A stretch of DNA of 64,000 nt from Tianweitania sediminis (GTDB lineage: Bacteria; Pseudomonadota; Alphaproteobacteria; Rhizobiales; Rhizobiaceae), in assembly GCF_017813335.1 (NCBI RefSeq), contig NZ_JAGIYY010000001.1, forward strand, positions 1,290,001 to 1,354,000. Reading direction: 5' to 3'. Shown piece after piece: positions 1 through 64,000 of the stretch (positions are counted from its first letter, which is position 1; each line of letters opens with the position of its first letter). The position numbers and the translations under genes are program-made. Under the pieces are notes generated by a model. That model was given only the letters and a program-made list of their open reading frames with translations, was not told the origin of the DNA and did not search any database.

Positions 1-275
1 ATGCGCCGCCAGGGCATCAGCGCATCCCGTTGCGGCATGAAAGCGAAGCGAGCCGTTCCATTGTGCAGGGGTGCGCGATCGAAGTGGATCGTGCCGCCAT
101 CGGGTCTGATGCCGCCGATCAGGAGTTGAAACAGCGTCGACTTGCCGGCCCCCGAAGGGCCGAGGATGGACACAAACTCTCCTTCGTGGACCTGGAGATC
201 GACGCCGGCCAGGACTTCCGTTTCACCGAAGGCTTTCTGAACGCCTCGGAGTTGCAGGCGAGCCGCCGCGGTCAT
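1..275 (-). CDS. ABC transporter ATP-binding protein, partial (thiamine/HMP-type)
   Basis: The gene is cut by the left edge, so only about the first 91 residues are present. They contain an ABC ATPase N-terminus with a Walker A motif (GPSGAGKST, about residues 40-48). The start at 275 overlaps the stop of the upstream permease gene as ATGA, so the two are translationally coupled. Position behind a TPP riboswitch, a YkoF gene and a permease says it energises uptake of thiamine or its pyrimidine precursor HMP (ThiZ role). The family (nitrate/taurine-type ATPase) is clear. The substrate rests on context only. The substrate-binding protein, if there is one, would lie left of the window. Confidence 0.85.
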   Translation of the reverse strand, partial: MTAAARLQLRGVQKAFGETEVLAGVDLQVHEGEFVSILGPSGAGKSTLFQLLIGGIRPDGGTIHFDRAPLHNGTARFAFMPQRDALMPWRR

Positions 276-1051
276 GGAGCCGGGTCCCGATCAAAGCGGA
301 TCCACGGCATGGCGGCTCGCTGGATCAGCACCGTCAAGCCGAAAAGGATCAGCGTCAGCCCAGCGCTGACACCCACGGCGGCAAGCACCAGATCGGGTCG
401 GAAGTTGTTCTTGGCATTGAGAATATAGATGCCCAGGCCTCGGGCAGCGCCGGCATATTCCGCGAAGATCGCACCCACAACGGCATAGGTGATCGAGATG
501 CGCAGGCCGGCAAAGAAGAACGGCAGGGCGGACGGCAGGCGTGCGAGCCGAAAGACGCCCCACCGGCTGGCTCCCATGGAGCGCAGAAGCAGAACAATCT
601 CCTTTTCCGTCGCCGCGTAGCCCTGCACCAGCGCGACGAGCATTGGGAAAAAGGTGACCAGTGCCACCAACATGATCTTCGGAAACAGACCGAAGCCGAA
701 CCAAAGCACTACCAAGGGTGCAATGGCGACCAGCGGCAGGGTTTGGCTGATGATAAAAACTGGGAACAGGGCACGGCGCAGCAGCCCGGAGAAGTCCATC
801 AGGACGGACAAGAGAAGGGCTGCCGTCAGTGAGCAGGCGAACCCCAACAGCGTCGCACGGACGGTCGGCACGGCATTGTCGAACAGCGCCTGCCGGTGAA
901 CCCACGCCTGTTGCGCAACCCGCAAGGGGGACGGCAGGGTCGTGACGCCGATGCCGGAAAGATCGGCGTAAAGGTGCCAGGCAAGCACCACGACGCCCAC
1001 CGCAACGACAGCCGGGCCGACCTTGGCTGGAAAGGATAGATTTTCGGACAT
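272..1051 (-). CDS. ABC transporter permease, thiamine/HMP precursor type
   Basis: A 259-residue inner-membrane permease of the SsuC/TauC/ThiX type with about six hydrophobic segments. The central part, about residues 150-190, carries the cytoplasmic coupling region (TEKEIVLLLRSMGASRWGVF), followed by the RLPSALPFFFAGLRIS stretch typical of this fold. It lies 30 bp downstream of the YkoF gene and overlaps the ATPase gene by 4 bp, so ykoF-like, permease and ATPase form one minus-strand operon controlled by the TPP riboswitch at 1703-1788. A thiamine-precursor role (ThiX) is inferred from the riboswitch and YkoF. The permease sequence alone would not distinguish it from sulfonate or nitrate permeases. 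Confidence 0.85.
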   Translation of the reverse strand: MSENLSFPAKVGPAVVAVGVVVLAWHLYADLSGIGVTTLPSPLRVAQQAWVHRQALFDNAVPTVRATLLGFACSLTAALLLSVLMDFSGLLRRALFPVFIISQTLPLVAIAPLVVLWFGFGLFPKIMLVALVTFFPMLVALVQGYAATEKEIVLLLRSMGASRWGVFRLARLPSALPFFFAGLRISITYAVVGAIFAEYAGAARGLGIYILNAKNNFRPDLVLAAVGVSAGLTLILFGLTVLIQRAAMPWIRFDRDPAP

Positions 1052-1081
1052 GAGAGGGCACTCAGCGCGGAACGCGCTGCT

Positions 1082-1690
1082 TCAGATGGCTGTCGGGCTG
1101 TTTGCCGAAACCGTGAGATCAAGCGCGAGATGACCTTCGGGTGATCCGAAGCGGAGGAATGCTTCGCCCAATGTCGCAAAAACCGGCCCCGCATCACCGC
1201 GCAGGGTCGTGCAGAAGTTCTTGGATTTGCCGAACACGCCCGAGCGCTTCAGGAAGTCGATGCAGCCGTAGATCTCATCCATGTGGTGGCCGGCGCCGAG
1301 CGGATACAAAGACAGCTGGGCTGCCACATTCTGGTTCAGCACCGGGGCGCCCTGCGCTGCAGCCAAAGCGGCATCGATGCGCGTGGCAAGCGGTGCACCG
1401 TGCTCGCGACCTTCGATCGGTGTGCAGATTGGATCGTCCGGTTCGCCGGGACAGCCCCGCGACACGGTCGCATGGAGCACGCAATGGATGTTATTGCGCG
1501 ATGCAGCGACATGCAGGTCGCGCATGGCCGGGAACAGCTCTTCCGGCGGGCCGACAAGGAGCGTGGACAAGTCGTCGGTCTCGATCCGAAACCGGCTTCG
1601 ATAGGGATCCAGCGCCGACAAGCTGCCGAGAATGATGCGGACGAAATCGTCCGCCATCGGATACAAGGAAATTTGTGCGCCAGAAAACAT
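1082..1690 (-). CDS. ykoF: YkoF-family thiamine/HMP-binding protein
   Basis: A 202-residue soluble protein made of two similar halves, each opening with the same type of strand (AQISLYPMADDFVRII near residue 5 and AAQLSLYPLGAGHHMDEI near residue 123). This is the tandem fold of YkoF, which binds thiamine or its pyrimidine moiety in Bacillus. There is no signal peptide, so it probably acts in the cytoplasm next to the transporter. The start at 1690 follows GAGGCGG, which directly abuts the 3' end of the TPP riboswitch, so ligand binding could hide the ribosome site. It is the first gene of the operon with the permease and ATPase. Confidence 0.85.
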   Translation of the reverse strand: MFSGAQISLYPMADDFVRIILGSLSALDPYRSRFRIETDDLSTLLVGPPEELFPAMRDLHVAASRNNIHCVLHATVSRGCPGEPDDPICTPIEGREHGAPLATRIDAALAAAQGAPVLNQNVAAQLSLYPLGAGHHMDEIYGCIDFLKRSGVFGKSKNFCTTLRGDAGPVFATLGEAFLRFGSPEGHLALDLTVSANSPTAI

Positions 1691-1702
1691 CGTCCGCCTC
1701 GC

Positions 1703-1788
1703 TCCGCTGGTATTATCCAGATCAGCTTGAGGGTTCCGCAGCTTGTCGCTGCGCTCTCAGCCCCGACGTTACGGAGCACCCCTGTGGT
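1703..1788 (-). promoter_or_regulatory. TPP riboswitch (THI element)
   Basis: Read on the minus strand, the segment opens with a GGGGTGCTCC-type 5' element (about 1783-1774), then GGGGCTGAGAG (1764-1754), and ends with CTGATCTGGATAATACCAGCG (about 1725-1705). These are the conserved pyrimidine- and pyrophosphate-sensor segments of the TPP aptamer. It lies immediately upstream of the YkoF gene. The 3' end of the aptamer nearly touches the ribosome-binding site (GAGGCGG, about 1701-1695), and there is no terminator-like T run, so control is probably at translation initiation, as is common in proteobacteria. Confidence 0.9.
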
Positions 1789-1795
1789 GGGCGAA

Positions 1796-1824
1796 GTTAC
1801 ATCACGTTGCGCGCGGGAGCGCAA
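1796..1824 (-). promoter_or_regulatory. Candidate sigma-70 promoter for the thiamine operon
   Basis: On the minus strand TTGCGC (1824-1819) is followed after 17 bp by TGTAAC (1801-1796). Transcription would start near 1789-1790, which is where the TPP aptamer begins. The agreement of promoter and aptamer ends supports the call. The hexamers themselves match the consensus only moderately. Confidence 0.5.
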
Positions 1825-1839
1825 GAGCTGCTTGCAGAC

Positions 1840-2256
1840 TTAAGGGAGCGCATCGCAGGGGGCGATTGTAACCGGATCGGCGGATTGCTTCCCGATCTCG
1901 CGGCACGCGGTTTTGTCCTGGCTGCAAATCTTCCAGCCGCCTCCTGTTGCTCCGGAAGCAGCCAGAACGAGGCTCCGCTGCGGGGGAAGGTCAGGCGTCC
2001 AGCGCCACCAGCCGTTCATCAGAGTGGCGTCCGATGCCGGCTCCATTCCGGCGCCGGACCCTTGAACTCGCGCTTCGGTGATCGCAAGCCTGTTCGCTTG
2101 GAGATACCAGTCCTCTTCCCAGCGAACGCGCTCCACGGAATGGGTCCAGGACAGCGTGAAGGCGGTGAAGGCGAACGCGGTGACCTTGCTCCCTGCCGCC
2201 AGACACAGGCTCACGCCGCCGCTCGCGATGGTTGTCGCGAGCGCCAGCCATGCCAA
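1840..2256 (-). CDS. DUF1850 protein of a TAXI-TRAP operon
   Basis: A 138-residue protein with the DUF1850 signature near its start (FTLSWTHSVERVRWEEDW), a small family almost always found beside TAXI-type TRAP transporters and without a firm function. The ATG at 2256 overlaps the permease gene by 46 bp. A GTG at 2214 would give the 4-bp overlap GTGA typical of this genome and a protein starting just before the conserved core, so the shorter form may be the real one. It is the last gene of the minus-strand operon with the TAXI binding protein and the fused permease. Confidence 0.8.
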   Translation of the reverse strand: MAWLALATTIASGGVSLCLAAGSKVTAFAFTAFTLSWTHSVERVRWEEDWYLQANRLAITEARVQGSGAGMEPASDATLMNGWWRWTPDLPPQRSLVLAASGATGGGWKICSQDKTACREIGKQSADPVTIAPCDALP

Positions 2257-4403
2257 ACAAGGAAGGCGATCGACAGAGCGAAGCCGACTTCATCGGTTAT
2301 CGGTAGCGCAAGCACCAGGCTTGCACCTGCCAAAAAGGCCCAGATCCGTTCCCACCATGACAGGCGGGCGAAGAACCAGCCGACAAAGGCCCCGCCCCAA
2401 AGCGCAATGGCGAGCACCGCTTTCAGGAGCACATAGGCCACTTCAACGGGGTAGCCCCAGGCTTCGGCGATCGCCCCGCCGTCCTGCAGCATCAGAGCGG
2501 GCGTATAAACCGCCATGAACGGCACCACGAAGCCCGCGATCGCAAGCTTCACCGCTTGCAGCGAGATCTTCAGACCAGATTCCTTCGCGATCGGTGCTGC
2601 CGCGAAGCAGGCAAGCGCGACCGGCGGTGTCAGATCGGCGAGAATACCGAAGTAGAACACGAACATGTGGCTGACGAGCAGCGGCACATCGAGCGCCAGA
2701 AGGGCGGGACCGGCCAAGGAGGACGTGATGATGTAGTTGGGGATCGTCGGAATGCCCATGCCCAGCACCAAACAGGTAATCATGGTGAGCACGAGCGACA
2801 AAAACAGGTTGTTCTCACCAATGGCGATCACGGCGCCGATGAAGGTGGAAGCGATGCCGGTCAGCGTCAGGGTGCCGATCACGATGCCGACGATCGCGCA
2901 GGCAATCCCGACCGGCAGGGCGTTCTTGGCGCCTTCGGCGAGGGCATCGCGGCACAGCCAAACGGTTTCGCGGCCGCCTTTCACGAAAAAGCAGCCGATC
3001 ACGAGGAGCACGATGACGGCGAGGAGGAGATTGACGCCAAAGCGGAGGAAGCTCGCGGCGGCAAGCCCGATCACCAGCCAGAACACGAGGCGGAAGGCAA
3101 ACGGCCCGATGCGCGCGGCAAGCGGCGCACCAAGGATCAGCACCGTCACCAGCGCCAGTCCCATCGTGCCGGCAAAGATCGGCGTATAGCCAGCAAACAG
3201 GAGCCAAACCAGCGCGGCCAGTGGCAGGATCAGCGGCCAGTGTTCGCGGACCGCTTTCCAAGGGTTCGGCAGTTCGGCTTTGCTCAGCCCGCTGAGTCCG
3301 GATCGGCAGGATTGCAGGTAAACCGTCCAGAAGCAGACGCCGAAGTAAAGAATGGCGGGGATGATGGCGGCTTGAACAACGGCGGCGTAGGGCACGTTCA
3401 GCGTTTCAGCCATGATGAAGGCGACAGCACCCATGACCGGCGGCATCAGCTGCCCGCCCATGGATGCCGTGGCCTCAACACCGCCCGCGAAAGCAGGGGA
3501 AAAGCCGAAGCGCTTCATCAAGGGAATGGTGAACTGGCCGGACGCCACGACGTTGGCAACGCCCGAGCCCGAGATCGTGCCCATCAGGGCCGACGACAAC
3601 ACGCTGACCTGCGCCGGGCCGCCGCGCGCTCCACCCACCATGCCAAGTGCGAAATCATTGAACAGCGCGATCATGCCGCCGCGCTCGAGAAAGGCTGCAA
3701 ACACCACGAAGATGAAGATGTAGGCTGCCGAAACATAGATCGGCGTGCCGTAGATGCCTTCCGTGCCGAAGGCGAAATGCTCGATGATCAGCTCCGGATC
3801 ATAACCTCGGTGGATGAACGGCGCGGGCAGAAACTGGCCGAAGAAGCAGTAGGCCAGAAAGATGCCTGAAATTACCGCAAGCGGCAGGCCCATCAGGCGA
3901 CGCGCGGCTTCAAAAACAAGAACCAGCAGCAGGACGCCCATGAACAGATCGGCATGGGTCAAGAAGCCGGAACGCCTGATCAGGTCGACATAGAAGTACC
4001 AGTTGTAAAGGCCGGTGCTCATTCCGAGAACGCCGAGACACCAGAACCAGGCCTTTCCGGCCGTTGTTCTGGCGCGCAGCGTCGCCAACAGGCCAAACCC
4101 GAGCAGCAGCAGGAACCCCACATGCATGGCGCGCACAACCTGCGAGGGCAGGGTTCCGTAGGCGGCCGTCCACAGCTGGAAGAGGGAGAAAACGACCGCG
4201 ATGGAAAAGGCGATGCGCCCACCCCAGCCAACCCCGAAGCCTGGTGGCAGCCCTTCGCCGTGGTCTTCAACAGGCGAGTGTGCTGCATCGCGGCCGGAAA
4301 CAGGAGCGTTGGGCCGCTGCAGTTCGGCATCCATCGGGGTGGTCATGGGCGGTCCGTTTGGTGGAAGGAGTTGACCTGCGAAAAAGCGATGCATGCGCCG
4401 CAT
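2211..4403 (-). CDS. TRAP transporter fused permease, 4TM/12TM (TAXI family)
   Basis: A 730-residue integral membrane protein that fuses the small DctQ-like (4 TM) and large DctM-like (12 TM) subunits, as usual in TAXI-type TRAP systems. DctM hallmarks include GTISGSGVANVVASGQ (about residues 275-290) and a GMGIPTIPNYI stretch. It uses the ion gradient, not ATP, to import the ligand delivered by the binding protein encoded upstream. The ATG at 4403 has TAGGAG 13 bp upstream. An alternative ATG at 4346 (MTTPMDAEL) lacks a clear ribosome site. The substrate is unknown: TAXI systems have been linked to glutamate and other organic acids. Confidence 0.9.
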   Translation of the reverse strand: MRRMHRFFAGQLLPPNGPPMTTPMDAELQRPNAPVSGRDAAHSPVEDHGEGLPPGFGVGWGGRIAFSIAVVFSLFQLWTAAYGTLPSQVVRAMHVGFLLLLGFGLLATLRARTTAGKAWFWCLGVLGMSTGLYNWYFYVDLIRRSGFLTHADLFMGVLLLVLVFEAARRLMGLPLAVISGIFLAYCFFGQFLPAPFIHRGYDPELIIEHFAFGTEGIYGTPIYVSAAYIFIFVVFAAFLERGGMIALFNDFALGMVGGARGGPAQVSVLSSALMGTISGSGVANVVASGQFTIPLMKRFGFSPAFAGGVEATASMGGQLMPPVMGAVAFIMAETLNVPYAAVVQAAIIPAILYFGVCFWTVYLQSCRSGLSGLSKAELPNPWKAVREHWPLILPLAALVWLLFAGYTPIFAGTMGLALVTVLILGAPLAARIGPFAFRLVFWLVIGLAAASFLRFGVNLLLAVIVLLVIGCFFVKGGRETVWLCRDALAEGAKNALPVGIACAIVGIVIGTLTLTGIASTFIGAVIAIGENNLFLSLVLTMITCLVLGMGIPTIPNYIITSSLAGPALLALDVPLLVSHMFVFYFGILADLTPPVALACFAAAPIAKESGLKISLQAVKLAIAGFVVPFMAVYTPALMLQDGGAIAEAWGYPVEVAYVLLKAVLAIALWGGAFVGWFFARLSWWERIWAFLAGASLVLALPITDEVGFALSIAFLVWHGWRSRQPSRAAA

Positions 4404-4441
4404 CGTTCAGACACGGCTCCTACAGCGGTCGAAAGCTCGCG

Positions 4442-4471
4442 AAAAAAAGCGCCGGGATGGACCCGGCGCTT
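4442..4471 (-). terminator. Terminator-like hairpin between TAXI binding-protein and permease genes
   Basis: On the minus strand AAGCGCCGGG, a 5-nt loop and CCCGGCGCTT (4471-4447) form a perfect 10-bp stem followed by a run of T (4446-4442). It starts 6 bp after the stop codon of the binding-protein gene and precedes the permease gene of the same operon. It looks like a partial terminator that lowers permease expression relative to the binding protein. Confidence 0.85.
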
Positions 4472-4477
4472 GTCGGC

Positions 4478-5434
4478 TTACTTCAGCACACCGACTTCCC
4501 GGTAGTAACGCTCGGCTCCCGGATGCAGCGGCAGCGGCATGCCTTCCAGCGCCTTTGCCGGATCGATCATCTTAGCCGCCGCGTGCGCAGCCACCAGCGT
4601 CGGCAGGTTCTCGTAAAGCTGCTTCGTCATCTGGTAGGCGACGTCATCGGAAACGCCGGTGTGGCTGACCAGGATGTTGCCCACGGCCGCACCCGGCACA
4701 TCTTCCGTTTGCCCCTCATACGTGCCGGCAGGAATGGTCACCGCGACATAAGGCGCGCCGATCTTTTCCACGATCTCGCTTGGAACCGACACGACGCTGA
4801 TTGGAACGGATGTGGCAAGGTCGCGGATGGATGCAACGCCCAGACCTGCAGACTGCAAGGTGGCGTCGATCTGGCGATTCTTCATCAACTCCACGGATTC
4901 AGCGAAAGGCAGGTATTCGGTCTTGCTGAGATCGTCGTAGCTCATGCCGGCTGCTTCCAGGATCGCGCGGGCGTTGAGCTCGGTTCCGGACGCCGGTGCG
5001 CCAACCGACAGGCTTTTGCCTTTCAGATCGTTTAGAGTGGTAATGCCGGAATCCTTGCTCGCCACGATCTGGATGTAGTTCGGGTAAATGGCGGCAATGC
5101 CGCGCAGCTTGTCGAGCGGCGCCGGAAAGCCAGCTTCCTTGTTGCCTTCCACCGCAAGCTTCACCGAGTCTGCCAGGGCAAAGCCGATTTCGCCGCGACC
5201 CTGCTGAAGAAGGTTGAGGTTTTCCACCGAGGCCTTGGTGGCCTGGACCTGCGTGCGGGCGCCTTCGATGGTGCGGCCGTAGATTTCCGACATGGCGACG
5301 CCGAGCGGGTAATACACGCCCGACGTGCCGCCGGTCAGAACGTTGATGAATTCCTGGGCCTGTGCCGCGACAGGCGCAGCGCTGAGTGAAACGGCCATCG
5401 CTATGGATGCGAGACCAGCCTTGAGCTTGTGCAT
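4478..5434 (-). CDS. TAXI-family TRAP transporter solute-binding protein
   Basis: A 318-residue periplasmic protein. The start at 5434 was chosen because GGAGGA lies just upstream and a signal peptide follows (MHKLKAGLASIAMAVSLSA, cleavage after AQAQ, about residue 27). The mature protein begins FINVLTGGTSGVYYPLGVAM, the typical TAXI opening with the TGGTSGVYYP motif. Further TAXI features are the AVEGNKEAGF and LKGKSLSVGAPASGTE stretches. It captures an organic anion for the fused permease encoded downstream, from which it is separated by a terminator-like hairpin. The ligand is not evident from sequence. Confidence 0.93.
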   Translation of the reverse strand: MHKLKAGLASIAMAVSLSAAPVAAQAQEFINVLTGGTSGVYYPLGVAMSEIYGRTIEGARTQVQATKASVENLNLLQQGRGEIGFALADSVKLAVEGNKEAGFPAPLDKLRGIAAIYPNYIQIVASKDSGITTLNDLKGKSLSVGAPASGTELNARAILEAAGMSYDDLSKTEYLPFAESVELMKNRQIDATLQSAGLGVASIRDLATSVPISVVSVPSEIVEKIGAPYVAVTIPAGTYEGQTEDVPGAAVGNILVSHTGVSDDVAYQMTKQLYENLPTLVAAHAAAKMIDPAKALEGMPLPLHPGAERYYREVGVLK

Positions 5435-5568
5435 TCTTTCCTCCGGTTTCTTTGATCGAGCCACTGTAGCGGCTCGCCTCGTCTTGCCAACCCCGGCCTT
5501 TAGCAGCATGCCGAAGATGTCAACCGAAAGCGCGCCGAAATCCTCCACTGCGTTGCCTTGGAAGCCAA

Positions 5569-6249
5569 TCAACCAGCCTTTCGGGCTGTCCGTCGATAGC
5601 TGACGATCAGGTCATTGAACTTGCCGCCCTGGATCGCGATGTGCGCGCGCATCTCATTGGCGGCGGCTTCCGCATCTCCCCGCGTCAGGGCCTCCACGAC
5701 GCGTCCATGTTCCGCAAGGGAATGCGCCATGCGGCCCCGGTTGTTCAGTTGCAGCCTGCGATAAGGCTTCAAACGTCGGTGCAGGCGGGTCGCTTCGGCT
5801 CCAAGGAAGCTGTTGCCCGAGGCCTCATAAATGAGCCCGTGGAAACGCTCATTGGCATGGTAGTAGCGATTGACGTCGTCGCTTGCCACCGCCTGGCGGC
5901 ATTCCACCACGGTTTCCTCGAGATCGGCAAGGAAAGCTGGCGTCACGCGGCGGCTTGCCAACCTGCAGCAGAACGCTTCCAGTTCCGCCATCACCTCGAA
6001 CATTTCGAAGACTTCTTCGAGTGCAGGGAAGCGGACAAATGCGCCGCGGCGGGGTTCGAGCACCAGCAGGCCTGACGCGGCCAAGGCTTGAAAGGCCTCC
6101 CGCAAGGGGGTGCGCGAAACGTCGAAGCGCTGTGACAGCTTTACTTCATCCAGGCGCTCGCCTTGGGAAAAGGCGCCTTCCACGATCATTTCTTCAAGTT
6201 TCTCGCGAACAAGGTCAGAGCGGCTGGTCAATGCATTTTCCGCGTGCAC
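5569..6249 (-). CDS. matR: GntR-family (FCD) regulator of malonate genes, MatR-like
   Basis: About 226 residues: an N-terminal winged helix-turn-helix (LDEVKLSQRFDVSRTPLREA, about residues 35-55) and a C-terminal all-helical FCD ligand domain (ELEAFCCRLASRR onward). It is divergent from the malonate TRAP-matAB operon, the usual place of MatR/GtrA-type regulators in rhizobia. I prefer the GTG at 6249, which has AGGA 8 bp upstream. The ATG at 6270 would place the start codon inside the palindromic operator 6262-6277. Malonate (or malonyl-CoA) is the likely effector from context and from the known rhizobial system. The reading frame closes at 5569, 134 bp before the TAXI gene. Confidence 0.85.
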   Translation of the reverse strand: MHAENALTSRSDLVREKLEEMIVEGAFSQGERLDEVKLSQRFDVSRTPLREAFQALAASGLLVLEPRRGAFVRFPALEEVFEMFEVMAELEAFCCRLASRRVTPAFLADLEETVVECRQAVASDDVNRYYHANERFHGLIYEASGNSFLGAEATRLHRRLKPYRRLQLNNRGRMAHSLAEHGRVVEALTRGDAEAAANEMRAHIAIQGGKFNDLIVSYRRTARKAG

Positions 6250-6261
6250 AGCAAAGATCCT

Positions 6262-6277
6262 ATCTTGCATACAAGAT
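6262..6277. promoter_or_regulatory. MatR-type operator palindrome
   Basis: ATCTTGCATACAAGAT is an inverted repeat ATCTTG-N4-CAAGAT. It resembles the TCTTGTA/TACACGA operator described for Rhizobium MatR and the TTGTATACAA-like sites of other FCD-type GntR proteins. It ends 2 bp upstream of the -35 box of the matP promoter and sits just ahead of the matR coding region, so one site could serve both directions. Confidence 0.75.
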
Positions 6278-6279
6278 GG

Positions 6280-6308
6280 TTGACACGAAATGCAAGACAC
6301 GGTTGGAT
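6280..6308 (+). promoter_or_regulatory. Candidate sigma-70 promoter of the malonate operon
   Basis: TTGACA (6280-6285), a 17-bp spacer and TTGGAT (6303-6308). The -35 is a perfect consensus and the -10 is weak, as expected for an activated promoter. The operator is centred about 45 bp upstream of the expected transcription start, a class II activator position. Confidence 0.55.
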
Positions 6309-6388
6309 CGTTCGACGGTGCGGTTGGGAGGCTGTGCTGCTGTTGAACCGGAGCCGCTGCTCCGCTGCGTTTTCTGGGAGGAAATCGA

Positions 6389-7366
6389 ATGATCAAGCAC
6401 CTTCTTGCCACGGCTGCATTTTCCATCGCGGCTTTCGGCGCCCATTCTGCGGAACTGCGTTTGTCGCACCAGTTCGCGCCCAACGACATTCGTCACAAGG
6501 TGGCGCAGATGGTGGCTGATGATGTGGAAGCAGCCAATGTCGACCTGTCGATCCGCATCTTCCCGTCGTCGTCGCTGTTCAAGGCCACTGAGCAGTACCA
6601 GCCCTTGTCGCGCGGCCAGCTCGACATGACCGTGCTGCCCCTGTCTTACGCGGGCGGGCAGCGGCCGGAATACAACCTAACCCTGATGCCAGGACTTGTG
6701 AAAGATCACGATCACGCAGCGCGGATGAACGAAAGCCCGTTCATGCAGGCGCTCGAAGACATCATGGCCGAAGACGACGTCATGGTTCTGGTACATGGCT
6801 ATCTGGCTGGCGGTTTCGCTTCCAAAGAGAAGTGCATCACCAAACCCGAGGACGTGAAGGGCATGACCGTTCGCGCTGCTGGCAAGGCCTTCGAGCAGAT
6901 GCTGGAAGGGGCGGGCGCTTCGATCTCCTCGATGCCGTCGTCGGAAGCGTATAGCGGCATGCAGCAGGGCATTCTGGACGCGATGAACACGTCCTCGTCT
7001 TCCTTTGTGTCGTTCCGCTTGTATGAGCAGGTGAAGTGCTACACGCCGGCGGGCGATGTCGCGCTCTGGTTCATGTACCAGCCGTTGCTGATCAACAAAT
7101 CGACCTTTGAAGGCCTGACACCCGAGCAGCAGCAGGCTTTGCGGGATGCATCCGAAAAGGCGCAGGCCTTTTATCTCGAGGAAGCCAAGAAGGAAGACGC
7201 CGCATCCATTGAGCCGTTCGAAAAGGCGGGCGTCGAGATCGCCCGCATGACGCCGGAAAATTTCGAAGCCTGGCGCAAGCTCGCTGAAGAAACCTCCTAC
7301 AAGGCGTTTGTGGAGGAGGTGCCGGAAGGCCAGAAGCTGCTCGACATGGCCTTCGAGGTGAAGTGA
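6389..7366 (+). CDS. matP: Malonate TRAP transporter solute-binding protein (DctP family)
   Basis: A 325-residue periplasmic DctP-type protein. The ATG at 6389 follows GGGAGGAAATCG. A signal peptide of about 20 residues (MIKHLLATAAFSIAAFGAHS) precedes the mature start AELRLSHQFAPND. The TRAP-binding-protein core (TKPEDVKGMTVRAAGKAFEQ) is present, with the arginine that normally pairs with the ligand carboxylate in the MTVRAAG strand. Co-transcription with malonyl-CoA decarboxylase and synthetase, and the described matPQMAB arrangement of Sinorhizobium, point to malonate as ligand. It is separated from matQ by a 120-bp gap holding a strong hairpin. Confidence 0.88.
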   Translation: MIKHLLATAAFSIAAFGAHSAELRLSHQFAPNDIRHKVAQMVADDVEAANVDLSIRIFPSSSLFKATEQYQPLSRGQLDMTVLPLSYAGGQRPEYNLTLMPGLVKDHDHAARMNESPFMQALEDIMAEDDVMVLVHGYLAGGFASKEKCITKPEDVKGMTVRAAGKAFEQMLEGAGASISSMPSSEAYSGMQQGILDAMNTSSSSFVSFRLYEQVKCYTPAGDVALWFMYQPLLINKSTFEGLTPEQQQALRDASEKAQAFYLEEAKKEDAASIEPFEKAGVEIARMTPENFEAWRKLAEETSYKAFVEEVPEGQKLLDMAFEVK

Positions 7367-7372
7367 TCCCGT

Positions 7373-7402
7373 GCAGGAGCGCTGCCGCAGCAGCGCTCCT
7401 GC
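7373..7402 (+). other. Intercistronic hairpin matP-matQ
   Basis: GCAGGAGCGCTGC, loop CGCA and GCAGCGCTCCTGC form a perfect 13-bp stem 7 bp after the matP stop. No T run follows, so it is more likely an mRNA 3'-end stabiliser or pause site than a full terminator. It would let matP mRNA accumulate over matQ and matM. Confidence 0.8.
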
Positions 7403-7485
7403 AAGCGGTAACTTTGGGTGCAACGGGGTCTCCCCGTTCCCCCTCCCTTTCCGAGCGCCGCCTTTCGTTTCCGGAGAAGCATTGC

Positions 7486-8043
7486 ATGGCTCATTCCGTT
7501 GTGAGTGCCAGCCCCTCTCTTGCGCGTCGTGACCAGCCCTTCGTGCTTCGCGCCATTGGGCAGATCTCCACTCTGTGCGGGTGGTTCGCGGCTGCGCTGA
7601 TCGTGGTGTCCATCTTCATCACCTGCCACATGATCTTTGTGCGCTTCGTGTTGCGCCAGTCCACGATCTGGCAAACGGAAGTCGTGATCTACATGATGAT
7701 CGCCACCACCACGATCGGGCTCGCGTATGTGCAGAAGCTGCGCGGCCATGTGAATGTCGATCTTGTGCCGGCCATGCTGCCATACGGAGTGAGGCGGGCC
7801 CTTGCTTACCTCGTGCTGCTCCTCACCATGGCCGTCGTTGCCACCATCGCCTGGTATGCCGCCCATACCTGGTACGAGACCTTCGACCGCAACTGGAAAT
7901 CTAGTACGGTGTGGGGCGTGCGCCTCTGGATCCCCTGGCTCGCCGTGCCGGTCGGCTTCGTTCTTTATCTCCTTCAGCTCGCGGCCGATTTCTTCGCGCT
8001 GTACCTGCGCATTGACGAGCCGTTTGGAAAAGGGCGCGATTGA
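7486..8043 (+). CDS. matQ: TRAP transporter small permease (DctQ family), malonate
   Basis: A 185-residue inner-membrane protein with four hydrophobic segments (around residues 30-52, 65-85, 100-122 and 140-165), the DctQ pattern. The ATG at 7486 follows CCGGAG. Conserved DctQ stretches are FVRFVLRQSTIWQTEVVIYM (about 51-70) and the LRGHVNVDLV segment. It forms the membrane complex with the DctM-type subunit encoded immediately downstream. The stop codon TGA shares its last base with the next ATG (TGATG at 8041-8045). Confidence 0.88.
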   Translation: MAHSVVSASPSLARRDQPFVLRAIGQISTLCGWFAAALIVVSIFITCHMIFVRFVLRQSTIWQTEVVIYMMIATTTIGLAYVQKLRGHVNVDLVPAMLPYGVRRALAYLVLLLTMAVVATIAWYAAHTWYETFDRNWKSSTVWGVRLWIPWLAVPVGFVLYLLQLAADFFALYLRIDEPFGKGRD

Positions 8044-9359
8044 TGGATCCTCTGACACTCGGACTTCTGGTTGCCCTGGTAACCGTGGTGGTTCTGTTTT
8101 CCGGCACTTCCGTGGCGGTCGGACTGCTGATCGTTTCGGCCTTTTTTCTTCTTGTGTTTGACGGCACGCGCTCGCTTCAGATGCTGCCAGAAGTGTACTT
8201 CGCCGATCTCAACAGCTTTGCGATTCTGTCGATCCCCATGTTTATCATCATGGGCGCGTCCATCGCTTCCACCCGGGCGGGCGGCGACCTGTTTGAAGCC
8301 ATCGAGCGCTGGATGACGCGCGTGCCCGGCGGCCTCGTGGTGTCCAATCTGGGCGCCTGCGCGTTGTTTTCAGCGATGTCCGGCTCGAGCCCGGCGACCT
8401 GCGCAGCGATCGGCAAGATGGGCATTCCCGAGATGCGCCGGCGCGGTTATTCCGACGAAGTGGCGGCCGGCTCGATTGCCGCCGGTGGCACGCTTGGCAT
8501 CCTGATCCCGCCATCCGTGACGATGATCGTCTACGGCATCGCCACCGAAACGTCGATTGGTCGACTGTTCCTGGCCGGTATCCTGCCGGGTGTCCTGCTC
8601 GTCGGATTGTTCATGGCCTGGACAATCTTCAGCACGTGGCGCAGCGGCGCTATAAACCTTCTGTCACCGCGCACCTATTCTTTGCGGGAGCGCCTGGAAG
8701 TTCTGCCGCGCGTGGTACCCTTCCTTGTTGTGATCGCGGGTGTTCTTTACGCCATGTATGGGGGCATCGCGACGCCCTCAGAGACCGCAGCCGTGGGCGC
8801 GCTTTTGTGCCTGTTGATGGCAATCATCATCTACCGCATGTGGCAGCCCACCGCGCTTTGGGCGGTCTTGCGCGACTCCACGCGCGAGTCGGTCATGATC
8901 CTTTTCATCATGGCTGCGGCCGGCGTGTTCGCCTACATGATGTCGAGCCTGTTCATAACGCAGTCCATTGCGGAATGGATTTCGCAGTTGGACGTGAACC
9001 GCTGGGTTCTGATGGGCGTCATCAACGTCTTTCTGCTGGTGGCGGGCTTCTTTCTGCCGCCTGTGGCCGTGATCCTGATGACAGCGCCGATCCTGCTGCC
9101 CATCCTGACAGCAGCGCAGTTCGACCCCTACTGGTTCGCGGTGATCCTGACCATCAATCTCGAAATCGGCCTGATCACGCCGCCGGTGGGCTTGAACCTT
9201 TACGTCATCAACTCCATCGCGCCCGAGATTTCCCTGAAAACGATCCTCAAGGGATCGATGCCCTATGTGCTTTGCATGGTCGCGGCCATCGTGATCCTGT
9301 GCTTTGTCCCTCAGATCGCAACATGGCTGCCCGACGTCGTCATGGGGCCTGCGATATGA
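8043..9359 (+). CDS. matM: TRAP transporter large permease (DctM family), malonate
   Basis: A 438-residue integral membrane protein with about 12 hydrophobic segments, the DctM transport subunit. The signature SAMSGSSPATCAAIGKMGIPEM (split about residues 115-136) and the later LITPPVGLNLYVI are typical. The ATG at 8043 overlaps the matQ stop by 1 bp. The gene ends in ATGA with the malonyl-CoA decarboxylase gene. It completes the MatPQM sodium-dependent uptake system, which here replaces the single-component MatC carrier known in Rhizobium leguminosarum. Confidence 0.9.
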   Translation: MDPLTLGLLVALVTVVVLFSGTSVAVGLLIVSAFFLLVFDGTRSLQMLPEVYFADLNSFAILSIPMFIIMGASIASTRAGGDLFEAIERWMTRVPGGLVVSNLGACALFSAMSGSSPATCAAIGKMGIPEMRRRGYSDEVAAGSIAAGGTLGILIPPSVTMIVYGIATETSIGRLFLAGILPGVLLVGLFMAWTIFSTWRSGAINLLSPRTYSLRERLEVLPRVVPFLVVIAGVLYAMYGGIATPSETAAVGALLCLLMAIIIYRMWQPTALWAVLRDSTRESVMILFIMAAAGVFAYMMSSLFITQSIAEWISQLDVNRWVLMGVINVFLLVAGFFLPPVAVILMTAPILLPILTAAQFDPYWFAVILTINLEIGLITPPVGLNLYVINSIAPEISLKTILKGSMPYVLCMVAAIVILCFVPQIATWLPDVVMGPAI

Positions 9360-10705
9360 GTGCAAGTCCCGCAACAAAGGCCGGAGGCATGAAAACGACC
9401 AGCTTCTTCGCCGATTTCCTTACAACCCTGCTTGAACGCAGGCCTTGGGCCGAGGCATCCGCGGCTGGCAAGCCGCCCCGCGAGATGTGCGACGCGCTTA
9501 TGTCCAACCATGGCGAGATCTCGGGAATTCGGCTCGCTGGTGCCATCCTGGCACGCTTCGAGACAATGAACGAGGCCGAGCGCATCGCCTTTTTCGAGTA
9601 CCTGACCGAACAGCTCGACGTCGATGCCGACGCGGTGGAAAAGGCAGCGAGGGCGTATCGCGACGAGCCTGACGGGTCCCGTTTGGAAGCGCTCCACAGT
9701 GTCGCAGAGCCGCGCCGCCAAGAACTGCTGCGCCGATTGAACCAGGCGCCGGGCGCCACGGGCCGCCTCGTGCGCATGCGGCTCGATCTGCTTCAACTGA
9801 CCAAAACACATCCCCAGTTTGCGCGAACGGATCTCGACTTCGTTCACCTCTTCAAGTCGTGGTTCAACCGCGGCTTTCTGCTTTTGCGCCACATCGACTG
9901 GCACACGCCGGCCAACATTCTCGAAAAGATCATCGAGTATGAAGCGGTGCACGCCATCAACAACTGGGAGGAATTGCGTCGCCGTCTGCTGCCGCCCGAT
10001 CGTCGCTGCTTCGCCTTTTTTCACCCCGCGATGCCGGATGATCCGCTGATCTTCGTGGAAGTCGCGCTGGTGAATTCCGTTCCGGGCTCCATCCAGGGTC
10101 TGCTCGCCGAAACGCGTGTTCACGTCGAACCACAAGCGGCCGATACTGCCGTGTTCTATTCGATCTCCAACTGCCAGGAAGGCCTGCGTGGTATTTCTTT
10201 CGGCAATTCGTTGATCAAGCAGGTTGTGGAGGAACTCAGCCTTGAACTTCCCTCTCTGCGCAATTTCGTGACTCTTTCGCCCATTCCCGGGCTGGCGCGC
10301 TGGATCGAGGCGTGCGCCGAGGACGGGGACGAGCGCGCCGGACGCGTCTTCCGTGCGTCACGCGAAGAGCCTGGCGCTTTGGAGGAGCTGCGCGCTGAAA
10401 CGCGGCAGCTCGCGGCACTTTACCTTTCCGAAGCAAAGCGCACGGACGGCCTGCCGTTGGACGCGGTAGCGCGCTTTCATCTCGGCAATGGCGCGTTGAT
10501 CCACGACGTGCATGCACTTGCGGACAATTCGCCGAACGGTTTGCGCCAATCCTGCGGCGCGATGGTCAATTACCTTTATGACCTGCGAACAGTGGAACAG
10601 AACCACGAAGACTTTGTCACCGGCCGCGTGGTGGCGAGTTCGCGCGAGATTAAAGCACTGGCGCGAGCCGCATCGGCGGCAAAGGGAAGAAAAGCGAATG
10701 CCTAA
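9356..10705 (+). CDS. matA: Malonyl-CoA decarboxylase
   Basis: A 449-residue cytosolic enzyme converting malonyl-CoA to acetyl-CoA and CO2. It aligns by eye with MatA/MCD: helical N-terminal domain (residues 1-150), then the conserved stretch beginning FVHLFKSWFNRGFLLLRHID (about 159-178), the FFHPAMPDDPLIFVEVAL segment, and the SISNCQEGLRGISFGNSLIK catalytic region with FVTLSPIPG (about residues 260-310). The start at 9356 gives an ATGA overlap with matM. It works after malonyl-CoA synthetase, encoded next with an 8-bp overlap. Confidence 0.93.
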   Translation: MSASPATKAGGMKTTSFFADFLTTLLERRPWAEASAAGKPPREMCDALMSNHGEISGIRLAGAILARFETMNEAERIAFFEYLTEQLDVDADAVEKAARAYRDEPDGSRLEALHSVAEPRRQELLRRLNQAPGATGRLVRMRLDLLQLTKTHPQFARTDLDFVHLFKSWFNRGFLLLRHIDWHTPANILEKIIEYEAVHAINNWEELRRRLLPPDRRCFAFFHPAMPDDPLIFVEVALVNSVPGSIQGLLAETRVHVEPQAADTAVFYSISNCQEGLRGISFGNSLIKQVVEELSLELPSLRNFVTLSPIPGLARWIEACAEDGDERAGRVFRASREEPGALEELRAETRQLAALYLSEAKRTDGLPLDAVARFHLGNGALIHDVHALADNSPNGLRQSCGAMVNYLYDLRTVEQNHEDFVTGRVVASSREIKALARAASAAKGRKANA

Positions 10706-12215
10706 CCTGCTCTATGACGCCCTGTTTTCGCCGCTGGCGGAGCGCGACACGCCCTTCCTCCATCTCGCGCAAGGCCAGACCATCAGTGGCCGAACTTTCC
10801 ACGACCTTGTGCTCCATTTCGCGGCGGCTCTCCAGGCAATCGGTCTCGCGCCAGGTGACCGTCTGGCGATGCAGGCTGCGAAGTCACCGGAAGCGCTTGC
10901 CCTTTACGGCGCAGCGGTCGCGGCGGGCGTCGTGTTTCTGCCGTTGAACACAGCCTATACTGCCGATGAAGTGGCGTATTTCGTGGAAAACTCCGGCGCA
11001 AGGCTGCTGCTGGGCGACAGCGCCAATGCCGCCACGCTTCAGCCAGTGGCGCAGCGCACAGGGGCGCGTTTCCATACGCTGGATGCCGATGGCAGCGGCT
11101 CCTTCTCATCGTTTGCTCAAGAAGCAAAGCACAGGTTCACGCCGGTTGATCTTGGCGAAGATGACCTTGCGGCTTTCCTTTACACGTCCGGCACCACCGG
11201 GCGCTCCAAAGGCGCCATGTTGACCCAGGGCAACCTCCTTTCGAACGCCGAGGTGCTTGTAAGGGAATGGCGGTTCACCGCGGACGATGTGTTGCTCCAC
11301 GCCCTGCCGATCTTCCACACGCACGGGTTGTTCGTGGCGTCGAACGTCGTTTTGCTGAGCGGCGGCTCGATGAACTTCCTGCCGAGCTTTACGATCGAGA
11401 GCGTCCTGTCCGCCTTGCCACAGGCCACCAGCATGATGGGGGTGCCGACCTTCTACACTCGGCTTTTGGACGAGCCCCGTTTCGATCGGGCACTCGTTCA
11501 ACATATGCGGCTTTTCACCTCCGGTTCGGCGCCGTTGCTTGCCGAAACCCACACGGCTTTCGAGAAACGCACGGGACACAAGATCCTCGAGCGCTACGGA
11601 ATGACCGAAACCAACATGAACACGTCCAATCCCTATGAGGGCGACCGTCGACCCGGAACAGTTGGCTTGCCCTTGCCGGGTGTGGAACTCAAGATCACCG
11701 ACCCGGCCACCGGCGAAGCTTTGCCTCAGGGGGAAGCCGGCATGATCGAGGTGCGCGGCCCAAACGTCTTCAAGGGCTATTGGCAGATGCCGGAGAAAAC
11801 GAGGGAGGAACTGCGCGACGACGGGTTCTTCATCACGGGTGATATCGGCCAGATCGACGCGGACGGCTATGTCAGCATCGTCGGCCGCCAAAAAGACCTC
11901 ATCATCACCGGCGGCTACAATGTGTATCCCAAGGAAATCGAACTCATCATCGATGAACAACCAGGCGTGCTGGAATCAGCCGTGATCGGCTTGCCGCATC
12001 CCGACTTCGGCGAAGCTGTGGCTTGCGTCGTCGTGCCGGAAAAAGGCGCCGCGCTCGACCCTGATGCGCTGGGTGCTTCCATCAGAACTCGGATGGCGCG
12101 CTTCAAGCAGCCAAAGGCGATCTTTGTTGTGGATGCGCTGCCGCGCAACACGATGGGCAAGGTCCAAAAGAACGTTCTGCGCGAAACCTACAAGGCACAG
12201 TTTGCGACCGGATGA
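10698..12215 (+). CDS. matB: Malonyl-CoA synthetase
   Basis: A 505-residue AMP-forming acyl-CoA synthetase that activates malonate with ATP and CoA. Motifs: P-loop YTSGTTGRSKGAML (about residues 160-173), the GMTETNMN region (about 306), hinge RQKDLIITGGYNVYPKEIE, and the C-terminal catalytic lysine in LPRNTMGKVQK. The start at 10698 (MPNLLYDALF) has GGGAAG upstream and overlaps matA by 8 bp. With MatA it turns imported malonate into acetyl-CoA. It is the last gene of the operon, followed by a terminator-like structure. Confidence 0.93.
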   Translation: MPNLLYDALFSPLAERDTPFLHLAQGQTISGRTFHDLVLHFAAALQAIGLAPGDRLAMQAAKSPEALALYGAAVAAGVVFLPLNTAYTADEVAYFVENSGARLLLGDSANAATLQPVAQRTGARFHTLDADGSGSFSSFAQEAKHRFTPVDLGEDDLAAFLYTSGTTGRSKGAMLTQGNLLSNAEVLVREWRFTADDVLLHALPIFHTHGLFVASNVVLLSGGSMNFLPSFTIESVLSALPQATSMMGVPTFYTRLLDEPRFDRALVQHMRLFTSGSAPLLAETHTAFEKRTGHKILERYGMTETNMNTSNPYEGDRRPGTVGLPLPGVELKITDPATGEALPQGEAGMIEVRGPNVFKGYWQMPEKTREELRDDGFFITGDIGQIDADGYVSIVGRQKDLIITGGYNVYPKEIELIIDEQPGVLESAVIGLPHPDFGEAVACVVVPEKGAALDPDALGASIRTRMARFKQPKAIFVVDALPRNTMGKVQKNVLRETYKAQFATG

Positions 12216-12224
12216 GAGATGCTT

Positions 12225-12269
12225 CGGGCGTCGATAACGGAGGTGCCAAACGCCCGGCCGTTCTTTTTG
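12225..12269 (+). terminator. Candidate terminator of the malonate operon
   Basis: CGGGCGT (12225-12231) can pair with ACGCCCG (12250-12256), and AACGG (12236-12240) with CCGTT (12258-12262), the latter followed directly by CTTTTTG. The second pairing plus T run fits a rho-independent terminator. The two pairings exclude each other, so the fold is uncertain. Confidence 0.55.
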
Positions 12270-12355
12270 CCTGACACTGCTGCTCGACCGTCCTAGCTAG
12301 TGTGGATGTTTCTCTTGTTCGCAGGAGGGTACACCAAGCAGGTTGAGCGGATACG

Positions 12356-13234
12356 ATGACAGTGGAAAATCAAGAAAGCAGTGAGCCGGACCGACGGTCT
12401 TCAACAGAGCCAACCGTTTCGGCGCTGCTTGAAGCGCGTCAGCGGGGCCAAAAGTCTGAGCGCGTACCCCACGCTCCCTGGCGTCAGCGCCTTCGCGACC
12501 TTTACATTGGCACCGACAGGCGCGCGATCCGCTTTCAATGGGCGGTGGCGAGCATCGACCTCGTGATCATCGTGTTCTTCATCCTGAGCCCCGTACTTCA
12601 GGATCTTGAAGCCTTTCTTTGGCTCGACTACACGGTGGCGCTGCTCCTGACACTCGATCTTGCGGCGCGTGCCTTCGCTGCCAATGACTTCAAACGCTGG
12701 CTGCGACGGCCCGTGGTTTTGGTGGACCTTGTTGTCCTGGCCACACTTCTTGCACCGCTTTGGCTCGTTAACCTCGGCTTCCTGCGGGTCCTTCGCCTTT
12801 GGTCGCTGTCGCAAAACGACATCTTCTGGCGATCCTTGCGCCGGCGCGGGTACCGTGAGTGGGAGGATGTCGGCCGGGCCGGGATCAACCTGATCACCTG
12901 CTTGTTCGTGATCACCGGCTTCATCTACACCTTCTTCGCTAGGCCCGGCTCCGGCATCGAAGGCTGGGTGGACGCGCTCTACTACACTGTGGCAACGATC
13001 ACCACGACAGGGTTTGGCGACATCACGCTGCCTGGAACGGCCGGCAAGCTGACCTCGATCGTCGCGATGATCGTGGGCATTTCGCTGTTCGTGCGGCTCG
13101 CGCAGGCCCTATTCCGGCCCTACAAGGTGTCGTTTCGCTGCCCGCAATGCGCCTTGCTGCGCCACGAGCCAGACGCCGTTCATTGCAAGGCTTGCGGCCA
13201 CCTCCTGGCAATTCCGAATTCAGGCACGGGCTGA
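12356..13234 (+). CDS. Potassium-channel-like membrane protein with C-terminal zinc ribbon
   Basis: A 292-residue protein of the voltage-gated-like ion channel family. Hydrophobic segments lie around residues 62-80, 88-108, 118-140, 176-195 and 232-252. The pore helix and selectivity filter are TTTGFGD (216-222), a TTGFGD variant of the usual TVGYGD. Two or three arginines (FLRVLRLW, 142-149) stand where a voltage sensor would be, so gating by voltage is doubtful. The cytosolic tail has a rubredoxin-type zinc ribbon with Cys262, 265, 277 and 280. The start has only a weak AGCGG site. The gene stands alone and converges on the MscS gene. Confidence 0.8.
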   Translation: MTVENQESSEPDRRSSTEPTVSALLEARQRGQKSERVPHAPWRQRLRDLYIGTDRRAIRFQWAVASIDLVIIVFFILSPVLQDLEAFLWLDYTVALLLTLDLAARAFAANDFKRWLRRPVVLVDLVVLATLLAPLWLVNLGFLRVLRLWSLSQNDIFWRSLRRRGYREWEDVGRAGINLITCLFVITGFIYTFFARPGSGIEGWVDALYYTVATITTTGFGDITLPGTAGKLTSIVAMIVGISLFVRLAQALFRPYKVSFRCPQCALLRHEPDAVHCKACGHLLAIPNSGTG

Positions 13235-13264
13235 TCGCACGGCGATCGCCCTGCAGCCCAGGCT

Positions 13265-15478
13265 TCAGGATTCCGGATGGTCCACGGTTGGCCGATCTGA
13301 AACATCGCTCCCTTGCGCAACCTGGCGCCTTGGCTTCGGGAGGATGTCGCCCGCGTTCGGGTCCGCCATGTGGTAGGTGACCTGCGGGAAGGGGATTTCG
13401 ATGCCGTGACGATCGAAGGCATCCTTGATGAGCTCGTTGTATTTGCGGCCGAGCGCCCATTGCGCCCCCGGCGCGGTCTTGATGCGTGCCCGCACGGTGA
13501 TGGCAGAGTCGCCGAACAGTGTGATGCCGTGCATCTCCAGCGGTTCCAGCACCGAGTCCTTGAAGTCCGTTTCCATCAGGTGATCGAAGGCTTCATGCAT
13601 GGCCGTGCGGACGTTGTTGATGTCGCTGTCATAGGCAACGCCAATCTCGGCCATGTGGAAGGAGAACCCCTTCATTGAGTTCGACACCATGTCGACGGAG
13701 GAGAACGGAATGAGATGCAGCGTTCCATCGAGCGAGCGGATCGACACAGAGCGGATCGTCAGCTTCTCGACCACGCCGGACTTCCCGCCGGCTTCCACCA
13801 CGTCGCCCTCGTTCATGATGTTCTCCAACTGGATGAAGATGCCGGTGATGATGTCCTGCACAAACTTCTGGGCGCCGAAGCCGATGGCGAGACCCAGAAC
13901 ACCCGCGCCGGCAAGCAGCGGTGCGATGTTGATGCCGACCTGAGCCAAAGCAAGCATGACCACGAACACCGCAAGAGCGATGGTCGAGGCGTTGCGGAAC
14001 AACGAAAGCAGGGTCTTTTCGCGCGCTGTCGGCACGGTGCCGAAGTTGGGGTTCAGCCGATACTCGACCCATGAGGAAAGGGCGAGGTAGATGACAAAGC
14101 CGACCAACAGGATGATCAGGGCCGAAAGCACCGACCCAGTGACGCGCTGACCTGTTTCGCTGGCCGCCCAGCCCAGGAAGTCGATCAATCCCCAAGCCTG
14201 TGCAATGGCGATCACGATGCCGATCAGGACGACCGTCCTGACGACTTGCATCACACGAGGCACAAAGGCGTGCAGCCTTGCTTCAAGCAGGGGCAGCCGT
14301 GCTTTCACGTCGTCGGGAAGGCGAACGCCGACATGGATGAAGCGGGAGATGAACGAGATGATCAGCACGCCAACGAGAACGGACAGAATGGACTGCACCG
14401 TGGCGCCAAGCATAAAGGGCAGCGCTTCTTCCGGGTTGGCGAGCCAAACCACGAAGATCGCGACAAGGTAAGCAATGGCCAGGATGTGCCAATAGGCGCC
14501 GATCAGTGCCAACGTTCGGGAAAGCGCATCATGCCGGCCGTTCTCGGCACGCCACTTCAGCGCGCGGCGCACCGCCGTCTTGTTTTGCAGGATGATCAGC
14601 ACGCCGATCACCAGCGCCGTCAGCATCGCCAAGACGCGCAACGCCTGGGCCGCCGCCAGGCTTACGCCATCCGCCACGATTGGCGCGAAGAACATGAACG
14701 AATACCCGATCAGGCCCACCAGGCGCGACGCCCAGAAGTACCAGTAGGCGGCGGTGGTGTCGCTCATCGCGGCGAAGCGCAAGGAAGCATTGCTTGGCTG
14801 CAGAACCAGCCGAAGGAGCACTTTGGTAGCCTCGACCACGAGGAACGCATTCAAGAGCAGCGTCTGATTGATGCCCATGCTGCCAGTCGGGCCGCCGAGA
14901 AAATAAAGCGACACGGCATAGCCCATCGCCCAAGCTGCGAGGACGGCGCCAGCATCGATGATGAGGGCAATCACCGCTGCCACGATCCGCGGCAACCATC
15001 TTCGCCCGGATGCGCGAGCGCCGAGCGCCCGTTCGATACGCGTCGCAACGGCGCGGAGGAGAAAGAAGCCGACAAGCAGCACAAGGGCAAGAACCACAAC
15101 ATTGGTCATTGCCCTTAAAAACTGGGCATAGTCCTGGCTTGTAGAGCGCGCTACGACCTCGCCGATCTCTGCGGTCAGGTCGACAGCAGCCGCAACCGTG
15201 TCGGACGCGCTTTCAGCGATGTTGCGGGTGTATTCCGCGATCTGCCTGGCGATCGTTGGCTCGAAGCTCTCCTCCGCCGCTTCTGCGGCAGAGGGCGGTT
15301 CGGCGCTTCGAAGCCGCTCGATCAGCTGGTTGCGCGTTGTTTCGTTTTCCAGGAGCCGGATCAGGTCCTCAACCCCGGCTTCCGCTTGCATGGGCTCTGC
15401 TGGTGGCTGCGGCATCTGTGCCCAGATCGGGCTCGTCATGAACAGGAAAACAAGCAATGTGCGGAAGATCAGAGACAT
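13265..15478 (-). CDS. Large mechanosensitive channel of the MscS family
   Basis: A 737-residue inner-membrane protein: signal peptide (MSLIFRTLLVFLFMTSPIWA), a charged periplasmic segment (about 25-110), about ten membrane segments, then the conserved MscS core. The core has the pore-lining helix (LLAGAGVLGLAIGFGAQKFV, about residues 513-532), the beta domain (GDVVEAGGKSGVVEKLTIRS) and the C-terminal alpha/beta domain ending near VTYHMADPNAGD. It is longer than MscS (about 286 residues) and resembles YbdG/YbiO-type members. Such channels release solutes on osmotic downshock. It is transcribed alone. The ribosome site is weak. Confidence 0.9.
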   Translation of the reverse strand: MSLIFRTLLVFLFMTSPIWAQMPQPPAEPMQAEAGVEDLIRLLENETTRNQLIERLRSAEPPSAAEAAEESFEPTIARQIAEYTRNIAESASDTVAAAVDLTAEIGEVVARSTSQDYAQFLRAMTNVVVLALVLLVGFFLLRAVATRIERALGARASGRRWLPRIVAAVIALIIDAGAVLAAWAMGYAVSLYFLGGPTGSMGINQTLLLNAFLVVEATKVLLRLVLQPSNASLRFAAMSDTTAAYWYFWASRLVGLIGYSFMFFAPIVADGVSLAAAQALRVLAMLTALVIGVLIILQNKTAVRRALKWRAENGRHDALSRTLALIGAYWHILAIAYLVAIFVVWLANPEEALPFMLGATVQSILSVLVGVLIISFISRFIHVGVRLPDDVKARLPLLEARLHAFVPRVMQVVRTVVLIGIVIAIAQAWGLIDFLGWAASETGQRVTGSVLSALIILLVGFVIYLALSSWVEYRLNPNFGTVPTAREKTLLSLFRNASTIALAVFVVMLALAQVGINIAPLLAGAGVLGLAIGFGAQKFVQDIITGIFIQLENIMNEGDVVEAGGKSGVVEKLTIRSVSIRSLDGTLHLIPFSSVDMVSNSMKGFSFHMAEIGVAYDSDINNVRTAMHEAFDHLMETDFKDSVLEPLEMHGITLFGDSAITVRARIKTAPGAQWALGRKYNELIKDAFDRHGIEIPFPQVTYHMADPNAGDILPKPRRQVAQGSDVSDRPTVDHPES

Positions 15479-15680
15479 GAAAGCGGCAATCTGCTTCTCG
15501 ATTCGGCACGGATGAGGCTGCGGTGCCTTCCTACGTCAAACGGCTGGGGATCAAAACCCGGGGCGTTCGCCCGATGAAGATCGGATGGTCGCGCGATGTG
15601 TCAGCCAGCGGCGTGCGGCCGCCTCTACGCGCGAAATCGGACGCAATTTCGACGTCCGGCTTTGCAGTGTTGATCCTCGG

Positions 15681-16448
15681 TTACCGTGCCCGGCTGCGCC
15701 AAACCAGAAGTCGCGCTTCAAGCAAACCGATGGCGATGGCGGTGAAATAGCCAAGAAGGCCAAGCAGGATCACGCCGGCGTAAAGGTCCGGTGCGCGGAA
15801 AGACCGGGCAGCAAGGAGGATCCAGTTGCCGAGCCCGTCGCGGCCGGCAATCATCTCGCACACCACGGAAAGGATCAGCGCCACGGTCAGGCCGAGGCGC
15901 ATGCCAGCAAGGATATCAGGACTGGCGGAAGGTAGCGCAATCTTGGCGATCACGGTTGCGCGCGACAGCCTCAATGCGCGGCCGACTTCATAAAGCCGCG
16001 GCTCCACGGCTGCAAAGCCATGGATGGTGGCGAGCAGCACCGGCCACAGCGCGCCGAAGGCAATCACGGCAAGGACCATCCCGTCAGAAAGGCCGAGCAC
16101 GGCGATTGCCACGGGAATGGTGGCCGAAGCGGGAAGGGGACGCAGAAACTCCAGCATCGGCGCGAGGTAAGCGCGGAGCTTCGGCGACGTGCCGATGGCC
16201 GCGCCAAGCGCAACGCCGATCAGCGACGCAATCAGCCAGCCCCAGAACATGCGTTCAACCGTTGCTAGGAACTTGACGCCGAGGTCGCCCGTGGTGAAGC
16301 CGCGCACCAGCGACGTCCAGGCGCGGTCTGGTCCCGGCAGGAAAACGGGGCTCACGAGCTTGTAGTCGGCCACCAGCTTCCAGGCCAACACGAACAAGGC
16401 TGTAACCAAGAAGCTTGCAAGCAGCGACAGAAGGCGAGACCATTTCAT
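15681..16448 (-). CDS. ABC transporter permease (nitrate/sulfonate/taurine type), second
   Basis: A 255-residue permease of the SsuC/TauC family with a signal-anchor start (MKWSRLLSLLASFLVTALFV) and the coupling segment AVEPRLYEVGRALRLSRATV (about residues 150-169). It is last in a five-gene minus-strand operon and overlaps the preceding permease gene as ATGA. Two non-identical permeases imply a heterodimeric membrane channel. The substrate is unknown. Divergent genes encode FAH-type and cyclase-type hydrolases, so the ligand is probably a ring or acyl compound they act on. Confidence 0.87.
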   Translation of the reverse strand: MKWSRLLSLLASFLVTALFVLAWKLVADYKLVSPVFLPGPDRAWTSLVRGFTTGDLGVKFLATVERMFWGWLIASLIGVALGAAIGTSPKLRAYLAPMLEFLRPLPASATIPVAIAVLGLSDGMVLAVIAFGALWPVLLATIHGFAAVEPRLYEVGRALRLSRATVIAKIALPSASPDILAGMRLGLTVALILSVVCEMIAGRDGLGNWILLAARSFRAPDLYAGVILLGLLGYFTAIAIGLLEARLLVWRSRAR

Positions 16449-17212
16449 GCGCCGGCGGCCTCCACTTGTGCCGCCCTACCGAACAAGCGCTTTTCCGCAA
16501 AGGCGAGCGTGGCGTTCAGGCTCCAGCCGACTACCCCGATCCACACGAGATAAGCCAGCATCAGATCAGGCTGCAGCCCTTGCTGAGCCACGAGAATGCC
16601 GTAGCCAAGTCCGAGCGGATTGGCTGCAATTTCGACCGTGACCGCCACCACCAAGGCAATGGCGGCGGCGAGCCTGACCGCTACCATGATGCGCGGCAGG
16701 GCGGCCGGCAGCACGATCTTGGCGATACGCTGGGTCGTGGACAGGCGTAGCGCACGCGCGACTTCGATCAAGCGGGGCTCGATCCCTGCCATGGCGGCGC
16801 GGGTCAGGATCATCACCGGCCACAAGCAGGAGAAGGCGACGATCGCAATTTCCATGCTGTAGCCGAAGCCAAACACCAGCATGGCAATCGGCAGCACCGC
16901 AACCGAAGGGATGGGGCGGATCGCTTCAACGGTGACTTCCATCAGCCGGTTGACGATAGGGATTAGGCCGAAGATCATCCCCAGAAGAAGACCGAGCAGG
17001 CCGCCGAGGAGGAGGCCTGCTCCGGCGCTTGCCAGGGTGTCGCGGGTTGCAACCAGCATAGAGCCGTCAAACAGCGCCCGCAGGAGCGCCGCGAGGATGT
17101 CGCTTGGCGCAGCAAGCGACATGGAGGTGGTGTTCGACAGGCGCATGGCGATCTCGGCGGCCACGATCAGCGCCGCCGGTACGACAAGCCCCTTCCACCA
17201 GCTGCGTTTCAT
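16445..17212 (-). CDS. ABC transporter permease (nitrate/sulfonate/taurine type), first
   Basis: A 255-residue SsuC/TauC-family permease with about six membrane segments and the coupling loop AGIEPRLIEVARALRLSTTQ (about residues 145-164). It overlaps the ATPase gene upstream and the second permease gene downstream by 4 bp each (ATGA). It shares clear similarity with the second permease (PRLxEVxRALRLS), so the pair probably arose by duplication. Function follows from the operon: membrane part of an uptake system with the binding protein at 18692-19627. Confidence 0.87.
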   Translation of the reverse strand: MKRSWWKGLVVPAALIVAAEIAMRLSNTTSMSLAAPSDILAALLRALFDGSMLVATRDTLASAGAGLLLGGLLGLLLGMIFGLIPIVNRLMEVTVEAIRPIPSVAVLPIAMLVFGFGYSMEIAIVAFSCLWPVMILTRAAMAGIEPRLIEVARALRLSTTQRIAKIVLPAALPRIMVAVRLAAAIALVVAVTVEIAANPLGLGYGILVAQQGLQPDLMLAYLVWIGVVGWSLNATLAFAEKRLFGRAAQVEAAGA

Positions 17213-17982
17213 GCCTCGGCCTTTTCGATGAAGTCGAAGAGCGTCCGGCGCAGTCGCAGGAACTCGGGCATTTCGCGTGTTTCGAGCTGGTCGCGCGGGC
17301 GCGGCAGGTCGACCTTCAGGTCAATGCCGATGCGGCCCGGGTTGGGCAGGAGGCCGATCACGCGATCTCCGAGATACACCGCTTCTTCAAGGTCATGTGT
17401 GACGAAGAAAACGGTCGCCCCGGTTTCGGCCACGATGGACAGCATCTCGTCCTGCAGCCCCTGGCGCGTCATGGCGTCCAGTGCGCCAAAGGGCTCGTCC
17501 ATCAGGAGCACGGCCGGATCCTGTGCCAGGCAGCGCGCGATCTGGATGCGCTGCTGCATGCCGCCCGACATTTCCGTCGGGTACTTGTCCTCATGGCTGG
17601 CAAGCCCGACCTTCGCAAGAAGTGTCCGGATGCGCTCGGGCCGCTCGCTGCGCGGCGTGCCGGCAGCTTCAAGGGCAAGTGACACGTTGGCGGCAGCCGT
17701 GCGCCACGGCAGCAAGGCCTTGCCGTAGTCCTGAAAGACGATGGCCACGTCGCGGCGCGGCTCGGTGAGCGGCTCGCCCAGCACCCGAACAGTGCCGTCC
17801 AGGGGGCGAACCAAACCGCCGGCCATCCGCAAAGCGGTGGTCTTGCCGCAGCCGGATGGACCGATAATGCAGACAATTTCGCCCCGACCGACGTCCAGCG
17901 AAAGATCCGAGATGATCGGGCGACCGCCATAAGCAAGGCTGACGCGGTCGAACACGATCGCAGCATCGTTGCTGGTGTTCAT
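17209..17982 (-). CDS. ABC transporter ATP-binding protein (nitrate/sulfonate/taurine type)
   Basis: A 257-residue ATPase with Walker A GPSGCGKTTALRM (about residues 38-50), Q-loop in IVFQDYGKALLPW, signature MSGGMQQRIQIARCLA (about 138-153) and Walker B VLLMDEPFGALDAMT. It is typical of SsuB/TauB. The ATG at 17982 overlaps the GntR gene stop (ATGA). It energises the two permeases encoded downstream. Confidence 0.92.
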   Translation of the reverse strand: MNTSNDAAIVFDRVSLAYGGRPIISDLSLDVGRGEIVCIIGPSGCGKTTALRMAGGLVRPLDGTVRVLGEPLTEPRRDVAIVFQDYGKALLPWRTAAANVSLALEAAGTPRSERPERIRTLLAKVGLASHEDKYPTEMSGGMQQRIQIARCLAQDPAVLLMDEPFGALDAMTRQGLQDEMLSIVAETGATVFFVTHDLEEAVYLGDRVIGLLPNPGRIGIDLKVDLPRPRDQLETREMPEFLRLRRTLFDFIEKAEA

Positions 17983-18695
17983 TCTGTTGTTCCATCCAGG
18001 CTGTAAACGATGCGTAGGGTTTGCCGCAGATGGCTGGCGAGCTCCGCTTCCGCCTTTTGCGCGTCACGAGACAAAACAAGATCCGCAAGCAGCTTGTGGC
18101 TCGTGACAAAGGTTCCGTGTTCGCTGAACCGGCTCATCATGGTGCGGCGGTACCGGTAGGCCTGGAAATAAAGATCGTCATGCAAGCGTAGCAGCCGCTC
18201 CGATCCGCAGGCTTCCAGCAGGGAGCGGTGGAAGGCTTTGTGCAGGTGATCAAAGCCCGGGAGGCCTTCGCGCATGGTTTCCGGTTCGCGTTCAACCGAG
18301 CGGGTCAGCCGATGCAGGGCGGATAAGACTCGCGTTTCCCATTCGTCATCGCCGTGACGCATCGAGCGGCGTAGCGCTTCGCTTTCCACCACGATGCGGA
18401 CCTCGGTGATATCCACCAGATCGGCCTGCGAAAGCGTTGCGACGCGGAAGCCCTTTTGACCCGTGGCCGAGATCAGGCCGCGCGAAACCAGGCGTGACAG
18501 CCCTTCGCGCAGCGGGGTGGCGCCGATCTTGTACCGCTCTGAAAGCGCCTGGATGCCGAGCCGATCGCCTGGCTGCCAAATGCCGGCCAGGATGTCGTGT
18601 TCCACCAATGCTGCAGCTCGCTCGCTCAGCGTGTCGGAAGCCGCAAGGTGCGCGGCTTCCCCAAAGAGCTCGACCGAAGCACTGCGTCCACTCAT
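17979..18695 (-). CDS. GntR-family (FCD) regulator embedded in the ABC operon
   Basis: A 238-residue regulator. It has a winged helix-turn-helix at about residues 20-85 (IQALSERYKIGATPLREGLS) and an FCD domain from about residue 95 with conserved Asp/His positions (HKAFHRSLLEACGSERLL). The start at 18695 gives an ATGA overlap with the upstream binding-protein gene, and its stop overlaps the ATPase start in the same way, so it is translated as an internal cistron of the transporter operon. It probably controls the divergent promoter region 19628-19721. Effector unknown, likely the transported compound or a CoA or acid derived from it. Confidence 0.88.
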   Translation of the reverse strand: MSGRSASVELFGEAAHLAASDTLSERAAALVEHDILAGIWQPGDRLGIQALSERYKIGATPLREGLSRLVSRGLISATGQKGFRVATLSQADLVDITEVRIVVESEALRRSMRHGDDEWETRVLSALHRLTRSVEREPETMREGLPGFDHLHKAFHRSLLEACGSERLLRLHDDLYFQAYRYRRTMMSRFSEHGTFVTSHKLLADLVLSRDAQKAEAELASHLRQTLRIVYSLDGTTE

Positions 18696-19627
18696 TTCTG
18701 GATCAGCGTCGCGGTGTCCGGCTCGCCCTGAAGCATCGATTGCTCGTTCATGGTGGCCACCCACCAGTCGAGCTGTTCCTGCTCGATCTTCGGATCCGAC
18801 ACTGACAGCTTCATCTTGGACAACACGTCCAGCGGGATCTTGGTGAAGTTGGCAATCGCCTGGCGACCCTTTTCCGGATTGTCGTTGACGATCTTGGCCG
18901 CTTCCTCGATCGAGGTGCGGAAGGCCTGCACCGCCTCCGGATTGGCATCTGCCCATTCGCGCGTGGATGCATAGAAGATCGCCGGGCGTCGCTCGGGCAG
19001 CTTCTCAAGGAAGTAGCCGGCCACTTCGCCGGTGCCGCTGGCAATGATCCGCGACATCATCGGCTCGGCCGTCACCACCGCATCAACCGCGCCGGACTTT
19101 AAGGTGTCGTTCATGGTGGGAAAGGTCACCTCGACGAAGTTGACCTGCTTGGGATCAACGCCGCTGTCGATCAGCCACTTCGAAAACAATACCTGCAGAA
19201 AGGCACCAATGCCCGGCGCACCGACCTTCTTGCCCACGAAGTCTTCCGGCGATTTGATGTTGGCCGAAGGAGCGGCGACCACGCCGGCCGTGTCGAAGGT
19301 GGCCTTTGCCGTGGAACTCGCGCCGGCAACCGCAACCAGATCCAGCCCGCCATCCACTGCCTGAAGAAACACGGAAGGCGTCGGGCCGCCGATCTGGATC
19401 GAGTCCGACAGGAGCGCCGCCGGAATATTTGAGTTCAGCCCGATCAGCGTCATTGTGACGTCGAGCCCGTTCTTCTTGAAGATGCCTTCTTCCAGCGCAA
19501 CCGCCGCCGAAGCGCAGTCGGTTGTTGCCGTGCAGCCGACATTCACAGCCGTTTGCGCCCAGCCCGCGCTCGACAAAGCGGTAAGCATCAGTGCCGCGCC
19601 CAGCGCGGTTTTCCAGATCGTCGTCAT
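18692..19627 (-). CDS. ABC transporter substrate-binding protein (NMT1/SsuA-like)
   Basis: A 311-residue periplasmic protein. The ATG at 19627 follows GGGAGGAG. Its signal peptide runs MTTIWKTALGAALMLTALSS with cleavage after GWA (about residue 24). The mature part (TAVNVGCTATTDCASAAVAL) fits the NMT1/SsuA fold, with GGPTPSVFLQAVDGGLDLVA as the ligand-cleft segment. It is first in the operon with GntR, ATPase and two permeases. Two cysteines in the CTATTDC loop may form a disulfide. Ligand not identifiable. Confidence 0.88.
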   Translation of the reverse strand: MTTIWKTALGAALMLTALSSAGWAQTAVNVGCTATTDCASAAVALEEGIFKKNGLDVTMTLIGLNSNIPAALLSDSIQIGGPTPSVFLQAVDGGLDLVAVAGASSTAKATFDTAGVVAAPSANIKSPEDFVGKKVGAPGIGAFLQVLFSKWLIDSGVDPKQVNFVEVTFPTMNDTLKSGAVDAVVTAEPMMSRIIASGTGEVAGYFLEKLPERRPAIFYASTREWADANPEAVQAFRTSIEEAAKIVNDNPEKGRQAIANFTKIPLDVLSKMKLSVSDPKIEQEQLDWWVATMNEQSMLQGEPDTATLIQK

Positions 19628-19721
19628 CGAAACTCCTCCCAGTTGCCTCTTCCCAAAGGACGAGGTTTCAAATATCGATAAAATCACGGAATGTATATGA
19701 TCGCAAGCGGGAGGGAGTTCG
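19628..19721. promoter_or_regulatory. Divergent promoter region of the ABC and FAH/cyclase operons
   Basis: Ninety-four bases between two divergent starts, each with a strong ribosome site (GGGAGGAG on minus, GGGAGGGAG on plus). The middle is AT-rich (ATATCGATAAAATC and GTATATGATC, about 19673-19705) and is the likely operator and promoter zone for the FCD-type GntR protein. I see no perfect palindrome. Confidence 0.5.
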
Positions 19722-20687
19722 ATGAAGCTCGCAACATTCGTGACAACTAAGGGCGAGAACCATGTCGGCGCCGTGATCGACGGGGACACGCGGGTGCTGG
19801 ACCTTACCGGCGCAGCGTCGGGTGATCCGCGCTTTGCGTCCATGCTGGCGCTGATTGATGCGGGCGATGCTGCGCTTGAAGATGCACGCCGCCTCCTTGA
19901 CGCCCATGGATCCGACTCGTCGCTCGTTCACGCACTCGGCGACGTCGTGTTGCTTTCGCCGCTGCCTGAGCCGCGCCAGATGCGCGACGGCATGAGCTAC
20001 GAAACACATATCCGCAAGTCCGGCCGCGGCATGCGCCACCTGATGAGTGGCGGCGACATGAGTAAGGTGGATGAGCAAGACCTCCCGCCGCTGGGCGAGG
20101 TTTATAGTCAGATCCCGATCTACTACATCACCAACCGCATGACAGTGGCCGGGCCAGACGCCACCGTCCACTGGCCGCGCTATTCCATGGTCATGGATTA
20201 CGAACTCGAATATGGCATCGTGGTGGGCAAGACGGGCGCCAACATCACCGAAGAAAACGCCCGCGACCACATCTTCGGCTACACAATCTTCAACGACTTT
20301 TCCGCCCGCGACCAGCAGGGGCTCGAAATGCCGGGCTGGCTTGGACCGGCAAAGGGCAAAAGCTTCGATGGCGGCAACGTGCTTGGTCCATGGATCGTCA
20401 CCAAGGACGAAATCGAGGATCCCTACACGCTGAAGGCAGCTGTGCGGGTGAACGGCGAAACGCGCTGCGAAACCACCACGGCCGGCATGCTTTTCTCGTT
20501 CGAGAAGATCCTTGCCCACATGTCGCAGGACGAAACGGTTTTTGCCGGCGAGTTCATCGGCTCGGGCACGATGCCCAATGGTTGCGGACTGGAAACCGGA
20601 CGGTTCCTCGAAGACGGCGACGTGGTGGAACTCGACGTCGAAAAGATCGGCGTCCTTCGCAACACCGTGGTGCGCCAGAAAGCCTGA
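19722..20687 (+). CDS. Fumarylacetoacetate hydrolase-family protein
   Basis: A 321-residue cytosolic protein of the FAH superfamily, metal-dependent enzymes that hydrolyse or hydrate beta-keto acid-like compounds. The metal-binding residues are visible in MDYELEYGIVVGK (Glu-x-Glu, about residues 160-172) and the following FNDFSARDQQ (Asp, about 190-199). The C-terminal part has the LFSFEKILAHMSQDETVFAGEF and GTMPNGCGLE segments, the latter the usual GTPxG site. It is preceded by GGGAGGGAG and followed after 34 bp by the cyclase gene. Exact substrate unknown. Confidence 0.85.
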   Translation: MKLATFVTTKGENHVGAVIDGDTRVLDLTGAASGDPRFASMLALIDAGDAALEDARRLLDAHGSDSSLVHALGDVVLLSPLPEPRQMRDGMSYETHIRKSGRGMRHLMSGGDMSKVDEQDLPPLGEVYSQIPIYYITNRMTVAGPDATVHWPRYSMVMDYELEYGIVVGKTGANITEENARDHIFGYTIFNDFSARDQQGLEMPGWLGPAKGKSFDGGNVLGPWIVTKDEIEDPYTLKAAVRVNGETRCETTTAGMLFSFEKILAHMSQDETVFAGEFIGSGTMPNGCGLETGRFLEDGDVVELDVEKIGVLRNTVVRQKA

Positions 20688-20721
20688 CGCGCCGAGATCA
20701 TTCAGCCGGGGAGGAGAAACC

Positions 20722-21498
20722 ATGGCCCGCCGCATCATCGACCTGTCGATCCCGATCGCCAACGACATTCCCGCCGATCCGCCGATCCAGGTTCCGCATA
20801 TCGAGTACGTCGATCACCAGCAGAGCTTGCCGCAGCTGCTGCCGTTCTTTCCAGGCTTGAAGGCAGAGGACCTGCCAGACGGCGCGGGATGGGCCGTGGA
20901 AAAGGTGACCCTTTCCACCCACAACGGCACCCATCTGGATGCTCCCTGGCACTACCACCCCACCATGAACCACGGCGAGCCTGCCTGGCGCATCGACGAT
21001 GTGCCGCTCGACTGGTGCTTTCAGCCTGGCGTTAAGCTTGACTTCCGTCATTTCCCGGATGGCTATGTTGCCACCGCTGAAGACGTGGAAACCGAACTCA
21101 AGCGGATCGGCCATAAACTGAAGCCGCTGGAGATCGTTGTGGTGAACACCTCCGCCGGCGCCAAGTTCGGCCAGCCGGACTATGTCGCAAGCGGGTGCGG
21201 CATGGGATATGAGGCCACCATGTACCTGCTCGATCGCGGCGTGCGCGTCACCGGTACGGACGGCTGGAGCTGGGATGCGCCTTTCGTGCATACGGCCAAG
21301 AAGTACACCGAAACGAATGATGCCTCGCTGATCTGGGAAGGTCACAAGGCTGGACGTCACATCGGATATAGCCACATCGAGAAGTTGCACCGGCTGGAGG
21401 AACTGCCTGCCACCGGCTTCACCATCAGCTGCTTTCCGGTGAAGATCGAAAAAGCCTCGGCGGGCTGGTGTCGCGCCGTCGCGATTCTCGAAGACTGA
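20722..21498 (+). CDS. Cyclase-family (kynurenine formamidase-like) hydrolase
   Basis: A 258-residue protein with the cyclase/KynB metal motif HNGTHLDAPWH (about residues 72-82), the HxGTHxDxPxH signature that binds a divalent metal. Members hydrolyse N-formylkynurenine, isatin or cyclic compounds. This one is not close enough to KynB to name. The ATG at 20722 follows GAGGAG. It forms an operon with the FAH-family gene and is divergent from a taurine-type ABC operon with a GntR regulator, which suggests uptake followed by two hydrolytic steps on one compound. Confidence 0.85.
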   Translation: MARRIIDLSIPIANDIPADPPIQVPHIEYVDHQQSLPQLLPFFPGLKAEDLPDGAGWAVEKVTLSTHNGTHLDAPWHYHPTMNHGEPAWRIDDVPLDWCFQPGVKLDFRHFPDGYVATAEDVETELKRIGHKLKPLEIVVVNTSAGAKFGQPDYVASGCGMGYEATMYLLDRGVRVTGTDGWSWDAPFVHTAKKYTETNDASLIWEGHKAGRHIGYSHIEKLHRLEELPATGFTISCFPVKIEKASAGWCRAVAILED

Positions 21499-21550
21499 GG
21501 CACTTTCCCGCCTTCTTGGTGCGCCAATGTAGGGTACCGCACCGTGCTTG

Positions 21551-21586
21551 GGACCAAGGTCTGAGCCTGCACAGGACCTAGGTCCT
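21551..21586. repeat. Tandem palindromic sites GGACCNAGGTC
   Basis: Two near-identical palindromes, GGACCAAGGTC (21551-21561) and GGACCTAGGTC (21574-21584, inside the perfect 14-bp palindrome AGGACCTAGGTCCT, 21573-21586), are 23 bp apart, about two helical turns. They lie upstream of a TATAAT box (21611-21616). This is the pattern of a dimeric regulator binding one face of the DNA. Confidence 0.7.
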
Positions 21587-21610
21587 CATAACATCGGAGC
21601 TCTTTGCCTC

Positions 21611-21616
21611 TATAAT
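21611..21616 (+). promoter_or_regulatory. -10 box TATAAT upstream of the candidate small RNA
   Basis: A perfect TATAAT. The -35 position (about 21588-21593, CATAAC) is poor, consistent with dependence on an activator at the tandem palindromes. Expected transcription start near 21622. Confidence 0.5.
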
Positions 21617-21621
21617 CAATG

Positions 21622-21701
21622 GAGGGTCGCCGCACCCGTCCCTTCCGGCGATCCAGCGATCAGAACCCGTTTTGGCCCGGCCAAGACGGGTTCTTTTGTT
21701 T
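21622..21701 (+). ncRNA. Candidate small RNA, about 80 nt, two hairpins
   Basis: Between the cyclase and PilZ genes, downstream of a TATAAT box. The predicted transcript begins GGAGGGTCGCC and forms a first hairpin (TCGCCG, 13-nt C-rich loop CACCCGTCCCTTC, CGGCGA, about 21626-21652). It then ends in a strong terminator hairpin with T tail. A C-rich exposed loop plus a terminator is a common layout of alphaproteobacterial small RNAs that target ribosome-binding sites. No open reading frame of note lies in it. It could instead be only the 3' untranslated end of the cyclase operon. Confidence 0.45.
21662..21700 (+). terminator. Rho-independent terminator
   Basis: AGAACCCGTTTTGG (21662-21675) pairs with CCAAGACGGGTTCT (21681-21694) over 14 bp with one G-U pair, followed by TTTGTT. 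It ends either the cyclase operon or the candidate small RNA, just before the PilZ gene. Confidence 0.9.
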
Positions 21702-21722
21702 CGAGACTGAGCACCTCTGTTT

Positions 21723-22016
21723 ATGCCCGATCCGACCAACGACGACACACGAAAGCTGCATCGCCAGCGCGTTCTCAAGGGTGCTACCATCCTGAACGGC
21801 GTATCCAAGTCGGAGATCACTTGCACCATTCGGAACATGCATGAACAAGGAGCGGAGCTTCGCGTCCCGCTTGAAGCAACCGTCCCGAAAAGCTTCCTGC
21901 TTTATGTCCCCGTCGACGGGATCGGATATCTTTGCGAACTGCGCTGGCGCCACGGCACTCGCGTGGGCGTTCACTTCACCGGAACTGCTCCGAAACCGCA
22001 TTGGCATTATGGCTGA
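21723..22016 (+). CDS. PilZ-domain protein
   Basis: A 97-residue single-domain protein. The RxxxR element (RQRVLKGA, about residues 14-21) and the later strands (ECTIRN-like TCTIRNMHEQGAELRV and VGVHFTG) fit a PilZ domain, the cyclic-di-GMP receptor fold, although the DxSxxG motif is changed to NMHEQG, so nucleotide binding is uncertain. It starts 23 bp after a terminator, so it has its own start of transcription or is read from upstream at low level. A sensor kinase/regulator pair follows in the same direction, and two GGDEF-EAL proteins occur elsewhere in the window. Confidence 0.8.
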   Translation: MPDPTNDDTRKLHRQRVLKGATILNGVSKSEITCTIRNMHEQGAELRVPLEATVPKSFLLYVPVDGIGYLCELRWRHGTRVGVHFTGTAPKPHWHYG

Positions 22017-22101
22017 GGCGGGCCTTCCGGCTGATCTTCTTCTCCGGTTGCAGACTGCCCCATGACAGCATCCGGTGCTGGCCTCGATCCCGAACCTCCC
22101 T

Positions 22102-23541
22102 ATGATACTGCCTAAACAAGCCCTAGCTGCGAGCACCTTCCTGAAACGGCCTTTTGCAAGCTTCTACCCACGGTCGCTGAGCGCACAATTCTTGCTCGCC
22201 GGCGGACTCGTTTCGCTCGCAGCCATGCTTTGTGTCGGCACCGTGGTGACCAAGGTCATCGAGGACAATGTCAGCCGTCACGCCGGAGCGGCTACTGCGC
22301 TTTACGTGGACAGCGTCATCGCGCCCCTGCTGCCGGATATGCAGCGCAACGAGATGCTGGACGTCGGGATCACCCGGGCGCTCGACGAAACGCTGGAACA
22401 AGGTGCGCTGGGTGACCGTCTGCTTTCCTTTCGGCTTTGGCGCGGTGACGGAACGATCCTTTACGCAAACGACAGCACCCTCGTAGGCCGCCAATTTCCT
22501 GTCAGCGCGAGCCTGAAACAGGCGTTTGCCGGCGAGTTGGTAACCGAACTGGAGCGCGTGGATGATGTGGAGAGTGCAGCCGAGCGCGACACCAATCTGC
22601 CGCTCCTCGAGATCTACAACCCGATCCTGCAGCCCTGGTCGGGTGAAGTGGTTGCCGTGCTCGAGTTCTATGAGGTGGCGACCGAACTTCAGCGCGATCT
22701 TCGCGCAGCGCTTGTTCGCTCCTGGCTGGTCGTGGCCGGCGTTGTGGCAGGCTTCTTTCTCGCCTTGTCGGCCATTGTGATTCGAGGAAGCAGGCTGATC
22801 GACCAGCAACGCACTGCTCTGCAGGACCACGTTGGGGAACTTTCGGAAGCGCTCCGCCACAACCGCGAGCTGCGCGATCGCGTGCAGAAGGCTTCGCAAC
22901 GCGCGGTTGCCTACAACGAACGCTATCTGCGCCGCATCGGTGCGGATTTGCATGATGGTCCGGCACAGCTTCTGGCCTTCGCATCCTTGCGGCTGGACAG
23001 CGACATGCTGGTTGGCGAAAGCGCGCCCGATGCGCGTGATCGTGAGGTGACACGCATTCGCGCAAGCCTTGATGAGGCGATGACGGAATTGCGCACCATC
23101 TGCCGTGGCCTTGTCTTGCCGCATGTGGAAAGCGCGGATGTGCCGGAAATCTTGCGCAGCGTGGTGGAGGCTTACGAGCATCGCAGCGGCAAGGCCGTAA
23201 AACTTACGGTTTCGCAACCAGTCCCCGAACTATCCCCGTCCGAGAAGATTTGCGTCTACCGCTTCGTTCAGGAAGCGCTTAACAACGGGTTCAGGCATGC
23301 AGATGGCCGCGAACAGCGGGTTACCCAGACCTGGAGCGGAGACGTGTTCAGCGTGGCAGTCGCCGATGCAGGGGCGGGGTTCGACACAGAACGCGTGCCA
23401 CCAAATGGAATAGGGTTGTTGGGACTTCGGGAGCGGGTGGAAAGTTTGGGCGGCCAGTTCGAGATCGATACGTCTCCCCAGGGGACGACCGTTCGGATGA
23501 GTTTCGAGCGTGCCCTCCTTGCAGAAGGAGCTGTGCAGTGA
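22102..23541 (+). CDS. Membrane sensor histidine kinase (NarL-partner type)
   Basis: About 479 residues: a membrane helix near residues 29-50, a periplasmic or extracytoplasmic sensor of about 155 residues, a second helix near 205-228, a coiled-coil linker (about 235-275), HisKA_3 dimerisation domain with the phospho-acceptor in DLHDGPAQLL (His about 284), and an HATPase domain with EALNNGFRHA and GIGLLGLRERV. I chose the ATG at 22102. A GTG at 22075 is possible and neither has a good ribosome site. The stop overlaps the response regulator start (GTGA). Signal unknown. Confidence 0.88.
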   Translation: MILPKQALAASTFLKRPFASFYPRSLSAQFLLAGGLVSLAAMLCVGTVVTKVIEDNVSRHAGAATALYVDSVIAPLLPDMQRNEMLDVGITRALDETLEQGALGDRLLSFRLWRGDGTILYANDSTLVGRQFPVSASLKQAFAGELVTELERVDDVESAAERDTNLPLLEIYNPILQPWSGEVVAVLEFYEVATELQRDLRAALVRSWLVVAGVVAGFFLALSAIVIRGSRLIDQQRTALQDHVGELSEALRHNRELRDRVQKASQRAVAYNERYLRRIGADLHDGPAQLLAFASLRLDSDMLVGESAPDARDREVTRIRASLDEAMTELRTICRGLVLPHVESADVPEILRSVVEAYEHRSGKAVKLTVSQPVPELSPSEKICVYRFVQEALNNGFRHADGREQRVTQTWSGDVFSVAVADAGAGFDTERVPPNGIGLLGLRERVESLGGQFEIDTSPQGTTVRMSFERALLAEGAVQ

Positions 23542-24197
23542 TCCGCGTGGCCATCATCGATGACCACCCGCTCTTTCGCGAAGGGGTCAGTCGTAGCCTC
23601 GCCGAGCTGGAGGGCTTCGAAGTTGTTGCGGAAGGCGCTTCGGCCGAGGATGCTCTTCGCATTGCGGCTGAGCATTCGCCCGACATCGTGCTCCTTGACC
23701 TTTCCATGCCCGGTAGCGGGTTGAAGGCCATCACGCCCATCCTGATGAACGATCCTGATCAGAAGATCGTCGTGCTCACGGTTTCCGAAGCCAGCGAGGA
23801 CGTTGCTGAAGCCCTGAAATCGGGCGCGAAAGGCTTTGCCCTGAAGGGCGTAGGCTCACGAGCCTTGGCCGAGATCCTGCGTACTGTCGCTGGCGGGGAA
23901 ACCTATGTGGCACCCAAGCTTTCAGCCGCATTGTTGTCGCGCCTGACGACACCTGCGTCACCTCCAGAGCCCGATCTGCTTGCCTCGCTCACTGCTCGCG
24001 AGCGCCAGATCCTCGATCTGGTGGCACGTGGTCTCAGCAACAAGCACGTGGCAATCGAACTCGACCTTCACGAGAAAACCGTCAAGCATCACATGACCCG
24101 GATCCTGGCAAAGCTCGGGGTTGGCAATCGCACTGAAGCGGCCCTGGCGTTTCGCGATGCGCTTGATCGCCAGAACAGCGGATCACCACGCACGTAG
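23538..24197 (+). CDS. NarL/FixJ-family response regulator
   Basis: A 219-residue regulator. Receiver domain at 1-120 with acidic pocket Asp8-Asp9, phosphorylation site Asp54 (DIVLLDLSMPG) and the conserved Thr/Lys positions (VLTVS, KGVGS). A LuxR-type helix-turn-helix follows at about residues 145-210 (LTARERQILDLVARGLSNKH, then KTVKHHMTRILAKLGV). It starts with GTG at 23538, with GGAG upstream, overlapping the kinase gene by 4 bp. Its DNA targets are unknown. The tandem palindromes at 21551-21586 are a candidate. Confidence 0.92.
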   Translation: MIRVAIIDDHPLFREGVSRSLAELEGFEVVAEGASAEDALRIAAEHSPDIVLLDLSMPGSGLKAITPILMNDPDQKIVVLTVSEASEDVAEALKSGAKGFALKGVGSRALAEILRTVAGGETYVAPKLSAALLSRLTTPASPPEPDLLASLTARERQILDLVARGLSNKHVAIELDLHEKTVKHHMTRILAKLGVGNRTEAALAFRDALDRQNSGSPRT

Positions 24198-24199
24198 GT

Positions 24200-24784
24200 T
24201 CAGCGGGCGTAGGATCGCATCCGCGCATTGTCGGAAGGCGTGGCAGCACGATCGACAATCGTACGGCCTTGCCTGTCGCGCATCGTGAAGCGACCATTGG
24301 CAAGTCGTTCAACCAGGCCATGGCGATGCGTGACCTGAACCGATCGGTCGTTCACCTGAACATCAACGACCCCACGCGTCCTTGAAGGTCCGGTTTGTCC
24401 GACGGCCTCGCTGCTCGAGCGTCCGAAGGGAGAGCCGCCTACTGCCGGTGCCGCAGAGCGCCCGCCACTGTTGCCAGCCCCGCCGGCGTTGCCATTGCCA
24501 CCACCGGCGCCGCTGTTTCCGCCGCCGTTCCCAGCATCGTTTCCGTTGCCGTTTCCGCCCCCGCTGCCGTTGCCGCCCCCGCTGCCGTTGCCGCCACCAT
24601 TGCCGCCGCCGCCACCGTTGCCGCCGCCGCCACCACCGTTGCCGCCCCCGTTTCCATTCCCGCCGCCGTTGCCTTGCGCAAACCCGTCTTTCACCAATGC
24701 AAGACTGCCCGCCTCAAGCGAGGTTTGCAGCGCCCAGGCGGCGAGAAAAGCAAGAATGACAAGTCGTTTGCGGTGGTGGGCCAT
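24200..24784 (-). CDS. Exported glycine/asparagine-rich protein
   Basis: About 194 residues: signal peptide (MAHHRKRLVILAFLAAWALQ, cleavage near FAQ at about 37), a long low-complexity block of GNGGG-type repeats (about 38-100), then a basic C-terminal domain of about 70 residues (GVVDVQVNDRSVQVTHRHG) without Cys. No family is recognisable. The repetitive block is coded by strings of GGC/AAC and gives long false reading frames on the other strand. It has an EcfG-type promoter at 24885-24910 and converges on the response regulator gene. Role probably at the cell surface or in the envelope. This is inferred only from the signal peptide. Confidence 0.65.
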   Translation of the reverse strand: MAHHRKRLVILAFLAAWALQTSLEAGSLALVKDGFAQGNGGGNGNGGGNGGGGGGNGGGGGNGGGNGSGGGNGSGGGNGNGNDAGNGGGNSGAGGGNGNAGGAGNSGGRSAAPAVGGSPFGRSSSEAVGQTGPSRTRGVVDVQVNDRSVQVTHRHGLVERLANGRFTMRDRQGRTIVDRAATPSDNARMRSYAR

Positions 24785-24884
24785 GCTTACACCCGAGGAT
24801 GCGTTTCTGTGTCCGAGCCATCGTGGCGGCGAAGCTTTTCTGTCTCCCCTATGACAAGGCATTGCCCCTGAACAGCTGAAATCC

Positions 24885-24910
24885 AACGCAACGCATGTTG
24901 GAGCGGTTCC
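24885..24910 (-). promoter_or_regulatory. EcfG-type general-stress promoter for the Gly-rich gene
   Basis: On the minus strand GGAAC (24910-24906), a 17-bp spacer and CGTT (24888-24885) match the alphaproteobacterial EcfG consensus GGAAC-N16/17-CGTT. Transcription would start near 24877, about 90 bp before the ATG at 24784. Confidence 0.7.
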
Positions 24911-25013
24911 TGACACGGGATGGACGACTCACCATTGCCGCAGCGCGTCAGACCAAAGTCCGAACATCAAGCAGACCAACGACTTAGCGTCGTTGCGACC
25001 GAAGCCCCGGACA

Positions 25014-25038
25014 GGAACGAAGCTCACGAGGCGCCGTT
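25014..25038 (+). promoter_or_regulatory. EcfG-type general-stress promoter for the exported-protein genes
   Basis: GGAAC (25014-25018), a 16-bp spacer and CGTT (25035-25038), an exact match to the EcfG consensus, about 65 bp upstream of the DUF1236 gene. The two EcfG-type promoters lie about 100 bp apart and face in opposite directions, so the genes on both sides form one divergent stress unit. Confidence 0.75.
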
Positions 25039-25104
25039 GGTTGCCAAGCTTCCACACAGCCAAAAGGCAGCGGGGAGTACGACGACCAACCCAAGGAGAC
25101 CATA

Positions 25105-25410
25105 ATGAAGAACCAGCTGTCCAGCGCGCTTGCAGTCCTTCTTCTGATCGGAGGAACGGCAGCCGCAACGGCACAAACCGTCGTGATTGCTCCGGAACAG
25201 GAAACGGTGATCCGCGAATACGTCCGCAAGGAACCGCTCGCTTCGATCAAGCTGCCTGGCGTGGAGCTGAACGTCGGTTCGACCGTCCCTGAGACCGTCG
25301 AACTTCATGAAATCAACTCGCCCGACATCAGCTACCGCTACGTGGTTGTCGATGATCGGACCGTACTGGTCGATCCCGGCACGCGCCAGATCGTACGGGT
25401 GCTCGACTAA
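25105..25410 (+). CDS. DUF1236 exported protein
   Basis: A 101-residue protein with a signal peptide (MKNQLSSALAVLLLIGGTAA, cleavage after ATAQ) and one DUF1236 domain (about residues 40-100; VPETVELHEI and RYVVVDDRTVLVDPGTRQIV). DUF1236 proteins are frequent in Hyphomicrobiales and lack a known function. They resemble small periplasmic or surface beta proteins. AAGGAG precedes the ATG. An EcfG-type promoter lies upstream, so stress induction is likely. The Gly/Ser repeat gene follows after 96 bp. Confidence 0.88.
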   Translation: MKNQLSSALAVLLLIGGTAAATAQTVVIAPEQETVIREYVRKEPLASIKLPGVELNVGSTVPETVELHEINSPDISYRYVVVDDRTVLVDPGTRQIVRVLD

Positions 25411-25506
25411 GCTTTTTTCCACATCGACGCAGCGGTCCCACAGAAGGAGCGCGCGTTTCCCGGAGCCAAAGGCTCCAAGAGAGAAAACACCCAAGGAGAG
25501 TTCAAC

Positions 25507-26124
25507 ATGAAACTCATCAAGCAAAGCTCGCTCGCGTTGATGCTGCTCGCAGGCACCACGCTTTCAGCCTACGCACAGTCCAGCAGCACCGTCGGAACCG
25601 GCGGCACCTCGGCTGGTGGAGGGACCTCGTCCTCGACCGTCGGCACCGGTGGCTCGTCAGCCGGCAGCTGTGACGCTTCTTCCGGAAACTGCGGCTCCGG
25701 CTCGGCTTCGACGCTGGGCACCGGCGGTACGTCGGCTGGCGGCGGCACGTCCTCGTCGTCGGTTGGCACCGGTGGTTCGGCTGCCGGTTCCGGCGACAGT
25801 GGTTCGGGTTCGGCTTCGACGCTGGGCACCGGCGGTACGTCGGCTGGCGGCGGCACGTCCTCGTCCTCGGTTGGCACGGGTGGTTCGGCTGCCGGTTCCG
25901 GCGACAGCGGCTCGGGTTCGGCTTCCACGCTGGGCACCGGCGGTACGTCGGCTGGCGGCGGCACGTCCTCGTCGTCGGTTGGCACCGGCGGTACGTCGGC
26001 TGGCGGCGGCACGTCCTCGTCATCGGTCGGCACCGCCGGCTCTTCGGCCGCTGCCCAGGACGACGCTTCCAACAAGAAGTGCCCTCCCGGACAGGCGAAA
26101 AAGAACGGCGGCAAGTGCGACTAA
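25507..26124 (+). CDS. Exported Gly/Ser/Thr repeat protein
   Basis: A 205-residue protein with a signal peptide (MKLIKQSSLALMLLAGTTLS, cleavage after AYAQ) and a mature part almost entirely of Gly, Ser, Thr and Ala. It has a 36-residue repeat (SASTLGTGGTSAGGGTSSSS followed by VGTGGSAAGSGDSGSG), itself built from the shorter unit GTGGTSAGGGTSSSSV. The C-terminus is a short basic cysteine tail (KKCPPGQAKKNGGKCD), and one more pair of Cys occurs near residues 55-62. AAGGAG precedes the ATG and a terminator follows. No known family. The composition suggests a flexible surface or matrix protein. A shorter paralogue is at 26595-27029. Confidence 0.75.
   Translation: MKLIKQSSLALMLLAGTTLSAYAQSSSTVGTGGTSAGGGTSSSTVGTGGSSAGSCDASSGNCGSGSASTLGTGGTSAGGGTSSSSVGTGGSAAGSGDSGSGSASTLGTGGTSAGGGTSSSSVGTGGSAAGSGDSGSGSASTLGTGGTSAGGGTSSSSVGTGGTSAGGGTSSSSVGTAGSSAAAQDDASNKKCPPGQAKKNGGKCD
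25702..25992 (+). repeat. In-frame 108-bp tandem repeats
   Basis: Two complete 108-bp units (25702-25809 and 25810-25917) and a 75-bp partial third encode the 36-residue repeat. The units are nearly identical at DNA level, differing mainly at synonymous positions, which indicates recent duplication or ongoing homogenisation. Copy number may vary between strains. Confidence 0.85.
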
Positions 26125-26131
26125 AACAACC

Positions 26132-26156
26132 GGCACCGGCCTTCCTGGCCGGTGCC
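26132..26156 (+). terminator. Rho-independent terminator
   Basis: GGCACCGGCC, loop TTCCT and GGCCGGTGCC form a perfect 10-bp stem followed by ACTTTTC, 8 bp after the stop of the repeat-protein gene. Confidence 0.85.
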
Positions 26157-26174
26157 ACTTTTCGGAGAAGCCTC

Positions 26175-26585
26175 ATGCGTATTCGGCGCCACTCACGCCT
26201 TCTCGGCGCGATGCTTGTTTTCACGGCCTTTGCAGCGGAGCCTGCCGTCGCAGAAACGGTGAAATCCGGCACCTGCGTCGAACAGGAACAGTCGCAGCCA
26301 CAGGGCTCCGGAAGCCGCCTGTCCGCCCGATCATCAGCCGGATCGGTGTCAACCCATGTTGAAGCGGGGAATGGCAGAGTTTCCGCGGGAACAAGCCTCG
26401 GTGCGACGCAGGATCATGAGCAACAGGTGGGCGGTGCGGGTACGCAAAACCAGCAGTCGCGTCGGAGCGTCACCGTGACGTCTTCGAGCGGAAGCAGCGC
26501 CAGCAGCGCCGTGAGCTCCTCCAGCGGAAACGCAGGAACGGCAGCGGTTTCGGGAAGCGGCGACTGCGTGATCATTTCGGACTAG
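26175..26585 (+). CDS. Exported Ser-rich hypothetical protein
   Basis: A 136-residue protein with a signal peptide (MRIRRHSRLLGAMLVFTAFA, cleavage after AVA near residue 26). The mature part is Ser/Gly/Gln-rich (QPQGSGSRLSARSSAGSVS, TSSSGSSASSAVSSSSG) with a Cys near each end (GTCVEQEQ and SGDCVIIS), which could close a disulfide loop. GGAGAAG precedes the ATG at 26175. No family recognised. It belongs to the same run of low-complexity exported proteins and ends 9 bp before the next gene, so those two are co-transcribed. Confidence 0.65.
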   Translation: MRIRRHSRLLGAMLVFTAFAAEPAVAETVKSGTCVEQEQSQPQGSGSRLSARSSAGSVSTHVEAGNGRVSAGTSLGATQDHEQQVGGAGTQNQQSRRSVTVTSSSGSSASSAVSSSSGNAGTAAVSGSGDCVIISD

Positions 26586-26594
26586 GAGCACAAC

Positions 26595-27029
26595 ATGTAC
26601 ACGAAATTGTTCGGTATCCTGCTTTTGGGGGCAACCCTCACGAGCACCGCCTTGGCCGAGGACCTGCCGAGTTCGGCGACGGTTGGCAGCGGCGGTTCGG
26701 CTGCGGCTGGAGGGACATCCGCTTCGACCGTTGGCACTGGTGGCATTTCGGAAGGTGTGGATGGGAGCCAAAGCTCATCCATCGCTTCTGGCGGCAGTGC
26801 GGCAACGGCGGATGGCAAAGCGCGAAGCGACACGAAAACCGTCGAGAACCCCAATCAGTTGAAGTCGCAGTCCAAGGCCATGGCGCAGGACAAGGGGACT
26901 TTCTCACGGTCGCAAACAAAAACACGCGTTCGCGACGATGCACTGACCAGCACAACCCGATCCATGTCGCATGTGCCGGGTGAAAAGCCCGTGAAAAGCA
27001 CCACCACGACCGAGGTGCAGCCTCAATAA
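26595..27029 (+). CDS. Exported Gly/Ser repeat protein, paralogue
   Basis: A 144-residue protein with a signal peptide (MYTKLFGILLLGATLTSTAL, cleavage after ALA). Residues 27-50 (SATVGSGGSAAAGGTSASTV) follow the same pattern as the repeat protein at 25507-26124, so the two are paralogues. The C-terminal half is polar and charged (QLKSQSKAMAQDKGTFSRSQ, then TTTTEV) without Cys. The ribosome site is GGAG 8 bp before the ATG. It is probably co-transcribed with the Ser-rich gene. No known function. Confidence 0.7.
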   Translation: MYTKLFGILLLGATLTSTALAEDLPSSATVGSGGSAAAGGTSASTVGTGGISEGVDGSQSSSIASGGSAATADGKARSDTKTVENPNQLKSQSKAMAQDKGTFSRSQTKTRVRDDALTSTTRSMSHVPGEKPVKSTTTTEVQPQ

Positions 27030-27090
27030 GGCTGAGCCTTCTGCCAATCGGTAGCCCTTCAACGCTGGCGGGCGATCATCCGTCCAGCCC

Positions 27091-27130
27091 GGGCCCGGCC
27101 GCATCCCTGATCCCATCGGTGGCCGGGCCC
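27091..27130. other. GC-rich inverted repeat upstream of the BA14K-like gene
   Basis: GGGCCCGGCC (27091-27100) and GGCCGGGCCC (27121-27130) form a perfect 10-bp stem with a 20-nt loop, 62 bp after one gene and 24 bp before the next. No T run follows, so a simple terminator is unlikely. It may stop ribosome or polymerase read-through or shield the 5' end. Confidence 0.6.
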
Positions 27131-27153
27131 CCAACCAAGAGGCGGGCAAGACA

Positions 27154-27627
27154 TTGAAAGCAGTTCTGCTGATCCTGAGCGGATTTCTCGTCACCAGCGG
27201 TGCTTTTGCAGGCGGGGTTGTCTACGCGGTTTCCCTTCTCACGGTGAAAACGGGACCCGTCACGACGCTGAACATGGACTGGGAGAGTGCCTGGACCACG
27301 GAACCGGTGCGCATTGTTGCCGCCGAGACTTCTGGGAGGGAGGAACCGGAGCCCCCCACGTCCAAGAGCAGGATCAAAGTCGAGGCCCGCTTGGTAGAAG
27401 CGATTGATGAACAAGTGGCGCTCGACAACTTGGTCACGGCCTCATTCGAAGACAGCGCTCCGTCGGACGCTCCGGCAGTTCTGCCAGTCACCCAAGCGCA
27501 TCTGGACTGGTGTGCCGATCGCTACCGCTCCTATGACGCGGCAACCGACAGTTACACAAGCTACAGTGGGAAAACGCGGCCTTGCCGCTCGCCTTATGGG
27601 ACCGAGAATGGAACGGCTCCGCGATAA
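27154..27627 (+). CDS. Exported BA14K-like protein
   Basis: A 157-residue protein with a signal peptide or anchor (residues 1-28) and a C-terminal BA14K-type motif (HLDWCADRYRSYDAATDSY, about residues 119-137), followed by SGKTRPCRSPY. The conserved pattern is W-C-x3-Y-R-S-Y-D with a second Cys. BA14K was first described as a Brucella immunoreactive protein with lectin-like behaviour. The start is TTG at 27154, with GAGGCGGG 8 bp upstream. The middle section is acidic and unstructured. Confidence 0.72.
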   Translation: MKAVLLILSGFLVTSGAFAGGVVYAVSLLTVKTGPVTTLNMDWESAWTTEPVRIVAAETSGREEPEPPTSKSRIKVEARLVEAIDEQVALDNLVTASFEDSAPSDAPAVLPVTQAHLDWCADRYRSYDAATDSYTSYSGKTRPCRSPYGTENGTAPR

Positions 27628-27764
27628 CCCACGACTTGTTTAGGCTCACTTTAGCGACCCAGTCAGCCAAAGGTCTCACAAACCTCGGCAAAACCTCCAT
27701 CGGCCGCAGCAGGAATTAACCGATCCATGTTAGCTTGGGTTCAATACCCACGTGGATTCCAGGC

Positions 27765-29987
27765 ATGCCATCGGCTGACCCATTCTCCATCAGGCGCTTT
27801 GTCTTTACCACGGCTTTGCCGATCGTCGTGTCGGCACTGCTCGCCGCGCTTCTCGTAAGCGGCGTTCTTTATTGGTCGAGCTTGCGCGCTGACGACATCG
27901 CTGCGTCCCGGCAAGAAAGCCTGATGCGCCTGGTGATCTCGCAGCTTCGAGATCAGATCGCCCATGACCAGGAAAGCGCAACCGTCTGGGATGACGCCGT
28001 CCAGAACGTTCGAGAAGGCGACCTGAAATGGATCGATGCGAATCTCGGCTCCTGGATGCACTCCTACTTCGGTCATGACGGGGCGATTGTTCTCGATGCC
28101 GCCGACCGGCCGATCTATGCTTTTATCAACGATCAGGTCGCGCCGGCGGGGCCGACCTTTGATGCGCTTTCGGCACAGATGAAGCCGCTTGTCGGACGCA
28201 TGAGAAGCGTCATGGATTCGTGGGATGGCACCGGGCCAAGCGATCGAAGCTTGAGCCCGAGCGTGGCAGATCTCGCAGTGGTGAAGGGCCGGCCCACGGT
28301 GATCAGCGTGAAGCCGATCGTTTCCGATACAGGCGAAATCGAGCAAGCACCCGGCACGGAGCATCTGCACATCGCGCTTCGTTACCTTGACACGACGTTC
28401 CTCGCGGATCTGCGGGAAAGCTACCTGTTCGAAGAACTTCGCTTTGCTTGGGCGCTGGACACGAAGGCTGGGGAGGTTGCCGTTCCGCTCCGATCAGTTG
28501 CCGGCAAGACCCTCGGCTATCTGATCTGGACGCCGTATCGACCGGGCTCTGCCGTGATGTCGTTCATGGCGCCGGTCCTGGCGGTTCTTTTCCTTGTCAC
28601 GGCTGCAGTGCTCGCCTTCCTGATCAACCGCCTTTACAGGCGCTCCGTGAGCTTGAAGCGGCGCGAAGCGGAAGTGGAGCATCTTGCGTTGCGGGATACT
28701 CTCACAGGCCTCGGCAATCGTCTCACCTTCAACGCAGGTCTCGACGACCTTCTGAAAAAGCGCGCAGGCCGCGACAACAGCAAGGTGGCCGTTCTTTACC
28801 TCGATCTCGATCGCTTCAAAAACGTCAACGACACACTCGGGCATCCCACGGGTGATCAACTGATCTGCCAGTTCGCCGAACGGCTGGTGCGGGTGACCCG
28901 AAGCCGAGACGTGATCGGCCGCATCGGCGGGGATGAATTCACCGTTGCGCTCGCCGATGTGGACGATCAACTCGTTGCTGACGTCTGCCAACGCATCATC
29001 GAAGCCGTAGAACAGCCTTTCGACATCGACGGAAATCACATCAGCGTCGGCGTGAGCATCGGTGTGTCGCTTGCCCCGACCCATGGTTCCACCAGAACAG
29101 ACCTCCTGAGAAAAGCCGACATCGCCCTTTACCATGCGAAGAGCGCCGGGCGCGGGCGATATGCTGTTTTCGGGCAGGACATGGATGCCATCGTTCAGGA
29201 ACGGCGCTCGATCGAACAGGACTTTCGCCGCGCGCTTGACAGCGAGGACCAGATCACGGTGCTGTTCCAGCCACTGTTTTCTGCCGCAAGCGGGCAGATC
29301 ACCGGGGTGGAAGCGCTTGCGCGCTGGGATCATCCCACCAAGGGGCGCATCACACCCAGCGTCTTCATTCCGGTGGCAGAAGATACCGGATTGATCGAGC
29401 GGCTGGGTGAAAAGGTGCTGACCATCGCCTGCCGGGCGGCACGAGGCTGGGGTTCGCTCAAGGTGGCCGTCAATGTTTCGGTGGTTGAGCTTCGAAACCC
29501 GAACTACTGCATGAAGGTTGCCAACATCATCATGGCCACCGGCATCAACCCCCGCCAGCTCGAGCTTGAGGTGACCGAAAGCACCCTGGCGGACAAGAAC
29601 GGAACCTGTGAAGCCAATATCGCGGCGCTTCGCGACTTCGGCATCCGCATCGCGCTGGATGACTTCGGTACGGGTTTCTCATCGCTCAGCCGGTTGAAGC
29701 AGCTTACGGTGGACAGCATCAAGGTCGATCGGTCTTTTGTTCGCGGCATCGGAAGCTCATCGGGCAGCGATGCTTCCATCGTGCAGGCCATCATCGACCT
29801 CGCAAAGGCCACCGGGCTGAAAACCACTGCAGAAGGCGTCGAAACTGCGGAACAGGAAAAGCATCTGCAACTCGCCGGTTGTGACGACCTGCAGGGCTTC
29901 CTGATGTCGGAGCCGGTTTCGGAAGCTGCCATCACCGAACTGTTGAGCGGCAAGCACGAGAGATCGACCGCGCAACCCGTTCGCTAG
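27765..29987 (+). CDS. CHASE4-like sensor GGDEF-EAL protein
   Basis: About 740 residues: membrane helix (about 14-38), an extracytoplasmic sensor of the CHASE4 type (about 40-260, with the DDAVQNVREGDLKWIDANLG stretch), a second helix (about 266-290), GGDEF domain with intact GGDEF motif (388-392) and product-inhibition site RSRD five residues before it (379-382), and EAL domain with EAL (516-518) and DDFGTGFSSL. Both domains keep catalytic motifs, so it can in principle make and degrade cyclic-di-GMP. The ATG at 27765 is preferred over the TTG at 27735. Single gene. Confidence 0.9.
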   Translation: MPSADPFSIRRFVFTTALPIVVSALLAALLVSGVLYWSSLRADDIAASRQESLMRLVISQLRDQIAHDQESATVWDDAVQNVREGDLKWIDANLGSWMHSYFGHDGAIVLDAADRPIYAFINDQVAPAGPTFDALSAQMKPLVGRMRSVMDSWDGTGPSDRSLSPSVADLAVVKGRPTVISVKPIVSDTGEIEQAPGTEHLHIALRYLDTTFLADLRESYLFEELRFAWALDTKAGEVAVPLRSVAGKTLGYLIWTPYRPGSAVMSFMAPVLAVLFLVTAAVLAFLINRLYRRSVSLKRREAEVEHLALRDTLTGLGNRLTFNAGLDDLLKKRAGRDNSKVAVLYLDLDRFKNVNDTLGHPTGDQLICQFAERLVRVTRSRDVIGRIGGDEFTVALADVDDQLVADVCQRIIEAVEQPFDIDGNHISVGVSIGVSLAPTHGSTRTDLLRKADIALYHAKSAGRGRYAVFGQDMDAIVQERRSIEQDFRRALDSEDQITVLFQPLFSAASGQITGVEALARWDHPTKGRITPSVFIPVAEDTGLIERLGEKVLTIACRAARGWGSLKVAVNVSVVELRNPNYCMKVANIIMATGINPRQLELEVTESTLADKNGTCEANIAALRDFGIRIALDDFGTGFSSLSRLKQLTVDSIKVDRSFVRGIGSSSGSDASIVQAIIDLAKATGLKTTAEGVETAEQEKHLQLAGCDDLQGFLMSEPVSEAAITELLSGKHERSTAQPVR

Positions 29988-30020
29988 CCACTCTTCATGG
30001 CCTGCCAGAGCGATCATCAG

Positions 30021-30218
30021 CGTCGGGTCACCCGATCTTTGTCGCAAGAAGGCCATGTTGACTTGGCTCGTCGCTCTTCAGTTCTCCGGAATGTTTCCTT
30101 CAAGATGACCTGAAGCCGCGGCAGGTTGACCTCGTAAGGCAGGTCGCGGATGCTTTGCGTCAGGATGTTCAGTGCTCTGCGCGCTTCCACCGGGGTTCTG
30201 ATTGATCACGGCATCTGT
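30021..30218 (-). pseudogene. Remnant of a LacI-family regulator C-terminus
   Basis: Minus-strand translation gives DAVINQNP (about 30215-30192) and then, after a frameshift, VEARRALNILTQSIRDLPYE and NLPRLQVILKETF. Joined as AVINQNP(R)VEARRAL this matches the C-terminal INQNPRxEAxxAL pattern of LacI-family sugar regulators. No start, DNA-binding domain or ligand domain can be found upstream, so only a frameshifted tail remains. It lies next to a ribose-type ABC operon that now has a GntR regulator in its cluster. Confidence 0.6.
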
Positions 30219-30519
30219 AGGTTCGAGCGCATCTGTGGCTGGCTCACAAGCTCGCCAACGGCTACTTGGACGCGGTGGGACTTTTCCAATCGCTGAAGCG
30301 CCAATTGGAAGGCCAGGCAGTGCTTTTCATCCGGTGGAAATGTCGTCGATCGCTATGTTTGACGGCTCTTACTCCCAGAAGCACTAAGCGTCGGCAAAAT
30401 CGCCATGCGCTTCGGTCCGCATCGGCGGTTCGACAGCGACCGGGCGGGAAGGCCGCTTTAAGTGTGGACTTCTAAACTGATGGCCGACCGAGCATTGAGA
30501 CTTCCGCTCGGGTGATCCT
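30219..30519. other. Non-coding stretch between the LacI remnant and the ABC operon
   Basis: About 300 bases. Short open frames occur on both strands but none has a ribosome site or recognisable protein pattern. It is probably decayed coding sequence upstream of the LacI tail, but I cannot align it to anything. Confidence 0.4.
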
Positions 30520-31479
30520 CTAGGACGCTTGTCGTCCGATCCGTGTCCCGGCTACCGACAAGACGGCGATGATCACCACGCCCTGGAGGATGTCCTGCGC
30601 GCCGGGCGGCAGGCCCGCGATCTGCATCGTGGTAACGATCATCACGAGAAGCATGCCCCCGAGCAGCGTGCCGAAGGCGGTGGCGCTGCCACCCGCGATC
30701 AGCGTCCCTCCCAACACCACGGCGCCGACCGACTGCAGGAGATAGGGCGTGCCCATCTCCAGAAAGGCTCCGCCGGCATAGCCTGACAAAAGCATTCCCG
30801 TGAGCGAAGAAAGGGCCGCACTGATCACGAATGTGGACGCGATCGTGCTTTTGACCCGCACCCCGGCGAGGCGCGCCGCTTCCAGGCTTTGGCCGACCGC
30901 GAACAGCTGGCGGCCGTAGGCGCTGCGGGCAAGCATGAAGCCGATGACCACCGCAACAAGGATCGCGACGATCACCATCACCGGCAACTCGCCGACCCGA
31001 CCCGTGGCTACCCAGGCAAGAAGGGGAGGTCGACTGAACGTGTTGATCTGTGCATTCACGATCATCACGCCGGTGGCAAGAATATAGCCGCTGGCCAAGG
31101 TGGCGATCATGGCTGGAATGCGTAGCCCCAGCACCAGAAGGGCGTTGAACAAGCCGATGGCTATTCCGCCGGAAAGCACGATCGCGAGGCTCAGGAGAAA
31201 GCCCGCATCTGTGCCGTTCGCGGTCATGACGCTGAGATAAGCGGCGAGCGTCACGGTGCTGGGGATAGAAAGGTCGATGTTGCCGCGGCCGGTGGTGATC
31301 ACCAGCATCTGCCCCAAGGCCGGCAGGAGGAGGAAGGATGCTGAAACCGCAACGCCGGTCAGCGAATAGATGCTGAAGCGGGCGGTGAGGACTGTGAGAG
31401 CTCCCCAAAGGATCAGGATGCCGAGAAGCGGCCAGATCCAGCGGCGGCGGCGAAGAAAGGCAAGGGTGCTTTCAGCCAT
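30520..31479 (-). CDS. Sugar ABC transporter permease (ribose/RbsC type)
   Basis: A 319-residue inner-membrane permease with about 9-10 hydrophobic segments of the BPD_transp_2 (RbsC) family. The conserved region GRGNIDLSIPSTVTLAAYLS (about residues 63-82) and the coupling loop YGRQLFAVGQSLEAARLAGV (about 188-207) are present. The ATG at 31479 follows GGAGG and overlaps the upstream fusion gene by 8 bp. It would pair with the permease half of that fusion to form the channel. Last gene of the minus-strand operon. The likely cargo is a branched pentose or its lactone or acid, from the apionate genes upstream. Confidence 0.88.
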   Translation of the reverse strand: MAESTLAFLRRRRWIWPLLGILILWGALTVLTARFSIYSLTGVAVSASFLLLPALGQMLVITTGRGNIDLSIPSTVTLAAYLSVMTANGTDAGFLLSLAIVLSGGIAIGLFNALLVLGLRIPAMIATLASGYILATGVMIVNAQINTFSRPPLLAWVATGRVGELPVMVIVAILVAVVIGFMLARSAYGRQLFAVGQSLEAARLAGVRVKSTIASTFVISAALSSLTGMLLSGYAGGAFLEMGTPYLLQSVGAVVLGGTLIAGGSATAFGTLLGGMLLVMIVTTMQIAGLPPGAQDILQGVVIIAVLSVAGTRIGRQAS

Positions 31480-33928
31480 GTTTGCGCCTCCGTAGCGCAA
31501 GAGCCTGCAGTCCGAGGATCACGATCAACAAGCCGCCTTGAACGGCCGCGTTGAAGTCGGTGCTCACGCCAAGCGAGGCAAGCAGAGCGCCGATCAGCGA
31601 CAGCGTTACCGCACCTGCCACGACACCGAGTGGCGCGATGATGCCGCCAAGCAGCTGGCAGCCTCCGATTACCACGGCTGCGATCGACAGCAGTGTAAAG
31701 GAAGCGCCGGCATTGATGTCGCTCGCATTGTTCGTGGCGGTGACATAAAGGCCGGCGGTGGTGGCAAACAGCGCAGCCAGCACATAGCGCAGCATGGCGT
31801 AACGGACGGACGACCAGCCGGCCCGCTCCAGTGCCCGCGTGCCGGATCCAAAAGCGCGCAGGATTGTGCCGGTTGGCGAGCGATCAAACGCAACGGCGAC
31901 CAGACCGGCAAGGACAATCAGGACGAGAGGCGTCGGCAGGCCCGGGATGGTCCAGGTGAAAAGCGATGCCAGCCAAGGCGGCGCCGAGCCTCCTGGCGAG
32001 GACTGGATGGTTTGGCCGAGGCCCACCCAGATAAAGGACGCGCCCAAGGTGACAACAATGGCAGGTATCGCGCGCGCCTGGATGATGAAGCCGATCAGCG
32101 CGTATCCAAGCAAACCGCCCAAAAGAGCCCCGATCCCGAGAAGCGGCGTGGACACGAGCAAGGTCGCACTCACCACGTTGATGAAGCCCGTAAAGCCACC
32201 GACGCCAAGATCGATCTCGCTGCCTCCCACCACGAACATCTGGGCCAGTGCGATCAGAACAAGGGTGACGGCGGGAGCCAGAAGCAGTTCGAGCCCGAAG
32301 CTGGAAGCAACCAGCGGGTTCATGGAAGCCATGATGGCGAAAACGGCAAACAGGCTGACGAAAGGAATGGCACGCAGTGCCACGGCGATCGCCTTGGCGC
32401 GACGTTCCGACGGCGCTTCCACCGGCTGTCTGGGCTGCAAAAAGGAAGCCGCAACCACGGCTTCTTCCGATATCTCGCTGCCGGCTAATTCCGCTACAAC
32501 TTCATTCCCTGCGAACACGAGGACGCGATCGCATTGCAGGAATTCGAGATCTTCGGTGGAGTGCCAGATCACCAAGCGGCCAGCATCGGCGATCTCGCGT
32601 ACCAGCCGATAAAAGTCGCCCTTCGCGGCAATGTCGACGCCGCGGGTCGGATCATCGAGGAGGATGATGTCCGCATCGTCGTCCAGCGCCCGCGCCACGA
32701 GCGCCTTTTGTTGATTGCCCCCCGAAAGGTCCAGAATGTTGGAGTCGAGCCGGCTCTCGTCCAAGGCCAAACGGCCGGCCCTCTCGCGTGCAACCGGCCG
32801 TTCCTGTCCGTCCTTGACGAGAGCAAGGGGAGAGCGACGCGCAAGACGGCCAATGGAGATGTTGTCCAAGACACTCCACAAGGGGAAAACACCTTCGCGC
32901 CCGCGATCGCCCGACACATAGCGGGTACGTCCGTCGCGCGTGATGCCTCGTGGCGCCTTGTCTGCAAACAGGGCCGCCAGAAGATCGCGCTGACCGCTGC
33001 CTTCCAAACCTGCAATGCCGATGATTTCGCCGGCTTTCAGCGCAAGGGGCTGGGCTCCAAAGCGGTCGCCTTCCAGCCTCACGCGGACGTGCCCAGTATT
33101 TGCTACCTCCTTGGTTGTGCGTTCCTTGGCTGTGCCCGCGCCGCCCATGGCGTCAACAAGGTCGGAAATGCTTGTTTGGTCCGCTGCCTTCACCCAAGCG
33201 AGTTGTCCATTGCGCATGGCGACAACGCGGTCGGAAATGTCGATCACTTCCGCCAGCTTGTGGCTGATGAAGATCACGCCGATGCCGCGGGCCGTAAGAT
33301 CGCGGACGAAGCTGCGCAACTGCTTGCTACGTTCGGCACCGAGCGAGGACGTCGGTTCGTCGAGGATCAGGAGCTTGAGATCCGGATCGCTGGCGGCGCG
33401 CGCAATCTCAATCATCTGGCGCTCGGCAATCGACAGGTCGTCCACCAGCCGGCTCGTCGAAACGCGAGCGCCAGGAAAGATCCGCGTCAGCGTTTGATCC
33501 GCCAGCCGATGGTAATCACGCAGCCAGCCTGGACTGAAGCGCGCAAACTGCGGCTGCTCGACATAAAAATTTTCAGCCACGCTGAGGTTGGGCGAAAGCG
33601 ACAGCTCCTGCCACGCGATGCGGATGCCGCGATTGCGCGCTTCGGCCGGCGAAAAGGCGGAGAGGTCGAGTGGCTCGCCGGCCCACGTCATCGTGCCTTC
33701 GCTCGGCTCCGTGACGCCGCACAGGATGCGCATCAGTGTGGACTTGCCGGCGCCGTTGGCACCAACGAGCCCGAGCACTTCGCCCGTACAAACCTCGAGA
33801 TTGATGTTCTGGTTGGCGCGCGTGCTGCCATAGCTCTTGCCGATCGCGGCAAGGCGGAAAAGGACCTGCTTGTCGGCAGGGTGTGCAACAGCCGCCATGG
33901 GCGCGGGCTCGAGCATCGCGTTCAGCAT
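31472..33928 (-). CDS. Sugar ABC transporter: double ATPase fused to permease
   Basis: An 818-residue fusion. Residues 1-500 are an RbsA-type tandem ATPase: the first domain has Walker A GANGAGKSTLMR (about 55-66) and signature LSIAERQMIEIARA. The second has degenerate Walker A GLEGSGQRD, signature LSGGNQQKALVARAL and Walker B IILLDDPTRGVD. Residues 515-818 are a complete RbsC-type permease with GGSEIDLGVGGFTGFINVV and the RAFGSGTRALERAGW coupling loop. ATPase and permease are normally separate genes. The second, separate permease downstream suggests an asymmetric transporter. Start at 33928 with weak ribosome site; MLEPAP (33916) is an alternative. Confidence 0.9.
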   Translation of the reverse strand: MLNAMLEPAPMAAVAHPADKQVLFRLAAIGKSYGSTRANQNINLEVCTGEVLGLVGANGAGKSTLMRILCGVTEPSEGTMTWAGEPLDLSAFSPAEARNRGIRIAWQELSLSPNLSVAENFYVEQPQFARFSPGWLRDYHRLADQTLTRIFPGARVSTSRLVDDLSIAERQMIEIARAASDPDLKLLILDEPTSSLGAERSKQLRSFVRDLTARGIGVIFISHKLAEVIDISDRVVAMRNGQLAWVKAADQTSISDLVDAMGGAGTAKERTTKEVANTGHVRVRLEGDRFGAQPLALKAGEIIGIAGLEGSGQRDLLAALFADKAPRGITRDGRTRYVSGDRGREGVFPLWSVLDNISIGRLARRSPLALVKDGQERPVARERAGRLALDESRLDSNILDLSGGNQQKALVARALDDDADIILLDDPTRGVDIAAKGDFYRLVREIADAGRLVIWHSTEDLEFLQCDRVLVFAGNEVVAELAGSEISEEAVVAASFLQPRQPVEAPSERRAKAIAVALRAIPFVSLFAVFAIMASMNPLVASSFGLELLLAPAVTLVLIALAQMFVVGGSEIDLGVGGFTGFINVVSATLLVSTPLLGIGALLGGLLGYALIGFIIQARAIPAIVVTLGASFIWVGLGQTIQSSPGGSAPPWLASLFTWTIPGLPTPLVLIVLAGLVAVAFDRSPTGTILRAFGSGTRALERAGWSSVRYAMLRYVLAALFATTAGLYVTATNNASDINAGASFTLLSIAAVVIGGCQLLGGIIAPLGVVAGAVTLSLIGALLASLGVSTDFNAAVQGGLLIVILGLQALALRRRKHG

Positions 33929-33955
33929 CGGCGGCGGTTGTCCCTAGTCAGATGA

Positions 33956-33987
33956 ACGGCCGCCGGCCTTACCAGACCAGCGGCCGT
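33956..33987 (-). other. Intercistronic hairpin after the sugar-binding-protein gene
   Basis: On the minus strand ACGGCCGC and GCGGCCGT form a perfect 8-bp stem with a 16-nt loop, 14 bp after the stop codon of the binding-protein gene and before the ATPase-permease gene. There is no long T run. Same position as the hairpins in the three TRAP operons of this window. Confidence 0.65.
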
Positions 33988-34001
33988 GCATGCTTGCTGT
34001 T

Positions 34002-35036
34002 TTACTGCGTCTTGTTGATCAGGTTCTCCTTCACCCAAGCTTCGTCGAAGCTCGGGCTGATGATCATGCCTGGTTTCAGGTCCTTTGCCATTTCAGCAAG
34101 GTTGCTTTCGTCGACGGTTGCCACCGGCATCGTCATCTCCTTCGGAGGATTGGCGCCCTTGACGATGTCATGCGCAAGCCAGAAGGCAGCACCGCCGATG
34201 CCTGGCGTGGTGTTCATGGACGTCGTCTTGTAGCCCTTGTCGGCCTGCTTGGCCCACCAGATCACGAAGTCGGACGAACCGCCGCCCTCGATCACGGGCA
34301 GCTTCTCGGCATAAGGGCCGCCAGCCTGCTCAAAGGCTTGCGCGATCCCGTAATCATCGCTGCCGCCCTGTCCAAGCACGGCATCGACCTGTGGCAGGCT
34401 CGGCAAAACGTTGGCGATGGCGGATTGCGCAACCGAAGCGGTCGCCTGACCGTAAACTTCGGCCACAACCTTCACGTCCGGATGCGCATCAAGCACTTCC
34501 TTTTGCGCCGAATACATCAGGTTGTCGGGGCCGGAACCCTTCACACCGCGCACAACAATGACGTTGCCCTTGTTGCCGATCAGATCCAGCGTTTTCTCGG
34601 CCTGCTCGGTCTTGTAGCCGGTGAAGTCAAAGGAAAGCTTCCACGCGCAATCCGCCGTCAACAGGCTGTCGAAGGCGATGACCTTGATTCCGGCAGCGCA
34701 GGCTTTCTCAGCGAGGCTGTTCAGGGCCGTTTCGGACGCCGCGTTGATTGCGATGGCGTCGACGCCGCGCAAGATCAGTTCGGCCATCTGGCTGTTCTGC
34801 TGGGCTACCGAGCCATCGCCGTTCAGCACCACGAAATCGGCGATCTTGCCTTCGGCCTTGGCCTTTTCGGCTTCTTCGGTGAACGCGTCCACCATCTGCC
34901 GGCGCCAGGTATTGCCGTAGAAGGAATTCGAGAGCGCGATCACCGGCTTTTCCGGATCAAGCGCCAAAGCGGATCCCGCCGAGCCAGCGAAAGCGGCGGC
35001 GAGAACGGTGGAACACAACAACAGTCTGCGAAGCAT
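34002..35036 (-). CDS. Sugar ABC transporter substrate-binding protein (ribose type)
   Basis: A 344-residue periplasmic protein of the type I (RbsB-like, Peripla_BP_4) fold. The ATG at 35036 follows GGGAGG. Signal peptide MLRRLLLCSTVLAAAFAGSA with cleavage after ALA (about residue 25). Mature features: IALSNSFYGNTWRRQMVDAF (about 34-53), AINAASETALNSLAEKACAA and AVLGQGGSDDYGIAQAFE. Encoded directly downstream of apionate-pathway genes. Family members next to such genes have been shown to bind D-apiose, so D-apiose or a derived lactone or acid is the expected ligand. It is separated from the kinase gene by 113 bp containing its own promoter. Confidence 0.88.
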   Translation of the reverse strand: MLRRLLLCSTVLAAAFAGSAGSALALDPEKPVIALSNSFYGNTWRRQMVDAFTEEAEKAKAEGKIADFVVLNGDGSVAQQNSQMAELILRGVDAIAINAASETALNSLAEKACAAGIKVIAFDSLLTADCAWKLSFDFTGYKTEQAEKTLDLIGNKGNVIVVRGVKGSGPDNLMYSAQKEVLDAHPDVKVVAEVYGQATASVAQSAIANVLPSLPQVDAVLGQGGSDDYGIAQAFEQAGGPYAEKLPVIEGGGSSDFVIWWAKQADKGYKTTSMNTTPGIGGAAFWLAHDIVKGANPPKEMTMPVATVDESNLAEMAKDLKPGMIISPSFDEAWVKENLINKTQ

Positions 35037-35101
35037 CGTTGACCTCCCTGTCAAACAACTACGGCTGAAACCGAAGGCTCCTCCCGGAGGCCTCTGGCAT
35101 A

Positions 35102-35128
35102 CTGATTATACCATCTCCTCGAGATGCT
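35102..35128 (-). promoter_or_regulatory. Candidate promoter and operator of the sugar-binding-protein gene
   Basis: On the minus strand TTGAGC (about 35132-35127), a 15-bp spacer and TATAAT (about 35111-35106) form a promoter-like pair. The -10 lies inside ATGGTATAATCAG, of which 11 of 13 bases recur upstream of the TRAP dctP gene (44455-44443). A regulator bound there would block polymerase. Confidence 0.5.
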
Positions 35129-35148
35129 CAAGCAGGCGCTTGCGTCTC

Positions 35149-36453
35149 CTAGATGTCGCGTGCCAGCACGAAGTAATCGTCCTGGCCGACCTGCCCACCC
35201 TTGAAGGCCATCTCCAAGGGCGGCGCCTCTGCGGCAGTGCGATGGGCGCGACACAGGGGCGAACCGGGCGAGTTGGGCAAAGGCATCAAACATTCCAATG
35301 CGTAGATGCCGAGCTCGGCGATGGCATGGCTCGATGTGTCGCCACCCGCAACAATCGCACGCCGCAACCCGTGCCGGGCGACGAGTTGCGCCAGTGCCTG
35401 TCCAAGCGCCCGGCCGATGCGGTGCCCCTGACCTCCCGTTGTTGCAAGCGTCGTGGTCTGCTCCCCGAGAGCCGTAAACAGGATCGGGCTGCGCCCCGCC
35501 GACAAGGCGCGGCTTGCTTCTGCAACGGCGCGGCTGATTTCGGCTGCCGGATCTGCCTCGATAAGCCCCGCAGCCGAAACGGAAACAGCCTCGAAGCCGC
35601 GTTCCGTCGCGTAGCGGATCTGGCGTTCAGTTGTTGGCGACATCGACCCTGAGACAACAGCGATCGGGCCAGGGGAGCCTGGCGCCTCGAAAGCGCGGCT
35701 TTTCCCCGTAAGCGGCGTGCCCGAACCGGCTGCTGCAAGGGCGTATTCCACGCCGGACGAGCCAACCACAAAGGGCGAAGCCACGCGGCGACGCCAAAGA
35801 TGGCGTCCGACGATGCGTTGCGTTTCCTCGTCCAGCACATCGAGAAGCACCACAGGTGCCGCGAACCGGGCGTCGATGTCCTCGTCTGCGGGATTCCGTT
35901 TCAAGGAAATCAGGTCCAGGAGGCCGATTTCCTTGTCGGTTTGTCGGCCGAGATGAAGCCGTAGGTCCGCTTCATCCATCGGTGTCACGGGATGCCGGCT
36001 CATCACCGGGTGCCGGTCGATACGAAAGACCGTTTCCCGGAAACCCGCAAAAAGGTTACCGAACGCCGTGTAGCGGCGCAACTCGGGAGCGCCCACGACA
36101 ACTGGTGTTGAGGCTTGGCCAAACACGCGCGCACCGATGTCGAGCGCGCGCCCGATCGAACCGACATGGGGTGCGGAATCGAAGGTCGAGCAGACCTTGT
36201 AGTGGCAGAGCTGCGCCCCGGTGGCGCGCAGCGCCGCGAAGGCAGCAGGCAGGTGCGCGTCCATCCATTCTGGCGTTTCGCTACGGCTGGTGCCCGCGAT
36301 CCCGATCGCTTTCCTTTCGGCGAAGCGCGCCCGTTGCTCCGCATCTGGAATGCCGGTGAAAAGTACAGCCGAAACGCCGCGCAGTTCCAGCGCCTCCATC
36401 ACATCGGTGGAGCCGGTAAGATCGTCGCCATACCAGGCGAGCAGCGGTGTCAT
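35149..36453 (-). CDS. oiaK: Four-carbon acid sugar kinase family protein, 3-oxo-isoapionate kinase-like
   Basis: A 434-residue DUF1537-type kinase. The N-terminal substrate domain has WYGDDLTGSTDVMEAL (about residues 8-23). The C-terminal nucleotide domain has VVSGSMSPTTERQI (about 270-283) and VAGGDTSSHAIAELGI (about 375-390). In characterised apionate clusters the member of this family, OiaK, phosphorylates 3-oxo-isoapionate at O4. It overlaps the lactonase gene by 4 bp (ATGA) and is followed by the sugar ABC genes. Assignment rests on family plus neighbours. Related kinases act on L-threonate or erythronate, but those pathways use other partners. Confidence 0.78.
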   Translation of the reverse strand: MTPLLAWYGDDLTGSTDVMEALELRGVSAVLFTGIPDAEQRARFAERKAIGIAGTSRSETPEWMDAHLPAAFAALRATGAQLCHYKVCSTFDSAPHVGSIGRALDIGARVFGQASTPVVVGAPELRRYTAFGNLFAGFRETVFRIDRHPVMSRHPVTPMDEADLRLHLGRQTDKEIGLLDLISLKRNPADEDIDARFAAPVVLLDVLDEETQRIVGRHLWRRRVASPFVVGSSGVEYALAAAGSGTPLTGKSRAFEAPGSPGPIAVVSGSMSPTTERQIRYATERGFEAVSVSAAGLIEADPAAEISRAVAEASRALSAGRSPILFTALGEQTTTLATTGGQGHRIGRALGQALAQLVARHGLRRAIVAGGDTSSHAIAELGIYALECLMPLPNSPGSPLCRAHRTAAEAPPLEMAFKGGQVGQDDYFVLARDI

Positions 36454-38354
36454 GCGTCACCTGCAAGGTGACAGAACGCAATGCCGTAAGCGCCGAGCCG
36501 CAGCTCATTTCCTTTTATCGGTCGCGCTGGCAGTGTGTCGCTGTGTTGTGCCACCTCAGCGTTGTTTTCGTCGAGGACCTGCACATTGTTTGCGGGCGGC
36601 AGGGACAAGGACACCTGCTCGTCCGTCAAGTTCGCCAGAACCAGCATGTTTCCGGCGGCGAGCCCAATCACCGACGTTGGATCAGAGGACGCCACAGGTC
36701 GCCGCGGCTTGCCCGACAGCGACGCAAGAGCGCGAGCGGCATGGAAGGCGGGTCGATGCGCGTGGTCGCTGTTCAACACGCCAAATGGGCCGGTGAGTGC
36801 GCCGAGCGTGAGCGCCTCAAGATCTGCATCCGCAACCGCGGCGGCATATCCGACCATCCAGGCGGCTGCAAAAAGGCTGCGCTGGCGCGGATCTCCCGCA
36901 ACCATGGTGCGCCGGGTGCGCCCATCGCTCAGGGCGAGCCCAGAACCGTAGGGATTGTGCCGCATGCCGATGCTTGACGGTCCGATCCGGTAAGGCTTGT
37001 CGCCATAGACCTCGCGCACAGACGCGGTGATGAAGGGCAATGCTTCCAGTGTTTGCATGACGCTGAGGTCGTCTGCGGCATGCACGAGTGGCGCGGTGGT
37101 ATGCGTCACGAAATCCAATTGATCGGCTGGAACACGCTTGCGGTTGAGTTCGGTGAAATAGGTCAGCATGCCGCCACCCAGCCGCAGCTCCGGAAAGGCG
37201 CTGCGCGCCGCACTGTAGACCTCCGAAAGGGGCGGGCACGGTGGCCATGCGCTGCCCGGTGGGGTGGACTTGAGGTCCGGTGCCGGCACAACCACAAGGG
37301 CATCCAGGACGAGCCCAGCCTTGGCGACCTGCCGGGCAAGCAGATCCAGTTCGGCGGCAGGCTCGGCTTTGCACGGCAGCGTGAGTTCCAGGGTCACCGG
37401 AACAGGATGGGCCTCTTGCAAGCGGCGGAAGCGTTCCAGTGCTTGCTCGTCGTGGCCTTGAAGCGGATCGAAGGAAAAGATGAGGTGGCGCGGCGCGATG
37501 CTTCGAAGCGGCTCCAAAGCGGCTAAGGTGGCGTCCGCTTCTTCAGGCGTGATGTTCAGCCCGAACAAGGGTGCGGATTTCCCCGAACTCGGGTCGACCT
37601 TGATGACGCTCGCTTCGGAAGAAGCGGACGCGGACGGCTTGTTGGAAGGGATTCCGGCGAACGACACGGTGATGGTCTGCACCACGGCTTCATTGGCCGG
37701 CAGCACGTATGGCCAGGGAAGCGCAAGCGGACGGACATAGGTCTTGAATGACGCGTCAGACCAGTTGCGCTGGTCTTCCATTTCGAACGTGTCGCCTTCC
37801 ATTCGCACGGTTGCTTCAACACTGGGCATCACCTCATGGGTGATTGCGCGCATGGTCAGAAAAGGCTGCGCCGGATCGATGCTTCGCGGAAAAGGAGCCT
37901 TTTGTGTTCGACCGTCGACATGTTCGATCGTTGCGGGTGCACCGGCCACGCCCACGATGGGGTGGAGGATGTTGAAGCCGGCGCGGTTGGTGGAAAAGTC
38001 TTGGTCCGGCACGGCAGTAACGGCGAAAACGAGCTTGCCCGCGGCTTCGGCTGCAATCCGCGCTTTGAAGTGCAGGGTGGCTCCACCCCTACTCGTGCAA
38101 GTGCCGGAATAGGCCACCGAAAAGCCGTCCGCTCGCTCCTCGATGGTCGGACTTTCAAGCTTGCAGGCGTAGGTGCCCCAATTTTCGTCGCGCACGAGGT
38201 AGCTGATCCCTCGGACGGCTTCGACGCCGTGCCAGCGGATGGCGCGCAGGTTCCCTTCTTCTAAGATCACAGAAAGAGGGCCGGTCTGGAGACTGCGGCG
38301 CTCCGGCTGGGGCTCATCGGTGCCGGTTAGGAGAAGGGCGCGTTCGGGGCTCAT
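36450..38354 (-). CDS. apnL: D-apionate lactonase-like protein
   Basis: A 634-residue soluble protein without signal peptide. The N-terminal part (about 1-230) is beta-rich (SYLVRDENWGTYACKLESP), the middle has a TIM-barrel look (ITPEEADATLAALEPLRSIA, then HLIFSFDPLQGHDEQALERF), and the C-terminal part is beta-rich again, a glycoside-hydrolase-like layout. It fits ApnL, which opens D-apionolactone to D-apionate, by its place between OiaK-like and ApnO-like genes. I chose ATG 38354 (MSPERALLL); the upstream TTG at 38366 is possible. Catalytic residues cannot be named from sequence alone. Confidence 0.68.
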   Translation of the reverse strand: MSPERALLLTGTDEPQPERRSLQTGPLSVILEEGNLRAIRWHGVEAVRGISYLVRDENWGTYACKLESPTIEERADGFSVAYSGTCTSRGGATLHFKARIAAEAAGKLVFAVTAVPDQDFSTNRAGFNILHPIVGVAGAPATIEHVDGRTQKAPFPRSIDPAQPFLTMRAITHEVMPSVEATVRMEGDTFEMEDQRNWSDASFKTYVRPLALPWPYVLPANEAVVQTITVSFAGIPSNKPSASASSEASVIKVDPSSGKSAPLFGLNITPEEADATLAALEPLRSIAPRHLIFSFDPLQGHDEQALERFRRLQEAHPVPVTLELTLPCKAEPAAELDLLARQVAKAGLVLDALVVVPAPDLKSTPPGSAWPPCPPLSEVYSAARSAFPELRLGGGMLTYFTELNRKRVPADQLDFVTHTTAPLVHAADDLSVMQTLEALPFITASVREVYGDKPYRIGPSSIGMRHNPYGSGLALSDGRTRRTMVAGDPRQRSLFAAAWMVGYAAAVADADLEALTLGALTGPFGVLNSDHAHRPAFHAARALASLSGKPRRPVASSDPTSVIGLAAGNMLVLANLTDEQVSLSLPPANNVQVLDENNAEVAQHSDTLPARPIKGNELRLGAYGIAFCHLAGDA

Positions 38355-38438
38355 CGATCCGATCAACGGAAGGGAAGTCTAGGGCGCAGCAAGTCGTCAC
38401 AGGAAGGGGACCGCCCGGGCCCCCTTTCGCGGCACAAC

Positions 38439-39266
38439 TCAGGTGATCCGGCGAATGGACGCTTCGAGCTCTTCGGGCTCGAAGATGCGTTTCCAGTCAT
38501 CGCGCATCAGCATCGGCTTGCCGAACTCGATGGCCTTGTTGCAGGCATCGGAAAACACGCCCGGCGTTTCCTCGAAGATCACGGCGCCAAGGACATTCAT
38601 GTGACCGAGAAGGAAATCGCGCGCCGCTTCGCGCGGGACACCGCGCTTGGTGACTTCATCCAACGCTTCCCGCATGACATCGAGCAGACTGGCGCAAAGC
38701 GTTTCCGACAAGCCGGGTTCCAGCAACGCGAGTTGCTCGACCGTGATCCTGTGCGAGCGCATGACGGGAGCCCAGATGATCTTCGCGATCTCTTCGCCCA
38801 AGGCATAAGCTTCTTCCGGTCCCTGCATCAGGGCTGACACGATGTGCTGCTTGGCGGCGACCCCCCCAAAGAAGTCGCGCTTGGCAGCTTCTTCCGTTTC
38901 ATCGTTGAAGATCGGGGGATGGCATGGATGCGTCACGAAGTAGGTGAGGTCCGGACGATCAGGCAGATGGCCTGCGAACGGCGCAGCAGCATCAAGGATG
39001 ACCAGCATGGTGCCGGGTTTCAGGTCTTTCTCAATGAAACCGGCGACCTTTCCAATCGCCGTATCCGGAACGGCCAGGATCACGACGTCCGCCTGGGCGA
39101 TCGCCGTTGCGGTGTCGACCGCATCAAGACCAAGCCCGCTCTTCAGGCGTTCGCGCCCTCCTTCGCTGACCTCCGCATAGCGCACGGAAAATCGGCTGTC
39201 CTTGAGCTTGCCAGCCAGTCGAAAGCCCATCTTGCCGCCTGCACCGATCAGGGCAATCGTGGTCAT
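38439..39266 (-). CDS. apnO: D-apionate oxidoisomerase-like NAD-binding protein
   Basis: A 275-residue protein with an N-terminal Rossmann fold (IALIGAGGKMGFRLAGKL, residues 4-21, GxGGxMG) and a helical C-terminal domain like phosphogluconate dehydrogenases. The motif THPCHPPIFNDET (about residues 110-122) is shared with the paralogue at 44566-45411. ApnO oxidises D-apionate and migrates its hydroxymethyl group to give 3-oxo-isoapionate. It is first in the minus-strand run ApnO, ApnL, OiaK, ABC genes and is divergent from the GntR gene. Start ATG 39266 with AAGGA upstream. Confidence 0.8.
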   Translation of the reverse strand: MTTIALIGAGGKMGFRLAGKLKDSRFSVRYAEVSEGGRERLKSGLGLDAVDTATAIAQADVVILAVPDTAIGKVAGFIEKDLKPGTMLVILDAAAPFAGHLPDRPDLTYFVTHPCHPPIFNDETEEAAKRDFFGGVAAKQHIVSALMQGPEEAYALGEEIAKIIWAPVMRSHRITVEQLALLEPGLSETLCASLLDVMREALDEVTKRGVPREAARDFLLGHMNVLGAVIFEETPGVFSDACNKAIEFGKPMLMRDDWKRIFEPEELEASIRRIT

Positions 39267-39477
39267 GGTCTCACATCCTTCTCGTAAGTCGTGCCCGATG
39301 CCGCGCCGTTCGGTTCATCATCGCGAGCGGCCGCCTGCCAGCAGAGCGAGTAATCGCATCTGTCCGTCACGCTAGGTTGTCACATAAGTCATGTCAATCG
39401 CCAGGAGGTGGCGTATGGGTCCGGTTGTGCCCGGAAGCAAGCGGGACTAGAACGGAACCTTAGCGACGGAGAGCATC
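39267..39477. promoter_or_regulatory. Divergent control region apnO / gntR
   Basis: Two hundred and eleven bases between divergent starts. TTGTCACATAAGTCATGTCAA (39377-39397) is an imperfect inverted repeat, and its CACATAAG part recurs as GACATAAG at 40212-40219, just downstream of the gntR gene. It is a candidate operator for the GntR protein. Confidence 0.45.
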
Positions 39478-40200
39478 ATGGAGCCAGTGCATAAGCGCAA
39501 GCTTTACCAGGAGGTCCTTGACCGGCTCATAACCGCCATCTCCACGTCGGAGTTCCCGCCGGGATCGCAGCTTCCCAGCGAACGTGAACTGATGAACATG
39601 ATCGGCGTCGGGCGACCCTCCATCCGCGAAGCCATGCTCACGCTGCAGCAGATGGGGCTGATCAAGATCAGCCATGGCGAACGTGCGCGCGTCATCAATC
39701 CGACGCCGGAGGTGATCGTCAATCAGATTTCGGCTGCGATGATCATGCTGCTTGCCACCAGTTCGCGCGGGCTCGACGAACTCAAGGAGGCACGCTTGTG
39801 GCTGGAAACATCGATGGTGAGCCTCGCCACGCGCAATGCCACGGCCAAGGATCTGGAAGCGTTGGCTGCATCCGTGCGCGAACTTCAGGATGCCCGCGGG
39901 GATCAGTCACGATTTGTAGCGGCCGACATGGCGTTCCACGGGATCATCGCGGATATGAGCGGCAATTCGATGATCGCGGCCGTCACCAAGGGGATGCTGG
40001 ACTGGCTGTCGCGGTTCAAGCGCGAGCTTGTTTCGGTTCGCGGCAAGGAAAGGCTCACAATTGAGGAGCACGAAAAGATCTACAAGGCGATCGCTGCCGG
40101 TGATGCCGAGGGCGCCAGCCAGGCGATGCGCGACCACATCACGCGCGGCAACAAGCTGTACTGGCAGACTGCTGAGCCCACGCAACTTGCGGATGCCTGA
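39478..40200 (+). CDS. GntR-family (FadR-type, FCD) regulator of the sugar-acid cluster
   Basis: A 240-residue regulator: winged helix-turn-helix at about 8-75 (PPGSQLPSERELMNMIGVGR, then PSIREAMLTLQQMGLIKI) and FCD domain from about 95 with the metal/ligand positions in ADMAFHGIIADMSGN (Asp, His) and IEEHEKIYKAI (His). The unusually acid N-terminus MEPVHKRKLYQEV is typical of the NanR/DgoR-like branch. It lies between apnO and the RuBisCO-like gene and is the only intact regulator in the cluster, so it likely controls both arms. The effector is probably a pathway intermediate. Confidence 0.88.
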   Translation: MEPVHKRKLYQEVLDRLITAISTSEFPPGSQLPSERELMNMIGVGRPSIREAMLTLQQMGLIKISHGERARVINPTPEVIVNQISAAMIMLLATSSRGLDELKEARLWLETSMVSLATRNATAKDLEALAASVRELQDARGDQSRFVAADMAFHGIIADMSGNSMIAAVTKGMLDWLSRFKRELVSVRGKERLTIEEHEKIYKAIAAGDAEGASQAMRDHITRGNKLYWQTAEPTQLADA

Positions 40201-40207
40201 ACTGGCG

Positions 40208-40219
40208 TGATGACATAAG
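40208..40219. promoter_or_regulatory. Candidate GntR site upstream of the RuBisCO-like gene
   Basis: TGATGACATAAG in the 62-bp gap between gntR and the RuBisCO-like gene shares (A/T)GACATAAG-type sequence with 39379-39387. Only two half-sites are compared, so this is tentative. Confidence 0.35.
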
Positions 40220-40262
40220 AACTGGTGAGTGGTAGGCGCTACTTCAGCATCTGGAGGAGCTC

Positions 40263-41522
40263 ATGTCCGAACGCATCGTCGCATCCTACCTCATTGAAAC
40301 GCGCTACCCACCGGAACAGGCGGCGGCGGCGATGGCTGGCGAACAATCCAGCGGCACGTTCCGAACCATGCCGGGAGAAACGCCGGAACTGCTGGAGCGC
40401 TTCGGCGCGCGTGTTGAAGCGATCGAGACGCTGGAGGAGGTGGAGCAGCCCTCCTTGCCTCACGCCAGGCCGCCGAAGACTGGTGGATCGCGGCTGCCGC
40501 AGCGCGCACGGGTCACCATTTCCTGGAACTTCGAGAATGTGGGGGCGAGCCTTGCAACCTTGTGGTCGACCGTGCTCGGCAACCTGTTCGAACTCCATCA
40601 TTTCTCCGGGCTAAAGCTCCTTTCCCTCGAAATTCCCGAACCTTTCGGGGCGGCCTACGCAGGCCCGCAATTTGCCGTCGAAGGCACTCGGGTGCTCACC
40701 GGCGTACGCGATCGTCCTATTGTCGGCACCATCATCAAGCCGAGCGTTGGGCTGACGCCGGATGCCACCGCCGAACTCGCCGACCGCATGATCGGCGCGG
40801 GCCTTGATTTCATCAAGGACGACGAATTGATGGGCGATCCGCCCCATTCGCCTTTTGCCGAGCGCTTCGAGAAGGTGATGGCCGTAATCGATCGTCACGC
40901 CGATCGCACCGGCCGCAAGGCGATGTACGCGGCCAACATTTCTGGCGACCTCGATGCGATGCGCCGCCAGCTTGACCTGATCGAACGCCGCGGCGGGACC
41001 TGCGCCATGCTGGTGCTGAATTCCGTCGGCTTGTCCGGCGTGATCGAGATCCGCAAGCATTCCCGCGTCGCACTGCATGGGCATCGTGCCGGCTGGGGCG
41101 TTTATGACCGCGCACCGGTTCTGGGCATGAGCTACTTGGCCTACCAGAAGTTCTGGCGCTTGGCAGGTGTGGACCATCTGCACGTCAACGGACTTCAAAA
41201 CAAGTTCTGTGAGCCGGACGAAAGCGTGATGGCTTCAGCGCGTGGGTGCCTGACGCCCATGCTGACAAGCAAGCCCTGCACGGTGATGCCCGTGTTTTCC
41301 TCAGCGCAGTCGGCGGTGCAAGCCGGTGACACCTTCCGTCAGCTTGGCTCGGACGACCTGATCTATTGCGCGGGTGGCGGCATCATCGGCCATCCCGATG
41401 GCGTGGAAGCCGGGGTGCGCTCAATTCATGAAGCGTTCCAGGCCGCCAAGGAAGGCGTTTCCGCGCACGATTATGCGGCCAATCACCCGGCGTTGAAGGC
41501 GGCACTTGCGTCCTTTGGCTGA
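40263..41522 (+). CDS. RuBisCO-like protein, 3-oxo-isoapionate-4-phosphate processing type
   Basis: A 419-residue protein of the RuBisCO large-subunit superfamily. It keeps the lysine equivalent to Lys175 (IIKPSVGL, Lys159), the carbamylation and metal site KDDE (Lys185, Asp187, Glu188) and His in HGHRAGWG (272-275), but differs around loop 6 (NGLQNKFCE) and the phosphate loops (PVFSSAQS, AGGGIIGHP), so it is not a CO2-fixing enzyme. In D-apionate clusters two RLP types act on 3-oxo-isoapionate 4-phosphate: a decarboxylase, and a transcarboxylase/hydrolase (OiaX) yielding 3-phosphoglycerate and glycolate. I cannot tell which this is. GGAGGAG precedes the ATG. Confidence 0.88.
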   Translation: MSERIVASYLIETRYPPEQAAAAMAGEQSSGTFRTMPGETPELLERFGARVEAIETLEEVEQPSLPHARPPKTGGSRLPQRARVTISWNFENVGASLATLWSTVLGNLFELHHFSGLKLLSLEIPEPFGAAYAGPQFAVEGTRVLTGVRDRPIVGTIIKPSVGLTPDATAELADRMIGAGLDFIKDDELMGDPPHSPFAERFEKVMAVIDRHADRTGRKAMYAANISGDLDAMRRQLDLIERRGGTCAMLVLNSVGLSGVIEIRKHSRVALHGHRAGWGVYDRAPVLGMSYLAYQKFWRLAGVDHLHVNGLQNKFCEPDESVMASARGCLTPMLTSKPCTVMPVFSSAQSAVQAGDTFRQLGSDDLIYCAGGGIIGHPDGVEAGVRSIHEAFQAAKEGVSAHDYAANHPALKAALASFG

Positions 41523-41528
41523 ATAAAG

Positions 41529-41555
41529 GCCGGCGGCGGTACAGGTGCCGCCGGC
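41529..41555. terminator. Shared terminator between convergent genes
   Basis: GCCGGCGGC and GCCGCCGGC form a perfect 9-bp stem with a 9-nt loop in the 48-bp gap between the RuBisCO-like gene and dctM. On the minus strand it is followed by CTTTATT, on the plus strand by TCTTCC, so it serves the TRAP operon best. Confidence 0.7.
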
Positions 41556-41570
41556 TCTTCCGGACGATCC

Positions 41571-42839
41571 TCACATGCGTGACGGAAGCCAAGTAGCAAT
41601 GCCTGGCACCAGGATCACAAGCAGGGTCACCGCTGTAAGTGCGACCACAAAGGGCAGCACGGCCTTTGACCCTTGCATCAGGTTTACCCTGGCAATGCCG
41701 CATGTCACGAACAGGCTCGCACCGACAGGCGGGGTGATCAAGCCGATCGCCAGTCCCATGACGGTAACGATGCCGAAGTGGATCGGGTCGATGCCCACCT
41801 GCTGGGTAAGCGGATAAAGCACGGGCACCAGGATGATGATCGCCGCGCCCAGGTCCAGAACGGCGCCGGCTATCAGGTAAACCATCAGGATCAACACAAG
41901 CAGCAGTTCGGGGCTGCTGGTGATTTCCAGGATCATGCGCGCGGCGGACTGCGGGATCTGCTCGCGGGTGATGATCAGGCCGTAGAGTGTAGCGCCGGCG
42001 ATCAGGAGCATCACGATGCCCGTGGTGACTGCGGCGTCGAGAACGATGCGAGGAAGGTCGCGAAAGGCAATGGTGCGGTAGATCACCATGCCGACGATCA
42101 AGGCATAAACGACAGCGATGACGGAGGCTTCCGTCGGTGTCGCGATGCCGTAGCGGATCGAGCCGATGATCACTACCGGCATGATCAAACCCCAGATGCT
42201 GGAGCGCAATGCCGCCCAAAAAGAGCGCAGTGTCGGGAAGGGGCCTCTGGGATATTTGGCTCGAACCGAGATGAGCCATGCCGTTCCAATCAAGGCGGCC
42301 GCGATCAGCAGACCGGGCAAGATGCCTGCCACAAAAAGGCGGCTGACGGATGCGCCCGTGACGACGCCATAGATAATCAGCGGTACCGAAGGGGGGATCA
42401 AAACGGAGATCAAAGAGCCAGAAGCCACGGTCGCCGCTGCGAAGGAGCGGTCAAAGCCGGCGCGGATCATTTCGGGGATCATTGCGCCCCCGATGGAGGA
42501 AGCCTCCGCAACGGCGGATCCGGTCATGCCGCCCATGATGGTGCCGCCGCCGATGGAAGCGTGGGCAAGGCCGCCACGCATCCAACCAAGCAGGGCATTC
42601 GCCAGGTTCATGATGTCACGCGCGATACCGCTCCTCGACATCAAGTGACCGGCTAGCAGGAAGAATGGCACGGAAAGCAGGATGAAACTGTCGATCGCGG
42701 CGGTCATGCGCTGGCCAACCAGCATCGGCGGAATGCCCCCATACGTGATGGCAGCGAGCGACGCGATGATCAGTGCGAAGGACACCGGAACATTGATCAG
42801 CAACAGGGCGATGAAGCCGAGGCCAAGAATGAGTGCCAT
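41571..42839 (-). CDS. dctM: TRAP transporter large permease (DctM family)
   Basis: A 422-residue membrane protein with about 12 hydrophobic segments, the DctM transport subunit. It has the conserved MGGMTGSAVAEASSIGGAMI (about residues 103-122) and GLITPPVGASLFVTCGI near the C-terminus. It is last in a minus-strand operon dctP-dctQ-dctM and lies 3 bp downstream of dctQ. The operon sits inside the apionate-type cluster, between the RuBisCO-like gene and the second ApnO paralogue, so it probably imports a sugar acid such as an aldonate. Confidence 0.9.
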   Translation of the reverse strand: MALILGLGFIALLLINVPVSFALIIASLAAITYGGIPPMLVGQRMTAAIDSFILLSVPFFLLAGHLMSRSGIARDIMNLANALLGWMRGGLAHASIGGGTIMGGMTGSAVAEASSIGGAMIPEMIRAGFDRSFAAATVASGSLISVLIPPSVPLIIYGVVTGASVSRLFVAGILPGLLIAAALIGTAWLISVRAKYPRGPFPTLRSFWAALRSSIWGLIMPVVIIGSIRYGIATPTEASVIAVVYALIVGMVIYRTIAFRDLPRIVLDAAVTTGIVMLLIAGATLYGLIITREQIPQSAARMILEITSSPELLLVLILMVYLIAGAVLDLGAAIIILVPVLYPLTQQVGIDPIHFGIVTVMGLAIGLITPPVGASLFVTCGIARVNLMQGSKAVLPFVVALTAVTLLVILVPGIATWLPSRM

Positions 42840-42842
42840 GGA

Positions 42843-43328
42843 TCAGGCCTCGCCGTGTTCGGGGGAGATGGCGCGCCGACCGGTGAGCCATGTCACGAGG
42901 ATGTCGCCGACGATGAGCAGCGCCATGGCGTTATACCCCGCATAAACATAGCCCATGGGAATGTTCAGGACGGGCGACGGCTGGTTCGCAGCGAGCTGGA
43001 TCAAGCCGAGATTTGTCCAGAACGTGTAGGCAAAAAGGGCCAAAAGCAGCGCTTCCACCAGAAGCATCGAGGCCCGCATCAGCGCCGCGTTGCCCGTATA
43101 GGTGACGGCATCCACGGCAATGTGCCCGCGGTACTTCCAGGCGAGCCAGGCAGCAAGGTAGCTGACCCAGACGAAAACGAAGCGCGCGAGTTCCTCGGTC
43201 CAGTTGAGAGGATTGTGCAGGACATAGCGCGAAAACACCTGCGCAAGGCAGGCCAGCGTCATCACCACTATCCCAAAGATGAGCACTGCCTGCGCCAGCC
43301 GCTCAATCCATGACCAAACCTGACGAAT
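42843..43328 (-). CDS. dctQ: TRAP transporter small permease (DctQ family), probable ATT start
   Basis: About 161 residues with four hydrophobic segments. DctQ features are VFSRYVLHNPLNWTEELARF and YRGHIAVDAVTY. No ATG, GTG or TTG stands at a sensible place. The only strong ribosome site, GGGAGG (43339-43334), is followed after 5 bp by an in-frame ATT (43328-43326) that gives the expected N-terminus xRQVWSWIERLAQAVLIF. The frame is open further upstream, but a start there would run into the dctP coding region. An ATT start would keep DctQ low. A sequencing or real ATG-to-ATT change is the alternative. Confidence 0.8.
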   Translation of the reverse strand: MRQVWSWIERLAQAVLIFGIVVMTLACLAQVFSRYVLHNPLNWTEELARFVFVWVSYLAAWLAWKYRGHIAVDAVTYTGNAALMRASMLLVEALLLALFAYTFWTNLGLIQLAANQPSPVLNIPMGYVYAGYNAMALLIVGDILVTWLTGRRAISPEHGEA

Positions 43329-43350
43329 GGTCGCCTCCCTGGTTCCTGGC

Positions 43351-43382
43351 AGAAAAACAGCGCGACGCGAAGCCGCGCTGTT
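43351..43382 (-). terminator. Terminator-like hairpin between dctP and dctQ
   Basis: On the minus strand AACAGCGCG (43382-43374) pairs with CGCGCTGTT (43364-43356) and a run of T follows (to 43353). It starts about 11 bp after the dctP stop and precedes the dctQ ribosome site by 12 bp, so it should end most transcripts after dctP. Confidence 0.8.
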
Positions 43383-43392
43383 TGAAGCGATC

Positions 43393-44355
43393 TTACTGCG
43401 CGGCCGCGTTGATGCGCTCGAGCATTTCCGGCTTGATGTTCTGCTGGGTGGCGGCGAGATCGCGCAGAGCATCGCGGAAGGGCGCGGTGTCGACTTCCAC
43501 GACCGTCATGCCGTTCTCCTTGATCTTGGCGAGATACTCCTTCTCCAGTTCCGCAGATTTCTCGCGCTGGAAGCCGGTGGACTCCTTGGCAGCCTCGGAA
43601 ATGATCGTCTGCTGTTCCGGCGTCAGGCTGTCCCACTTCATCTTGCTGAAGAGCGCCACGTGCGGCCCGTAGACGTGCCCCGTGAGCATCAGATGGCTCT
43701 GCACTTCCCACAGCGAATTCACGTAGATAACCGTGATCGGGTTTTCCTGGGCGTCGATGACCCCTTGTCCCAGGCTGGTGAAGACTTCACCCCAAACCAT
43801 CGGAATGGGCGAAGCGCCGAGTTTCTCGAAGGCGGCCATGTGAACAGGGTTCTGCATGGTGCGCAGCTTCAGGCCCGACAGATCGGCCGGCTTGGAAATG
43901 TCCTTCTTTGCGGTCAAGTGGCGCCAGCCATTCTCCCACCAGGCGAGGCCGTGAATCCCGCGGCTTTCGAAGCTTTTCAGGAGTTCAGTGCCGACGTCGC
44001 CGTCCAGCACGCGGTAAACATGCTGGGAGTCCTTGAACAGGAAGGGCAGATCAACCACGGCGAGATCGGGCGCAAACGCAAGCAGCGGGCCGGTCGAAAC
44101 AACCGCCATGTCGACGGAGCCGAACTGCAGGCCTTCCACCATTTCGCGCTCTTCGCCGAGCTGGCGGTCTGGATAAACCTCCACCTTGATGTCGCCGTTC
44201 GACTTTTCGGAAACGAGCTTCGCAAAATGCTCGAGCGCCAAATGCGTGGGGTGCCCGGTTGTGGTTCCGTGGCCGGCCTTGATCACGGTTTCTGCAAAGG
44301 CTGGCTGCATGAAAGCGGTCGCCAGCAAAGCGGCGGCGATCAAACGTCGCAACAT
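43393..44355 (-). CDS. dctP: TRAP transporter solute-binding protein (DctP family)
   Basis: A 320-residue periplasmic protein. The ATG at 44355 follows GGGAGGAA. Signal peptide MLRRLIAAALLATAFMQPAF, then ETVIKAGHGTTTGHPTHLAL at the mature start. The TRAP-binding core DLSGLKLRTMQNPVHMAAFE (about residues 140-160) contains the arginine that contacts the ligand carboxylate. First gene of the dctPQM operon; its divergent neighbour is the second ApnO-type gene, which suggests a branched sugar acid as ligand. Confidence 0.9.
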   Translation of the reverse strand: MLRRLIAAALLATAFMQPAFAETVIKAGHGTTTGHPTHLALEHFAKLVSEKSNGDIKVEVYPDRQLGEEREMVEGLQFGSVDMAVVSTGPLLAFAPDLAVVDLPFLFKDSQHVYRVLDGDVGTELLKSFESRGIHGLAWWENGWRHLTAKKDISKPADLSGLKLRTMQNPVHMAAFEKLGASPIPMVWGEVFTSLGQGVIDAQENPITVIYVNSLWEVQSHLMLTGHVYGPHVALFSKMKWDSLTPEQQTIISEAAKESTGFQREKSAELEKEYLAKIKENGMTVVEVDTAPFRDALRDLAATQQNIKPEMLERINAAAQ

Positions 44356-44375
44356 GAATGTTCCTCCCTGAACTT

Positions 44376-44400
44376 GGACGCGACACGCGTCCTTATAAAA
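44376..44400 (-). promoter_or_regulatory. Candidate dctP promoter -10 and 5' palindrome
   Basis: GGACGCG-ACA-CGCGTCC (44376-44392) is a perfect palindrome with 7-bp arms. On the minus strand it directly follows TTTTATAAGG (44400-44391), a -10-like box. The palindrome would form a hairpin at the 5' end of the dctP mRNA or act as an operator at the start site. Confidence 0.45.
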
Positions 44401-44442
44401 GCCCCCGGCGACCTCCCGCCGAAGCTTCCCCACCGTTATCAG

Positions 44443-44455
44443 CTCATCATACCAT
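44443..44455 (-). promoter_or_regulatory. Motif shared with the ABC binding-protein promoter
   Basis: ATGGTATGATGAG (minus strand) matches ATGGTATAATCAG at 35114-35102 in 11 of 13 positions. Both lie 65-100 bp upstream of a binding-protein start codon in the same cluster. It is a candidate common operator, possibly of the GntR regulator. Confidence 0.5.
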
Positions 44456-44565
44456 TGTAAATTCCGTCGGAAGGGCGCAGGCGGTCTGTCATTGGCAGCT
44501 TGCCGATATCCGGGCAGAGGTTTATAGCTGACTGATATGATGACCTTATCTCTGGAGGAGAGACG

Positions 44566-45411
44566 TTGACCACTTCAATCGCGATTCTAGGCTCAGGCGG
44601 GAAGATGGGTTTCCGCATCACCAAGAAGCTTGTTGATGCAGGCTATGATGTGCGTGCCGTGGAAATCGGCGACGCAGGTCGCTCCCGTTTGGCAGAAGCG
44701 GGCATCACGGCCACCGACGCAGAAACAGGCGTCAAGGGCGCTCAGGTCGTCGTTCTAGCGCTGCCCGACAACATCATCGGCAAGGTGGCTGCGGATCTGT
44801 CGCCGCAGCTCGAAAGTGGCACGATGCTTCTGATCCTTGATGCGGCGGCGCCTTATGCTGGCGACCTGCCAAAGGACCGGCCGGATCTGACCTTCTTTAT
44901 CGGCCATCCCTGTCATCCGCCGCTGTTCAACGACGAAACCGAATGGGATGCACGTCGCGATTATCACGGTGGCGTGGCCAAGCAGTCGATCGTCTGCGCC
45001 CTCATGCAAGGCCCGGAAGAGCATTACGCGCTTGGTGAGGAGATCTGCAAGGCGATGTGGTCGCCGATCATCAACTCCTACCGCGTCACAACCGAACAAC
45101 TCGCCATCCTGGAGCCGGGACTTTCCGAGATGGTGGCGATGCCGTTCGTGGACACGATGGTTGAAGCCGTCGAGGAATGCGAAAAGAAGTACGGAATTCC
45201 ACGCGAAGCCGCACTCGATTTCCTGATCGGCCACCTGAATGTCGAAATCGCCATGTGGTTCGGCTATTCTCCGAAGGTGCCTTCGGACGCTGCCTTGCGC
45301 CTGATGCGCTTTGCCAAGGGCGTTGTGGTGCGCGACGAATGGCGCGAGGCACTGTCGCCCGCCAAGGTGAAGGAAGCGGCAGAGCTGATTGTGTATGGCA
45401 AGGGTGCCTGA
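44566..45411 (+). CDS. Second ApnO-type oxidoreductase paralogue
   Basis: A 281-residue protein, start TTG at 44566 with a strong GGAGGAG 6 bp upstream. It has the N-terminal Rossmann motif ILGSGGKMGFRITKKL (residues 6-21) and the family motif IGHPCHPPLFNDETEWDARR (about 111-130). It is clearly homologous along its length to the ApnO-like protein at 38439-39266 (roughly half the residues identical by eye), but the C-terminal region differs (LNVEIAMWFGYSPKVPSDAA against the GVFSDACNKAIEFGKP of the other). It is divergent from the TRAP genes and overlaps the TIM-barrel gene. Probably an oxidoisomerase or dehydrogenase for a related branched aldonate. Not assignable further. Confidence 0.82.
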   Translation: MTTSIAILGSGGKMGFRITKKLVDAGYDVRAVEIGDAGRSRLAEAGITATDAETGVKGAQVVVLALPDNIIGKVAADLSPQLESGTMLLILDAAAPYAGDLPKDRPDLTFFIGHPCHPPLFNDETEWDARRDYHGGVAKQSIVCALMQGPEEHYALGEEICKAMWSPIINSYRVTTEQLAILEPGLSEMVAMPFVDTMVEAVEECEKKYGIPREAALDFLIGHLNVEIAMWFGYSPKVPSDAALRLMRFAKGVVVRDEWREALSPAKVKEAAELIVYGKGA

Positions 45412-46237
45412 ACCACGCCCCATCGCCGTATCGACGGCGCTGTTTGACGGATACAGCATGGAAGCGGCGATCCACGAGATCGCCGCTTCCGGCGCTTCTC
45501 ACGTCGAGCCGGCCTTCATCCGCGGCTATGTCGAGTTCGACGAAAACGCCTTTAGCGCCGCCAGCGCCAGCATCATGGCGCGCGCCCTCGCAGAAGCCGG
45601 GCTGAAAAGCGTGGCCGTGTCCGCGCATCTCGATCTGGCGCTGCCCGAAGCTGCCGACATGCTGCGCCGCCGCCTTGACTTCGCGGAGCGGATCGGGGCC
45701 GGCTATGTCATCACCAACACAGGCGCCCAGCGCTACGCTGATGCGATCTTCCGCACGATTGAAGCTGTTTTGCCTGCTTGCGAACAGGCCGATGTCGCGC
45801 TTGCCCTGGAAAATCCCGGGCATGGGGAAGGCGACCTGATCGGCAACGGTGCGGACGGAGCCGCGGTTGTCGCGAGGTTCGCATCGCCCTTCGTGCGCCT
45901 GAACTACGATGCCGGCAACATCTTCACCTACAGCCGTGAAGCGCGGCGCCCCGAGCACGACATCGCCGAGGCTTTGCCGGCCATCGCCCATCTTCACCTG
46001 AAGGACGTAGCGGGCGATGAGAATGGGTGGCGCTTCACGCCATTGGGCGAGGGCAGCATCGATTATGCCGCGCTGTGGAAGCTGGTTCCTGATGATCTCC
46101 CGGTGGGCATCGAACTGCCGCTTCGACTGGAACGGCCGAACAGGGCGGATCCTGCGCGCAGGCCGGAGCCGTTGCCCCTGCCTGAACTGCGGGATTCCTT
46201 GCTTCGCTCGCTGGCGTTCGTGCGTCAGCTCGATTGA
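45395..46237 (+). CDS. Sugar phosphate isomerase/epimerase-family TIM-barrel protein (OiaC-like)
   Basis: A 280-residue xylose-isomerase-like TIM barrel. Metal-binding residues are visible in ALENPGHGEGDLIGN (Glu), VRLNYDAGNIF (Asp), AHLHLKDVAG (His) and the late VGIELPLRLERP (Glu). In apionate clusters the family member OiaC decarboxylates 3-oxo-isoapionate to L-erythrulose, so this protein could act on the product of the second ApnO paralogue. The ATG at 45395 overlaps the upstream gene by 17 bp; a GTG at 45404 is also possible. Last gene of this plus-strand pair. Confidence 0.78.
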   Translation: MARVPEPRPIAVSTALFDGYSMEAAIHEIAASGASHVEPAFIRGYVEFDENAFSAASASIMARALAEAGLKSVAVSAHLDLALPEAADMLRRRLDFAERIGAGYVITNTGAQRYADAIFRTIEAVLPACEQADVALALENPGHGEGDLIGNGADGAAVVARFASPFVRLNYDAGNIFTYSREARRPEHDIAEALPAIAHLHLKDVAGDENGWRFTPLGEGSIDYAALWKLVPDDLPVGIELPLRLERPNRADPARRPEPLPLPELRDSLLRSLAFVRQLD

Positions 46238-46327
46238 AGGAGAGGGCAGTACTCAACGCGACTGCCGATCTGGTAAACACGAGCAAGGCCGGATGATAGA
46301 CCTGGGTCGTCGCGTTAGCTCGATGGC

Positions 46328-47281
46328 TCAAGCCAGCACTGGTTGTGGCGTGTTTCGTTCAGGATCCCGAAGTCTATGGGGCTCCTTCAATCCTTGTACC
46401 AGCTTGGCAAGCCAATCCACAAAGACCCGCACCTTGTTGCTGAGGTGGCGGGTCTGCGGATACACAATATAGAGCGGGAGGGTTTCGCATTCCCACTCTG
46501 GGAGGATCTCCTCCAGCGTGCCACGCTCCACAAGGTCGTCCGCCATAAAGCCGGGGACCTGGCCGATGCCGATGCCGGCAACAACCGCGTTCAGGTAAGA
46601 GCGCGCGTCATTGACAGACAGAGCATAGCGCGGCGCGATCTCGACAACTTCTTCGCCACGACAGAACTCCATGGTGAGCACCCGTCCGGCCGTGGCGTTG
46701 AGGTAGCCGACGGAGATGTGGTTCTTGGCGAGATCGTCGGGATGTTTGGGATAGCCAAACCTCTGAAGATAGGCAGGCGATGCATAGGTGCGCAGCTTCA
46801 GTTCCCCGACCTTGCGGGCAACCAGAGACTGATCGGTCGGCGTGCCGCCGCGCAAAGCGCAATCCACATTCTCGGCAATGTAATCCACCAGCCTGTCGCC
46901 GACGCCGATGTCCAGTTGGATTTGCGGGTAACGTTGGTGGAAGTCACAGAGATGGGGTATGACCAGGAGATCGGCGAAGGCCCCGGCCATCTCGACGCGC
47001 AGACGTCCGGATGGCTGTGTTTGGGAGTTCGACATCGAGCCATCGAGTTCCTCGATCTCTGACAGGATCTGGAGGGCGCGTTCGTAGTAGAGCGCGCCAT
47101 CGGTCGTCACCATGACCCGCCGCGTGGTGCGGTTGAGCAGCGTTGTGCGCAGATGCGTTTCGAGCGCCTGCACCATGTTGGTCACTGTTGTCTTCGGCAT
47201 TTTGAGTGCGGAGGCTGCGCGGGTGAAATTGCCGGTTTCCACCACCCGCACGAAGACACGCATCGCAGATAACTGATCCAT
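46328..47281 (-). CDS. LysR-family transcriptional regulator
   Basis: A 317-residue regulator with the N-terminal helix-turn-helix (MDQLSAMRVFVRVVETGNFT, continuing AASALKMPKTTVTNMVQALE, residues 1-42) and a type II periplasmic-binding-like effector domain from about 90. It belongs to the DsdC/PtxR-like 'DQLxAMRVFVRVVE' branch common beside efflux and detoxification genes. Start ATG 47281 with AGAGG upstream. It is divergent from the alpha/beta-hydrolase homologue and the RND efflux genes, its probable targets. Inverted CTATT...AATAG arms at 47287-47310 in the intergenic region are a weak operator candidate. Confidence 0.9.
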   Translation of the reverse strand: MDQLSAMRVFVRVVETGNFTRAASALKMPKTTVTNMVQALETHLRTTLLNRTTRRVMVTTDGALYYERALQILSEIEELDGSMSNSQTQPSGRLRVEMAGAFADLLVIPHLCDFHQRYPQIQLDIGVGDRLVDYIAENVDCALRGGTPTDQSLVARKVGELKLRTYASPAYLQRFGYPKHPDDLAKNHISVGYLNATAGRVLTMEFCRGEEVVEIAPRYALSVNDARSYLNAVVAGIGIGQVPGFMADDLVERGTLEEILPEWECETLPLYIVYPQTRHLSNKVRVFVDWLAKLVQGLKEPHRLRDPERNTPQPVLA

Positions 47282-47415
47282 CTTTGCCTCTATTGTTCAT
47301 CTAAGCCGAATAGTGAAGCCCGAAATCGTGCACTTGCCGATCACGCCGGAACAATAATATCTTTCCTTCAACAGGCAAGCACCCATAGAAGCAAGCGGTG
47401 GAGCCTGGAGGAACC

Positions 47416-48204
47416 ATGTCGGCGCATTGGAAAAAAACAGGATCATGCAGCGAGGCGGCGCCAATGGCCCCACTGCGCCTTTACGAAGGAGCAAGAACAA
47501 GCAAGGTCCCGCCCATTGTGCTGTACCTGCGCGGCCGTGCCTTTCTCGACAAGGATCGTGGCGAGGCTGAGCGGCCGATTGCCAGGGCGATGGCCGACGC
47601 CGGAGCGGTTGTTCTGGAGGCCGACTATGGCAGCGTTTCCCGCAACGTGTTTCCGAACGCGATGGATTGTGCGTTTCAGGCGCTGAACGACATCTTCAAG
47701 CGCCGCAAGCAGTTCGGCAGCGCAAAGTCGCCACTTTTCGTGGCCGGCGACGAAGCGGGAGGCAATGTTGCGGCGGGCGTGGCGCTGAAGGCGCGAGACC
47801 TTCTTCCAGGAGGTTTGAAGGGACAGATGCTCTTCTCGCCCATGATCGACCCGCAGATGGCAAGTGCGTCGTTTCGGTCGGCCGACAATCTGGGCATGCG
47901 GAGTGCCTGGTCGGATGGCTGGAGCCGCTATATCGGCTCCTTTCTTCAGCACCCCTACGCGGCGCCCTGCCTGTGTTCGCGACTGGCCAAGGTTGCACCG
48001 GCGCTGGTCATCACCTCGGAGGATGATCCTCTTCGCGACGAGGTGCACGGCTATGCACAGCGGCTGGTGGCCTGCGATGTCACGGTGGTTCAGCACGTCT
48101 TTCCAGCAGATTGCGGCTGGACGAGCCTATACAAGGAAGGCACCGGAGAGTGGCTATCCGCGTTTCGCTCGAAGTTTTTGAGTTTTGTGGAGTTAGTTCG
48201 TTGA
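47416..48204 (+). CDS. Alpha/beta-hydrolase fold protein lacking the catalytic serine
   Basis: A 262-residue homologue of hormone-sensitive-lipase-type esterases. The nucleophile motif, normally GDSAGG, reads GDEAGG (FVAGDEAGGNVAAGVALKAR, about residues 108-127), so Ser is Glu. The oxyanion HGGG is also absent (LYLRGRAFLDKD) and the catalytic His position lies in HVFPADCGW. The Asp region DPLRDE is kept. It is therefore probably not an esterase. The ATG at 47416 follows TGGAGGAA. It sits between the LysR gene and the RND efflux genes, so a role in sensing or binding an efflux substrate is possible. Confidence 0.78.
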   Translation: MSAHWKKTGSCSEAAPMAPLRLYEGARTSKVPPIVLYLRGRAFLDKDRGEAERPIARAMADAGAVVLEADYGSVSRNVFPNAMDCAFQALNDIFKRRKQFGSAKSPLFVAGDEAGGNVAAGVALKARDLLPGGLKGQMLFSPMIDPQMASASFRSADNLGMRSAWSDGWSRYIGSFLQHPYAAPCLCSRLAKVAPALVITSEDDPLRDEVHGYAQRLVACDVTVVQHVFPADCGWTSLYKEGTGEWLSAFRSKFLSFVELVR

Positions 48205-48213
48205 AGTGCTAAT

Positions 48214-48236
48214 CTGATCCACGTCAGAAGTTTTTT
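48214..48236 (+). terminator. Weak terminator candidate after the hydrolase-like gene
   Basis: TCTGA, 6-nt loop, TCAGA, then AGTTTTTTAG, about 10 bp after the stop codon. The stem is only 5 bp, but the T run is long. The stretch 48205-48350 is markedly richer in A+T than the rest of the window. Confidence 0.4.
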
Positions 48237-48350
48237 AGTTTCTTGAAGTTCATTTTGATGGAAACCAGGTCTGATGAGTTACTTGTTGGCTTTTCCACCC
48301 AGCGCGTAGGCAGGATCTAAGGGCCATTTCTTTTTTATTTCTGATCGCGA

Positions 48351-48384
48351 CGTTCGATTGAACGAAGGGGCGACGCTGTCGCCC
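48351..48384 (+). promoter_or_regulatory. Inverted repeat and SD-adjacent hairpin upstream of the efflux genes
   Basis: CGTTC-GATT-GAACG (48351-48364) is a perfect inverted repeat and operator candidate. Immediately after it GGGCGAC-GCT-GTCGCCC (48368-48384) forms a 7-bp hairpin whose end touches the ribosome site GGGAGAA of the adaptor gene (ATG 48396). The hairpin could limit translation or stabilise the 5' end. Confidence 0.5.
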
Positions 48385-48395
48385 GGGAGAACAAG

Positions 48396-49577
48396 ATGCC
48401 ACCGAAGATCAAGAACTGGGCCCTGTGGGGCACCGGATTGAGCGTGGCTGCGCTGATTGCAGCCGCATCCTTTTACGTCGAGACGCCCAGCGGTGCGAAT
48501 GCCGCGCCTGCCGCTGTTGCTGCAGCGCCCGCCGTTCCGGTGAAAGTCGCCGCTGTGGAAACGCGCAGCGTCACCACCTGGCAGGAATTTTCTGGCAGGC
48601 TGGAGGCCGTAGACCGCGTGGAACTGCGGCCGCGCGTTGCCGGGGCCATTCGCTCCGTCCACTTCCGCGAAGGGGGCCTCGTGAAAGCGGGCGACCTGCT
48701 TTTCAGCATCGACCCAGAGCCCTACAAAGCTGCGGTTGCCGAAGCGCAGGGCCTCGTCGCATCCGCTGAAGCAAGGCTGGAACTTGCAGCCACGGAACTG
48801 ACGCGCGGCAAGGCACTTGCCGCCAAAAGCACGATCGCGCAGAGCGATCTGGCGCAACGGCAAAGCACATATAGCGATGCGGCTGCTGCCCTCCAGTCGG
48901 CGCAGGCCAGCTTGAAGGTCGCACAGCTTAATCTGGATTACACGCAAATCACGGCGCCGATTTCCGGCCGCGTTGGAAAGATCGACGTTTCCGCCGGAAA
49001 CCTCGTTGCCGGTGGATCCGCTTCAACAGCACTGACGACGATCGTTTCCATCGATCCGATCTATGCGAGCTTTGACGTCAGCGAGGGTTTCGCAGCAGGT
49101 GTGCTGTCCGAACTGCCGGTGAACAATGGCGTGACAGCCATTGATCAAATTCCGGTCGAGGTTGCCACCCTGGCGGCCGATGCCGAGCCGGTCCGCGGCA
49201 AGCTGCAGTTCGTCGACAACCACATCAACCCGGCGAGTGGCACCATCCGTGTTCGGGCCGAGTTTGTGAATCCCGATGGGCGGTTGATCCCCGGTCAGTT
49301 CGTGCGGTTACGCATGGGGCAGCCGGAGGCCAAAGACCGGGTGTTGATCAGCGAACGGGCGGTGGGCACGGACCAGGACAAGAAGTTTGTTTTCGTGGTC
49401 AACGACGCCAACACCGTTGATTATCGTCCCGTCGAGCTCGGCACGACCGTTGACGGCATGCGCGTCGTCGAAAGCGGCCTGACCGCCGGCGATCGGATCG
49501 TGGTCAGCGGACTCCAGCGCATTCGCCCCGGCGTCCTTGTGGCCCCGGAAATTGAAGCACAGGTCGCCGCCAAGTAA
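48396..49577 (+). CDS. RND efflux periplasmic adaptor (MFP family)
   Basis: A 393-residue adaptor of the AcrA/MexA type. Membrane anchor at about residues 7-28. The lipoyl half-motifs are VELRPRVAGAIRSVHFREGG (about 74-93) and LDYTQITAPISGRVGKID (about 180-197), with a helical hairpin in between (AQGLVASAEARLELAATELT). The beta-barrel domain covers about 210-310 and the membrane-proximal domain ends near LQRIRPGVLV. It links the inner-membrane pump encoded 108 bp downstream to an outer-membrane channel, for which there is no gene here. Substrate class (drug or solvent) is inferred from family only. Confidence 0.93.
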   Translation: MPPKIKNWALWGTGLSVAALIAAASFYVETPSGANAAPAAVAAAPAVPVKVAAVETRSVTTWQEFSGRLEAVDRVELRPRVAGAIRSVHFREGGLVKAGDLLFSIDPEPYKAAVAEAQGLVASAEARLELAATELTRGKALAAKSTIAQSDLAQRQSTYSDAAAALQSAQASLKVAQLNLDYTQITAPISGRVGKIDVSAGNLVAGGSASTALTTIVSIDPIYASFDVSEGFAAGVLSELPVNNGVTAIDQIPVEVATLAADAEPVRGKLQFVDNHINPASGTIRVRAEFVNPDGRLIPGQFVRLRMGQPEAKDRVLISERAVGTDQDKKFVFVVNDANTVDYRPVELGTTVDGMRVVESGLTAGDRIVVSGLQRIRPGVLVAPEIEAQVAAK

Positions 49578-49685
49578 CAGGCTCTTTCCGCCGGCCAGCC
49601 CTTCCAAGATTTGTGACCGAACTTCGTGATCAGCTGACCGCGAAGAGAGACCCGGCATGCCTTTAGCCCTGCAGAAAGGGTTCCA

Positions 49686-52600
49686 ATGAATATCTCGCGC
49701 TTCTTTGTTGACCGACCGGTTTTCGCTGCGGTCTTGTCGATCCTGATTGTGGTGGCGGGCCTGCTCGGAATGCGGGCGCTGCCGATCTCCGAATATCCTG
49801 AAGTGGTGCCGCCATCGGTAGTGGTTCGTGCGGTCTATCCAGGTGCCAACCCGACGGTTATATCCGAAACGGTGGCGACGCCGCTGGAGGAGCAGATCAA
49901 CGGCGTCGAGGACATGCTCTACATGTCCAGTCAGGCGACCTCGGATGGCGTGCTGACGCTGACAGTCACCTTCAAGCTCGGCACAGATCCGGACAAGGCC
50001 CAGCAACTGGTTCAGAACCGCGTGTCTCAGGCCGAACCGCGACTGCCGTCGGAAGTGCGGGCGCTCGGCGTCACGACGGTGAAGAGCTCGCCCGACTTCA
50101 TCATGGTGGTCAACCTCGTTTCCACGGGCGATCGATATGACCTGACCTATCTGCGCAACTATGCGACCTTGAACATCAAGGATCGCCTCGCGCGCCTCGA
50201 AGGAGTCGGCCAGGTTCAGGTTTTCGGCGCCGGCGATTATTCGATGCGCATCTGGATCGACCCGCAAAAGGCGGCGGAACATTCGCTGGCGGCAAGCGAC
50301 ATCACCAATGCCATCCGGGGCCAGAACGTGCAGGCTGCGGCTGGCACCGTTGGCGCTTCACCAAGTCTTCCTGGCGTCGGCCTGCAGCTCAACGTTAACG
50401 CGCAGGGGCGCCTGCAAACGCCCGAGGAGTTCGGCAACATCATCGTCAAGACGGGCGAGAGCGGCGAAATCACCCGCCTGCGCGATGTTGCCCGCGTCGA
50501 ACTCGGTGCTGCCGATTACACGCTCCGCTCGCTGCTGGACGGCAAGCCGGCCGTCGCGATGCCGGTTCTCCAGGCTCCGGGTTCGAACTCGATCGAGATC
50601 GCCGACAGCGTTCGCGCCACCATGAACGAGTTGCAACAGGCGATGCCCGAAGGCGTGAAATACGAGATCGTCTACGACACGACCGAGTTCGTGCGCTCGT
50701 CGATCGACAAGGTCATCGACACGCTGCTGGAGGCGGTGGCGCTTGTTGTGATCGTTGTGATCGTCTTCCTGCAGACCTGGCGCGCCTCGATCATCCCGCT
50801 GCTGGCGGTGCCAGTTTCCATCATCGGCACGTTTGCGGTGATGTACATGTTCGGCTTCTCGGTGAATGCGCTCACTTTGTTCGGTCTCGTGCTGGCGATC
50901 GGCATCGTGGTCGACGATGCGATTGTTGTGGTGGAAAATGTCGAGCGCAACATCGAGAACGGGCACGCTCCGCGTGAGGCGACCTACCGCGCAATGAAGG
51001 AAGTGTCGGGGCCGATCATCGCGATCGCGCTGGTGCTTGTTGCCGTGTTTGTGCCGTTGGCCTTCATCTCCGGCCTGTCCGGACAATTCTATCGCCAGTT
51101 CGCCTTGACCATCGCCATCTCGACCGTCATTTCGGCGATCAACTCGCTGACCCTTTCCCCTGCGCTCGCTGCACTGCTCCTGAAGGATCACCATGCTCCC
51201 AAGGATCGGTTGACGCGCGCCATGGACTTTGCCTTCGGCTGGTTCTTCCGCGGCTTCAACCTCGTTTTCGGCGCCGCCTCCAACGGCTACGGCCGCACAG
51301 TGGGCGGGCTGTTGTCGCGCAAGAGCCTTGTGATGCTGATCTATCTGGCGCTGGTAAGCTTGACCTACAGCATGTTCAACGCCGTTCCGGGCGGCTTCGT
51401 GCCGAACCAGGACAAGCAGTATCTCGTCGGCTTCGCACAGTTGCCGGACGGCGCAACGCTCGACCGCACGGAAGCGGTCATCAAGCAGATGAGCGATATC
51501 GCCCTAAAGCAGCCGGGCGTGAAGCATGCGATCGCTTTTCCGGGCCTCAACATCAACGGCTTCACCAACGGCTCCAATGCCGGTGTCGTGTTTGCCGTGC
51601 TCGATGATTTCGAAAACCGCAAGTCACCCGAGCTTTCCGGCGATGGCATTGCCATGGCCCTGAATGGGCAATTCGCAGCCATCGACGACGCCTTTATCGC
51701 GATCTTCTCGCCACCGCCCGTGAACGGTCTGGGCACAACGGGTGGCTTCAAGCTGCAGATCGAGGACCGCTCGGGCTTCGGCAACCAGGTGCTCGACGAA
51801 GCCGCCAAGGCCGTGATCGGCAAGGCCTACCAGACGCCGGAACTGGCCGGCATCTTCTCGAGCTTCCAGATCAACGTGCCGCAACTTTATGCCGATCTTG
51901 ATCGCGCCAAGGCCGAACAGCTGGGGGTGTCGGTGACGGACGTGTTCGAGACGCTGCAGATTTATCTGGGCTCGCTCTACGTCAACGACTTCAACGCCTT
52001 TGGCCGGACCTACAGCGTGCGTGTCCAGGCTGATGCCGCTTTCCGGGCGCAGGCCGACGACATCGGCAACCTCAAGGTCCGCTCGCAGACGGGGCAGATG
52101 ATCCCCCTGTCGGCTCTCTTGAAGGTGGACGAAACGGCCGGGCCGGAACGCACGACCCGCTACAACGGCTTTCTGTCGGCCGACATCAATGGCACCCCGG
52201 CACCCGGCTATTCGTCGGGCCAGGCCCAGGCGGCGATGGAGAAGATCCTCGACGAAACCTTGCCCCTCGGCGTCGATTACGAGTGGACCGATCTGACCTA
52301 CCAGCAGATCCTGGCCGGCAATTCCAGCCTTCTTGTTTTTCCGCTCGCGCTGCTGTTGGTTTATCTCGTGCTTGCCGCGCAATACGAGAGCCTGACACTG
52401 CCGCTCGCCATCATCATGATCGTGCCGATGGGAGTGCTGGCGGCGCTGACTGGCGTCTGGCTGACGGGCGGCGACAACAACATCTTCACTCAGATCGGCC
52501 TGGTGGTGCTGGTGGGACTATCGGCAAAGAACGCGATCCTGATCGTGGAATTTGCGCGTGAGCTGGAATTCGAGGGCCGAACGCCTTTGCAGGCTGCCGT

Positions 52601-52868
52601 CGAAGCGAGCCGGCTTCGCCTGCGCCCCATCCTGATGACGTCGATGGCCTTCATCATGGGCGTCGTGCCGCTGGTGATTTCGACCGGTGCCGGTGCAGAA
52701 ATGCGCGCAGCCATGGGCGTTGCCGTCTTCTCCGGGATGATTGGGGTCACCTTCTTCGGCATCTTCATGACGCCGGTCTTCTATGTCCTGGCGCGCTTGC
52801 TGACAGGCGGCCGGCCGCTGCGCCAGCATGCAGGAGGAGCGGCCGGCGCTGCCTTGCCGGCCGAGTGA
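49686..52868 (+). CDS. RND efflux transporter (AcrB/HAE-1 family)
   Basis: A 1060-residue inner-membrane pump, normal length for the HAE-1 family. The start MNISRFFVDRPVFAAVLSIL is diagnostic. TM4 carries the proton-relay pair (GIVVDDAIVVVENVERNIEN, Asp-Asp near residue 410), TM10 the lysine (GLSAKNAILIVEFARELEFE, near residue 946), and the periplasmic pore and docking domains have normal length. It uses proton import to expel hydrophobic compounds together with the adaptor. Probably induced through the LysR protein encoded upstream. Confidence 0.95.
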   Translation: MNISRFFVDRPVFAAVLSILIVVAGLLGMRALPISEYPEVVPPSVVVRAVYPGANPTVISETVATPLEEQINGVEDMLYMSSQATSDGVLTLTVTFKLGTDPDKAQQLVQNRVSQAEPRLPSEVRALGVTTVKSSPDFIMVVNLVSTGDRYDLTYLRNYATLNIKDRLARLEGVGQVQVFGAGDYSMRIWIDPQKAAEHSLAASDITNAIRGQNVQAAAGTVGASPSLPGVGLQLNVNAQGRLQTPEEFGNIIVKTGESGEITRLRDVARVELGAADYTLRSLLDGKPAVAMPVLQAPGSNSIEIADSVRATMNELQQAMPEGVKYEIVYDTTEFVRSSIDKVIDTLLEAVALVVIVVIVFLQTWRASIIPLLAVPVSIIGTFAVMYMFGFSVNALTLFGLVLAIGIVVDDAIVVVENVERNIENGHAPREATYRAMKEVSGPIIAIALVLVAVFVPLAFISGLSGQFYRQFALTIAISTVISAINSLTLSPALAALLLKDHHAPKDRLTRAMDFAFGWFFRGFNLVFGAASNGYGRTVGGLLSRKSLVMLIYLALVSLTYSMFNAVPGGFVPNQDKQYLVGFAQLPDGATLDRTEAVIKQMSDIALKQPGVKHAIAFPGLNINGFTNGSNAGVVFAVLDDFENRKSPELSGDGIAMALNGQFAAIDDAFIAIFSPPPVNGLGTTGGFKLQIEDRSGFGNQVLDEAAKAVIGKAYQTPELAGIFSSFQINVPQLYADLDRAKAEQLGVSVTDVFETLQIYLGSLYVNDFNAFGRTYSVRVQADAAFRAQADDIGNLKVRSQTGQMIPLSALLKVDETAGPERTTRYNGFLSADINGTPAPGYSSGQAQAAMEKILDETLPLGVDYEWTDLTYQQILAGNSSLLVFPLALLLVYLVLAAQYESLTLPLAIIMIVPMGVLAALTGVWLTGGDNNIFTQIGLVVLVGLSAKNAILIVEFARELEFEGRTPLQAAVEASRLRLRPILMTSMAFIMGVVPLVISTGAGAEMRAAMGVAVFSGMIGVTFFGIFMTPVFYVLARLLTGGRPLRQHAGGAAGAALPAE

Positions 52869-52981
52869 CAGCGGAGTCCGCAGTGATGCTTGTGTATGCC
52901 TCTGCCGGCGATTCCTCTGCGGGCGATCGGGCCGGGTGTTCACAAACCCTTAGGGCCGAGCGGCCATGATCGGCTTTACAC

Positions 52982-53512
52982 ATGGGATCAGTGGCGCCGA
53001 TGAGCCGGATAATCGCAAGAGTTGTTTGCGCGGGGTTGGGTTTCCTGTTCCTGATGGTCCCTGCCATTTCAGGCACGCTTGACGCCCCCAAGGGTGTTCC
53101 GATCCTCACGATCTCAGGCGCGATTACGAACATCAACGCCGGAGAAGCCGCTGTTTTCGACCGCGGCATGCTGGAAGCGCTTGGCTTTGAGAGTATCTCC
53201 ACCAAGACGCCGTGGTTTGATGGCGTCGCCCGCTTTGACGGCGTTCGCATGGACAAGCTGATGGAGGTGGTCGGTGCCCGAGGCAAGTCTGTTACGGCCG
53301 TCGCGCTCAACGACTACGTCACCACCATCCCCATCGACGACTTTGCCCGATTTGGTGTGATCCTCGCCCTCATGCGCGACGGGGAGTACATGTCGGTCCG
53401 CAACAAAGGACCGTTGTTCATCGTCTATCCCTACGACAGCGACACTGAACTCCAGTCCCAGATCTATTTCGGTCGTTCCGCTTGGCAAGTTGCCAAGTTG
53501 ACCGTTCAGTGA
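52982..53512 (+). CDS. Exported molybdopterin-domain-like protein
   Basis: A 176-residue protein with a signal peptide or anchor (residues 7-31; ATG at 53000, MSRIIARVVCAGLGFLFLMV, may be the true start). The mature part (TISGAITNINAGEAAVFDRG, VRMDKLMEVVGARGKSVTAV, then FIVYPYD and IYFGRSAWQVAKLTV) resembles the oxidoreductase molybdopterin-binding domain, but there is no cysteine to ligate molybdenum in the mature part. It is thus more likely a ligand-binding relative than an enzyme. It ends 25 bp before a GGDEF-EAL gene, which suggests it senses a signal for that protein. Confidence 0.68.
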   Translation: MGSVAPMSRIIARVVCAGLGFLFLMVPAISGTLDAPKGVPILTISGAITNINAGEAAVFDRGMLEALGFESISTKTPWFDGVARFDGVRMDKLMEVVGARGKSVTAVALNDYVTTIPIDDFARFGVILALMRDGEYMSVRNKGPLFIVYPYDSDTELQSQIYFGRSAWQVAKLTVQ

Positions 53513-53537
53513 AGATCGCGATCAGGAACGACGTTTG

Positions 53538-55901
53538 ATGTCCCTGAAAATCGTCCAGCGGCTCCTTGCAGTCGTGATCTGCTGCTTCGTGGTGGTCACT
53601 TGTTACATTTCGATCGTCATCTTTGATCGACAAGCCGCTCTCCAGAAGGTCTCGCGCTACAATGCGGTCTGGACGGTCAGCCAGGCATTGGCTGAGTTTG
53701 GCCGCCTTCAACTGACGCTCGCTTCCTACGCTCTCCCCGAGAGCCGGACGAGCTTCGATGAGGTGCAGTTGCGTCTCGACATCATGTTCAGCCGCCTGGA
53801 TATCTTTGAAGAAGGACATGCGGCTGAATTCGGCGCAGGCCGGAGCCTTCGCCAGTTCGTGAGAAACGAGCCCAAAAACGAACAGGTGATTGCCCAGCTC
53901 CGCCAAGCTCTTGAGGCTGCCGATGCACGGATCATGGCTGAAGGAGCCGGGTTTGATGTAGCGGCAACCTTGCGCACGCTCCAGCCCATGAACGCCGAGA
54001 TGGTGGCCATGGCTTCCCGTGCAGCCAACTACGGTGCTGCTCGTGCTGCAGGGGACAAGGCTGAGTTGGGGCGCCTGCACATGCTCTTTACCGGGCTTGC
54101 GTGGAGCCTGATCATCTGCGGCATCGTTCTGATTGTACTGCTTGTGCGGCAAAACAAGCTGTTGAAGGAGGCGCACACAAAACTCAGTCAAACCACGGCG
54201 CAGCTGCAGGAAAGCAATGGCGTCGTGGGCATGCAGAACCAGAGGTTCGACGCCGCCCTCAACAACATGTCCCAGGCACTGTGCACCTGCGATCATCGGG
54301 GGCAGCTCGTCGTCTTCAACAAGCGCTTCGAGGCGCTACTGGGCCCCGACAGCCGGTTGCAGCCGGGCACCAACTTATCCGAAGCCCTGGCCGTCGGGCG
54401 CCGCACGTCCGAACCCTCAGCTCTGCAGGAACTCTACGAAGAACAGATGCGGCTCATCCAGCGCCACGAGAAAGGGTCGTTCACCAAAGACCTCCGTGAC
54501 GGCCGCTCGTTCTCGGTCGCTCATGAGCCCCTTTCCGACGGTGGTTGGCTCGCAACTTATGAGGATGTCAGCGTCCGGCGGCAGGCGGAAGCTCACATGC
54601 TCCACATGGCACACCATGACGCCCTCACGGACCTTCCAAACCGCGTGTTGCTGCGCAAGCAGCTGCGAGCACGCTGTTTGCGCTCCGGACGTTCAAGCGA
54701 GATCGTGGCAATCCTGCTGCTAGATCTCGATGGCTTCAAGGAGGTCAATGATACTCTGGGCCACCATTTCGGTGACGAGCTCCTGAAATGCGTCGCCGAC
54801 CGTCTGCGTGCCATTCCGGAAGTTGGAAGTGTCGCAAGGCTTGGCGGCGACGAATTTGCCATACTGATGCCGCCCAGCTGCTCCGCCGAAGACACTGTCG
54901 CCATCGCCAAGCGGGTGCTGTCCGTCCTGTCCGAACCCTACATGGTCGATGGACACGAGATCGTCCTGAGCGGAAGCATTGGCATTGCGCATCAGAGGCA
55001 AGCGTCCTGCAATCCGCAGGAACTGCTGAAGCATGCCGATCTCGCCATGTATCAGGCCAAGGCTGATGGTCGAGGCCGGGTCTGCCTGTTCGCGCCGGAA
55101 ATGGAAGCTCGGCTCCACGAACGAAAAGCGCTGGAAGCGGACCTGCGCGAGGCCTTGCCGCGGGGTGAGATGGAGCTCCACTACCAGCCTCTCCTTGACG
55201 CCCAAACCCTGGAGATCGCTGGCTTTGAAGCGCTGCTGCGCTGGAAGCGACAGGGTAGAGAGTATGTTTCACCCGCCGAATTCATCCCGTTTGCCGAGGA
55301 AATCGGTCTGATTGAACAGTTGGGGGAATGGGTCTTGGAGCAGGCTTGCTTCCAGGCTTCCAAGTGGCCGAACCACCTTTTCGTGGCGGTGAACCTTTCG
55401 CCGGTCCAGTTTCGACAGGGTAATGTCGTTCTGAAGGTTCTGAAGGCTTTAACGCGTTCAGGTCTTTTGCCGCAGCGGCTCGAACTCGAGATCACGGAGT
55501 CTGTTCTACTGGAAGCCAGCGATCTCAATCTGGCGGCGCTCAATCAGCTCAAGGAAATGGGAGTGCGGATCGCGCTCGACGACTTCGGAACGGGGTACTC
55601 ATCCCTGAGCTATCTTTCCCGCTTCACCTTCGACAAGATCAAAATAGATCAAACCTTCATCCGCGACCTTCCTGCCGGGGGGCATGCGGCAGCGGTTGTG
55701 GAGATGATCGTGGATCTCGGCGGCAGGTTCGGCATCAAAACGACAGCCGAAGGCGTTGAGACCGATGAGCAACTGCACCTGCTTCAGCAACTCGGCTGTT
55801 CGCAAGTGCAGGGGTTCTTGTTCGCCCGAGCGCGACTGCCCGGAGACCTCCAGTTCACTTACCCGAGGCAGAAGGAGCTTCTTGCGCCAGCGCTTGGCTA
55901 G
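53538..55901 (+). CDS. Membrane PAS-GGDEF-EAL protein
   Basis: A 787-residue protein: TM helix (about 8-29), helical extracytoplasmic sensor (about 30-182), TM helix (about 183-204), coiled coil (205-228), PAS domain (about 230-345, QNQRFDAALNNMSQALCTCD), GGDEF domain with GGDEF (436-440) but no RxxD inhibition site (PEVG instead), and EAL domain with EAL (564-566), DDFGTGYSSL and a full-length C-terminus. Catalytic motifs are intact in both. The ATG at 53538 follows AGGAA. Co-transcribed with the molybdopterin-domain-like gene. It shares its stop region CTAG with the convergent GFA gene. Confidence 0.92.
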   Translation: MSLKIVQRLLAVVICCFVVVTCYISIVIFDRQAALQKVSRYNAVWTVSQALAEFGRLQLTLASYALPESRTSFDEVQLRLDIMFSRLDIFEEGHAAEFGAGRSLRQFVRNEPKNEQVIAQLRQALEAADARIMAEGAGFDVAATLRTLQPMNAEMVAMASRAANYGAARAAGDKAELGRLHMLFTGLAWSLIICGIVLIVLLVRQNKLLKEAHTKLSQTTAQLQESNGVVGMQNQRFDAALNNMSQALCTCDHRGQLVVFNKRFEALLGPDSRLQPGTNLSEALAVGRRTSEPSALQELYEEQMRLIQRHEKGSFTKDLRDGRSFSVAHEPLSDGGWLATYEDVSVRRQAEAHMLHMAHHDALTDLPNRVLLRKQLRARCLRSGRSSEIVAILLLDLDGFKEVNDTLGHHFGDELLKCVADRLRAIPEVGSVARLGGDEFAILMPPSCSAEDTVAIAKRVLSVLSEPYMVDGHEIVLSGSIGIAHQRQASCNPQELLKHADLAMYQAKADGRGRVCLFAPEMEARLHERKALEADLREALPRGEMELHYQPLLDAQTLEIAGFEALLRWKRQGREYVSPAEFIPFAEEIGLIEQLGEWVLEQACFQASKWPNHLFVAVNLSPVQFRQGNVVLKVLKALTRSGLLPQRLELEITESVLLEASDLNLAALNQLKEMGVRIALDDFGTGYSSLSYLSRFTFDKIKIDQTFIRDLPAGGHAAAVVEMIVDLGGRFGIKTTAEGVETDEQLHLLQQLGCSQVQGFLFARARLPGDLQFTYPRQKELLAPALG

Positions 55902-56374
55902 CGGCACCTGACGTCCTGACCTCCAATCACAGGTCGATCCGGCAGCGTATCGAACCGCGGCACGCCCTGCGGAATCACGACCCAAGGGTGCTTGCTTCGC
56001 ACGAAATAGTGGGCGTCGGGTTCAAGTTCGCGGCCCTCATCCAAGGTGCCGACCCGAATGAACCGCGTTGCGTCCCCGAACAGGGGATGGTCCGCATAAA
56101 GCAGCACGCCGCAATCAACGCATCGCCATTGTCGATTTCCCGGTTCGATCCCAACCCGATCCGCGTCCGTCCATGTTGTTCCCAGTTCCTCGACAGCGCT
56201 CGTCGCGAACATGGCATTGACGGCAAAGGCTGACCCGGTGAGGCGCTGGCAATCGCGGCAGTGACAAGCGTTGACGGCCCGTGGCTGCCCAAAGACCCGG
56301 TAGCGAAGGCGGCCGCATTTGCAGCCGCCTTCGCGCAGGATTTCCGCCTCGGAAGCAGGGTCAGGAGCGGGCAT
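55898..56374 (-). CDS. GFA-family zinc protein
   Basis: A 158-residue protein of the GFA (glutathione-dependent formaldehyde-activating enzyme-like) fold with zinc ligands in GGCKCGRLRY (about residues 16-25), NACHCRDCQRLTGS (about 35-48) and WRCVDCGVLLY (about 84-94). The start MPAPDPASEAEIL at 56374 shares one base with the PhnB-type gene stop (TGATG). Most GFA-like proteins are not true formaldehyde enzymes, so function is open. It is co-transcribed with two VOC-superfamily genes. Confidence 0.85.
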   Translation of the reverse strand: MPAPDPASEAEILREGGCKCGRLRYRVFGQPRAVNACHCRDCQRLTGSAFAVNAMFATSAVEELGTTWTDADRVGIEPGNRQWRCVDCGVLLYADHPLFGDATRFIRVGTLDEGRELEPDAHYFVRSKHPWVVIPQGVPRFDTLPDRPVIGGQDVRCR

Positions 56375-56853
56375 CAACCGCGCCTCGCGGCCTCGATTGC
56401 GGCAACGTCGATCTTTTTCATCTCCATCATCGCCTCGAACGCGCGTTTCGCCTCCGCGCCGCCAGCGGCCAGTGCGTCGGTCAGCGCGCGAGGCGTGATT
56501 TGCCAGGAAACGCCCCATCGGTCCTTGCACCAGCCGCAGGCGCTTTCCTGCCCGCCGTTGCCGACTATGGCGTCCCAGTAGCGGTCCGTTTCCTCCTGAT
56601 CGTCGGTGGCGATCTGAAAGGAGAAAGCTTCGCTCTGCTTGAAGGCGGCGCCACCATTGAGGCCCATGCAGGGGACGCCCACGACAGTGAAGTCCACCGT
56701 CAGCACATCGCCCGCCTTGCCGGACGGATAGTCGCTCGGAGCGCGATGAACCGCCTTCACCGCGCTGTCAGGAAAGAGATCGGCGTAGAACCGGGCGGCG
56801 GCCTCGGCGTCGTTGTCGTACCAGATGCAGATCGTGTTCTTGGCCATGGTCAT
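56374..56853 (-). CDS. PhnB-like VOC superfamily protein (3-demethylubiquinone-9 methyltransferase-like domain)
   Basis: A 159-residue protein with the PhnB/DUF fold: NTICIWYDNDAEAAARFYAD at residues 6-25, DYPSGKAGDVLTVDFTVVG, then ATDDQEETDRYWDAIVGNGG and CGWCKDRWGVSWQITPRAL. This is the common PhnB pattern, with no proven activity. The start at 56853 (MTMAKNTIC) follows AAAAGGA. It lies 34 bp downstream of the other VOC gene and overlaps the GFA gene. Confidence 0.88.
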   Translation of the reverse strand: MTMAKNTICIWYDNDAEAAARFYADLFPDSAVKAVHRAPSDYPSGKAGDVLTVDFTVVGVPCMGLNGGAAFKQSEAFSFQIATDDQEETDRYWDAIVGNGGQESACGWCKDRWGVSWQITPRALTDALAAGGAEAKRAFEAMMEMKKIDVAAIEAARRG

Positions 56854-56887
56854 TGCGCGTCCTTTTGCTGGAACCCGTTCCCGCACG

Positions 56888-57664
56888 TCAGCGGATGCGC
56901 GGTCCGACGAGGCCGAAGCGAGCGCCTCGATTGTCCTCGGCGATCAGCGAGAAGACGCCGCCGGGGATTTCGTCAGGTCCTTGGAGCGGCCGCCCGCCGG
57001 CTTCATTCACCCGGTCCAAGGTCGCGTCGATGTCATCGACAGAGAAATAAACCAGCCAGCCAGGGCGGCCATTCGGCACCTCGCCCATGACAGCGCCAAT
57101 GCAGTCCGATCCCGCGTGGATGAAGCTGTATTCTCCAAGGTCTCCCATGGGCATCCCGCCTTCACGGCGCAGCCCGAGAAGGCTGTTGTAGAAGGACAGC
57201 GCAGCGTCTGGATCAGCCGCCGTGAGTTCGTTCCAGACGGCGTGGCCCTGCGGAACGCTGTCGCCGCACTGGAAGGCGCGGCTGCTTTCCTCGCTCGCCC
57301 CGCGCATCACGTAGAACAGCGCGCCCTGCGGATCGGCGAGGAAGGCGAAGCGCCCGACCTCGGGAATGTCGGTCGGCGGAGCATGAACCGACGCGCCGGC
57401 CTGTTCCGCGGCGCGGACACTTTGGTCGACGTCCTCGACGCCAAAATAGATCAGCCAGCGCAGGGGCATTTCCTGACCGTCAGGCTGATGCATCAATCCC
57501 GCAACGCTCGAAGTGCCGACGCTTGCAACGCGGTAATCCACGTCTGGTCCCGCAGGCATGCGCTCGAAGGACCAGCCGAGCACGCTGCCATAAAAGCGCT
57601 CGGCCGCGCCTGCATCGGCTGAGATCAGTTCGTACCAGATTGGCGTTCCTTGCCTGTTCGTCAT
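56888..57664 (-). CDS. Two-domain VOC family (glyoxalase-like) protein
   Basis: A 258-residue protein of two VOC half-domains, each opening with the same pattern (GTPIWYELISADAGAAERFY at residues 5-24 and AVWNELTAADPDAALSFYN at about 137-155). This is the layout of the CFP30B/hydroxylase-like glyoxalase family in which one chain forms the whole metal or ligand site. First gene of the minus-strand trio with PhnB-like and GFA genes and divergent from the MarR gene, which probably controls it. Possibly detoxification, but no substrate can be named. Confidence 0.88.
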   Translation of the reverse strand: MTNRQGTPIWYELISADAGAAERFYGSVLGWSFERMPAGPDVDYRVASVGTSSVAGLMHQPDGQEMPLRWLIYFGVEDVDQSVRAAEQAGASVHAPPTDIPEVGRFAFLADPQGALFYVMRGASEESSRAFQCGDSVPQGHAVWNELTAADPDAALSFYNSLLGLRREGGMPMGDLGEYSFIHAGSDCIGAVMGEVPNGRPGWLVYFSVDDIDATLDRVNEAGGRPLQGPDEIPGGVFSLIAEDNRGARFGLVGPRIR

Positions 57665-57793
57665 CTGTCATCCCCCCTGTGGCTTCGCGAAGCCGGAAGG
57701 CCACGTTCATGAGCCGGCTGCTATAAGGGCACCCGGCTGAAGCGCGTCCCCGTACACGGCGCCTCTACCTTCGAGGCCATCTTGAACAACTAA

Positions 57794-57805
57794 GTTGATA
57801 TCAAC
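57794..57805. promoter_or_regulatory. MarR-type operator
   Basis: GTTGATATCAAC is a perfect 12-bp palindrome in the divergent region between the VOC gene (start 57664, minus) and the MarR gene (start 57817, plus), a size and composition typical of MarR-family sites. It ends 11 bp before the marR start codon. Confidence 0.7.
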
Positions 57806-57816
57806 ATATATGGGTC

Positions 57817-58287
57817 ATGATGTCCAGTGAAATGCCAAGCGCTGATGCTGTTTCATTCGAAACGACGCTTTTCGTCCGCGACCATTGCTTGTGCCTGCAC
57901 ACGCAGCGCGCGGCCAGGATCATCGCGCGTCGCTTCGACGTAGCGCTGCGGCCGCTGGGTCTGAAGAGTGGTCAATTCTCGCTTCTGATGTCGCTCAACC
58001 GCCCGGAGCCGCCCACACTCGGATCCGTGGCCGAGCTTCTGGCGGTGGACCGCACCACCCTTACGGCGAACCTGAAGCCGCTGGAGCGCGATGGCTTGAT
58101 TGAGGTGCGGTCCGACCGGGAAGATCGCCGCGCTCGCCGCCTCCTGCTGACGGAAAAGGGCCGAAGCGTCTTGGCAAGGGCCGTCCCTATCTGGACGAAA
58201 ACACATCGGGATATCGAAAGCGCGCTCGCGCCTGGCTCCGCCGACCGCCTGCGGGCTGACCTCAACGCGCTTCTGAGTCAGACCTGA
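57817..58287 (+). CDS. MarR-family transcriptional regulator
   Basis: A 156-residue regulator with the winged helix-turn-helix at about 55-110: LGSVAELLAVDRTTLTANLK as recognition region, followed by the wing with the family DxR motif in VRSDREDRRARRLLLTEKGR. A conserved Cys pair near the N-terminus (DHCLCLHTQRAARI, residues 22-35) is seen in redox-responsive members. The start at 57817 (or 57820) lacks a ribosome site and lies only 11 bp from the operator palindrome, so the mRNA may be nearly leaderless. It likely represses itself and the divergent VOC-PhnB-GFA genes. Confidence 0.9.
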   Translation: MMSSEMPSADAVSFETTLFVRDHCLCLHTQRAARIIARRFDVALRPLGLKSGQFSLLMSLNRPEPPTLGSVAELLAVDRTTLTANLKPLERDGLIEVRSDREDRRARRLLLTEKGRSVLARAVPIWTKTHRDIESALAPGSADRLRADLNALLSQT

Positions 58288-58464
58288 TGAGGCGGAGATG
58301 AGATCGCGTGAGAGTGAGGGCTCCTAACCTGCGGCGGTAACCCGAAAGGGGTATCCAATGTTCGCCAAGCCCGCGACTTGGTCTCGCCCGGGGGATTGAC
58401 GACAGCGAGCCTCTGAAGGCCGTTTCAACAGATATTCTCGCGCCAGACCAGCCGCTTCAGCTCT

Positions 58465-59172
58465 TCATCCCGTTTTTGTGCGGGCGGTTTCGAAGGCCTG
58501 ATACCTTGCCTTTGCATCCACACCCAATACCTCGCTCATCCCAGCCGAAACGAAGCTGACGTAGCGATCCAGAAGATCGGGATCGAGCGGCTTCATTTCC
58601 GCGCCATTCTCGCTGAAGCGCATGTAAAGATAGGCGCGTGCCCCCACGAGAATTGCAGTGAGTTCGTCGATTTGACTTTGATCGGGTGCCTTGTCGCCAA
58701 GCAGGCGGCGAAACGAACGCGTATAGCCCTGCATGATGATCTCGTTGTGCCGCGCGAACGCTTTCGGCGCGTAATGGCTGGCCTCATACATCGCGCGATA
58801 GGCGAACGGGTTCTTCACGAGGTAATCGATGTTGGCGGTGATGCCGCGCCGCTCCATGTCTTCCAGCGTTTCGGCGCCGCGCACGGCCTGCGCGATGGCT
58901 GCAAGCATCCCGAGGCTCACCTCCGGTAGGAGAACGTCGAACAGGTCCTGCTGCGATTTGAAGTGGAGATAGAAGGCTCCATGCGCAACGCCGGCCCGCG
59001 CTGTCACCCGCGAAATCGAGCAGCCGGCATAACCATGTTCGCCCACCACATGCGCCGCCGCCTCGATCAGCTTTTGGCGCGTTTCGATATTGCGCTGGAC
59101 CTGTGCCGGGGAAGGCGTACGCCGCCGGCGCTGGAGGCCCTTCGGTGTTTCAAGCTCTCGCCTTATTGCCAA
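58465..59172 (-). CDS. TetR-family transcriptional regulator
   Basis: About 235 residues. The helix-turn-helix is at about 30-75 (RQKLIEAAAHVVGEHGYAGC, then RAGVAHGAFYLHFKSQQDLF), with a ligand domain behind it. I chose the TTG at 59172, which has GAAGGGA upstream and places the start 79 bp after the ligase gene. The longest open frame begins at another TTG (59292) inside the ligase gene and is unlikely. Last gene of the minus-strand Liv-ABC/acyl-CoA ligase operon, so it is probably its own regulator, responding to an acyl-CoA or free acid. Confidence 0.82.
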   Translation of the reverse strand: MAIRRELETPKGLQRRRRTPSPAQVQRNIETRQKLIEAAAHVVGEHGYAGCSISRVTARAGVAHGAFYLHFKSQQDLFDVLLPEVSLGMLAAIAQAVRGAETLEDMERRGITANIDYLVKNPFAYRAMYEASHYAPKAFARHNEIIMQGYTRSFRRLLGDKAPDQSQIDELTAILVGARAYLYMRFSENGAEMKPLDPDLLDRYVSFVSAGMSEVLGVDAKARYQAFETARTKTG

Positions 59173-59251
59173 CCCGCTTCCCTTCGCGCGTGTTCTTCGG
59201 GGACCGAACACTGTCCGGGCAAGATCTGCAATAATGGCGTTTCCGAAGGCA

Positions 59252-60925
59252 TCAAGTGGCGGCTGGGTTTTCCTGTGCAACAAGTTCGGCAATCATGGCC
59301 CGAAGCCGGTCTTTGCGCACTTTTCCGGACGTGGTTCGCGGCAGATCGTCCACGTACTCCACACGTTCGGGGTATTTCTGTCGGGCCATCCCCTTGTCTT
59401 CAAGAAAGACGGCCAAATCTTTCGTGGTCGGGCGAGCATCCGAAGCGGGGATGATATAAGCGCACACGGTTTCCCCCAGCCGCACATGGGGCATGGACAC
59501 CACGGCTGCTTCGCGGATTGCCTCGTGCTGATGCAAGGCATCTTCGATTTCCTTGGCCGACAGGTTCTCGCCACCGCGGATAATCAGGTCTTTCTTGCGG
59601 CCCGTGACGAGGATGCCGTTCTCATTCACCCGCTTGCCGATATCGCCGGTTCGGAAGAAACCCTTCGGATCGCTTGCCGTTTCGCGGTCGCGCGGATCGG
59701 CATAGCCGAGGTAAAGTGACGGACCCCGCACGAGGATTTCACCTTCAGCGCCTTCGGGCACGTCGTCACCGGCCTCGTCCACGAAGCGCACCTCGTAGCC
59801 GACGATCTCGCCATCGGTATCAGCGGAAACCTCAGCCGTGTCGGGGCCGCGAAAGCCCAGCGTCACGACAGGAGATTCGGTGGAACCATAGACCCGGAAT
59901 GCACAGGCCTGGGAGAAGGTCGTGTTGGCGCGGCGGATCAGGGCCGGTGGAACGGCCGCGCCGCCACAAGCAAACGTGGATAGGCTTCGGCACTGCGAGC
60001 CCGCCTTTTGCGCCGCAGTGACAAGCTCGGCCAAGAATGGCGTCGCACCAACAGTATAACGGACGCCGTAGCGATCGATCAGCGCCACGGCTTCGTCGGC
60101 GTTCCAGCGCTCCATGAACACAGTGCGCGTCCCCATCACCAGCGGCATTTCGATGCCGTTGCCAAACCCAGTGACATGGGTGACGGGCGAAGGCATCAAG
60201 CACCAGTCGCCCGGCTTGAGGCTCCAATGGGTAAAGCAGTTGTAGAGCGAGCGGGCCATGGTTTCGTGGCTGTGCAACACGCCTTTCGGCCGGCCAGTTG
60301 TGCCGGACGTGTACATGATGAGCTTCACCGCTTCCGGCTTTTGCTCCGGCCAGGGTACCGGGTCTCCGGTAGGCGTCATCATGTCTTCAAAGCGGTGCAT
60401 GGTCGTTGATGGATCGCCCCGCGCCACGATCACATGCTTGAGATGCGGCAGCTTCGGCCACAAGCGCTCGATCATCTCGGCATGCTGCACGCTGCGGAAC
60501 TCGGCGGGGATGATCAGCGCCTTTGCTTGGCAGTCGTTGAGGATCATCGCGAGTTCCGCGTCGCGATAGATGGGCACGACCGGATTGATCACGAGGCCCA
60601 GAAGCACGCATGCGACATCCACGACAACGGATTCCGTCCAGTTCGGAAGCTGGAAGCTCACCACGTCCCCTTCGCGCAGGCCAAGCGCATGGAGGTGCGA
60701 TGCAAAGGCTTCGCCCTGATCGAGTGCTTGCTGGGCGGTGAGTTCGTGGGCGCCTTCGACCCAAAGGACCTGATTTGGCGTCTTCGCCACAATCTCCCGC
60801 AGGTCCTGCACGATCGTGCGGCCGTTCCAAACACCCGAAGACCGGTTCCGGGCAATCGTTTCGGCATCCGGGAGGACGCCCCAGCGGTTTGGAACAGCCA
60901 TGGCTGCCTTCTCCGTTCTATCCAT
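59252..60925 (-). CDS. AMP-dependent acyl-CoA synthetase (cyclohexanecarboxylate/aryl-CoA ligase-like)
   Basis: A 557-residue adenylate-forming ligase: P-loop LIMYTSGTTGRPKGVLHSHE (about residues 190-209), A5-like VYGSTESPVVTLG, hinge GRKKDLIIRGGENLSAKEIE and catalytic Lys in PRTTSGKVRKDRLR. It resembles medium-chain, cyclohexanecarboxylate and benzoate-type ligases. The ATG at 60925 shares a base with the LivF stop. Co-transcription with a branched-chain-amino-acid-type ABC importer suggests that the imported carboxylic acid is activated to its CoA ester at once. Confidence 0.9.
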   Translation of the reverse strand: MDRTEKAAMAVPNRWGVLPDAETIARNRSSGVWNGRTIVQDLREIVAKTPNQVLWVEGAHELTAQQALDQGEAFASHLHALGLREGDVVSFQLPNWTESVVVDVACVLLGLVINPVVPIYRDAELAMILNDCQAKALIIPAEFRSVQHAEMIERLWPKLPHLKHVIVARGDPSTTMHRFEDMMTPTGDPVPWPEQKPEAVKLIMYTSGTTGRPKGVLHSHETMARSLYNCFTHWSLKPGDWCLMPSPVTHVTGFGNGIEMPLVMGTRTVFMERWNADEAVALIDRYGVRYTVGATPFLAELVTAAQKAGSQCRSLSTFACGGAAVPPALIRRANTTFSQACAFRVYGSTESPVVTLGFRGPDTAEVSADTDGEIVGYEVRFVDEAGDDVPEGAEGEILVRGPSLYLGYADPRDRETASDPKGFFRTGDIGKRVNENGILVTGRKKDLIIRGGENLSAKEIEDALHQHEAIREAAVVSMPHVRLGETVCAYIIPASDARPTTKDLAVFLEDKGMARQKYPERVEYVDDLPRTTSGKVRKDRLRAMIAELVAQENPAAT

Positions 60926-61629
60926 CACAGCGCCAGGTATCGATCCACGAGGTCTGGCCGGGCATCGAATTCCGGCCAGCTGCCGGAAAACACCACTTCA
61001 CCCACATCGAGCAGGTAAAGGCGGTCGGTGGTTTCCCGCGCGAAATCAATGTTCTGCTCGGTGACGATCAGGGAAAGGCCTTCCGTTTGCCGCAGCCGGT
61101 TGATGGCGTCGGCGAGCTCGTCCACGATCACGGGTGCCAGCCCTTCGGCCGGCTCGTCGAGCATCAGCAGACGCGGCCGCGATACGATGCCGCGCGCAAT
61201 CGCCACCATCTGCTGTTGTCCGCCCGACAATTGAAAGCCAAGCCGCTTCAAAAGCGGGCCACACATCGGCAGCATCGCAACCACGTCATTGATCGAGTGC
61301 GGAGTGGCACCCGTGGGTGCAGCTCGTCCGCCAATCTCGATGTTCTCTTCGACGGTAAGCTTGGGAAAGATGCGCCGGTCTTCGGGCACAAGCGCCATCC
61401 CAAGCCGGGCCCGCTGATGCAGCTGTTCACGCGTCAGGTGTTGGCCAAGGAACGATATCCTGCCGCGCGCCTGTGGACCACCATTGAGCAGTGCTTTCAG
61501 GAAGGTGCTTTTGCCAGCGCCATTGCGGCCAAGCAGCGCCACGCTCTCACCGGCCGCGACCTGGAAATCGATGCCGCGGAGGATGTGGCTTTGGCCGTAG
61601 AAGGCGTCGAGCTTCGCGACCTCAAGCAT
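60925..61629 (-). CDS. livF: Branched-chain amino acid-type ABC ATPase (LivF)
   Basis: A 234-residue ATPase: Walker A GRNGAGKSTFLKALL (about residues 34-48), signature LSGGQQQMVAIARGIV (about 132-147), Walker B LLMLDEPAEGLAP. The start MLEVAKLDAFYGQ at 61629 overlaps livG by 8 bp. LivF-type proteins pair with LivG to drive the LivHM permease. HAAT-family transporters carry amino acids but also aromatic and other carboxylates. The adjacent acyl-CoA ligase argues for the latter. Confidence 0.92.
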   Translation of the reverse strand: MLEVAKLDAFYGQSHILRGIDFQVAAGESVALLGRNGAGKSTFLKALLNGGPQARGRISFLGQHLTREQLHQRARLGMALVPEDRRIFPKLTVEENIEIGGRAAPTGATPHSINDVVAMLPMCGPLLKRLGFQLSGGQQQMVAIARGIVSRPRLLMLDEPAEGLAPVIVDELADAINRLRQTEGLSLIVTEQNIDFARETTDRLYLLDVGEVVFSGSWPEFDARPDLVDRYLAL

Positions 61630-62449
61630 GACCGGATTTCCGTCCAAGGTAAATTTCACGAACCAGCGGATCTGCTCGAACGACGTCCGGCTCGCCGCTG
61701 ACCACCACCTCACCGTAGTGGAGCACGGAAAGCCGCGTGCCCAACTGGAATACCACGCCCATGTCATGCTCGGTCAGCAGCAGGCTGAGTTGGTTGTCGC
61801 GCACAATGCGATCAATCAGGTTCACGGCCGCGGCACGATCGGTCGGCGACATGCCGGCCGTGGGTTCGTCCAGCATGAGGATTTTGGGTTTCAGGGCCAG
61901 GCTCATCGCGAGTTCCAGCCGCTTGCGGTCGCCATGTGCGAGCACGGCACCCTGCGTGTCCTTCACGGCATAAAGGCCAAGATCCGACAGAAGTCCAAGC
62001 GCTTCGTCGATGATGGCTCGTGGCGTCGACAAGGCGAGAAAGCCACCGTTGCGTCCGCAGTTCGCTTCCCGCGCCTCGATCGACACTGCAACATTGTCGA
62101 GCGCGGTCATTTCAAGGAACACGCGGGCGACCTGAAAGGAGCGACCCACGCCCTTGCGTACGCGCCGGTAGCCTTTTTGTGTCGAAACATCCTCGTTGCG
62201 CAGCGTGATCGTGCCGGATGTCGGGGGGAGTTCGCCGGAAAGAACCTTGAACAAGGTCGACTTGCCCGCGCCATTCGGGCCGATGACCACATGGCGTTCA
62301 CCTTGCGCCAGATCGAGGTTGACGTTTTTCAGAACCTTGATCGGCCCATAGTTCTTGAACACATCGCGCGCCTGAAGCAGCGTGCTGCCGTGGGCAGGCA
62401 GCGCCCCAGCGGCGCGTGACGCTAAGCTGGTCTCGTTATGCAAGGTCAT
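61622..62449 (-). CDS. livG: Branched-chain amino acid-type ABC ATPase (LivG)
   Basis: A 275-residue ATPase with Walker A GPNGAGKSTLFKVL (about residues 59-72), an altered signature (LAHGDRKRLELAMSLALKPK, where LSGGQ becomes LAHGD) and Walker B ILMLDEPTAGM. The start MTLHNETSLAS at 62449 has GGAGG upstream and overlaps livM as ATGA. An N-terminal extension of about 28 residues precedes the ABC domain. It partners LivF. Confidence 0.92.
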   Translation of the reverse strand: MTLHNETSLASRAAGALPAHGSTLLQARDVFKNYGPIKVLKNVNLDLAQGERHVVIGPNGAGKSTLFKVLSGELPPTSGTITLRNEDVSTQKGYRRVRKGVGRSFQVARVFLEMTALDNVAVSIEAREANCGRNGGFLALSTPRAIIDEALGLLSDLGLYAVKDTQGAVLAHGDRKRLELAMSLALKPKILMLDEPTAGMSPTDRAAAVNLIDRIVRDNQLSLLLTEHDMGVVFQLGTRLSVLHYGEVVVSGEPDVVRADPLVREIYLGRKSGHA

Positions 62450-63462
62450 TGGTGGACCTCCGAAGTTGCCACCGGCGTGGCGCCATTGTTCCGTCGGCCG
62501 CCGAAACGGTTCCACAAGGTTGACAGCATGCCGAGGATGCCGCCGGGGACCGCCAGCACGACGGCAAGCAAAAGTCCGCCTACGAGAAGATCAGAAACAC
62601 CGACCATGGTGCGCGTGCCGTAGTCCAGAAAGCCGAACAGGATGGCGCCAACCGCTGGTCCGAGAAAGAAGGCGGATCCGCCAAGCAGGGCGAAAAGGAC
62701 CGGCATGGTCGACTGAGTCCAAAGGGCCACTTCTGGCGACACGATCTGCGCCCACGGCGCAAACAGCGCACCCGAAAGGGCGGCCATTGTGCCTGAAATC
62801 GTAAACGCCTGCAGGCGCTTGGCATCGACGTCAATGCCGAGGAAATCGGCACGGGCAGGATCGGACTTCACTGCCTGCAAGGACCGTCCAAAGCGGTTCG
62901 ACCACAGCCCCCACATCAAGAGGACCGCCAGCGCGCAGGTGACAATCAGGAAGTAATAGTAATTGTCACCGACGCCGAGAGGGATCGAAACCACGCCAAG
63001 GTCGAGCGGCGGGCGCGCGATCCCGGCCAGGCCATCGTTGCGACCGAGAACGGTGGTTTTCGTAATGATGACATGGATGAGGGCGCCGAGCGCAAGCGTG
63101 ATCACCGCAAAGGAAACGCCGCCGGCGCGACGGAGCGCCAGAAGCGCTGTGACAATTGCGAGCAGAGCACCGGCGGAAACGGCGACAAGCAGGATCAGCA
63201 GAAACGGCATCCAGTCTTGATTGATCGTCATGTAGCCGGTGGCATAGGCGCCTACCGCAAAGAACATGGCGTGTCCGAATGACAAAACGCCGGCCTTGGC
63301 GAAGGCAAAATTGAAGGCGATCCCGAAGACGATGTTGATCGCGACGATGCCGGCAAGAAAGATGATGCCACGATTGGCAAAGTGGGGCAGTAGCAGCGCC
63401 ACAACCAACAGCGCTGCCAAGCTGAGGAAGAAAGAAAGCGGGCGAACCGTGGTGATGCTCAT
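62446..63462 (-). CDS. livM: Branched-chain amino acid-type ABC permease (LivM)
   Basis: A 338-residue membrane protein with about ten hydrophobic segments. LivM features: FNFAFAKAGVLSFGHAMFFA (about residues 50-69), SNRFGRSLQAVKSDPARADF with the coupling loop (about 187-206) and GALFAPWAQIVSPE. It overlaps the livH and livG genes by 4 bp each. Forms the channel with LivH. Confidence 0.92.
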   Translation of the reverse strand: MSITTVRPLSFFLSLAALLVVALLLPHFANRGIIFLAGIVAINIVFGIAFNFAFAKAGVLSFGHAMFFAVGAYATGYMTINQDWMPFLLILLVAVSAGALLAIVTALLALRRAGGVSFAVITLALGALIHVIITKTTVLGRNDGLAGIARPPLDLGVVSIPLGVGDNYYYFLIVTCALAVLLMWGLWSNRFGRSLQAVKSDPARADFLGIDVDAKRLQAFTISGTMAALSGALFAPWAQIVSPEVALWTQSTMPVLFALLGGSAFFLGPAVGAILFGFLDYGTRTMVGVSDLLVGGLLLAVVLAVPGGILGMLSTLWNRFGGRRNNGATPVATSEVHQ

Positions 63463-64000
63463 GCGGTTGCCTCCTTGCCAAGCAGGCCTTGCGGACGGAT
63501 CACAAGCACAAGGGCGATGGTGGCGAAGAACAGCACCCCGGGATAGTTCGGCAGATAGGTCGCGCTGACGGCTTCAACAAAGCCGAGGAAGATGGAGGCC
63601 ACGAAGGCTCCGCGGATCGAGCCCATGCCGCCGATGATCACGACGCCAAATGCCTGCAGGATGTAGATGTGAGCCAGTTCGGGAGACAGGCTCTGGTTGG
63701 CGACGAGCAGCCCGCCCGCCAGACCCGCAAGGGCGAAGCCGGCAACCACCGTCGCACGATACACCGCCGAAACGTCGATCCCGACTGCTCGTGCCATCCA
63801 GGGGTCGATGGCGATCGCCTGCAGGGTCCTTCCAACGGAGGTGTGGTTCAGAACGCCCTCGAGAAGAAGAAAGACAACGAGGCCGCAGCCGATCACGAAC
63901 AAGGAAAAGGTTGGCAGGATCGCATCGCCCATGAAGATGGCGTCGAGCAGGCCGTTGGGCGGCGACACGCTGAGATAGTTCAGGCCCCAGACGAGCTTGA
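63459..64000 (-). CDS. livH: Branched-chain amino acid-type ABC permease (LivH), partial
   Basis: The C-terminal about 180 residues of a LivH permease. The frame stays open through the right edge (KLVWGLNYLS just inside), so the start is outside. The coupling loop SVGRTLQAIAIDPWMARAVG and the conserved GGMGSIRGAFVASIFLGFVE are present. It overlaps livM as ATGA. The binding-protein gene of the system should lie to the right. Confidence 0.9.
   Translation of the reverse strand, partial: KLVWGLNYLSVSPPNGLLDAIFMGDAILPTFSLFVIGCGLVVFLLLEGVLNHTSVGRTLQAIAIDPWMARAVGIDVSAVYRATVVAGFALAGLAGGLLVANQSLSPELAHIYILQAFGVVIIGGMGSIRGAFVASIFLGFVEAVSATYLPNYPGVLFFATIALVLVIRPQGLLGKEATA

Follow-up and report, generated by a model that had tools for sequence, protein, structure and literature searches.

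The window, a 64,000-nucleotide stretch of the Tianweitania sediminis genome, contains a candidate small RNA in the gap between a cyclase gene and a pilZ-like gene, the latter followed by genes for a sensor histidine kinase and a response regulator (Table 1). Between the cyclase stop codon and the pilZ start lie, in this order, two palindromes, a promoter, a hairpin (hairpin 1) and a terminator. The RNA and the cyclase gene share a strand, and because the cyclase stop codon, at 21498, is upstream of both operators, the promoter, hairpin and terminator are able to form a separate unit. The operator and promoter architecture, the hairpins, the terminator and the gene order were all established by computation.

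Table 1. Features of the small RNA locus in window coordinates
Feature	Position	Strand	Basis or remark
Distal operator palindrome GGACCAAGGTCT	21551..21562	.	Sequence; one of the genome's 14 exact RGACYWWRGTCY sites
Proximal operator, perfect 14-bp palindrome AGGACCTAGGTCCT	21573..21586 (12-bp core 21574-21585)	.	
Predicted promoter: ATAACA (poor -35), 17-nt spacer, TATAAT (perfect -10)	21588..21616	+	
Candidate small RNA, ~75-80 nt	21622..21701	+	Fold and promoter/terminator scan; 5' end predicted
Hairpin 1, C-rich loop CACCCGTCCCTTC at 21633-21645	21624..21654	+	
Intrinsic terminator, 15-bp stem and T-rich tail TTTTGTTT	21662..21702 (stem 21662-21694)	+	
pilZ-like gene	21723..22016	+	PilZ 21.4 bits, just below the Pfam cut-off of 22.5
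Sensor histidine kinase (HisKA_3, HATPase_c)	22102..23541	+	Domain matches; start codon picked by eye
LuxR/NarL-type response regulator, proposed activator of the promoter	23538..24197	+	Putative binding, from the operator footprint
Further operator copy AGACCAAAGTCC	24950..24961	.	Between a minus-strand Gly-rich gene and the DUF1236 gene (25105)

The TATAAT box reported in the initial annotation is present at 21611-21616. Two such hexamers occur in the window, against a mean of 1.53 in shuffled sequence, so the hexamer by itself means little. Taken together, the two promoter elements match at 10 of 12 positions, and the segment 21000-22500 has this one promoter-like site where shuffles give a mean of 0.3. 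The proximal and distal operators are centered near -43 and -66, respectively, relative to the likely start. This combination of a poor -35, a good -10 and an operator around -43 is consistent with a class II activated promoter. The proximal operator is one of two perfect 14-bp palindromes in the window, and as AGGACCNAGGTCCT it is the sole exact match in the genome.

The operator motif recurs before homologs of the downstream kinase. The 300 bp preceding the kinase match were scanned at 31 loci, consisting of 7 named loci and 24 from a search of 81 genomes, in which 20 genomes, our own included, have a kinase match at E <= 1e-40; two of the 24 are in the T. sediminis genome, and the 31 thus include two own-genome loci as well as near-duplicates. 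The first consensus 12-mer, RGACCWARGTCY, occurs with at least 11 of 12 matching positions at 15 of the 31 loci, compared with a mean of 0.3 in 60 dinucleotide shuffles, and tandem sites (at least 9 of 12, 21-25 bp apart) are found at 14 of the 31, compared with 0.6. The symmetrical consensus RGACYWWRGTCY was adjusted after these first counts. It was then scored on 21 held-out loci, obtained once the motif had already been written down and from which the two own-genome loci, L126 and L147, and L130, which shares its genome with L123, had been removed; 9 of the 21 carry it at 11 of 12 or better, where 200 shuffles average 0.37 and never exceed 2. The first consensus passes in 8 of these loci, and the motif is therefore missing at this cut-off in 12 to 13 of the 21.

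The position of the -10 element is also shared. The window and 6 of 17 distinct other loci have a TAnnnT exactly 25 nt past the proximal site. Counting the window, 19 rows have a site, and among these every other -10 offset occurs in at most one row; the near-identical L120, L121 and L124 count as three loci both among the 31 and among the 17. The shared motif and the 25-nt spacing indicate that the promoter resembles one that precedes many members of the kinase family, and, judged by sequence, it is like the one through which this LuxR-type two-component system would regulate its own genes. It had been argued that a small RNA was all that could explain the promoter, an argument that overlooked the tandem palindromes and gives way to an operator motif common to kinase homologs. 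The operator is not overrepresented genome-wide, with 14 exact sites, two of them at this locus, against 28 for a reversed control pattern, and its support consequently rests on its position before kinase homologs. A second kinase in the T. sediminis genome (L147), 43% identical, has a regulator beside it, so that either regulator could bind the operators.

The 80-nt candidate RNA folds at -43.4 kcal/mol (z -5.54), and none of 200 shuffles folds equally well. Hairpin 1, described earlier as a hairpin exposing a C-rich loop, does so with 9 pairs, including one G-U, closing a 13-nt loop. Folded by itself it reaches -15.5 kcal/mol (z -3.06; 1 of 200 shuffles equally good). Of 4000 segments of 40 nt drawn at random from the window, 93 contain a stem of 9 bp or longer, which makes hairpin 1 by itself only moderately unusual. 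The terminator is a strong stem with a T-rich tail, as had been stated, although it has 15 pairs rather than 14, and the coordinates given earlier stand; a lax pattern scan returned two terminator-like sites, against 1.4 expected, and both are this terminator. The predicted promoter and strong terminator make a discrete RNA of about 75-80 nt likely, and the features by which a trans-acting small RNA is recognized, namely its own promoter, a compact structure and an intrinsic terminator, are all present as sequence predictions. To that extent the small RNA originally suggested holds up, with a promoter better supported than was apparent in the initial annotation; conservation of its first hairpin and specific pairing of its loop with ribosome-binding sites are not supported by the searches described below.

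We think it probable that this promoter, which bears putative sites of the neighboring sensor-regulator pair, gives rise to a short two-hairpin RNA. The reading that we favor, with some reserve, is that the locus is a unit activated by the downstream two-component system, yielding a terminated small RNA with a C-rich loop and, by read-through, the pilZ-kinase-regulator transcript. The response regulator, or its paralog in the same genome, would bind both tandem palindromes and bring in RNA polymerase at the promoter, whose -35 is poor and whose -10 is perfect. From a start near 21622, most transcription would proceed as far as the terminator, near 21700, and stop there, giving a presumably stable two-hairpin RNA that displays the 13-nt C-rich loop. 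The loop would probably pair with G-rich sites in mRNAs, perhaps ribosome-binding sites, while polymerases that read through the terminator would continue into pilZ, the kinase and the regulator. We infer the pairing with mRNA from known C-rich small RNAs such as GsrN and SisA. Of 20 initiation regions tested in the window, none paired better with the loop than with shuffled versions of it; the best site was the start of the FAA hydrolase gene, which 31% of shuffled loops match or beat. The 20 starts were picked by eye from lists of open reading frames, and one (26596, codon TGT) is wrong.

If this reading is true, it provides a small RNA output for a two-component system whose kinase has homologs (E <= 1e-40) in 19 of the 80 relatives searched. 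The system would also gain a DNA-binding motif that is open to testing and has 14 exact copies in the genome, and the locus would exemplify the birth of a young regulatory RNA inside an autoregulatory circuit.

In the main rival explanation, the same promoter would instead serve an operon leader. The pilZ-kinase-regulator operon would then be autoregulated from it, with hairpin 1 and the terminator keeping expression low in cis by attenuation or partial termination and the released RNA having no function of its own; we regard this as possible but doubtful. In its favor, in the relatives the motif (at least 11 of 12) begins 57-186 bp before the kinase match, with 249 bp in one locus, and the 300 bp before the T. 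sediminis kinase itself (L126) contain no operator match of 10 of 12 or better. The pilZ start is 28 bp past the terminator stem, and pilZ should need read-through. The loop sequence ACCCGTC is exactly complementary, over 7 bp, to GACGGGT in the 3' arm of the terminator, which would suit an antiterminator. However, the one alternative fold tested, in which the loop pairs with the 3' arm, has -22.6 kcal/mol against -43.4 for the native fold, and a penalty of about 21 kcal/mol makes a simple loop/terminator switch unlikely. The absence of any Rfam family at threshold here, and the cost of a 15-bp terminator in front of genes meant for expression, also weigh against a leader. Plain partial termination is possible, and the leader and small RNA roles could coexist.

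No pilZ was found near the kinase in any of the other 30 loci of the set (L119-L149; tblastn, E <= 1e-4; flanks of about 0.8-4 kb). Elsewhere in the T. sediminis genome there is another pilZ, 78% identical to this one (G000:C16:55116-55406, L097). The end of a BA14K-like gene, recognized by eye, precedes pilZ in six of six cases, these being L097 and the plus-strand loci L069-L073, and ACCCGTCCC is absent from all six of these loci. In this lineage the small RNA and pilZ thus seem to have come to lie between the kinase operon and its autoregulated promoter.

The searches for relatives of the RNA produced no convincing one. A BLAST search with the element found nothing in two congeners (E <= 0.01), neither of which has a kinase match at E <= 1e-40. 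With no such kinase match in the congeners, and with pilZ beside the kinase only here among L119-L149, the comparison contained no equivalent locus on which to compare hairpin 1. In 393 other genomes of the family (E <= 0.001) there were two partial matches only, in G211 and G368, which we reject as homologs because they lie inside frames open for 716 and up to 215 codons, respectively. Across 61 genomes including our own, the best match outside T. sediminis has an E value of 0.0025 over 30 nt. The loop sequence CACCCGTCCC is present in 4 of 67 loci: the locus of the window, and L009, L015 and L058, which look by eye like coding sequence and were set aside; L058 had come from the CC1840 search described below. 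A pattern of operator, -10 and CCCGTCC matched only the window itself among 394 family genomes, while its reversed control had one match in each of two other genomes.

The check proposed in the initial annotation, a covariance search with the two-hairpin fold, gave no convincing homolog in 396 other genomes of the order. The model (R1) was built from a single sequence and was run with the stricter filters of Infernal, at the cost of losing weak matches. Over the 397 order genomes it reports matches in 16, our own included, at E <= 0.05, and none of the 17 matches besides the element has the CACCCGTCCC loop by eye; one other genome, at 7.9e-5, scores slightly above the second match of our own (1.0e-4).

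The lack of detectable RNA conservation in the 393 family and 396 order genomes would be expected if the gap held a terminator only, ending read-through from the FAA hydrolase-cyclase operon, with the promoter and hairpin 1 having arisen by chance. The orientation of the cyclase gene fits such an origin, as does the frequency of stems like hairpin 1 in random segments, but a chance promoter is made unlikely by the shared operator and the 25-nt distance from operator to -10, and we consider this explanation improbable.

Nor does the RNA appear to belong to one of the known alphaproteobacterial families with a C-rich loop (Caulobacter CC1840, GsrN or alpha-r8), a membership that is largely refuted and that we hold to be very improbable. 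No Rfam family reaches threshold near the element; the window's single Rfam match, a TPP riboswitch, lies on the minus strand at 1681-1793 (59.4 bits, gathering score 54.3). The layout of two hairpins is like that of CC1840 (RF01521), whose model aligns full-length with the candidate, and the first loops have an identical stretch of 11 nt, CACCCGUCCCU, in common; in the family consensus, in contrast, both the first stem and the linker are longer. With 19.8 bits, the alignment falls far short of the gathering score, 50, and its E value of 1.4 is at chance level, with three unrelated families scoring similarly. When the CC1840 model was run on the T. sediminis genome and 60 relatives, the element was not among the matches listed and none of the 61 genomes had a match over the cut-off; the sole match in our own genome lies elsewhere (C18, 18.8 bits).

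EcfG-type promoters have the motif GGAAC and GTT, separated by 16-17 nt. Allowing a spacing of 15-19 nt, the window has 10 matches, against 8 expected, and none precedes the start at 21622, the nearest being at 17259-17281 and 24885-24910. GsrN is a general stress small RNA of Caulobacter that is activated by sigma-T, and its predicted homologs are typically near ecfG-nepR-phyR (PMC5869019). GsrN has a 5' hairpin exposing a C-rich loop, like the RNA considered here, whereas the promoter of the latter lacks an EcfG-type motif and carries a putative operator of a two-component system. The alpha-r8, MmgR and SisA-D RNAs likewise combine a C/U-rich seed with a Rho-independent terminator (PMC12559287), but the 10-nt core of alpha-r8 and SisA, UUUCCUCCCU, is absent from 21622-21701 at up to 2 mismatches. 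A parallel in regulation is offered by small RNAs under two-component systems, such as ChvR under ChvGI (PMC11005374), where a response regulator drives the small RNA gene; unlike in that system, the proposed regulator here is of the LuxR/NarL type and is encoded just past the RNA on the same strand. The RNA is best called a new, lineage-specific candidate for a small RNA under a two-component system.

The best other R1 match in the T. sediminis genome, the C3 element (G000:C3:132300-132387, 33.6 bits, E 1e-4), begins 15 nt past the stop codon of a gene of the WGxxGxxG family (L166 1243-1590; NF041742, 69.5 bits, cut-off 35), for which a literature search found no paper. A copy of the operator, GGACTTAGGTCT, ends 53 nt before the start codon of this gene and about 310 nt before the element. 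Over its full length the C3 element has a similarity score of 58, while the best of 4378 background tiles has 50. Its hairpin half by itself is unexceptional, its score being reached by 10 of the 4378 tiles, and its C-rich half does not fold into the structure of hairpin 1. A DNA search of 121 genomes with the C3 element gave four weak matches besides itself (E 0.001-0.007). The position behind an operator copy was noticed post hoc and is only suggestive. The C3 element might be a sibling of the small RNA, such that one regulon would include a free small RNA and a copy of its seed carried on an mRNA, and an autoregulated LuxR-type promoter would have been turned into a small RNA gene, with its own operon made only by read-through; we judge this extension of the favored reading unlikely.

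Among the other copies of the operator, the one at 24950-24961 is followed 23 bp further on by a weaker copy, before the DUF1236 gene. Beyond it, beside the two-component system, the window has a run of repetitive Gly/Ser/Thr-rich proteins that look exported by eye (25507-27040), and after these a BA14K-like protein at 27157-27627. Elsewhere in the genome, the L180 site precedes a TadE/TadG-like frame (by eye), and the L182 site falls within a long open frame. A literature search for the letters of the motif produced, among the matches listed, none whose title concerns this regulator. A perfect GGACCAAAGTCC at L177 (G000:C12:463958-463969) lies about 70 bp before a glgC-like frame, identified by eye and corresponding to glucose-1-phosphate adenylyltransferase, which suggests a possible link between the regulator and glycogen.
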